Source of the DNA: Armatimonadota bacterium
GTDB lineage: Bacteria > Armatimonadota > JADLDR01
Direction: 5' to 3'
Length of the DNA: 32,002 nucleotides
NCBI GenBank assembly: GCA_020846535.1
Contig: JADLDR010000119.1
Coordinates: 1 to 32,002 of the forward strand
Positions within the stretch are counted from its first letter, which is position 1; each line of letters begins with the position of its first letter. A program made the translations under genes and the position numbers. Below the pieces are notes generated by a model. It saw only the letters and a list, made by a program, of their open reading frames with translations. It made no database searches and was not told the DNA's origin. Of this stretch, positions 1 through 32,002 are shown in pieces.

Positions 1-87
1 TCGAAGCCGGTAGGGTTGCCTGTGTTTTACCTCAAAGAAAGAGATTATCTTATTAGGACTTTCGCTTGGCTCTACAAGCAGGGGTGT

Positions 88-182
88 ATCGATCAGTCTG
101 CGAGGAGCGCAAGCGACCAAGCCATCTCCAGACTCAGGTCCAAAACGAGATTGCTGCGGAGCTTTCGCTCCTCGCAATGACA
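88..182. repeat. Dispersed inverted-repeat element, copy 1
   Basis: The left arm begins ATCGATCAGTCTGCGAGGAG and runs to CCATCTC at about 126. The right arm (about 146-182) contains TTTCGCTCCTCGCAATGACA, so the arms form an imperfect hairpin around a short spacer. The same arm occurs at 9625-9716, where both arms match well, and at 28282-28328. It lies directly upstream of the small gene at 206 and supplies the spurious N-terminus of a longer overlapping ORF. Confidence 0.7.
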
Positions 183-205
183 GGCAAGCGAAAGCCCTGC
201 TTATA

Positions 206-542
206 TTGGAGCGACAAACACGCTGGCTGGCAAGCGCCCTGGCCGCCATCGTATTGGGTTCGGGACTCGTTTTCCCTGTCTGCAAGCGCGGGCGAGCAGG
301 GGCGGCGCAATACCACTATCGGATTAGGGGCGCTTTCCCTTTATTTCCTGTCCAGAGGCGACACCCTGCCCGGGCTGATCGGAGCCGCCGGAACGGCTTA
401 TGCCTGCAAGCGTTACGACGATTCGGTCAAGTCCCGCAAAAACCGACAAAAAGTCGCTTACCGCAAGAGCCAGAAGAAGCGATACAGCAACACCTATCGC
501 TCCAGTTACCGGGTCGCCAATACCCGGCAGGCTCGCCGGTAA
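206..542 (+). pseudogene. Small secreted basic protein, frame-broken
   Basis: I do not recognise a family. A TTG at 206 opens a typical signal peptide: MERQTRW followed by the hydrophobic stretch ALAAIVLGSGLVF. Its frame then leads into implausible sequence. The neighbouring frame supplies the rest: SLSASA, a good signal-peptidase AxA site, then GEQGRRNTTIGLGALSL, a second hydrophobic segment (PGLIGAAGTAYA) and a very basic Lys/Arg/Tyr/Ser-rich tail ending at 542. Removing one base in the GTTTTCCC run near 270 joins the two parts into one coherent exported protein of about 111 residues. This could be a real frameshift or an indel error in the homopolymer. A strong terminator follows immediately, supporting 542 as the gene end. 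The start is uncertain because no clear Shine-Dalgarno is seen. Confidence 0.5.
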
Positions 543-563
543 GCATTCTGATATAGCGAAAAA

Positions 564-588
564 GGCCGGGCAATGCCCGGCCTTTTTT
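564..588. terminator. Bidirectional intrinsic terminator
   Basis: The stem GGCCGGGC (564-571) pairs with GCCCGGCC (575-582) around the loop AAT. Six T follow on the plus strand, and an A run precedes the stem and becomes a T run on the minus strand. It therefore serves both the plus gene ending at 542 and the minus gene whose stop codon is at 588-590. Confidence 0.85.
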
Positions 589-1331
589 CATTGACCCCTC
601 ACCAGCCACCCATCCCGCATCACCGGAACGCTGTCGTAGCGGTTCAGGCAGGCGGAGAAGGCCACATCGTCCTCATAACCCATCTCGATCAATTCCTGCC
701 CGCTCTCGCAGTGGCGGAGAAGCGGATCGAGGTTCTCACATACGCCTCGGAAGGCGGCCTCGCATACCAGGGCATCGGGCGATTTTTCGGCGTCCAGGCA
801 AGACAGAATCGCCCCGGCCCCCAGGTAGTCCTCCAGGGCGAACCTGAGCGAGCCTTCCTCGTTCGGCTGCTTCCACCGTTCCCCGCAGGCCAGCACGGTC
901 AGGCCCAGGCCGCTCCATTTCATGGTATCTGCAATCTTCAAAGCTGCCGCCTGCGCGTTGACGATGGCCCCGATGAACAGATACGGCACTTCCGCGGCAT
1001 GGCGGCTGCAAGCCGCCCCGTTGGGGGAAGACAACACGATCTTCGCGCCCGGTTCCGCCTGAAGATAGCTCAGAGGGGACAGCGAAAATCGGCCCTTTGC
1101 CGGCGCGTCCTTCCGGCTGACGGCGGCCTCGCCTCCTATGCGCCGGGCGGCGGCGGCTTTATCCTCCTCTTCGGAGCAGGGGTAGATGAGAGCGCCTCGA
1201 TGCGCGGCAGCAATAACGGCTGTGGAAAAGCTCAGCACGTCTACCACGGCCAGGATATCCCCGCGTTCCGCCGCCTGATGCGCCCCGCGCCGCCCCCAGG
1301 CCAGACGGCAGCGGTACGGCTGCCGGTTCAT
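588..1331 (-). CDS. comB: 2-phosphosulfolactate phosphatase (ComB family)
   Basis: The 247-residue product matches the ComB family, Mg-dependent phosphatases that hydrolyse 2-phosphosulfolactate to 3-sulfolactate in coenzyme M biosynthesis. Characteristic blocks are VDVLSFSTAV (30-39), SSPNGA (101-106), LACGE (147-151) and EDYLGAGAI (167-175). The ATG at 1331 was chosen over an upstream in-frame start because it overlaps the stop of the preceding dioxygenase gene in an ATGA arrangement, which indicates translational coupling. Both are probably transcribed from the promoter at 2244-2272 and end at the terminator at 564-588. No other coenzyme M or sulfonate gene is in the window. Many bacteria carry an isolated ComB homologue, so the true substrate is uncertain even though the family call is firm. 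Confidence 0.85.
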   Translation of the reverse strand: MNRQPYRCRLAWGRRGAHQAAERGDILAVVDVLSFSTAVIAAAHRGALIYPCSEEEDKAAAARRIGGEAAVSRKDAPAKGRFSLSPLSYLQAEPGAKIVLSSPNGAACSRHAAEVPYLFIGAIVNAQAAALKIADTMKWSGLGLTVLACGERWKQPNEEGSLRFALEDYLGAGAILSCLDAEKSPDALVCEAAFRGVCENLDPLLRHCESGQELIEMGYEDDVAFSACLNRYDSVPVMRDGWLVRGQ

Positions 1332-2206
1332 TCGGTCGCAGTCCACGCGCCGTCCTCGATCTCCCACGCACCGACCGAATCCCGCCGATACAGCACCGGA
1401 AAGAACGGCCCGGCAAAGGGATCGCCGTCCCTGCCGCTGAGGAGGCGGACATTGACATGGCCCTCGTTCGGGGTTCCGGCCCGGTAGCGCGTGCCTTCGG
1501 GCAACAAATGGATCACCAGGGAACGGCGGGGACGCAGGCTGCGGTTGGGGCCGCTGCCGTGGAGGGTCATGCAGTGGTGGAAGCTCAAAGAACCGGCGGG
1601 CAGGATGCAGGGAACAGGCTCCAGCTTGCGTCCTGCGGCGGCCTCGATGCGCTCTTCCAGCCCGGCCAGATTCTGGTCGTAGAAATCGCCTTCCGGGATC
1701 AGGCCCCAGCGGTGGCTGCCGGGAACGACCTTCATGCAGCCGTTTTCCTCGTCCACGTCATCCAGGGCGACCCAGGCGGTCAGCATTTGGGCAGGCTCGG
1801 CGCACTGCCAGTAGCCGTAGTCCTGGTGCCAGCCCACCTGTCCGGACTCGCCGCTCTGAGGGGGCTTGAAGAGCAATTGATCGTGCCAGAGGCGGATCGC
1901 TTTCGCTCCGGTCAGCGCCGCCGCCATCGCCCCGATGACAGGGCTTAAGGCCAGGCGGGAGATGACCGAATCCGTCCAGTAGGCGTTATTGACCTGAACG
2001 ATTTTGTCCGCCGGCTCTCCGGCCTCCGGGCTGCGGCTGAGGGGCAGGCGGGCTGTCTCATATTCGCCGGCCACCACCCGGGCCAGATGATCTCGCAGCG
2101 ATTCCAGGGCCTCATCGGAAAGAATGCGGGGAGCCAGCCAGTAGCCGTGTTCGCGATAGAAGCGGATATCCGCCGCGCCGGGCGTCGGGAGATCGTATTC
2201 GGGCAT
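1328..2206 (-). CDS. Phytanoyl-CoA dioxygenase (PhyH) family protein
   Basis: The 292-residue product is a non-haem Fe(II)/2-oxoglutarate-dependent dioxygenase of the PhyH family. The iron-binding facial triad is visible: H127-x-D129 in GWHQDYGYW, and H216 in MTLHGSGPN. Downstream arginines (R225-R228) are the probable 2-oxoglutarate carboxylate ligands. Further family blocks are WVALDDVDEENGCM and VPGSHRWG. The ATG at 2206 is preceded by AAGGAG at a good distance. It is the first gene of a two-gene operon with comB, overlapping it by four bases. Members act on diverse small molecules (ectoine, phosphonates, sulfonates, acyl chains). The substrate cannot be read from sequence, although the coupling to comB hints at an organosulfur or organophosphate compound. 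Confidence 0.85.
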   Translation of the reverse strand: MPEYDLPTPGAADIRFYREHGYWLAPRILSDEALESLRDHLARVVAGEYETARLPLSRSPEAGEPADKIVQVNNAYWTDSVISRLALSPVIGAMAAALTGAKAIRLWHDQLLFKPPQSGESGQVGWHQDYGYWQCAEPAQMLTAWVALDDVDEENGCMKVVPGSHRWGLIPEGDFYDQNLAGLEERIEAAAGRKLEPVPCILPAGSLSFHHCMTLHGSGPNRSLRPRRSLVIHLLPEGTRYRAGTPNEGHVNVRLLSGRDGDPFAGPFFPVLYRRDSVGAWEIEDGAWTATE

Positions 2207-2243
2207 ATTGCGCTCCTTGCAGGGGACGATACATTCTCCTTTA

Positions 2244-2272
2244 AGGATACCCTATCTTGGTCGGGCTGGCAA
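2244..2272 (-). promoter_or_regulatory. Sigma-70-type promoter for the phyH-comB pair
   Basis: Read on the minus strand: TTGCCA (2272-2267), a 17-nt spacer, then TATCCT (2249-2244). Transcription would start near 2237, about 30 nt before the ATG at 2206. It sits in the 70 bp between rsgA and the dioxygenase gene. Confidence 0.55.
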
Positions 2273-2276
2273 ATGC

Positions 2277-3344
2277 CTACTCCCTGGTTTTAACCTTCCG
2301 GAGCATCTTGCCGAACATCCGGTTCTGCTGCCTCAAAAGGAGAGCCGCCTGCCTGTCCTGTTTGGCGGAAAGGTGAAGCAGCTCGCGCTGGAGCCTCCGG
2401 TAGCTGTCCAGGCGTCCTTCATCCAGAGAGCCGTCGGCGATAGCCTTCCGGATGCGGCAGCCCGGCTCGCTGCGGTGCTGGCAGTCCGGGAAGCGGCAGG
2501 CGGAAGCGAGGGCCTCGATATCCTGAAAGGTTTCCGAAACCCCTTCCCGGGCGTTCCACAACGAGAGTTCGCGGATGCCCGGCGTATCGATCACCCAGGC
2601 CCCGCCCGGCAGCAGAAGGGCCTGCCTGTGGGTGGTGGTATGCCTTCCCCGCGAATCGTCCTCCCGGACCTCCTGTACCCGCATAGTTTCTCTACCCATC
2701 AGATGGTTGATGATAGTGGATTTCCCCACGCCCGAAGAACCCAGCAGGGCCACGGTCCGGCCTTTCTTGAGGTACGGCTCCAGAGCGTCCAGCCCTTCCC
2801 CTTTCCCGGCGCTCATGACCAGCACATCCGCCCCGAAGGCGGCTTCCCGTACGTCCCGCAGGCGTTTGGATGCCTCCGGGCAAAGGTCGGCCTTGTTCAA
2901 AATCACTATCGGGAGCGCCCCGCTTTCCCAGGCGGTCGCCATATACCGCTCCAGTCGCCGGAGATTGTAGTTCATATCCAGGCCCATCACGATAAAAACG
3001 GTATCGATATTGGCGGCCAGCACCTGCTCCTCCGCCGGGGTATACGGCTCCTTGCGGGTGAATTGGCTCTTCCGCTCCAGGATGCGATGGATGACCGCCT
3101 TCGGCGGCGTTTCCTCCAGGACCCTGACCGCCGCCCAGTCGCCCACCACCGGCAAATCCTCCCGGCCCGCTGCCCCGTAGAGCATCCTGCCGGCCACGAT
3201 CCCCGGCATCTCTCCCGATTCGGTATAGACCGCGTAGAGATGCTTCTGCTGCAATGTCACCCGCCCCGCCGCGAACCCTTCGGCCCCTATCAAAGCGAAC
3301 TGCTTTTCAAAGAACCCGTCCCAGCCCAGGTCTTCCAGATTCAT
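2277..3344 (-). CDS. rsgA: Ribosome small-subunit-dependent GTPase RsgA
   Basis: The 355-residue product is a circularly permuted GTPase that acts in late 30S ribosome maturation. The order of motifs proves the permutation: G4 NKAD (150-153) precedes G1 GSSGVGKS (202-209), then G2 GRHTTTHR (233-240) and G3 DTPG (253-256). An N-terminal OB-fold region (about 30-100) comes first. The C-terminal zinc site uses C283, C288, H290 and C296. I chose the ATG at 3344 because GGAGG lies upstream and the longer in-frame N-terminus has no family similarity. The gene is divergent from the FAD/Fe-S gene at 3545, with a perfect inverted repeat between them. It ends just before the phyH promoter with no clear terminator. 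It is a housekeeping gene with intact motifs. Confidence 0.95.
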   Translation of the reverse strand: MNLEDLGWDGFFEKQFALIGAEGFAAGRVTLQQKHLYAVYTESGEMPGIVAGRMLYGAAGREDLPVVGDWAAVRVLEETPPKAVIHRILERKSQFTRKEPYTPAEEQVLAANIDTVFIVMGLDMNYNLRRLERYMATAWESGALPIVILNKADLCPEASKRLRDVREAAFGADVLVMSAGKGEGLDALEPYLKKGRTVALLGSSGVGKSTIINHLMGRETMRVQEVREDDSRGRHTTTHRQALLLPGGAWVIDTPGIRELSLWNAREGVSETFQDIEALASACRFPDCQHRSEPGCRIRKAIADGSLDEGRLDSYRRLQRELLHLSAKQDRQAALLLRQQNRMFGKMLRKVKTRE

Positions 3345-3400
3345 GGATGATTTTGCCTCCGCTAAAACTCGCAAAGCTGTTAATACATGCCGGTTTCTAT

Positions 3401-3432
3401 ATCGCTTCCCTTGTCTTGGCAAGGGAAGCGAT
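3401..3432. promoter_or_regulatory. Perfect 13-bp inverted repeat in a divergent intergenic region
   Basis: ATCGCTTCCCTTG (3401-3413) and its exact complement CAAGGGAAGCGAT (3420-3432) flank the six-base spacer TCTTGG. It lies between the starts of rsgA (3344, minus) and the FAD/Fe-S gene (3545, plus). Weak promoter-like hexamers overlap it: TTGCCA with TAGAAA on the minus strand, and TTGGCA with TGGATA on the plus strand, each at 17-nt spacing. It could be an operator for a dimeric repressor or simply an RNA hairpin. No poly-T follows. Confidence 0.45.
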
Positions 3433-3544
3433 GCTTTGTGGATATTTGCTGTACTCTATATCGCCTGTCCCCCGATTCCTGCTAATGAAGGATTTCCCCC
3501 TTTTCTTCCGAAATTTATCTGAAAGCCTGTTTCGGGAGCCGTTC

Positions 3545-6439
3545 ATGTCCTTTCTGGAAAACCACCCCGCCGCAAAAGCCCTGGAAGCCGACCTCAGAAG
3601 CGTTCTGGAGGGCGATGTCCTCTTCGACCACGTTTCTCGCCTTCTCTACAGCACCGATGCCAGCATCTACCAGATCGAGCCGATAGGGGTGGTGATCCCG
3701 AAAACGGAGGAAGATGTCTACAGGGCGCTCGAAACGGCGGCCCGGCATCAGGCTCCGGTCATCTCACGCGGCGGGGGAACCTCGCTTGCAGGCCAGACGG
3801 TGGGCTGCGCCCTCCAGATCGATTTCTCGCGCCATCTCAACCGGGTTCTGGAGATCGATGAAGAACAAAGGACTGCCAGGGTTCAGCCCGGCCTCGTTCT
3901 CGACGAACTGAATGCCGTCCTGAAGCCGTGCGGCCTGATGTTCGGCCCCGATGTCGCTACCAGCAACCGGGCCACCCTGGGCGGCATGATCGGCAACAAC
4001 TCTTCCGGAGCCCGATCCCTGCTTTACGGCAAAACCGTGGATAACGTCCTGGAACTCAAAACGATCCTTTCGAGCGGCGAAACGGCAGTCTTCGCACAGG
4101 CCGACCCTGCCGCCCGCGCCGGGGATGCAAGCCACGAAGCCTGCCTCTACCGGGATCTCCCGTCTCTCATCGCAGAGTACGAGCGCGAGATCCGCGCCCG
4201 CTTTCCGCAAATCCAGCGCCGGGTCGGGGGCTACAATCTGGATGAACTCCTGCCGGGCCGTCCTTTCAATCTGGCGAAACTGATGATCGGCTCCGAAGGA
4301 ACGCTGGGAACGGTGACCGAGGCCCGCCTGTCGCTCGTTCCCACGCCCGGAAGTAAGGCCCTTCTGGTCGTCCACTTTCATGAACTCCTCGCCGCGATGG
4401 AGGCGGTCCCCGCGGTCCTGGAATACAGCCCGGCGGCCATCGAACTGCTGGATGACATGGTGCTGGGTCTCACCCGCCAATCGCTCGAATATTCGCGCTC
4501 CCTGACCTTTATGGAGGGCGATCCGCAGGCCCTTCTTCTGGTGGAAGTCTACGGCGATACCGCGGAGGAGGCAGCCGCCCGCATCGAATTCCTCGCCTCG
4601 GCCCTGAAAGAGCAGTGCATCGGCTATGCCCACCTTCCATGCCTGACGCCCGAGTTCCAGGCCCACGTCTGGCGCGTCCGGAAGGCCGGCCTGGGCCTGC
4701 TGCTGGGGATGAAGGGCGACGCCAAGCCCGCCACCGCGGTGGAGGATACGGCAGTCGCCCCGGAACATCTGGCGGCTTATGTAGCCCGCTTCAAGGAGAT
4801 CGTGGCCTCCCATGGCACGACCGCCGGTTTCTACGGCCATGCCTCGGTCGGCTGCCTCCACATCCGCCCGGTCATCAATCTGAAATCCCCGGAAGGCGTC
4901 AAAACCCTCCGCACCCTCTCGGAAGAAGTGCTGGAACTGGTGTTGGAGTTCGGAGGGTCGATGTCCGCGGAACATGGGGACGGCCTGCTCCGGAGCTGCT
5001 GGAACGAGCGGTTCTTCGGCCCAGAGCTATACCGCGCCTTCCGCCGGGTGAAGGGCCTCTTCGACCCTCAGAACCGGTTGAATCCCGGTAAAATCGTGGA
5101 CGCTCCCTTTCTGACCGAAAACCTGCGCTACGGCCCGGGCTACCGGGCGCTGGAGATCCGCACCCACCTCGATTTCTCCCGAGAAGGCGGGTTCGATAGG
5201 GCGGTGGAACTCTGCAACGGGGCTGGCGTCTGCCGCAAGACCCTGGAAGGCACGATGTGCCCTTCCTTTATGGTCACCCGCGATGAGAGGCACTCCACCC
5301 GCGGGCGAGCCAATATCCTGCGGGCGATCCTTTCGGGCCATCTCCCTGCCGAGGAGTTCACAGGCCAAAAGCTTTTCGATGCGCTGGACCTCTGCCTGGA
5401 ATGCAAGTCTTGCAAGGCCGAATGCCCCTCGAATGTCGATATGGCGAAGCTCAAATACGAATTCCTGGCCCACTACCACAAGACGCACGGCTACCCCTTG
5501 CGCGCCCGCCTCTTCGGGAATATCGAGACCCTGAGCCGCCTGGGGAGCGCCACAGCCCCCCTCTCGAACTGGCTTCTCCAGACCCCTCTGATGGGCTGGC
5601 TCCAGGCCCGTCTGGGTATCCACCCGGGCCGCCGCCTGCCGACCTTCGCCCGGCGCACCTTTTTCAAATGGTTCGTGCGGCATCCCGCGCCCATCGGCGA
5701 CCCGCCCCAGGTGATCCTTTTCCACGATACCTTTATGAACCACAACGATCCGCAGATCGGCATGGCGGCCACCGAAGTTCTGGAGCGGGCTGGGTTCGAG
5801 GTGGTGCTGGTTCCGAAGAAATGCTGCGGGCGGCCCATGATCTCCAAGGGGCTGCTGGATCAGGCCCGGGCCAATGCCGTCTATAACGTCAGGCTGCTGG
5901 CCCCTTATGTCCGGCAGGGCCTTCCCATCGTCGGCTGCGAACCGAGCTGTCTCCTTACCTTAAGAGACGAATACCCCGATCTGGTCGGCGGGGATGACGC
6001 GGAGGCGGTGGCGCAAAACAGCTTTCTGTTCGAGGAGTTCATGCTGCGCGTCCTGTCCGAAAAGCCGCTTGCCTTCAAATCCGATCTGATCAAGGCGATC
6101 TTTCACGGCCACTGCCACCAGAAGGCGCTGGCCGGAACGAAGCCTTCCATGGAACTCCTGAAGCGGGCCGGGGTGGAGGCCGAAGAGCTGGACAGCGGGT
6201 GCTGCGGCATGGCCGGGGCCTTCGGCTATGAATCCGAGCATTACGAAATCTCCATCGCCCTGGCTCGGAGAAAGCTGATCCCGGCCATCCGATCCACCCC
6301 AGAAGATACCCTCATCATCTCCGACGGAACCTCCTGCCGCCAGCAGATTCACCAGTTGTCCGGAAGGCGCGCCCTCCATATCGCCGAAGTGATCCAACGA
6401 CGCCTGGCAAACGCCCAAAAGGATAAAACTTCACCATAA
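3545..6439 (+). CDS. FAD-linked oxidase fused to Fe-S/CCG reductase (GlcD-GlcF-like, YdiJ type)
   Basis: The 964-residue product fuses a flavin dehydrogenase to an iron-sulfur subunit, the architecture of YdiJ-like D-2-hydroxyacid (D-2-hydroxyglutarate or D-lactate) dehydrogenases. The PCMH FAD domain (about 40-270) has RGGGTSLAGQ (75-84) and a GNNSSGA segment (150-156). The FAD-oxidase C domain has SAEHGDG (474-480) and ends with RLNPGKIV. The ferredoxin region has C557, C563 and C572 plus the full cluster C617-x2-C620-x2-C623-x3-C627-P. Two cysteine-rich CCG modules follow (CCGRP at 760, CCGMAG at 886, with GHCHQK near 855). The ATG at 3545 has GGGAG six bases upstream, while earlier in-frame ATGs lack a ribosome site. 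The protein is probably cytoplasmic or membrane-associated, passing electrons from a 2-hydroxyacid to the quinone pool. The precise substrate is not determinable. Confidence 0.88.
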   Translation: MSFLENHPAAKALEADLRSVLEGDVLFDHVSRLLYSTDASIYQIEPIGVVIPKTEEDVYRALETAARHQAPVISRGGGTSLAGQTVGCALQIDFSRHLNRVLEIDEEQRTARVQPGLVLDELNAVLKPCGLMFGPDVATSNRATLGGMIGNNSSGARSLLYGKTVDNVLELKTILSSGETAVFAQADPAARAGDASHEACLYRDLPSLIAEYEREIRARFPQIQRRVGGYNLDELLPGRPFNLAKLMIGSEGTLGTVTEARLSLVPTPGSKALLVVHFHELLAAMEAVPAVLEYSPAAIELLDDMVLGLTRQSLEYSRSLTFMEGDPQALLLVEVYGDTAEEAAARIEFLASALKEQCIGYAHLPCLTPEFQAHVWRVRKAGLGLLLGMKGDAKPATAVEDTAVAPEHLAAYVARFKEIVASHGTTAGFYGHASVGCLHIRPVINLKSPEGVKTLRTLSEEVLELVLEFGGSMSAEHGDGLLRSCWNERFFGPELYRAFRRVKGLFDPQNRLNPGKIVDAPFLTENLRYGPGYRALEIRTHLDFSREGGFDRAVELCNGAGVCRKTLEGTMCPSFMVTRDERHSTRGRANILRAILSGHLPAEEFTGQKLFDALDLCLECKSCKAECPSNVDMAKLKYEFLAHYHKTHGYPLRARLFGNIETLSRLGSATAPLSNWLLQTPLMGWLQARLGIHPGRRLPTFARRTFFKWFVRHPAPIGDPPQVILFHDTFMNHNDPQIGMAATEVLERAGFEVVLVPKKCCGRPMISKGLLDQARANAVYNVRLLAPYVRQGLPIVGCEPSCLLTLRDEYPDLVGGDDAEAVAQNSFLFEEFMLRVLSEKPLAFKSDLIKAIFHGHCHQKALAGTKPSMELLKRAGVEAEELDSGCCGMAGAFGYESEHYEISIALARRKLIPAIRSTPEDTLIISDGTSCRQQIHQLSGRRALHIAEVIQRRLANAQKDKTSP

Positions 6440-7089
6440 CCGACAGCCCGAACCTGCCTGGAGTTCATCCGTGCCAAGCTTTCGATGCCCTTCCCCTGGG
6501 GGCGCACTGCTACCGTCTGGAGCCGGGCGGGTGCCCGATTTTCGAGGGCGGCAACTGCGCTTCGGATGATCTTCTCGGGACCTCCCACCGATCCCTGATC
6601 GGCCTGACCATTGAGGACGAGGAGCCTGTCCGCACGATGGCCGCCCGCACCCTGGAATCTCACGGCTACCGCGTCCTGACTGCCCCGGACGCAAAAAGCG
6701 CCCTGACGGTCGCCGATCCGGCCGACCTGCTTATCACCGATGTCATCATGCCCCGGATGAGCGGCCCTGACCTGGCCCAGGCCATGCTCAAGCGATCCCC
6801 CGGCCTGAAAGTCCTCTATATCTCCGGCTACACCACCAGCGACCTGTCGCACACCGACCTGCCCTTCGGAGGCGGCAACCTCCTCACCAAGCCCTTCACC
6901 CCGGCCCTTCTGGCCCTGAAGGTGCGCGAAGTGCTGGATGCAAAGGAATTCGGGTATGGGGCGTTTACTTATCCGCTGAGGCAGATGTGTAGGGCGGGCG
7001 AATATCCACCTGCCCTACACACCCGTTATTCCTTCGCCCCGAAGCAGGAATCTTCCCCGGCCTCCCGAATAGGAAGTAAAAACCCTTGA
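6427..7089 (+). pseudogene. Remnant of a PAS...receiver hybrid sensor kinase (internal deletion)
   Basis: One open frame begins after the TAA at 6424 but has no ATG, GTG or TTG before the ATG at 6637, which is inside the receiver domain. Its first part (about 6481-6609: FDALPLGAHCYRLEP, then LIGLTI) resembles the beginning of a PAS domain. At TIEDEEPVR it passes abruptly into a receiver domain: the acidic pocket EDEE, phosphoacceptor Asp in LITDVIMPRMSG, ISGYT and the Lys of TKPFTP, ending near VLDA (about 6942). The rest of PAS and the whole HisKA/HATPase core are missing. This fits an in-frame deletion between two similar stretches (PAS TIEE and receiver VEDE). The tail to 7089 is random sequence and includes a hairpin. 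A standalone receiver from 6637 would lack the first beta strand and the acidic pocket, so function is unlikely. Confidence 0.65.
6987..7020. repeat. Small hairpin repeat
   Basis: GTGTAGGGCGGG (6987-6998) pairs with CCTGCCCTACAC (7009-7020) with one mismatch around a ten-base loop. It lies between the kinase remnant and the metallohydrolase gene. No T run follows, so it looks more like a dispersed intergenic palindrome than a classical terminator. Confidence 0.55.
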
Positions 7090-7100
7090 AGGAGGTTCCC

Positions 7101-9593
7101 ATGCCCGATTACCAGCCGCTTGACCTGACTTCCTTCTATAACGCCGGGCCGGAAGTGTACGGGGAGAATGGCCGCTCTCCGGTCGGCAAACAGCTTTTTC
7201 ACGGGCTGCCTTTCTCTATAGGAGAAGGCCCTTCTTTTATCGCCTTCGGGCCGGGGCTTTCGGAAGGGCCGGTGGAAATCCCGGTGGGATGCGCGGCCCG
7301 CACCCTCATCTTCGCCCATGCGCTGCTGGAATCCGAGATCGAGGCAGGCGGGCCGGTGGGAGCGGAGGTCGCTTCCTACACTGTCCGATATGAGGACGGG
7401 GAGGCGGCGGCGCTTCCGGTCCGGGAACGCTTCGAGATCGGGCACTGGCCGCAAGGCTGGGGGCAAGGCCCTTTCCTGGCCTGGCCCGACCGGAAAAACG
7501 GCCTGCACGACCGCTACCAGGGGCACTGGTGGGCGACGGGATTCCGCCAGACGGAGGTGGCCCAGGGCTGGCCGCAGGGCTATTTCCTCTGGCCCTGGCG
7601 CAACCCTTCCCCGGAAAAGCCCATCCGCTCCATCGTCGTCAAGCCTGTTTCGGGCCAGAAGTTCGTGCTAGCGGCGGTCACCCTGGGGCATCCGGCGGAA
7701 GACCCCTTTGTCCGCACCCCGGCCCGCGAGGTGCTGCTGACCCTTCCCCAGTCGGAGGATGCGGAGAAGCGGTTCTCCCTGGCCGTGGAGGTGGACCGGG
7801 GCGTGGCGACCTACCCCTACCTGCTTCCCGAAACAGGGACGGAAAGCTTTCTGGAGGACGCCTTTGCAGGCTGGGGCCAGACTGCCAACCGGAAGAGCAG
7901 CCCGGCCTATGTGGAGATTGCCGCGATCCCTTCCGCCACCGTATCGGTCAGGCAGGGGGAGGAGGAGCTGGGCCGGGTCGGATGGGCGGATCTTCAGGAA
8001 AAGCGGACGGTGGAGCCTTCCCCGCGCCTGAAGGTGGAAGTGCTGCCGGAAGGCCGGAACTGGGTGCATACCACCGTTCTGGATGAGGATACCGGCCAGC
8101 CGATCCCCTGCCGCGTCCACTTCCGTTCTGTGCGGGGCATCCCCTACGCCCCGCACGGCCATCACGCCCACATCAATTCCGATATGGGGACCTGGCATAT
8201 CGATGTCGGCGGAGACCTCCGGCTAGGCCAGACGACCTATGCCTATATCGACGGGCGGTGCCAGGGCTGGCTTCCTCGCGGGGAGATCATTGTAGATGTG
8301 GCGCGGGGATTCGAATACAAACCTTTGCGGGCCAAAGTGACCATCCAGCCGGGCCAGCGGGAGCTGGTTTTGAAACTCAAGCGGTGGGCCAACCTCAATG
8401 AAGAGCGGTATTTCTCCGGGGATACCCACGTCCACTTCCTATCCACCCGGGGGAGCCACCTGGAGGCTTCGGGGGAGGACTTGAATGTGGTGAACCTGCT
8501 GCAATCCCAGTGGGGGCACCTTTTCACCAATACGGAGGAGTTTACCGGAGAACCGAGCGTTTCCGGAGACGGGCGCACCATCGTTTACGCCAGTCAGGAA
8601 AACCGCCAGCATATCCTGGGGCATATGATCCTGCTCGGTCTGAAGGAGCCGGTCATGCCCTGGTGTTCCGACGGCCCGGATGAGGCGGAGATGGCGGGCA
8701 CGATGGAAACCACGCTTTCCCACTGGGCCGACGCCTGCCACCGCCAGGGCGGGACCGTGGTGATCCCCCATTTCCCCAACCCCAACTGCGAGCCTGCGGC
8801 CCTGATCGCCACAGGCCGGGTGGACGCCCTGGAGATGGCCGCCTGGCACGGGGATTACAACCATATCGAATACTACCGCTACTTGAACGGCGGCTACCGC
8901 ATCCCCCTGGTGGGCGGCACGGACAAGATGACCAGCGAGGTTCCGGTGGGCCTTTCGCGCACCTATGTCTACATCCCGGAGGGCGAACCCTTCACCTATA
9001 ACAACTGGTGCAAATACCTGAAGCTCGGGAACACCTTCGTCTCCGCCGGGCCGATCCTCCGCTTCACGGTGGACGGGCAGCCCATCGGCAGCACGCACCG
9101 GCTGTCCGGCCCGGGAACCGTGGAGGTGGAGGCTTCGGTGAAGTCCATCTTCCCGGTGCATACCCTGGAAATCGTGCAGCAGGGCCGAGTGATCGCCTCT
9201 ACCCAGGAGGCGTCAGGCTCCCGAGAGATGCGCCTCACAACAACGCTCAGGGTGGAGGGAAATACCTGGCTGGCGGCCCGCTGCGGAGGCCCCGGCTACA
9301 GGCCCGTTCCCCATCACGACGAATGGGCGCGGGGCGTAATGGCCCATTCCTCCCCCGTCTATATCGCGGTCGGCGGAGACTACCGGCTCTTCGATACGGC
9401 GACGGCACAGTATATGCTGACCCTCCTAGACGGCGGCCTCTCCTACATCCGCCAGCGAGCGACCCACAGCGCCCCCGGCACGGCGCTTCACCCGCACGGC
9501 GAGGAAGACCACCGGAGCTACCTGGAGCGCCCCTTCCACGAGGCCATCGCCGCCGTCCACCGCAAGATGCACGAAGCAGGGGTGGCGCATTAA
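7101..9593 (+). CDS. CehA/McbA-type PHP-domain metallohydrolase, large
   Basis: The 830-residue product has a beta-rich N-terminal half (about 1-430) and a PHP-type metallohydrolase core. Metal-site motifs are GDTHVHF (440-446), PHFPNP near 556 and GGTDKMTS near 605, the pattern expected for a TIM-barrel metal site. The C-terminus (about 650-830) is again beta-rich. NCBI-style naming would be CehA/McbA family metallohydrolase, a group that includes carbaryl esterase, but most members have unknown substrates. No signal peptide is seen, so it is probably cytoplasmic. The start at 7101 is decided by a near-perfect GAAGGAGGTT directly upstream. It is preceded by the kinase remnant and followed by an inverted-repeat element 31 bp after the stop. 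It is monocistronic as far as can be seen. Confidence 0.7.
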   Translation: MPDYQPLDLTSFYNAGPEVYGENGRSPVGKQLFHGLPFSIGEGPSFIAFGPGLSEGPVEIPVGCAARTLIFAHALLESEIEAGGPVGAEVASYTVRYEDGEAAALPVRERFEIGHWPQGWGQGPFLAWPDRKNGLHDRYQGHWWATGFRQTEVAQGWPQGYFLWPWRNPSPEKPIRSIVVKPVSGQKFVLAAVTLGHPAEDPFVRTPAREVLLTLPQSEDAEKRFSLAVEVDRGVATYPYLLPETGTESFLEDAFAGWGQTANRKSSPAYVEIAAIPSATVSVRQGEEELGRVGWADLQEKRTVEPSPRLKVEVLPEGRNWVHTTVLDEDTGQPIPCRVHFRSVRGIPYAPHGHHAHINSDMGTWHIDVGGDLRLGQTTYAYIDGRCQGWLPRGEIIVDVARGFEYKPLRAKVTIQPGQRELVLKLKRWANLNEERYFSGDTHVHFLSTRGSHLEASGEDLNVVNLLQSQWGHLFTNTEEFTGEPSVSGDGRTIVYASQENRQHILGHMILLGLKEPVMPWCSDGPDEAEMAGTMETTLSHWADACHRQGGTVVIPHFPNPNCEPAALIATGRVDALEMAAWHGDYNHIEYYRYLNGGYRIPLVGGTDKMTSEVPVGLSRTYVYIPEGEPFTYNNWCKYLKLGNTFVSAGPILRFTVDGQPIGSTHRLSGPGTVEVEASVKSIFPVHTLEIVQQGRVIASTQEASGSREMRLTTTLRVEGNTWLAARCGGPGYRPVPHHDEWARGVMAHSSPVYIAVGGDYRLFDTATAQYMLTLLDGGLSYIRQRATHSAPGTALHPHGEEDHRSYLERPFHEAIAAVHRKMHEAGVAH

Positions 9594-9624
9594 GGGGAGT
9601 CCTATGGTGGATAAACGGTCATAC

Positions 9625-9716
9625 ATCGATGCAGTCTGCGAGCGGAGCGAAGCAATCTCCGGCGGTGTAAAAAACGAGATGGCTTCGTCGCTTCGCTCCT
9701 CGCAGACTGCATCGAT
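9625..9716. repeat. Dispersed inverted-repeat element, copy 2 (best preserved)
   Basis: The ends are exact complements: ATCGATGCAGTCTGCGAG at 9625-9642 and CTCGCAGACTGCATCGAT at 9699-9716. Internal segments (GGAGCGAAGCAATCTC and GAGATGGCTTCG) also pair imperfectly. The whole 92 bp can fold into one long hairpin. It begins 31 bp after the metallohydrolase stop and may also terminate transcription. It contains no coding sequence. Copies 1 (88) and 3 (28282) share the arm. Confidence 0.8.
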
Positions 9717-9805
9717 AGAACCCTATTTGCTCCTGTGAACCTTAAAATGTTTCAATTATTCTCTTGCTAACCCAAGTTGCCCCCTCGCCCGGTGCCGTTT
9801 TCCGC

Positions 9806-10133
9806 GGTAGGGGCGCGATGCATCGCGCCCCATAGCGATCCAGATCAGGGTGACTGTCCCGCCGGGGCGGGGTGCGGGACTTTGGCAGACCGTTCCCTAA
9901 CCCCCCGGCCCCCTTCCCGAAACGGGAAGGGGGAGTGGATGATGCCGTCAATGACCGCACCCTCTCTCCCCCTCTCCCCGGAGGCGCTCCGGCGCATCCC
10001 TTGGGTTTCGGGGAAAGGGGCCAGGGGAGGGCGGTCACCCAGGCCAGGGGAGAGCGGTCACCCCTCCCCCAGGAGCGGAGGATGTTTTACCTTATCTGGA
10101 TCGCGATGGGGCGTGATAAATCGCGCCCCTACC
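9806..10133. mobile_element. MITE-like element with 46-bp imperfect terminal inverted repeats
   Basis: The left arm 9806-9851 (GGTAGGGGCGCGATGCATCG...) matches the complement of 10088-10133 at about 39 of 46 positions. Each arm contains its own palindrome; the left one, 9810-9831, is a perfect 22-bp palindrome. The interior has further inverted repeats, for example CCCCCTTCCCG/CGGGAAGGGGG near 9910-9935. The four bases CCGC directly flank both ends (9802-9805 and 10134-10137), a possible but weak target duplication. No ORF in it looks real. It fills most of the 614-bp gap 9594-10207, which holds no gene. Confidence 0.6.
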
Positions 10134-10174
10134 CCGCATCGGCCTCAATTCGGGTGGGCAGCAACTCGGGTTAT

Positions 10175-10183
10175 TGCTACAAT
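10175..10183 (+). promoter_or_regulatory. Extended -10 promoter for the URO-D-like gene
   Basis: TG-C-TACAAT (10175-10183) is an extended -10 element. No good -35 is present 17 bp upstream. Transcription would start near 10190, directly before the AAAGGAGG ribosome site at 10193-10200, giving a leader of under 20 nt. Confidence 0.4.
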
Positions 10184-10207
10184 CACCCACCAAAGGAGGT
10201 AGTTTTC

Positions 10208-11335
10208 TTGACAGCAAAAGAGCGATATCTGGAGACGCTTCTCTTCGGGAAGCCGGACAAGGTGCCCTTTTCGCCGGGGGGGCCGCGGGAGTCGACCCTG
10301 AGAGCCTGGCGTGAGCAGGGTCTGCCGGAGGGGAAAAACTATTTCGAGGCCGTCTGCGAGACGGTCGGGATGCCCGTACCGGAGGGCGGCATGGAGTGGA
10401 TCCCGGTATCTTTCCAGATGATTCCGCAGTTCGAGGAAAAGGTGCTGGAACATAGAGACGGACACTACGTGGTGCAGGACTGGATGGGGGCCATCACCGA
10501 GATCTCCGATGAGTTCGACTACACCTACATCCGGGCCGCTCGAGACTTCGTGACCCGCAAGTGGCACCGCTTCCCGGTGCAGACCCGCGAGGACTGGGAG
10601 CGAATGAAGGAGCGTTTCCGGCTGGATACCCCGGGGCGATTCGCAGAGGATTTCGCCGGACGGTGCGCCGAGATCCGGAAGCGCGGCCTCCTGACGACCA
10701 CCCATGTCAACGGCCCCTTCTGGCAGCTTCGCGAATGGTGCGGCTTCGAGGGCCTCTGCACCCTCTTCATCGACGACCCGGAGTTCGTGCGGGAGATGGT
10801 CGTCTTCTGGCAGGAGTTCGTGGCGCAGATTCTGGAGCGGATCACGGCGCAGTTGACCCTGGGCAGGCTGGGCATTTCGGAGGATATGGCCTACAAGGCC
10901 CACAGCATGATCTCCCCCGCCATGACCCGTAAATACCTTCTCCCCTGCTACGAGCGGTGGGTCGGCATCGTCAAAAAGGGCGGCGGGCAGTTGATCGATA
11001 TGGATTCCGACGGGTATATCGGAGAGCTGATCCCGATCTGGATCGATGCAGGGATCAATGTCTGTTGCCCTATCGAGGTCGCCGCCCACAACGATATCGT
11101 GGAGTTCCGGGAGCGATTCGGAAAAAAGATGGCCTATACCGGCGGCATCGATAAGCGGGCGATGGCGAAAGGCGGGGTCGTGATGGAGGCGGAGGTGATG
11201 CGAGTGGTTCCCTCACTCTTCCAGGACGGCGGATTCATCCCCGGCTGCGACCACGGCGTCCCCCCGGACATCTCCTGGCCCGATTTTATCGAATACAGCC
11301 GCCTGCTGGCAAAATTGTGCGGGTGGGTTAAGTAG
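10208..11335 (+). CDS. Uroporphyrinogen decarboxylase (URO-D) family protein, non-HemE
   Basis: The 375-residue product begins TAKERYLETLLFGKPDKVPF, the usual opening of URO-D superfamily proteins. It carries the superfamily TIM-barrel signatures MAYKAHSMISPAM, LIDMDSDG, YTGGIDKRAM and GCDHGVPPD. It is not HemE: the substrate-binding N-terminal motif of true uroporphyrinogen decarboxylases is absent. This branch is abundant in Armatimonadota- and Planctomycetota-like genomes and is related to corrinoid-dependent methyltransferases, without an established substrate. The TTG at 10208 was chosen because AAAGGAGG lies seven bases upstream and family similarity starts exactly there. The longer upstream frame reads through repeat sequence. 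The DUF4838 gene follows after 25 bp and is probably co-transcribed. Confidence 0.8.
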   Translation: MTAKERYLETLLFGKPDKVPFSPGGPRESTLRAWREQGLPEGKNYFEAVCETVGMPVPEGGMEWIPVSFQMIPQFEEKVLEHRDGHYVVQDWMGAITEISDEFDYTYIRAARDFVTRKWHRFPVQTREDWERMKERFRLDTPGRFAEDFAGRCAEIRKRGLLTTTHVNGPFWQLREWCGFEGLCTLFIDDPEFVREMVVFWQEFVAQILERITAQLTLGRLGISEDMAYKAHSMISPAMTRKYLLPCYERWVGIVKKGGGQLIDMDSDGYIGELIPIWIDAGINVCCPIEVAAHNDIVEFRERFGKKMAYTGGIDKRAMAKGGVVMEAEVMRVVPSLFQDGGFIPGCDHGVPPDISWPDFIEYSRLLAKLCGWVK

Positions 11336-11360
11336 GCTATCTCAATCGAGGAGGATCATC

Positions 11361-13199
11361 ATGGCTCGCGCACTATGGGTGAGTATGGCGTTCGTCTGCC
11401 TGAGCGGAACGGTGGCGTCCTCTGCGCCGTGGACGAAGTGGCAGAACAGTCTGAAGCCGGGAGGGAAGCCCGCTCCGGCGCTGGCGCTGGCGGCGGGCGG
11501 GAAGACGGATTACCGCATCATCGTGGGGGCTTCGGCCTCTTCGGAGGAGTTGAAGGCTGCCGAAGACCTGGCCCTGTGGCTCAAAGAGATAACCGGGGCG
11601 GTTTTCCCGATTCGCAAAGATTCCGAGCCGGTGAAAAAAAAAGAGATTTCTATCGGGAAGACGAACCGGCTTGTGGAAACAAAAGGCATCGCGGGTCAAG
11701 ACCTGGGGGGCGAGGGATACACCATCGCCGTCCGGGGCCAAACGCTTTACCTGCTGGGCGGGACCGGGCGAGGCCCGATCAATGCCGTCTATGCCCTGCT
11801 TGAGGAGGACCTGGGCTGCCGGTGGTATGCGGGCAGTAGCAGCCGCATCCCGAAGGCCCCTTCCCTGAAGACAGCCGTGGCGACGCGCACCATCGTGCCC
11901 GCGCTGGAGATCCGGGACCCCTTCTACCGGGTCGCCTTCGATGGAACCTGGTCGCTCAGGAACCGCACCAACGCTCCCTCCGCAGTGGTTCCCGAGAAGT
12001 GGGGCGGGAATGTGGATTACGCCCTCTTCGTCCATACGGTTCACAGCCTGGTCCCGCCCTCCGAATACTTCGACAAGCATCCGGAGTATTTCATGATGGA
12101 CGGCTCCGGCAACCGGATCACCCAGCAGCTCTGCATGACCAATCCGGAGGTGGTCCGCATCGCCACCGAGAGCGTCCTCAAAACCCTGAAAGAGCATCCG
12201 TATTCGGAGATCATCAGCGTTTCCAAGATGGACGGGGGCGGCTCGTGCGTCTGCCCCAACTGCAAGGCGCTCGACGATGCCGAAGGGACGAATGCGGCCA
12301 GCCTCCTCTTCTTTGTCAACAAGATCGCCGAGGTGGTGGAGAAGGAATATCCGAAGGCCGTGGTGGATACCCTGGCCTACCTGGAGACCGTCGGGCCGCC
12401 GAAGACCATCCGCCCTCGCAAGAATGTGGCGATCCGCCTCTGCACCGATAACTGCATGTGGTCGCATCCCTTCACCCCCGCCCGGGAGATCGAGGCGTTC
12501 GACCAGGCCCTCAAGGGCTGGGCGGCCATCCACGACCGGATCCATATCTGGGACTACTGTGTCAACTTCAGCCACTACACGGCCCCGATGCCCAACATGC
12601 ATGCCATCGCGGACAACATCCGATATTTCTCGCGAAACCATCTGCGCGGCATCATGGAGCAGGGAGCCTACCAGTCGCCCGGCTCGGAAAGAGACCTGCT
12701 CCGGTCCTGGGTCTTCGCAAAGCTGATGTGGGATCCCACCCTGGACATGGATGCGCTCACCCAGGATTTCATCTGGGGCTATTTCGGGAAGGCGGCCCCG
12801 GCCATCGCGGAATATAACGCGCTCCTGGAGGCGGCAGGCCGCCAGCACGCGGAAGCCCTCAAAAACCCGCCGGGCGGCATCCGCTACCCGATGGATACGG
12901 TCTTCCTCTCTAAAGAGTTTCTCGACCGGGCCAGCGCCCTCTACGACCGGGCCGAAAAGCTGGCCGAAAACGACGAGATCCGCGCTCGCGTGGAGCAGGA
13001 CCGCATCCCCATCCTCTATGTCCTCCTGAGCCGCGGCCTGGAATTCGTCGGTCCATCCTACCCCGACCTGATCGAGCGATTCGAGAAAACGGCCCGCGCG
13101 GTCGGCCTTACCCACATCGCCGAAGGCCCGCCCGATGTGGAAGCCCGTATCCGCTCCTGGAAAGACGCCTGGCGAGCCGCCCAGGAAGGGAAGCCGTAG
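11361..13199 (+). CDS. Secreted DUF4838 domain protein (GH20-like N-terminal domain)
   Basis: The 612-residue product has a signal peptide (MARALWVSMAFVCLSGTVASSA). Residues about 50-165 form an alpha/beta domain like the N-terminal domain of GH20/GH67 enzymes: YRIIVGASASSEELKAAEDL, then GTGRGPINAVYALLEEDLGCRWYAG. The DUF4838 barrel follows, with the conserved PSEYFDKHPEYFMM segment and the cysteine triad C296-x-C298-x2-C301 (CVCPNC). DUF4838 proteins are thought to act on carbohydrates, but no activity is established. It starts at an ATG behind GAGGAGG, 25 bp after the URO-D-like gene. A paralogue with the same cysteine cluster is at 25845-28235. A small GC hairpin (CCCGGC/GCCGGG, 13230-13252) lies downstream without a T run. 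Confidence 0.85.
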   Translation: MARALWVSMAFVCLSGTVASSAPWTKWQNSLKPGGKPAPALALAAGGKTDYRIIVGASASSEELKAAEDLALWLKEITGAVFPIRKDSEPVKKKEISIGKTNRLVETKGIAGQDLGGEGYTIAVRGQTLYLLGGTGRGPINAVYALLEEDLGCRWYAGSSSRIPKAPSLKTAVATRTIVPALEIRDPFYRVAFDGTWSLRNRTNAPSAVVPEKWGGNVDYALFVHTVHSLVPPSEYFDKHPEYFMMDGSGNRITQQLCMTNPEVVRIATESVLKTLKEHPYSEIISVSKMDGGGSCVCPNCKALDDAEGTNAASLLFFVNKIAEVVEKEYPKAVVDTLAYLETVGPPKTIRPRKNVAIRLCTDNCMWSHPFTPAREIEAFDQALKGWAAIHDRIHIWDYCVNFSHYTAPMPNMHAIADNIRYFSRNHLRGIMEQGAYQSPGSERDLLRSWVFAKLMWDPTLDMDALTQDFIWGYFGKAAPAIAEYNALLEAAGRQHAEALKNPPGGIRYPMDTVFLSKEFLDRASALYDRAEKLAENDEIRARVEQDRIPILYVLLSRGLEFVGPSYPDLIERFEKTARAVGLTHIAEGPPDVEARIRSWKDAWRAAQEGKP

Positions 13200-13296
13200 C
13201 TCTACGCTCTGAAACAGTTGCGCTTTCGGCCCGGCTCAGCCTCCCTGCCGGGATCGAAGCATAACCATTTCTCAGTTTCGCGCCATTTCCCTCCAT

Positions 13297-13325
13297 TTGA
13301 CAATCTACCCCAGAATGCATATAAT
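13297..13325 (+). promoter_or_regulatory. Perfect consensus sigma-70 promoter
   Basis: TTGACA (13297-13302), an exactly 17-nt spacer, then TATAAT (13320-13325). Transcription would start near 13332, with GAGGAGG at 13334-13340 and ATG at 13348, so the leader would be only about 16 nt. It is the strongest promoter seen in the window, yet it drives a damaged gene. Confidence 0.75.
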
Positions 13326-13347
13326 GGAATCATGAGGAGGGGTGGCG

Positions 13348-15242
13348 ATGTCACCGGGAATCCGCATACTGCTGTGGATCTGGTCGGGATTGGCCGGGCT
13401 GGGGGGCATAACATGCCTGGCGCTGGCCTTCAGAAGCCGCGCCGCCTCCCGCCTGCGATGGTCTTCGGCGGCCCTCGCGTTTGCCTTGATGGCCGCCGCC
13501 GCTTTCTGGGGAGCCGCCCGGACGCAGCAGCCCCGGGCGCGGGACCGCTATTACGCCGCCCTGGACGACAAGCGGCGCGGCGACCTTGAATCCGCCCGTC
13601 AAAAACTGCGGGAAGCCCTCCGGATGAACCCCGGAGATCCCGCCGTGCGCCAGGAGATTGAGACTCTATCCCGACCCGCCCGCCCCGGTAGAAAAGAAGC
13701 ATCCTTTCGGCCCACCGCCGACGCCGGAACCGGCCCCGGATCCCAAGAAAAGCCCTGGCACCCTTTCCACGACCCCAGCCCTGTCAAAATTACGGCCTAT
13801 CGCCTCCGGGTGGCCCTCCGGCCCGAGGCGCACGGCCTGTCGGCCCGGGCCGACCTGACCCTGAGGGCGGCCCGATCTGTCCCGGAGATCCCGCTCAGCC
13901 TGGGGCTGGAGTTTCGCGTCACCGGGGCGCTCGACCCTTCGGGCAGGACGGTATCTGCCCGCCACACCAACGATTTACTCGTCCTCCGGGACAGGCTGCG
14001 GCAGGGAGAGAGAAAAACCTACCGGATTCTCTGGAAGCGAGCCGGAACAGGGGAGCGTCTCCAGGGCGGGGACGCCATCTCTCCCCGGGGTTCCTACCTT
14101 CGTCCGGAGGCGCGGTGGTATCCTGCCACCGGAGAACTGGATTTCCACAGCCCGGTGCGGCTGGCTCTGACCCTTCCGCAGGGGTATGCCGGCGTTTCGA
14201 TGGGCAGGCGCATTCCGGCCCCTCGGATCGGGGAAAGCGCCTCCATCGTCTGGGAAACCGAACGCCCGGCAGCCATGATTCCTCTGGCCGCAGGCCGCTA
14301 TGCGGTCAAGAGCTTGGTATCCGGGGCTGTGTCGATCCAGACCTATCTCTTCCCTCGCCACAAGCGCCGCGCTGACGCCTATCTTCAGGAGGCCCGCTCG
14401 ATTCTAGCCTTTTACGCCTCCCGGTTCGGCCCCTACCCTTTCAAAAAACTGGCGATTGCCGAGATCCCCTACTTTCCGGGCGGCTATGGCTCCACCTCCC
14501 TCCTGATGCTCACCGAGGACAGCTTCGATGAGAAGGCGCTTCCGGGCGGCTTTCTGGCGCTCGAGATCGCGCACCAGTGGTGGGGCAACTCCGTCTTTCC
14601 CCAGGGGCCTGGCTGCGACTGGCTCTCCGAAGCCTTCGCGGAATACGCCTCCTATCTCTACATGGAACATAAAGGCGGGAAACCCGCTCTAAAGAAAAGA
14701 AGTGTCTGCGCGATGCCGCCCGTTCCTACTGGGCCGACACCCTCAAGGGCTACGAGGAGTCGATAGCCGAAACCGACCCCTACGACCAGGCAGGGGCCTA
14801 CCGGGGCGTGATCTACTTCAAAGGAGCCTATGTCCTCCATTCCCTGCGCTCCGTGGTGGGCGATAAGGCGTTCTTCCGCATCCTGCGGGCCGCAGCGAGC
14901 AGACACGCCCACGGCAAGCTCGATATCGAAACTTATGTCGCGCTCAGCAAGGAAGTATCGGGCAGGCCCTTGAATGATTTCTTCGACGCCTGGCTGCGCC
15001 GCAGCGGGGCCATGCGCCTGAGCTACGGCTATACGGCCTCCCCGGGCGGCGTCGGCGCAACACAAGTGCGCCTGACCATCCGCCAGGAGGGAACGGTTTA
15101 TTCCGTCCCCCTGCAAGCGGCCCTGACCACCGACCGGGGCCGTTACATCGAAACGGTCCAATTCCAGGGCAGCCGGCAGACCTTAACGCTCGAAGTTCCC
15201 GGCGCGGTCTCTTCCGTGGATATCGACCCGGAGGAACAGTAG
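13348..15242 (+). pseudogene. Membrane-anchored M1 aminopeptidase-like protein, frame-broken, zinc site altered
   Basis: Two transmembrane segments (about 5-28 and 38-55) are followed by a TPR-like helix pair (about 68-105) and an M1-type beta domain. The catalytic region reads ALEIAHQWWGN...WLSEAFAEY. Spacing is exactly that of the M1 zinc site HExxH-x18-E (E406, H409, E428), but the first histidine is Leu405 (CTC where CAC or CAT is expected). At about 14689-14700 (TAAAGAAAAGAAG) the frame shifts by -1. The plus frame runs out to a stop at 14766, while the correct C-terminus continues as CLRDAARSYWAD to 15242. The ATG at 13348 is chosen for the GAGGAGG seven bases upstream. Both a frameshift and a missing ligand point to a decayed gene, although an indel error or a natural non-catalytic M1 homologue are alternatives. 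Confidence 0.7.
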
Positions 15243-15319
15243 CTCAAATACACGCCGCGCCTGCTCGGTTCCGATGAAGCGGTGGATAATCCTGCGCCGT
15301 CCGTAAGGAGGTAAGCCCA

Positions 15320-16180
15320 ATGCAAGTGAGACGCCCCGCTGTGGCCGATATGTTTTATGCGGGGAATGCGGCCTCCCTGCGCGATCAAGTGGAAGGCTGC
15401 TTTACCGGCCCGCTCGGGCCGGGCCTGATTCCCGAAGTGAGGCAGGCCCCTCTGAAGGGCCTCTCCGGGCTGGTGGTTCCCCATGCCGGGCTGATGTATT
15501 CCGGCTACGCCGCCGCCCACGCCTATGCGGCCCTGGCTGCCTGCGGAACGCCGGACCTAGCCGTTCTCATCGGGCCGAACCATACCGGATGCGGCGAGCC
15601 GGTGGCGGTTATGGCAGAAGGGATTTGGCAGACACCCCTCGGCGATGTCGAGATCGATGAGGTGGCGGCCCGGAGCCTGCTGGAAGGCTGCGGTCTGGTG
15701 GCCGACAGCCCCCTGGCCCACCGCTCGGAGCATTCCCTGGAGGTGCAAATTCCGTTCCTCCAGTATCTTTACGGCAATACCTTCAAGATTCTGCCTCTGG
15801 CGCTGGGAATTTACCCCGGCTCCGGGGAAGCGTGGCCTGCGGCCCGGCAGATCGGGGACGCCCTCGCGGAAGCCGTTCGAGGCCGCCGCGCCGTGCTGGT
15901 GGCAAGCACGGATTTCACCCACTACGAAAGCAAGGCCCGCGCCGCCGCCCTGGACCGCTACGCCCTGGATGCCATCGAGAAAATGGATCCGGTCGGCCTG
16001 CTCGATGCTGTCTCCCACCATTCGATCACTATGTGCGGCGCGCTCCCCACATCCGCCGTGATGGCCGCCTGCCTGAAGCTGGGAGCCTCCTCGGCTCGCT
16101 TTCTCACCTATTACTGCTCCGGCGATATCCTGGGCGATACCCGTGAGGTCGTCGCCTACGGGGCCTTCACCCTTCAGTGA
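15320..16180 (+). CDS. amrB: AmmeMemoRadiSam system protein B (MEMO1 family)
   Basis: The 286-residue product belongs to the MEMO1 family, related in fold to class III extradiol dioxygenases. The metal-site region is visible: H55 in VVPHAGLMYSG, H88 in IGPNHTG and the HRSEHSLEVQ block near 137-146. The opening RRPAVADMFYAGN is also typical. An excellent TAAGGAGGT precedes the ATG at 15320. In many prokaryotes MEMO sits with an AMMECR1 domain and a radical SAM protein, and the system's biochemical role is not settled. Here neither partner is adjacent. The gene follows the M1-like gene by 77 bp and precedes the CvpA-like gene by 32 bp, so the three may form one operon. Confidence 0.85.
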   Translation: MQVRRPAVADMFYAGNAASLRDQVEGCFTGPLGPGLIPEVRQAPLKGLSGLVVPHAGLMYSGYAAAHAYAALAACGTPDLAVLIGPNHTGCGEPVAVMAEGIWQTPLGDVEIDEVAARSLLEGCGLVADSPLAHRSEHSLEVQIPFLQYLYGNTFKILPLALGIYPGSGEAWPAARQIGDALAEAVRGRRAVLVASTDFTHYESKARAAALDRYALDAIEKMDPVGLLDAVSHHSITMCGALPTSAVMAACLKLGASSARFLTYYCSGDILGDTREVVAYGAFTLQ

Positions 16181-16212
16181 AGCGAATCCGATATTTATAA
16201 GGGGGGCTTTCT

Positions 16213-16701
16213 TTGGTCTTCAACTGGGTCGATATCGTGATCCTGTGCCTGTTCGCCCTGATCGTGGCGCTGGAGGCCCGGCGGGGGTTCGGACGCGCCC
16301 TGATCGATGCCATCGGGTTCTTCGGAGTCCTGAAGATCACAACACTGATGTATCCTGCCCTGTCACGCTCGATCTCGCTTTCCTCCGACCCGAACACCAA
16401 TCAGGCGGCCTGTTTTGCCATCCTGTTCGTGATGGGCAGCGCGGTCGTTCTGTATATCGGCAAGCTGCTCTACGGCTACTCTCTCATCACCCTGGAGGTT
16501 TTCGACCCGATACTGGGCTTTGTCCTGGGTCTGGTCATCGCGACCATCGTATCTCACCTCTTCGTCCGCTTCCTGCTGATCGCCCTGACGTCTCAGCATG
16601 TCGGCCCGGATATCCTCGCCCGATCCGCCCTGGGGGAGGAACTGCTGGGCTTCGATTCCTACCACCGCGTTCTGAACGCCCTTTACAACCTGGGCGAATA
16701 G
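16213..16701 (+). CDS. CvpA-like small membrane protein
   Basis: The 162-residue protein has four predicted transmembrane segments (about 6-22, 35-48, 68-90 and 100-125). Its opening NWVDIVILCLFALIVALEARRGFGRAL matches the usual start of CvpA (colicin V production protein) family members: N/D-W-x-D, then a helix, then RGF. CvpA proteins are inner-membrane proteins of poorly defined function, linked to envelope homeostasis and purine-locus regulation in enterobacteria. The TTG at 16213 is preceded by AAGGGGGGC at suitable spacing. The gene is 32 bp after the MEMO gene. Its stop (16699-16701) directly abuts the left direct repeat of the palindromic element at 16709. Confidence 0.6.
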   Translation: MVFNWVDIVILCLFALIVALEARRGFGRALIDAIGFFGVLKITTLMYPALSRSISLSSDPNTNQAACFAILFVMGSAVVLYIGKLLYGYSLITLEVFDPILGFVLGLVIATIVSHLFVRFLLIALTSQHVGPDILARSALGEELLGFDSYHRVLNALYNLGE

Positions 16702-16708
16702 TTCCGGT

Positions 16709-16903
16709 CAGGGCTGTTTCAAAGGCATCGGTTGGGCAAAGCACCCCGCCTTTGTCCCCTCTCCTGGACGCCTCCTTCGGAGGCTAGGCGAGGGGGAGGC
16801 GACTTACCTACCCGCTCCCGGTCGCCAGACTCCCTCTCCACCCAGGAGAGGGATGGCCGGGGCGGGAGAGGTGCTTTTGAAACGACTTTGATACAGCCCT
16901 GGA
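16709..16903. mobile_element. Small palindromic transposon-like element (MITE-like) with 7-bp flanking direct repeats
   Basis: The left end reads CAGGGCTGTTTCAAAGGC. The complement of the right end reads CCAGGGCTGTATCAAAGTCG, so the termini are inverted repeats. An inner pair follows (CCTCTCCTGG near 16758 and CCAGGAGAGG near 16843). The seven bases TTCCGGT occur at 16702-16708 and again at 16904-16910, flanking the element as expected of a target-site duplication. There is no coding sequence. It lies immediately after the CvpA-like stop codon, and the right-hand repeat overlaps the first base of the -35 box of the selenoprotein promoter. Confidence 0.65.
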
Positions 16904-16909
16904 TTCCGG

Positions 16910-16939
16910 TTGACAACCCCTTGACGCCTATAGTAGAAT
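16910..16939 (+). promoter_or_regulatory. Sigma-70-type promoter of the selenoprotein gene
   Basis: TTGACA (16910-16915), an 18-nt spacer, then TAGAAT (16934-16939). The expected start near 16946 leaves a leader of about 33 nt with AAAGGAGG at 16963-16970 and ATG at 16979. An alternative -10 reading, TATAGT at 16929, would be too close to the -35 box. Confidence 0.6.
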
Positions 16940-16978
16940 TAGGCATATCTACAAGGGAGTGGAAAGGAGGCGAACCAT

Positions 16979-17503
16979 ATGCGACAGCGCCCGGCGGCTG
17001 CGGGGGCTGCCGTCCTGATGATGGCAGGATTCCTGCTCATGGCAGGCGGAGCCTTCGGCAAGCAAAGCCCGTATGTTCAGGGAGACAGGGTTTCCGACGT
17101 CGCCCTCAAAGACGTGAACGGCAAGCGCATCAAGCTTTCCCAGTTCAAGGGGAGGCCGATCCTGATCAACTTCTTCGCCCACTGGTGAGGGCCTTGCAAC
17201 GAGGAGGCTCCTCGTTTGGAAAAAGCGTATCATAAACGCTTCGGCAAGAAATTGCAGGTCATCGGCGTTGCGATTGCGGCCCAGGGAGATCCGGTGAAGG
17301 TAGCTCGGGATTTCAAAGCTAAGCACCGGCTGACTTATCCGATCCTGGTCGATACCGATAATTCCATCGCCAGGCAGTTCGGAGTTCAGGTAGTACCGAC
17401 AAACGCCGTGCTGGACAAAGGCCGTAAAATCGTATACATGCAATCAGGTTTTGACGAGAAAGCTATCGAGCATGCCGTCAAATCGGTCATTCCGAAAAAA
17501 TAG
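16979..17503 (+). CDS. Predicted secreted selenoprotein: TlpA/ResA-type thioredoxin with Sec-G-P-C active site
   Basis: Read through the TGA at 17186-17188, this is one 174-residue protein. It has a signal peptide (about 1-27), the family opening VSDVALKDVNGKRIKLSQFKG, then FFAHW-U70-G-P-C73-NEEAP, LQVIGVAI, and the cis-proline block VVPTNAVLDKGRKI (P140). In TlpA/ResA/AhpC-TSA proteins this motif is W-C-x-x-C, so the TGA sits exactly at the first catalytic cysteine and both halves stay in frame. Without readthrough there would be a 69-residue stub ending at the active site, plus a TTG-started fragment lacking it. A SECIS-like hairpin follows the TGA. Start: ATG at 16979, eight bases after AAAGGAGG. 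It probably acts as an extracytoplasmic thiol-disulfide or peroxide-linked oxidoreductase; the exact partner is unknown. TGA serves as a normal stop in other genes here, so this is not a global code change. Confidence 0.88.
17198..17216 (+). promoter_or_regulatory. Candidate bacterial SECIS hairpin
   Basis: AACGAGGA (17198-17205) pairs perfectly with TCCTCGTT (17209-17216) around the loop GGC. The stem begins nine nt after the TGA and the loop starts 18 nt after it. This fits the general bacterial SECIS rule: an apical loop about 16-37 nt downstream with a G in its first two positions. It is inside the coding sequence and encodes the conserved NEEAPR segment, so it must satisfy protein and RNA constraints together. 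Confidence 0.75.
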
Positions 17504-17509
17504 CGAGAG

Positions 17510-17539
17510 CCGCAGGCCAGGCGTTCGCCTGGTCTGCGG
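17510..17539 (+). terminator. Strong hairpin after the selenoprotein gene
   Basis: CCGCAGGCCAGGCG (17510-17523) pairs with CGCCTGGTCTGCGG (17526-17539) with a single G-T wobble. It begins seven bases past the TAG stop. The following GTTCTATC is only moderately T-rich, so termination may be partial. It separates the selenoprotein from the gene at 17600. Confidence 0.6.
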
Positions 17540-17599
17540 GTTCTATCAACGAAAACGGGGCCGCGCCGCCTGCGGCTTTGTTGCAAGGAGTGTACGCCT

Positions 17600-18379
17600 A
17601 TGCTCTACGCCACTATCAGCGTCGACTGTGAGTCCGCCAACCACAGCCGGTGCTACACCAAGAGCCTGATCGAAGTCTCCGAAGCCTGTGAAATCCCCCT
17701 CAACTGGATGCTCCGCGTATCCGCCAGCGACCCTCTCGCCAACGCCAAACTCTACTATGAAGACTACTTCCACCGCATCCCGGCCTGGCACGAATATGGG
17801 CTTCATGTCCATTTCGAGTCTGAGAGCGGCTACATCCGGGAACCCCAGCATCGGGCCAACCTGATCCGCCTGGGGAAGGAGATCCTCAAACAGCACCATA
17901 TCAAGCCGACCAGCTTCATCGCCGGGCATTACGCCCTGGAGCCTTCGGATGTTCCTGTCCTGGAAGATATCGGCATCCTGGTCGACGGCAGCCCCGCACC
18001 CGGGCTGATCCATCAGGAATCCGTCGATTGGTCGGACGCGCCCATCGCGCCCTATCATCCCGATCCTGACCGCATCAAGGAAGCAGGCAGAAGTAGCCTG
18101 CTCATCGTTCCACTCGCCACCCATGAGGGAAAGGCCGCCTACCTGGGCGGGAACGGGAAGAACGGCGCGGAAGGGGGAGACTGCGCTTTCGAGGCCGTCC
18201 GCCCCATCCTGGAATGGCACAGCGACCACACCCGCTATCTCAGCCTCCGCACCCAGGACACGGCGGACTGCGCCGATACCCTGATGCAAACAGTGGCCTT
18301 CCTGAAAGAAAAGGGCGCTCTCTTCGTTACCCTGACACAGATGCACAGCATAGTCGATTTCGAGAGCAGCCGGAGCTAG
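17600..18379 (+). CDS. Polysaccharide deacetylase-like protein
   Basis: The 259-residue cytoplasmic protein begins LYATISVDCES, the Asp-bearing first strand typical of the polysaccharide deacetylase (NodB-like) barrel. LHVHFESESGY and FIAGHYALEPSDVPVLEDIG follow in positions where that family has its metal histidines and the G-x-x-x-L-x-x-x-G helix. It ends with a TLMQTVAFLKEKGALFVTLTQM segment, as expected for the last helix and strand. Catalytic motifs are divergent, so the true substrate may not be a polysaccharide. The ATG at 17600 follows CAAGGAG. Its TAG stop is directly followed by the ATG of the acyltransferase gene (TAGATG), which implies co-translation and a linked role, perhaps in modifying a lipid or envelope glycan. 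Confidence 0.6.
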   Translation: MLYATISVDCESANHSRCYTKSLIEVSEACEIPLNWMLRVSASDPLANAKLYYEDYFHRIPAWHEYGLHVHFESESGYIREPQHRANLIRLGKEILKQHHIKPTSFIAGHYALEPSDVPVLEDIGILVDGSPAPGLIHQESVDWSDAPIAPYHPDPDRIKEAGRSSLLIVPLATHEGKAAYLGGNGKNGAEGGDCAFEAVRPILEWHSDHTRYLSLRTQDTADCADTLMQTVAFLKEKGALFVTLTQMHSIVDFESSRS

Positions 18380-19069
18380 ATGCTCTATCCCCTCCTGCGG
18401 TTCTTGGGGCGATGGCTGGCCCGGGCGGCCTTCGGGGTGTGCGGGGGCATCCGGGCCGAGGGGCGGGAGCATGTCCCTGCCACCGGGGGCGTCCTCTTCA
18501 CCCCCAACCACATCAGCGATTCCGACCCGCTGGCCGTCTTCTGGGCCTGCCCCCGCCCCGCCTGGTTCATGGCGAAAGAGGAACTCTTTTCCATCCCCGC
18601 CCTCGGCCCCTTCATCCGCCTCTTTCGCGCCTTCCCCGTCAAGCGCGATTCGGCGGACAGAACCGCCCTGCGCCGGGCGGAAGAGATTCTGGGGGCCGGG
18701 GAATGCCTGGTCGTCTTCCCGGAAGGGCGCATCAGCGAAACAGGAGCGATCCAGCCGATCCAGCCGGGTGTCGCCCTCATCGCTCTGCGGACAGGGGTGC
18801 CGGTCGTGCCGGTCGCGGTTCGCGGCACGAACCGGGTGCTGCCCTATGGCAGGCTGCTCCCCCGCCGCGGCGGGCGCGTCACCGTCACTTTCGGGACGCC
18901 GCTTTCCTTCGCAGATTTGAAAGGGAAGCGCGGCGCGACCGCGACCGCGGCGGAGCGCATCGCCGCCGCGATTGCCGCATTGCTGGGGGTGGAGCCTCCT
19001 CCCATTGCGGGGCAGGCATCCCCTGCCTCGCCGCCGACCGCTGGAGAGGAACCCGAGGCTAAGGGATGA
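18380..19069 (+). CDS. 1-acyl-sn-glycerol-3-phosphate acyltransferase (PlsC-like)
   Basis: The 229-residue product is an LPLAT-superfamily acyltransferase. The catalytic motif H-x4-D is NHISDSD (H44, D49). Motif II is RAFPVKRDSADRTALRRA (83-100). Motif III is VFPEGRISETG (112-122), and motif IV is VPVVPVAVRGTN. Such enzymes acylate lysophosphatidate at the inner membrane. A short hydrophobic N-terminus (about 1-23) would anchor it. It begins immediately at the stop of the deacetylase-like gene and must be in its operon. Its last 11 bases overlap the convergent CoA-binding gene, and its Ala/Pro-rich tail is probably not conserved. The general class is clear, but the acceptor lipid may differ from the classical one. 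Confidence 0.85.
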   Translation: MLYPLLRFLGRWLARAAFGVCGGIRAEGREHVPATGGVLFTPNHISDSDPLAVFWACPRPAWFMAKEELFSIPALGPFIRLFRAFPVKRDSADRTALRRAEEILGAGECLVVFPEGRISETGAIQPIQPGVALIALRTGVPVVPVAVRGTNRVLPYGRLLPRRGGRVTVTFGTPLSFADLKGKRGATATAAERIAAAIAALLGVEPPPIAGQASPASPPTAGEEPEAKG

Positions 19070-19478
19070 CCTTTCCCTGATCGGCGGTGGAGATGAATTC
19101 CATCTTATCATCAGAAGGATCGATACCGATAGCCCGGATGCTGCACGCCGCAATTGGGCGGATGCCCAGCGATTCGGCTTTGGCGTAGAGTTCATCGCTT
19201 TCCGCGCCCGGGTTGAGATAGACTTCCCGGATGCCTTTTTGCGCCACTTCCTCGATGACTTGCAGGCCCACCACAGGTGGCACATAGAAGCTGGCCGTCT
19301 CCACCGGCTCCGGGATATCGAGAACCGATTTGTATACGGTCAGCCCTTCGATCTCTTTTTCTTTCGGATTCACCGGAAAAACCTTATACCCCTCCGACCC
19401 GTAGGCGCGGACGGCTTTGTTCCCGAACTTCGCCCGGTCCGCCGATGCGCCGATAATGGCGATACTTTTCGGTTCCAT
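19059..19478 (-). CDS. CoA-binding domain protein (YccU-like)
   Basis: The 139-residue product is a single Rossmann-type CoA-binding domain. The opening SIAIIGASADRAKFGNKAVR is the nucleotide-binding strand-loop-helix, followed by GYKVFPVNPKEKEIEGL, YVPPVVGLQVIEEV and LNPGAESDEL. All are features of the stand-alone CoA_binding_2 family, whose physiological role is unknown. A strong AAGGAGG precedes the ATG at 19478. It overlaps the end of the PlsC gene tail-to-tail by 11 bp. It is divergent from the methyltransferase gene at 19504, with only 25 bp between start codons, so each promoter must lie within the other gene. Confidence 0.85.
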   Translation of the reverse strand: MEPKSIAIIGASADRAKFGNKAVRAYGSEGYKVFPVNPKEKEIEGLTVYKSVLDIPEPVETASFYVPPVVGLQVIEEVAQKGIREVYLNPGAESDELYAKAESLGIRPIAACSIRAIGIDPSDDKMEFISTADQGKVIP

Positions 19479-19503
19479 CGAAAACCTCCTTGCGGATACA
19501 AAT

Positions 19504-20241
19504 ATGAATTTACCGTCCTGCCCCGACTGCGGGGCCAGCCGGACGCAGGTTTATACGATCAAGCAGGGCTTGCGCCTCCTGCAATGCGGCCCATGCAGGC
19601 TGATCTGGCTCGATAACCCGGCCATCGAGAGCGAATCGTTCCAGGACGCCTACCCTTCCGCCTATTTCGAGGGCTACGAACGGCGATGGCAGCGCAAGTT
19701 CGCCACCGATCTGAAGCGTCTGAAATGGCTGGCCCGCTTTCATAAACCGGGTTCCTCTCTGGATATCGGCTGCTCGGTGGGCCATTTCGTCGCCGCGGCC
19801 CGGAGCCTCGGCTGGAACGCCTGCGGCGTGGAGCCTTCGCAGGCGGCCACAGCCCTGGCCCGACAAAAGGGGCTGAATGTGGCATGCGGCTTTTTAGAAG
19901 AGATCGGCTTCCCTGAGTCCGGGTTCGATATGGTCTCCCTCTGGCACGTCCTGGAGCATGTCCCCTACCCCCGCCACATTTTGGAAGAGGTCTTCCGCAT
20001 CCTCGCTCCCGATGGCATCATCGTTCTCGCAACCCCGAATATCGCTCACCCCTTCGCCCGCCTGATGGGATCCCGCTGGCGGCACATTCATTCCCACCAC
20101 CTCTACTATTTTACCCCGGATTCCCTCAAATCCATGCTCCGGAGCGCCGGCTTCCGCATCGAAGCCTGTCAGGCATTCGGCTGGCATACTCCCATGCTGG
20201 TCGTGGCCCGTGCAATGAAAGCCGCAAACGATAACCGTTAG
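19504..20241 (+). CDS. Class I SAM methyltransferase with N-terminal zinc ribbon
   Basis: The 245-residue product has an N-terminal zinc ribbon (C6-x2-C9 ... C28-x2-C31) followed by a Rossmann methyltransferase. Motif I is LDIGCSVGHF (86-95), the acidic strand-2 end is VEPS, the post-motif is SLWHVLEHVPYP and APDGIIVLATPN follows. This architecture is common among methyltransferases of surface-polysaccharide or natural-product loci, but no such locus is visible here. I chose the ATG at 19504 because the upstream frame is antisense to the CoA-binding gene and the zinc ribbon begins at once. The ribosome site is weak. Substrate unknown. Confidence 0.8.
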   Translation: MNLPSCPDCGASRTQVYTIKQGLRLLQCGPCRLIWLDNPAIESESFQDAYPSAYFEGYERRWQRKFATDLKRLKWLARFHKPGSSLDIGCSVGHFVAAARSLGWNACGVEPSQAATALARQKGLNVACGFLEEIGFPESGFDMVSLWHVLEHVPYPRHILEEVFRILAPDGIIVLATPNIAHPFARLMGSRWRHIHSHHLYYFTPDSLKSMLRSAGFRIEACQAFGWHTPMLVVARAMKAANDNR

Positions 20242-20284
20242 GAAGATCGGCAGCCCGCCCCGCCGCGCATGGTCTGAACTCCGC

Positions 20285-20313
20285 TTGACGAAATCGCCCT
20301 TCCTCAATTATCC
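20285..20313 (+). promoter_or_regulatory. Candidate promoter of the transporter gene
   Basis: TTGACG (20285-20290), a 17-nt spacer, then TTATCC (20308-20313), with TTATAA just downstream. It lies 48 bp before the GTG start at 20361, in the 119-bp gap after the methyltransferase gene. Confidence 0.4.
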
Positions 20314-20360
20314 TTATAAACAGGCGCAGCAAGCCGATCAGATCAGTTGGGAGCGAGCCT

Positions 20361-22358
20361 GTGAAGAAACGAAAAAACGCCGGACGCGTTGCGAAGGAGC
20401 CTGTCAAAACCGTGCAGGAAGCATCGGTTCCCAGCGTCCATCCGCCCCGGTCCAGGATCGGGCAGTGGCTTCTGGAAGGGGGCAGGCCGGAGGAAAGCGG
20501 CCACGAACACAAAACGCAACGCCCCTGGTATGCCGTGCTGTGGCTGACCGGGGTGGATTATTTCTCCACTCTCGGCTACCAGCCCGGCATCGCCCTGCTG
20601 GCGGCGGGGATGCTCTCCCCTGTCGCCACCGCCATCTTGGTGGCGGTCACCCTCTTCGGGGCGGTTCCCATCTACTCGCAGGTGGCGGGGCGCTCTTACG
20701 CCGGGCAGGGCAGTGTCGCTATGCTGGAGCGGCTCCTGCCGGGCTGGCTGAGCAAAATCTTCGTGCTGGTGCTGCTCGGATTCGCCAGCACCGATTTTGT
20801 CATCACCATGACCCTCTCCGCCGCCGATGCCGCGCAGCATATGGTGGAAAACCCCCTCCTCCACCGCTTTCTCGGGGAGGCCCGCGTCGAAATTACCCTC
20901 GTCCTCCTGGCGCTCCTGGCGGCGGTCTTTCTGAAGGGTTTTGGGGAAGCCATCGGGGTGGCGGCCGCTGTGGCGATTCCCTATATCCTGCTGAATATCG
21001 TGGTGGTGGCGAGGGGATTCTGGGAAGTGATGAACCATCCGGAACACCTGGCGCGGTGGACGGAGGCTCTTGCCGTCAGGGGCGACCCGGTTGCCGTCCT
21101 CCTGGCCGCCGGGCTGATCTTTCCCCGCCTGGCCCTGGGGCTCAGCGGTTTCGAGACCGGAGTGACCGTGATGCCTCTGGTCAAGGGCGACCAGCCCGAT
21201 CCCCCCGGGGCCGTCCCGGTGGAACGGATCCAGGCTACCCGGAAGCTGCTCCTCAGCGCGGCCCTTTTGATGAGCGTGATGCTCCTGGCAACCAGTTTCA
21301 CCACCACACTCCTGATCCCCGAGGAAGCCTATCGAAAAGGCGGCCCGGCGGCGGGCAGGGCGATGGCCTATATCGCCCACCACCTGATGGGCCACACTGT
21401 CGGCAGCCTCTACGACATCTCGACCATCCTGATCCTCTGGTTCGCCGGAGCCTCGGCGATGGCCGGAATGCTCAACCTGATCCCCCGTTACCTGCCGCGC
21501 TACGGCATGGCCCCCCGATGGGTGGCCTATGTCCGCCCCCTGGTACTCGTTCTGTTCGCCGTCGATGTGCTGGTGACCCTTATGTTCAAGGCCGATGTGG
21601 AAGCCCAGGGGGGCGCTTACGCGACAGGCGTCCTGACCCTCATCCTTTCCGCAGCGGTCGCGGTATCCCTGGCCCTCTGGGAAGAGGCCCGGCAGGAGAG
21701 GCGCTTCCCGGGAGCCAGCTTCTATTTTATGCTGATGATCCTGGTGTTCGCCTATACCCTTGTGGACAATGTGATCGGTCGCCCTGAAGGGATGATCATC
21801 GCCTCCGTCTTTATCGTTTCGATCCTGATCCTGAGCGGCCTGTCGCGCTACCTGCGGGCCACGGAGCTTCGGGTGGAAAGCCTGACCTTCGAGGACGAGG
21901 CATCGGCTGCCCTCTGGCCGACCCTGATCGGCAAAAAGGTGAACCTGGTTCCCCTCAAAATCTGCAATGAGGCCGCCTGCCGCCGCAAGGAGGCCGATAT
22001 CCGCCGCTTCTACCGGATCCACGGCCCCTTGGCTTTCCTGCACGTCTACCTGAGCGACGACCGCAGCGAGTTCCTCAGCCCCTTGCGCCTCAAAATCCGG
22101 CGTACCGGTGAAAACTATGCCATAGAGGTCTTCTGCGCGGTCGCCATCGCCAACACCATCGCCTACATCAGCGAGGTTTTAGACCCCATCAGCATCATCC
22201 TCGGCCTCACTCGCCGCAATCCGGTGGTGCAGGCCCTGCAATATCTTCTCTTCGGCGAGGGCGAAACCGGCATCCTGGTCTACGAAATCCTCCTCCGCTA
22301 CTGGAACTGGACCCCCGAAGACGACGTGCGCCCCCTGATCTTCCTGATGAGCGAGTGA
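20361..22358 (+). CDS. APC-superfamily permease with C-terminal cytoplasmic domain
   Basis: The 665-residue protein has a polar N-terminus (1-55) and about 12 hydrophobic segments to about residue 495. A soluble C-terminal domain follows (about 500-640) and ends TPEDDVRPLIFLMSE. TM1 (VLWLTGVDYFSTLGYQPGIALLAAG) resembles the unwound helix of APC transporters. The size and the soluble tail resemble KimA/KUP-like potassium or amino-acid permeases, but no substrate-defining motif can be assigned with confidence. The GTG at 20361 is preceded by GGGAG at seven bases, and a plausible promoter lies at 20285. It ends 24 bp from the convergent hybrid kinase gene, with no classical terminator between them. 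Confidence 0.65.
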   Translation: MKKRKNAGRVAKEPVKTVQEASVPSVHPPRSRIGQWLLEGGRPEESGHEHKTQRPWYAVLWLTGVDYFSTLGYQPGIALLAAGMLSPVATAILVAVTLFGAVPIYSQVAGRSYAGQGSVAMLERLLPGWLSKIFVLVLLGFASTDFVITMTLSAADAAQHMVENPLLHRFLGEARVEITLVLLALLAAVFLKGFGEAIGVAAAVAIPYILLNIVVVARGFWEVMNHPEHLARWTEALAVRGDPVAVLLAAGLIFPRLALGLSGFETGVTVMPLVKGDQPDPPGAVPVERIQATRKLLLSAALLMSVMLLATSFTTTLLIPEEAYRKGGPAAGRAMAYIAHHLMGHTVGSLYDISTILILWFAGASAMAGMLNLIPRYLPRYGMAPRWVAYVRPLVLVLFAVDVLVTLMFKADVEAQGGAYATGVLTLILSAAVAVSLALWEEARQERRFPGASFYFMLMILVFAYTLVDNVIGRPEGMIIASVFIVSILILSGLSRYLRATELRVESLTFEDEASAALWPTLIGKKVNLVPLKICNEAACRRKEADIRRFYRIHGPLAFLHVYLSDDRSEFLSPLRLKIRRTGENYAIEVFCAVAIANTIAYISEVLDPISIILGLTRRNPVVQALQYLLFGEGETGILVYEILLRYWNWTPEDDVRPLIFLMSE

Positions 22359-22382
22359 AAGAGGAGGGGCCCGCCCTGCCGG

Positions 22383-25300
22383 CTATTCTCTGCCCTCCCC
22401 GAAACTCATCGCATTCAGGTCCTTGATCAGGCGGGCCGTTGCCTGGCCGAGGGCCATTGCGGTTTTGATGATTTCCGCCCAGTCGCCGCTTCCCCCGATG
22501 GATTCCAGGGCCGCCGCCGTCTCGCGGGCCTGCTCCGCGCCGAGGTTGCCGAAGGAGCTTTTCAGGCTGTGAGCCGCCCTTGTTAGAGCCTTGCTATCCC
22601 GACCGGCGACCGCCTGCTCGATGGCCGCCATCATGACAGGCGCATGGGCGACAAAGATATCGATGAGTTCCTTCAAGAGAGCCGGATCGCCGCCGACGTG
22701 AGAGAGGGCGATGTCGCTGTCGAAGGACGGCTCGCGCTCGGGTTCCGGGCCGGCCTCCGCCACCGGGCCGGGGGAGATCGTCAGCATGTGGACCAACGCG
22801 ATAAGCTCCTGGGGCTGGAAGGGCTTGGAGATATAGGCGTCCATCCCGGCCTCCAGGCATTTTTCCCGGTCGCCGGTCATGGCATGGGCGGTCATGGCGA
22901 TGATGGGGATGTGGCCTCCGGTGGCCTGCTCCTTTTCCCGGATGATCCGGGTGGCCTCGTAGCCGTCCACTTCCGGCATCTGGACATCCATCAGGATCAA
23001 ATCGAAGGACTGCTCTTCCAGAAGGTCGAGGGCCTCCCGCCCGTTTTCCGCTATCGCCACTGTGTGCCCCTGCTTTTCAAGGATCCTCACTGCCAGCCTC
23101 TGGTTGATGAGATAATCTTCCGCCAGCAGGATGTGCATGCCGCCCGTCGCCTGCGCGGGAACTGGCTCCTCCGGCTCCGGGAGAGCCTCCGCTCCGGTCG
23201 CCTCCAGGGACGATAGAATCGTGTCCAGCAGTTCCGACTGTTTGACCGGCTTGGTCAGATAGGCCGCGATGCCCGCCTCCCTTTGCCGGTCGCGGCTGCC
23301 GGACTGCCCGGCGGAAGAGAGCATGATGATCGGCGTTTCGGTCATCTGGGGGTGCTGGCGGATCAACTCGGCCAGAGAGAACCCGTCCATTTCGGGCATC
23401 ATGGCATCGAGCAGGATCAGAGCATAGGGACGGCCCACGGTCAGGGCGTCCTCCAGTTTCTCCAGAGCCACCGCTCCCCCGGAAGCCGAGACCGGCCTCA
23501 TGTCCCAGTTGGTCAGCATTTCCTCCAGGATGCGCCGGTTGGTGGCATTGTCGTCCACCACCAGCACAGGCAGCCCGTAGACCGCCTGGCGGGTCAGGGG
23601 CTCCGCAAGATCCTCCTCCCGGACGCCGAACGGCACGGAGAAATGAAAGTGGCTTCCGAACCCCTCCTCGCTTTCGACCCAGATGCGGCCTCCCATCACA
23701 TTCACCAGCTGAGAGGAGATCGCCAGCCCCAGGCCTGTCCCCTCGAAGCGGCGGGTCATGGAGCTGTCGATCTGGGTGAAAGCCTCGAAGATCAGCCTCT
23801 GCTTGTCCTCTGGGATGCCGATGCCCGTGTCGCTCACCGTGAAGCGAATGAAGACGACATCATTCTCCAGCTCCTCGGCCTCCACGGAAACGACCACTTC
23901 TCCTTCATCGGTGAATTTGATGGCATTGCCGACCAGATTGACCACGATCTGCCGCAGCCTGCCGGGGTCTCCCAGAAGGGCGTCGGGCGTTTCGGAAGGG
24001 ATATGACAGGCCAGTTCCAGGCCCTTCCTGTGCGCCCTGACTGCCAGGGCCTTCAGGGTATCCTCGGTGCTGTCCCGCAGGCTGAAGGGAACGGTCTCCA
24101 GGTCGAGTTTGCCTGCCTCGATTTTGGAGAAATCGAGGATATCGTTCAGCAGGTCGAGGAGAACTTCGGCGGAATCCCGGGCCATCGTCAGGTATTCGCG
24201 CTGTTCGGGGGAGAGGGCGGTATCGAGGGCCAGTTCGGTCATTCCGATGATTGCATTCATGGGGGTGCGGATTTCATGGCTCATATTCGCCAGGAAGTCA
24301 CTTTTGGCCCGGCTGGCGGCCTCCGCAGCCTCCTTCGCCTCCTGGGCCGCCAGCTCCGCCCGGCGGCGGGCCATGAATTGCCCGATCTGGCTTCCCAGAG
24401 CCGAAAACATCTGAAGGACGTCCTCATCGGGCGGGCGCACCTCATGGTTGTAGAATTCCACCACCCCGGCCACTTCGTCTCCCCGAAGGATCGGGAAGGC
24501 AAAGGCCCCGTGCAGCCCGCCCCGGGCCGCCGAAATGACCCGGGAGAAACGGTAGTCCTGGAGGACGTCCTCGATCCAGAGGGGCCTTGCCGCCGCCCAC
24601 ACGCGCCCCGGCAGCCCAACACCGACCGGGAAGGTCATATCCCGGCTCTCCGCCTCGAACTCCTTCACATGGGCCTCCGGCACATGCCATATATCCACAC
24701 AGCGCAGAATCTCGGCCTCCCGGTCAGCGTGCCACATGCCGCCGACTTCCCAGTCCGCGCTCTCGCAGATGGCCTGGAGTATTTTCGGAGTCGCTTCCCG
24801 CAGGGTGTCCGATTCGGCCAGCACCCTTGCCACCGCATACTGAACCGTGAGCCGCTGCTCCGCCTCCTTCTGCTCCGTGATATCGCGGCTGATGCCCACC
24901 AGCCCCACCACATTTTCCTGTGAGTCCCTGAGAGGGACCTTGCTGGTGGACAGCCATCGCCTATCCCCTGAAGGGTCGATCACCGGCTCCTCGTGGTTGA
25001 GCATCGGCTCCCCGCTGCGAATGATCGCCTGCTCGTCGGTGAAATAGCGGGCGGCCAGTTCCGCCGGGAAGTAGTGGAAATCCATCTTCTCCGCCACTTC
25101 CTCCTGGGAGGCGGCCCCGAGGATGCGGATGTGGGCGCTGTTGTTCAGGACGAACCGGCTGTCGGAATCTTTGATGTAGATATAATCGGGCAGGTTATCG
25201 ATGAGCGTGCGGAGCAGGTTGCGCTCCTGGGCCAGGCGCTCCTCCGCGTTCCTGAGTTCGCTGAGGGCTTCCTCGGCACGCCTCCGGTCGGTGATATCCC

Positions 25301-25688
25301 GGAAGCTCCACACCCTGCCATAAACCTTCCCCTCCAGCTTCCAGGGCTGGGAGTACCGTTCGAACACCCTGCCGTCCTTGAACTCCAGGAGATCGCTGCC
25401 GGCTTCATCGGGATGGACGTAAAGAGTGTTCACTTTGTCCAGGAAGGCCGAGGGATCTTTCAACTGGTCAAGCACGCAGGCGAGCGCCTGGCGGTCGTCC
25501 CGGGAGGCGATCACCGAGGCCGGGATCCGCCACATTTCCGCGAATTTGCGGTTCAGGGTGACGATATTGGCTGCCGCATCGATCACCAGGATGCCGTCCG
25601 CAGTGGACTCCAGGGCGGCCTCCAGCAAAGCCTGCGCCCTCCTCAATTCCTCCTGACCACCTGCCCCTTTTTTCGATGCGGTTGCCAT
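22383..25688 (-). CDS. Hybrid sensor histidine kinase with two receivers and HPt domain
   Basis: The 1101-residue cytoplasmic protein contains a complete BarA-like phosphorelay. PAS 1 is at about 20-135 and PAS 2 at about 155-275. A GAF domain is at about 280-440, then HisKA with H471 (SHEIRTPMN) and HATPase (N588 in [24 protein letters not shown]). Receiver 1 is at about 706-825 (phosphoacceptor D761), receiver 2 at about 852-970 (D901) and HPt at about 990-1090 (H1040 in AAHSLKSS). There are no transmembrane segments, so it senses an internal signal through PAS/GAF. The ATG at 25688 follows AAGGGGGCG; the longer ORF N-terminus is intergenic. It is the last gene of the minus block, after a hairpin behind the DUF4838/LamG gene, so its transcription may be independent. 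No cognate DNA-binding regulator is adjacent. All catalytic residues are present. Confidence 0.92.
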
Positions 25689-25791
25689 ATAATCGCCCCC
25701 TTGATCGAATCTACTATCATTTAATTCATCAATCGGGCAAGACTTCCTTTTTCGAGAGGCCGCCGGTAAAAAACCCTGCCATCCAAAGAAC

Positions 25792-25812
25792 GGGCGGCCC
25801 ACCGGGCCGCCC
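25792..25812 (-). terminator. GC-rich hairpin behind the DUF4838/LamG gene
   Basis: GGGCGGCCC (25792-25800) and GGGCCGCCC (25804-25812) form a perfect nine-bp stem with a three-base loop. On the minus strand it is followed by GTTCTTT, a short partial T tract. It lies 33 bp after the stop at 25845 and before the kinase start at 25688. Confidence 0.6.
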
Positions 25813-25844
25813 CTGCAAGATTATACCCCATTCCGAAGGCGGTT

Positions 25845-28235
25845 CTATCCTTTTTTCCGCATATATTCCTGCCTGCCTTCCAGCATATAATCCCAGATGC
25901 CTTTCTCAAACAATCCCACCCTCTCTTTTTCCTCCGGGGTGCGGGCGGCGGCTCTGGCATGGGCCATCAGATCCGCATAGCGGGTCATGCGCTCTTCGGT
26001 TCCCAGCCATTCCCAGGCGAGGCGGGCGTTCTGGTGCTGGTGGGCCGGGGAGGTGCGGATATCGGGCGGGTAGTGGGCCGGATTGGAGAAGGTTTCCTCG
26101 ATGGCTTCGTAGAGGGCCTGCATCGAACGGGCCGCCGCCCCGTAATAACGGCGGAAGAACTCAACGATCAGGCGGTTGCCGTCCAGGCGGGGGTTGTCGG
26201 CCAGCTTCAGGGTAACGTAAAACTCCAACTGATCCATCAGGAACGTCTGGCTGAACTCGCTCGAATGTTCCATGAAGATGCCGCGGATCCCGGCCTGCCG
26301 GTACAGCTTCATCTGCTTGACCGCGGTATGGGCGAAGAAGCCGGGGAAATAGCGATAATTGTCATAAGTGGCGTTCAGGGCGGGGAAGTTGTAATAGAGC
26401 CAGAGATAGAGGGGTCGTTCCGGGCCGCGTTCTCGCCACTCGCGCAGCACTTTCCGGTCGTTGGCTTCCATCGAGGGACACCACCAGTTCCGGGTGTGGA
26501 GGCACAGCTGGGCGGCCACGTTATCCGGCAGGCCGGCCTTTTCCGGATAATAGGCGTAATCCGAATAGGCCAGAACGCCGATCCGCTTGCCCGGGTGGGT
26601 TTTGCCCACCTCGGCGGCCACCCGGCTCACGAAAGAGAAGATGCAATCGCTGGCCTTGCCGTTGTTGAACTGCGGGTTGGACTGCTGGGTGGCATTGTAA
26701 AGAGGCCTGCACCGCTCGCACCGGCACCAGCTCATATTGTCCATCGGGACGAGGCCGAAGACATCGCCCATCGCCGCCGCGCCGGAGGCGGCTCCCTTAC
26801 CATCGAAATAGTCCCGCGCGTCCCGCACCGCTCGCTCGATGAAGCCCGGGTGGGTGTAACACATCTGCGGCGGCTGGCCGGGATACCCCTGGGCGAACCA
26901 GTCGGGATGCTCCTTCAAGAAGCGTTCGTAGTAGCCGTAAAAGGAATGGCTGACCCAGAACGGCTCCCCGCCGATCCTCATGCGGTGCTTCCAGAGCAGC
27001 ACTTCTCGCTCCGGGATGCGGACCGGCGGGCCGGGCATAAAGAGCGGGGTCGGGGTGATCCACCGGTGAACCATCGCAGGAGCGCGCCGGATATCCCTGC
27101 CGGAAACCTTCAGGGTCTTTTTGTGGGGAAGGACGCACCCGATATCGCCGGGCGCATACCACCGGACATCGCAGAAGCGTTCCAGAAAATCGCAGACGGC
27201 GTAAAGCGTGCCGTTCTCCCCGAAGAGGTCGGGCGGCGGCGTCCCGCGCCCTTCCGCCGCGCTGTCCGCAGGCTGTCCGTCCGGTTCGTCCAGATGGAGG
27301 AGAAGAACGGTCCGGCTGTCCGGTGTGCAGGGCTTTTCCGGAGGCCCGCCCGAAAAGCTGCGGGCGGTTCCGGAGAGGCGCACTTCATCGATCAGGCCGA
27401 CGAAGGGATTGCCGACCGACGATTCCCCGGAGGGCAGCCCTCCGACCCCGAGCGCCGACCCCTTGCAAGCGGTTTGCACATAAGGGGCCGTTCCCTGGCT
27501 TTGCCCATCGATCCTAAGCTCGATCCGGCTGGCCGCCGCGTCGTAAGTGGCGGCGACATGATGCCAGCCTTCCGCAAGCTCCCCGGAGGAGACGGCCCGT
27601 ACCTGAGACCCGTCGTAGGTCAGATAGGAGATGCGGCTGGTCCCTATATCGCCCTGGACGATATGATATGTCCAGGGCGAAACGCCGTCGATGCGGAGAA
27701 TGGTTCCGTGGGAGGCGGCCTGCTTCTCGGCGGGCAGCCACACCCAGGCTTCCATCGTGCCCCGGGCGTCCTCGAACTCCGTTTCGGGAAGGCGGAGGAC
27801 GCTTTTCCCGTCGAACCGGAGCGCCCGACCGAACCTGCCCTGATCCCGGAGGAGTTGCCTGCCGCCGGTATCCGTCCTGTCCTTATCTTTGCCCATCAGC
27901 ACGAGGGATCCCGGCATGAAGCGGATCAAGTATTCCTGCATCCCGAAGCCCCGGCCCGGCAGCCCCAGAACCCGGGTTCGGGCGCTCTCGCCCACCAGGA
28001 TGCGGTTCCCTTGAACCTGCCGGTCATCGGTCACGACAGGCAAACTGGCCCCGGTGATCTTTTCGATATGCAGGCGCAGCTCCTCCGCCGCGAATCGGAC
28101 GGTCTCCGGGGCCGCCTGCGAGATCACGATGGCGGCTTTCGGCTGGCCGTCATGCGTCAGCAGCAAAGGCCCGCCAGCCTGCGCCGCGCAGCATCCGGCC
28201 ATCGCCAGATAGAAGAGCGCATATCGCATGATCAT
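25845..28235 (-). CDS. Secreted DUF4838 protein with inserted LamG-like domain
   Basis: The 796-residue product has a signal peptide (about 1-20). Residues 33-115 are the first part of a GH20-like alpha/beta domain (AAIVISQ...ETVRFAAEELRLHIEKITGA). Residues about 118-320 are a LamG/concanavalin-A-like sandwich (GRALRFDGK, GTMEAWVWL, GWHHVAATYD, GLIDEVRLSGTAR). The interrupted domain resumes at GTLYAVCDFLERFCDVRWYAPG (342-363). The DUF4838 barrel follows with the cysteine cluster C504-x-C506-x2-C509. The paralogue at 11361 has no insert and shows the uninterrupted junction. It is probably an extracellular or periplasmic carbohydrate-active protein with a built-in binding domain. The ATG at 28235 has CAGGAGG eight bases upstream. 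It is downstream of the DUF4832 gene on the same strand. Confidence 0.85.
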   Translation of the reverse strand: MIMRYALFYLAMAGCCAAQAGGPLLLTHDGQPKAAIVISQAAPETVRFAAEELRLHIEKITGASLPVVTDDRQVQGNRILVGESARTRVLGLPGRGFGMQEYLIRFMPGSLVLMGKDKDRTDTGGRQLLRDQGRFGRALRFDGKSVLRLPETEFEDARGTMEAWVWLPAEKQAASHGTILRIDGVSPWTYHIVQGDIGTSRISYLTYDGSQVRAVSSGELAEGWHHVAATYDAAASRIELRIDGQSQGTAPYVQTACKGSALGVGGLPSGESSVGNPFVGLIDEVRLSGTARSFSGGPPEKPCTPDSRTVLLLHLDEPDGQPADSAAEGRGTPPPDLFGENGTLYAVCDFLERFCDVRWYAPGDIGCVLPHKKTLKVSGRDIRRAPAMVHRWITPTPLFMPGPPVRIPEREVLLWKHRMRIGGEPFWVSHSFYGYYERFLKEHPDWFAQGYPGQPPQMCYTHPGFIERAVRDARDYFDGKGAASGAAAMGDVFGLVPMDNMSWCRCERCRPLYNATQQSNPQFNNGKASDCIFSFVSRVAAEVGKTHPGKRIGVLAYSDYAYYPEKAGLPDNVAAQLCLHTRNWWCPSMEANDRKVLREWRERGPERPLYLWLYYNFPALNATYDNYRYFPGFFAHTAVKQMKLYRQAGIRGIFMEHSSEFSQTFLMDQLEFYVTLKLADNPRLDGNRLIVEFFRRYYGAAARSMQALYEAIEETFSNPAHYPPDIRTSPAHQHQNARLAWEWLGTEERMTRYADLMAHARAAARTPEEKERVGLFEKGIWDYMLEGRQEYMRKKG

Positions 28236-28281
28236 TCAATAAACCTCCTGAATCCTTTGATGGCTTTCACGTTAAAGCGAT

Positions 28282-28328
28282 ATCGATGCAGCCTGCGAGG
28301 AGCGAAAGCGGCGAAGCCATCTCCTGGG
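28282..28328. repeat. Dispersed repeat arm, copy 3 (decayed)
   Basis: ATCGATGCAGCCTGCGAGGA, continuing to GAAGCCATCTCC, matches the left arm of copies 1 and 2, and the next 20 bases resemble copy 1. A short complementary piece, GGAGATGGC, lies near 28370, but the rest of the right arm is degraded. It occupies the 196-bp gap between two minus-strand genes. No gene is seen in that gap. Confidence 0.6.
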
Positions 28329-28431
28329 TCAGGCCCATGAGCAGAGCCTTCTTGCGTATTTGTGAGGCTGGAGATGGCCGCCAAGATCAAGCGCCTTGCA
28401 AGGACGGCCAACAGAAAGCCCTGGCTCGGTT

Positions 28432-29754
28432 TTACTCTGTCGGGATCCCTGACGCCAGCAGATTATGTCCTTTTTCGGCATCCCATACGCCCTCGTTTGC
28501 CAGGCGGACGGCATATTCGGGCCGGGATCGAAGGCGCGGGGAGGCGTCTGGAAGCCAGAGCGCCAGGGAGACCGAGCCGCGCAGAGAGGCCGGCGCTCTC
28601 AGCCTGCCGGTGATGCGAACAGGCCCCTTTTCGGGGAGCCATCGCCGCATGTCCTGCCCGGCGAGGCGATATTCCTTCAGCACCCTGCTTCCGGCCAGGA
28701 GGCGCAGGTAGACCGGGCGGGGATTGTATACGGGAGCCCATCCGCTGTTTTTAAGTTCGATGCTGAAGGAGAACTCCTCCCCGGCCTTCAGGCGGTCCGG
28801 GAGAACGGCGTTCACCAGCTCGAAGCGGTAACCGAGCGATCTGGCGATCACGTCCCAGCAGCCGTCCGCCTTCAGGTCGCGGATGACCACGGGATGATAC
28901 GTCGAATTGAGGTAGGTGGCGTGAAAGCGCGCCCCTTCCGCCAGGGCGACCGAACGGACCGCGCGAATTTTGTTGGGGCGGCAGGTTTCGCCGCCCCAGG
29001 GGGCGTAGCGGGTGTGGAGGGCGATCTGCTCCTTCAGGGCTTCCTGCTCCGGGCCGGGCGGCGGGTAGGTTCCCATATCGGTTTCGTCCGCCAGCCAGCA
29101 GTCGTTGTGATGGGAGATACGCGCCCTGCCGGTGTTTCTGAACGCCTCCTTCTCTGTCAGAGGCTTCGCGTCCAGAGCTTCGAGTTCATTGACAAAGCCA
29201 GGGGTGCGAATCTGGATGAATTTCCCGGCAGGGAGGTATTTCATGAGGAGCGACCAGACCTTTTTTCGGCCCTCCGGGGTATCCAGGCGGCTGGCGGAGG
29301 AATGCCACTCCCCCCAGGCCCCGATCATCCCGGCCTGGAAGAAGGCGATCAGGTCGCTGTTGGCCTTCAGCACGGGCTGAAGCTGCTTGAGATGGACCTC
29401 CATCATCTCCGGGGCGGCATCCTTGCCGCTCGGGTCGTTGTTGTAAGTGATGCGAAGGATGGCTTTGACCCCGGCCTCTTTCATCCGGTCGAACGCCCGT
29501 CCGATCTCTTCCAGCCGCTCCTCCGAAATGGGGGCCGTCAGAAAATCGCTCAGGCAGATATCGGCATAACAGACGCTGAACCCGTTCTCCCGCACCCTGC
29601 CGAAATCCGCCCTTTCCATCGACACATGGCCGTACAGCCCCCGTTCGGGGTTGACAATAATCTCATCGGAAGGGACAAACTCTACGGACGAAGCCCCGGC
29701 AGACACGGCGCTGGCGGCCAGCAACAGCGCGACATAGGCAATGTAGATATGCAT
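28432..29754 (-). CDS. Secreted DUF4874/DUF4832 domain protein
   Basis: The 440-residue product has a signal peptide (about 1-20, MHIYIAYVALLLAASAVSAG). It continues with the N-terminal DUF4874 signature, VNPERGLYGHV near 33-43, RMKEAGVKAILRITYNN, and FQAGMIGAWGEWHSS, which resembles glycoside-hydrolase barrel strands. The C-terminal DUF4832 beta domain (about 300-430) includes FELVNAVLPDRLKAGEEFSFSIELKNSGWAPVYNPRPVYL. The family is presumed carbohydrate-related, with no proven activity. AGGAGG precedes the ATG at 29754. It lies 65 bp downstream of the DUF6785-like gene and is probably in its operon. The following DUF4838/LamG gene is separated by the decayed repeat. Confidence 0.85.
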   Translation of the reverse strand: MHIYIAYVALLLAASAVSAGASSVEFVPSDEIIVNPERGLYGHVSMERADFGRVRENGFSVCYADICLSDFLTAPISEERLEEIGRAFDRMKEAGVKAILRITYNNDPSGKDAAPEMMEVHLKQLQPVLKANSDLIAFFQAGMIGAWGEWHSSASRLDTPEGRKKVWSLLMKYLPAGKFIQIRTPGFVNELEALDAKPLTEKEAFRNTGRARISHHNDCWLADETDMGTYPPPGPEQEALKEQIALHTRYAPWGGETCRPNKIRAVRSVALAEGARFHATYLNSTYHPVVIRDLKADGCWDVIARSLGYRFELVNAVLPDRLKAGEEFSFSIELKNSGWAPVYNPRPVYLRLLAGSRVLKEYRLAGQDMRRWLPEKGPVRITGRLRAPASLRGSVSLALWLPDASPRLRSRPEYAVRLANEGVWDAEKGHNLLASGIPTE

Positions 29755-29819
29755 GATAGACCTCCTGTGGAAGGCGACCGGCCTCTCGGCTTAAAGCCAA
29801 CCGTCCCTCAGCCCCCCTT

Positions 29820-31784
29820 TCACCGATACCATCTGAAAATCCAGGCCACCGCTCCCCAGATGGGGGGGAGGATGGTACCGCCCAGCACCATTCCCAGAAA
29901 GAAGGGGGCCAGTTGAAGGAAAAGGCCCCGGCCTCCGTAGCGCAGGAGGAGAAGTTTGACGAGCCAGGCGATAAAGAAGGCGGGCCAGTTATATTCTACG
30001 GCAAAGCACATCGCCAGCGCAAATCCGATAGGGTGGAACGGGAAACCGATCAGGGTATATTGCAGCTTTGCCAGCGCCCAGGTGATGAAGCCGCCCACCC
30101 CCATGAACGCAATCTCGATCCAGGCCGGGCCGGGGCGGTTGTAGACCCAATCCCGGATGCGGGCGATGGCGAAAGGGGCGGCGGACTCGCGCCAGCCGCC
30201 TTCCGCCCACTGGTCTTCCCCGATCCGGTAGGCCCAGTGCAGGTAGGCCAGCAGGCAGGCCGCCGTTCCCACGGCGAATCCGAGCAGCACGAGCTTTCCC
30301 ATGGCGCGGGGAGGCACTTCGGCGGCGTTTCCCACCTTGAAGGCGGCCAACTGATGGGCCATCGGTTGGCCCCGGTGGTCCCGGTTGATCCAGTAGAGGA
30401 GGGAAAAAAGCGTCCACGAGCGGGCGGTATCCCACCGTGCGCCGAAGAGGGAGGTGATGAACCGCTGCGGGTCTATGAAGTAAAGCTCCTCGATGGGAGG
30501 GCCGACCTGGGCGTAGATGCGGGTCATGGTGACGGTGAGCATCCAGTAGAAGCCATAGTAGGCCAGGGCCAGGAGGGGCGACATCCCGGCGTAGACGCTG
30601 AAGGCGACCAGGAAAAGGCCGCCGGAGACCAGGATGCGGGCGGCCCAGCGGTAGGAGCCGGGCTCGCGGGAATCCTCGATGGCGGCTTCCAGCCCGAAAC
30701 CGACGCGGAAGACCTGCTTCAGATGGTGACGTTCGGCCCAGACCAGCAGGAAAAAGAGGACGATCCACGATCCGGACGCCTGGGCGCGGGTGAAGGGGAA
30801 GCCCTTTGCATCCCACCCCAGGTCGCGCCAGCCGAAGGCGTAGCCGAACACCTCCATGCCCTTGCGGAAAACGTAGAAAAACCACCCGCTGAAGCAGATA
30901 TCGAGCGGGATGAAGTAGCAGATGCCGATATGGAACGGATCCCAGGCCAGGTACATCGGGGAGAGAGCGTTCCAGGGGGCCGGAGCGCCGTCCAGCGCGG
31001 CGGTCGCTACATACCCGGTCGGAACGGTAGGGATGGCGGGGATGATGACATTGAGCTGCGCGAGGGAGATCCAGAGGGAGGCGAAGGCGAGGCCGCTCCA
31101 GAAGATGCGCCCGGAGAGCATCCCGGAAAAGCCTGCCGAACGGCACATCTCCATCGGCAGGCGGATGGCCGGAAATTCGAGCCGGTCCGAATCCATCCAC
31201 CGGCGGCGCAGGATGACGTTCCAGGCCCACATGGTCGCCCCCAGCGCCAGCGTCCAGCCCGTCCAGACCAGCAAAGGGACGACCCACGCCTGCCAGAGCG
31301 CCGGTTCCCAGAAGCTCCGCTTCCCCAGGTAATAGGGTTCCACCACATCGGGGCTGCGTGGGACGTACCAGGAGGGGATGAAGCGCCGGAACTCGCCCGC
31401 GTCGGTCTCAGCGGCCTTGCGAAAAGGGTAGAGCACCATCGGGATCAGATACTGCAATTCGTCCTGCGCCCCGATGCTGGCTGCCACGGTCACGATCCCG
31501 AAGACCATGGCGAACTCCGCCGGGCGAAAGACGGAGGACGGACGCCAGCGGGCCAGGAGCAGGTTCGCCAGAGCCATCAGGAAAAGACAAATGACCGGGC
31601 CGGGAAGAAGCGTCGTCACACTCGACAGGGGCAGCGCCGTCCCGCGGGGAGCCGACTTGGAGACGACCTGAAGGCAGACCACCGCCACGGCCCCCACCAC
31701 CCCGATCAGCACGGAACGCAGCGACACCGGAGGCGGGCGGCGCGAAGGTTCGAGGTGAAGTTGTGACAGCGTTTTAGATTTCAC
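29820..31784 (-). CDS. DUF6785-type polytopic membrane protein (OPT-like)
   Basis: The 654-residue integral membrane protein has roughly 12-14 hydrophobic helices, from about residue 24 to the C-terminus. Blocks such as LEFPAIRLPMEMC, MYLAWDPFHIGICYFIPLDICFSGWFFYVFRKG, GFPFTRAQASGSW, RIYAQVGPPIEELYF, HQLAAFKVGN and FPFHPIGFALA are those of the DUF6785/6784 family, remotely similar to oligopeptide transporters (OPT). It is thought to be a transporter, but no substrate has been shown. The start is taken as the GTG at 31784, the beginning of the frame; the ribosome site is weak, so a start somewhat downstream is possible. It is the first gene of the minus-strand block. The DUF4832 and DUF4838 secreted proteins downstream suggest uptake of a carbohydrate-derived product. 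Confidence 0.8.
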   Translation of the reverse strand: MKSKTLSQLHLEPSRRPPPVSLRSVLIGVVGAVAVVCLQVVSKSAPRGTALPLSSVTTLLPGPVICLFLMALANLLLARWRPSSVFRPAEFAMVFGIVTVAASIGAQDELQYLIPMVLYPFRKAAETDAGEFRRFIPSWYVPRSPDVVEPYYLGKRSFWEPALWQAWVVPLLVWTGWTLALGATMWAWNVILRRRWMDSDRLEFPAIRLPMEMCRSAGFSGMLSGRIFWSGLAFASLWISLAQLNVIIPAIPTVPTGYVATAALDGAPAPWNALSPMYLAWDPFHIGICYFIPLDICFSGWFFYVFRKGMEVFGYAFGWRDLGWDAKGFPFTRAQASGSWIVLFFLLVWAERHHLKQVFRVGFGLEAAIEDSREPGSYRWAARILVSGGLFLVAFSVYAGMSPLLALAYYGFYWMLTVTMTRIYAQVGPPIEELYFIDPQRFITSLFGARWDTARSWTLFSLLYWINRDHRGQPMAHQLAAFKVGNAAEVPPRAMGKLVLLGFAVGTAACLLAYLHWAYRIGEDQWAEGGWRESAAPFAIARIRDWVYNRPGPAWIEIAFMGVGGFITWALAKLQYTLIGFPFHPIGFALAMCFAVEYNWPAFFIAWLVKLLLLRYGGRGLFLQLAPFFLGMVLGGTILPPIWGAVAWIFRWYR

Positions 31785-31879
31785 AGGCAGTCGTCCGGGA
31801 TGAAAGCCGGGCGGGGCCGCCGCAGAGTCTATCCGTATTGCTGTTCGGCACCTACGCCCCGTACGTTTTGATTCAAAGG

Positions 31880-31911
31880 GGGAGAGACGCCGCTATATAA
31901 GCGTCTCTCCC
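31880..31911. terminator. Perfect 11-bp hairpin in AT-rich intergenic DNA
   Basis: GGGAGAGACGC (31880-31890) and GCGTCTCTCCC (31901-31911) flank the loop CGCTATATAA. The downstream plus strand is AT-rich (TATTAAATAATATT); on the minus strand CCCTTTGAAT follows. It may terminate a minus-strand gene beyond the window or form part of the leader of the gene at 31784. I see no gene in 31785-32002. Confidence 0.5.
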
Positions 31912-32002
31912 TATTAAATAATATTAAAGGGATTAGGCGAAAACCCGCTTTTAGGAGTGTTGTGTTTAAGGGCTAAAAATGGATCTTTTCCGCCTTTAAA
32001 GA

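Follow-up and report, generated by a model that had tools for sequence, protein, structure and literature searches.

Selenoproteins with a UxxC motif (U, selenocysteine [Sec]) have already been catalogued among the AhpC-TSA, Redoxin, and TlpA-like (cd02966) kinds of protein (PMC9312934; PMC13188914), and the preliminary description of the present locus as undescribed-looking was therefore too strong. In the accessible text of these two papers, no catalogued UxxC example is stated to come from Armatimonadota. Judged against the published table entries, the protein considered here combines the PF00578 domain with UxxC, as do the Prx-like thiol:disulfide oxidoreductase selenoproteins (PF00578, UxxC; example, WP_010940744.1). 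By table entry it also has UxxC and the Redoxin domain in common with the thiol-disulfide isomerase-like (cd02966, UxxC) and Redoxin (PF08534, UxxC) selenoproteins. The kind of protein is known; what appears less expected is the phylum in which it occurs and the apparent nesting of cysteine forms among the Sec forms.

The nearest well-described system is ResA, a thiol-disulfide oxidoreductase of Bacillus (NF002854), which gives the best match in fold, in PDB sequence, and in NCBIfam. It differs in carrying Cys where the present protein would carry Sec, and also in its genetic setting, as no cytochrome c maturation gene was found among the ten neighboring open reading frames (ORFs) that were scanned. 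A curated Sec-containing family of ResA-like proteins has also been defined (NF041054, ResA-like WAxxUGC motif-containing protein). Its motif is UGC rather than UGPC, and the present protein reaches 57.7 bits against this model of 354 positions, below the cut-off of 300.

The locus is almost certainly one intact gene, predicted to encode an exported ResA/TlpA-like thiol:disulfide oxidoreductase in which the attacking Cys is replaced by Sec. On comparative sequence evidence, the reading of residue 70 as Sec is well supported, because homology spans the in-frame TGA, the sel genes occur in the same draft genome, the TGA column is conserved, the hairpin that follows the TGA covaries, and selB tracks the members that carry TGA.

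Gene organization and similarity to ResA

The window, that is, the whole stretch of 32,002 nucleotides that was analyzed, is the entire contig C119 of draft genome G000 (6.14 Mb in 253 contigs, 96% complete, 8.4% contamination). The ATG at 16979 to 16981 opens a run of 69 codons, followed by the TGA at 17186 to 17188, nine codons without a stop, and a 95-residue ORF at 17216 to 17503 that terminates with TAG, all in one common frame. Rereading gave coordinates identical to those on which the preliminary description had based its two same-frame ORFs. When the TGA is translated as U, the frame encodes 174 residues and places U70 in the motif WUGPC (W-U-G-P-C). The features of the locus are as follows.

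16910..16939, + strand: sigma-70-like promoter TTGACA-N18-TAGAAT, 11 of 12 matches, a consensus match only
16963..16970, + strand: Shine-Dalgarno-like AAAGGAGG, 8 nt 5' of the ATG, read directly
16979..17503, + strand: coding region of a TlpA/ResA-like protein, 174 residues long, with predicted Sec at residue 70 (translation, Pfam, NCBIfam, and PDB sequence and fold matches)
16979..17059, + strand: hydrophobic N-terminal stretch resembling a signal peptide, about residues 1 to 27 (sequence; low-confidence unstructured part of the model)
17186..17188, + strand: in-frame TGA, read as Sec from the reading frame and the homologue alignment; residue 70, which opens the CxxC motif
17195..17197, + strand: codon of the putative resolving Cys73, invariant in the ten-row alignment A1
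17198..17216, + strand: bSECIS-type hairpin AACGAGGA-GGC-TCCTCGTT, apical loop GGC beginning after 17 nt from the TGA
17396..17398, + strand: codon of Pro140, invariant in A1; we take it to be the cis-Pro of the thioredoxin fold

The promoter-like site was the only one that a consensus scan found between 16700 and 17620, and shuffled sequences average 0.3 sites; the upstream promoter proposed earlier is present as a sequence match. This bears on the reading of the locus as two proteins, an N-terminal one of 69 residues and a C-terminal one starting at TTG 17216, which is compatible with both frames being open. We give this reading practically no credence, since the second protein would start at residue 80, would miss both the redox motif and the three predicted strands that come first in the fold, and would have no promoter-like site of its own in the scanned region. 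An antisense ORF of 164 amino acids (16949 to 17443) overlaps the gene.

With C placed at U70, the translation matches AhpC-TSA (3.8e-24, residues 35 to 153) and Redoxin (1.2e-23, residues 34 to 161), both over the Pfam cut-off and both spanning the TGA. The AlphaFold2 model has a mean pLDDT of 85.8, and 13 of the 15 blocks from residue 31 onward reach at least 91, the remaining two being at 89 and 81. Among solved structures, ResA chains come closest to the model (4nmu, 1st9, and others; TM by target, 0.83 to 0.90), and ResA also provides the best PDB sequence matches (1st9, 1.7e-18). These Pfam matches and the ResA-like fold assign the protein to the TlpA/ResA-like thioredoxin-fold oxidoreductases and bear out the complete TlpA/ResA-type fold with W-U-G-P-C that had been predicted for read-through of the TGA. 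The best NCBIfam model is NF002854 (ResA), at 94.2 bits against a membership cut-off of 170. Among the best 8 of 1178 records in a plasmid search, all relatives are below 60% identity, and those with names are ResA or TlpA. A search of genome contigs with the protein confirmed no more than two matches, both distant and titled Parabacteroides and Bacteroidetes, and a family-level search returned matches in its own genome alone.

Selenocysteine insertion would follow the known bacterial mechanism, with SelB carrying Sec-tRNA(Sec) to the hairpin at 17198 to 17216 and decoding the UGA. Lacking selenium, translation would stop after residue 69 and leave a fragment without either redox residue. The N-terminus suggests that the protein is exported. 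By analogy with thioredoxin chemistry, the selenolate of Sec70 would then attack a substrate disulfide, Cys73 would resolve the resulting selenylsulfide, and a reductant would regenerate the enzyme. Standard gene calling is expected to yield two fragments or a pseudogene at this locus.

Elsewhere in the window, a Peptidase M1-like gene lies in two different frames (13342 to 14766 and 14808 to 15242; profile parts 6 to 113 and 158 to 218), which looks like a frameshift or an assembly error and not a recoded stop. The intergenic stretch at about 16735 to 16880 is GC rich and includes inverted segments resembling CCCTCTCC / GGAGAGGG; an exact 19-base piece of it was found nowhere else among 151 fetched loci. 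The 665-residue ORF at 20361 to 22358 has no Pfam or NCBIfam match at an E value of 0.001.

Selenocysteine machinery and the TGA in homologues

The draft genome contains a tRNA-Sec with anticodon tca (72.1 bits), selA (526 bits), selB (370 bits), and selD (358 bits), the last of which carries its own in-frame TGA. All four genes for which a search had been proposed are thus found, as expected of a genome with a bacterial selenoprotein gene, on contigs other than C119, and any single one of them may be contamination. A second match to the tRNA-Sec model in this genome, barely above the cut-off, is a tRNA-Ser. Across the phylum, selB was over the cut-off in 50 of the 101 Armatimonadota genomes searched, and ARAGORN called a tRNA-Sec at the best locus in 9 of 14 genomes tested. 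Seven of those tested by ARAGORN have a TGA member of the subfamily described below, and six of them have tRNA-Sec; the exception is G020, where the best tRNA-Sec match is a tRNA-Ser. Two genomes with TGA members have no selB over the cut-off, namely, G020 (88% complete) and G049 (61% complete). Their TGA copies have intact hairpins all the same, and sequence may perhaps be missing from these drafts.

Among 44 homologous loci that were fetched and aligned, 15 have a TGA exactly at the column of residue 70 and 26 have Cys there; in the other 3, a TGA lies at a different place within the match. The fetched loci are part of the listed homologue matches, and their reading frames were set from the match coordinates. 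Within its own genome, the protein matches 15 places, of which 8 contain exactly one in-frame TGA (5 at the residue-70 column) and none contains TAA or TAG. As a background of stops, one TAG each occurs at two listed homologous places, in G089 and G018. The gene therefore has an in-frame TGA with homologous sequence on both sides, as expected for a selenoprotein gene, and 14 of the 16 invariant columns of alignment A1 lie 3' of the TGA. These data agree with the expectation that position 70 of the homologues would be occupied by TGA or Cys and that the sequence downstream would be conserved, and also with the argument that the TGA does not fall on the catalytic position by chance. Neither of the signs that had been named as speaking against Sec was found, namely, a genome without selB or selC, or decay of this copy where its relatives have TGC.

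A young pseudogene, made from a Cys protein by a nonsense mutation of TGC to TGA in the recent past, would take a single base change, and the same genome does hold a Cys paralogue (L002, WCPPC, 53% identity). We nevertheless regard this origin of the TGA as very improbable. Fifteen fetched members of the subfamily, from 14 genomes and six families, all retain the TGA at this column, selB is present in 12 of the 14 genomes that have such members, the hairpin covaries, and most of the invariant columns follow the TGA. A close parallel is provided by L043 of genome G021, a subfamily member with TGA at the identical place and a hairpin in the same register as that of the window gene, which differs in its Y-Y-U-G-T-C motif and is 39% identical to the window protein.

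An open frame by itself does not show how the codon is decoded, and the TGA might be read as another amino acid, such as Trp as in code 4, or through suppression. The chance of this is slight, given that the TGA occupies the position of a redox Cys encoded by TGC or TGT in other homologues and that the genome has a complete Sec apparatus. A codon-usage scan of 355 kb (the window and 20 stretches of the same genome) found coding character on both sides of 5 of 2963 TGA codons, versus 6 of 1141 TAG and 0 of 902 TAA; these rates give no sign of a general reassignment of TGA, in a scan that is insensitive and missed the window gene. The same failure led to rejection of the scan as a measure of further TGA genes. 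Sec remains the preferred reading of residue 70.

Seven more thioredoxin- or peroxiredoxin-like places in the same genome (L003, L004, L006, L035, L032, L031, and L034) have one in-frame TGA each. The TGA of L032 falls at T-A-G-U, resembling the TxxU of Sec peroxiredoxins, and those of L031 and L034 lie upstream of the usual motif. On the reverse strand, L006 joins a Sec thioredoxin domain and, after it, a membrane-permease-like region, judged by eye, in one frame free of TAA and TAG, and is possibly a fused redox permease. The selenoproteome is counted here as the eight TGA-bearing homologues and SelD, with no size stated beyond these.

The hairpin downstream of the TGA

The published bSECIS model describes an apical loop of 3 to 9 nt with G in the first two positions, located 16 to 37 nt past the TGA, on an upper stem of 4 to 16 bp, with a minimum free energy of at most −7.5 kcal/mol (PMC13188914, section 5). 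The window hairpin, with 8 bp and −9.9 kcal/mol, falls within these limits, and longer stretches 3' of the TGA have different minimum-energy folds. Taken alone, the hairpin carries little weight: its fold is equaled by 43 of 1000 codon shuffles, and the gene contains stronger hairpins at other places. Part of it follows from the conserved N-E-E-A-P codons. At gathering score, Rfam gave no match in the window, and on the gene it gave one irrelevant match only (Xist exon; E value, 3.4).

Comparison among homologues is more informative. A hairpin inside the bSECIS limits, at or below −7.5 kcal/mol, was found in all 15 TGA-column copies versus 5 of 26 Cys copies. In a fixed register, 6 to 8 of the 8 pairs form in 14 of the 15 TGA-column copies, whereas Cys copies form 1 to 5. 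The remaining TGA copy, L035, forms 0 of 8 pairs in the common register and has a separate hairpin located 25 nt downstream.

A set of 20 TGA copies was then aligned in one register; it leaves out the own-genome TGA copies L031, L032, L034, and L035 and ten further TGA loci, and energy was scored for 14 of the 20 copies, the other six being judged by pairing alone. In this alignment, 91.9% of cells are paired, and 21 cells are changed on both sides. The covariation value of 0.396 compares with a shuffled mean of 0.144; none of 500 shuffles reaches 0.396, and slid registers give at most 0.125. Two of the five measures in this test are not above the shuffles, as pairs with both-side changes were equaled in 175 of 500 and further pair types in 236 of 500. 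The outermost pair is formed in just 9 of the 20 copies. The pair d14-d24, between the middle base of one codon and the synonymous third base of a proline codon, is formed in all 20 copies, in which four pair types occur. Conservation of the amino acids does not account for this pairing. With the sel genes and the TGA and Cys homologues, this covarying bSECIS-type hairpin lends support to the earlier interpretation of the TGA as Sec.

The Cys paralogue L002 retains 5 of the 8 pairs, against 1 to 4 in other Cys copies. A remnant hairpin in L002 was considered as an indication of reversion from Sec but was not taken as proof, as the conserved N-E-E-A-P codons alone give several pairs.

Predicted selenocysteine forms and cysteine forms in Armatimonadota

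A ten-row profile of the subfamily was searched in 291 genomes of the phylum, with at most 13 candidates scored per genome. It returned 22 matches of at least 136.9 bits, followed by a gap down to 118.5. The rows of the profile itself account for ten of these matches, and members from nine genomes outside the profile (G126, G123, G129, G117, G122, and four of family f36) also exceed the gap, with scores of 146 to 185 bits. One TGA is present in 17 of the matches and none in the other 5, which are Cys forms; these are L002, from the genome of the window, and one member in each of the four f36 genomes. The f36 genomes (65 to 96% complete) have no selB over the cut-off (0 of 4), versus the 12 of 14 genomes with TGA members, an association with a Fisher p of 0.0049 when relatedness is ignored.

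A subfamily tree was built from 20 members and 12 outgroup rows chosen by the analyst; two of the 22 matches, G020:C127 and the second one of G021, are absent from the tree and from the hairpin counts. The window gene (L001) and L002 are sisters (97/89) placed within Sec rows, and the four f36 rows form one clade (100/99), also placed within Sec rows. Deep branches are weakly supported here and in an earlier tree of homologous loci, which dropped ten of the 44 loci (L005, L007, L008, and L031 to L037), omitted six later loci, and used U as a label for TGA anywhere in the match. A single clade of the 15 Sec rows is disfavored (AU p = 0.0118), for a group that was named after the tree had been seen; a single Sec clade without L001 gives a p of 0.0696 and is not rejected.

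Two Cys forms nested among Sec forms suggest reversion from Sec to Cys, which as a hypothesis is the simplest reading of the subfamily. Changes of this type are described as rare in bacteria (PMC13188914, section 10). A broader proposal is that Sec is used widely across Armatimonadota, the aerobe Chthonomonas calidirosea among them, that this use has for the most part gone unreported, and that Sec would have changed to Cys at least twice, in f36 together with loss of SelB and in L002 beside a retained Sec copy; our own judgment on this proposal is evenly divided.

Selenium proteins seem to be hardly described in this phylum. No open-literature title or abstract on selenoproteins of Armatimonadota or Chthonomonas was found, in a search whose coverage mostly excludes subscription papers. 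The accessible main text of the paper on C. calidirosea T49 and isolate TKA4.10 (PMC4959169) does not contain "selen," nor does the accessible text of one on selenoprotein prediction (PMC12013277) contain "Armatimonad." In a poorly known phylum, selB is over the cut-off in about half of the genomes tested, and one redox subfamily alternates between Sec and Cys. The Sec copy and its Cys paralogue in one genome, together with the f36 Cys clade in four drafts without selB over the cut-off, form a paired Sec/Cys system, so that the gain of Sec over Cys can be tested in close homologues.

Some relatives have a different overall architecture. In L038, L039, L040, L041, and L042, the Sec thioredoxin domain forms the C-terminal part of a longer open frame, and the N-terminal regions vary, so that different lineages may have different partners or substrates. 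L039 also has a neighbor of its own kind, as two subfamily TGA copies, L039 and L068 (G049:C111), are located about 1.3 kb apart on one contig.
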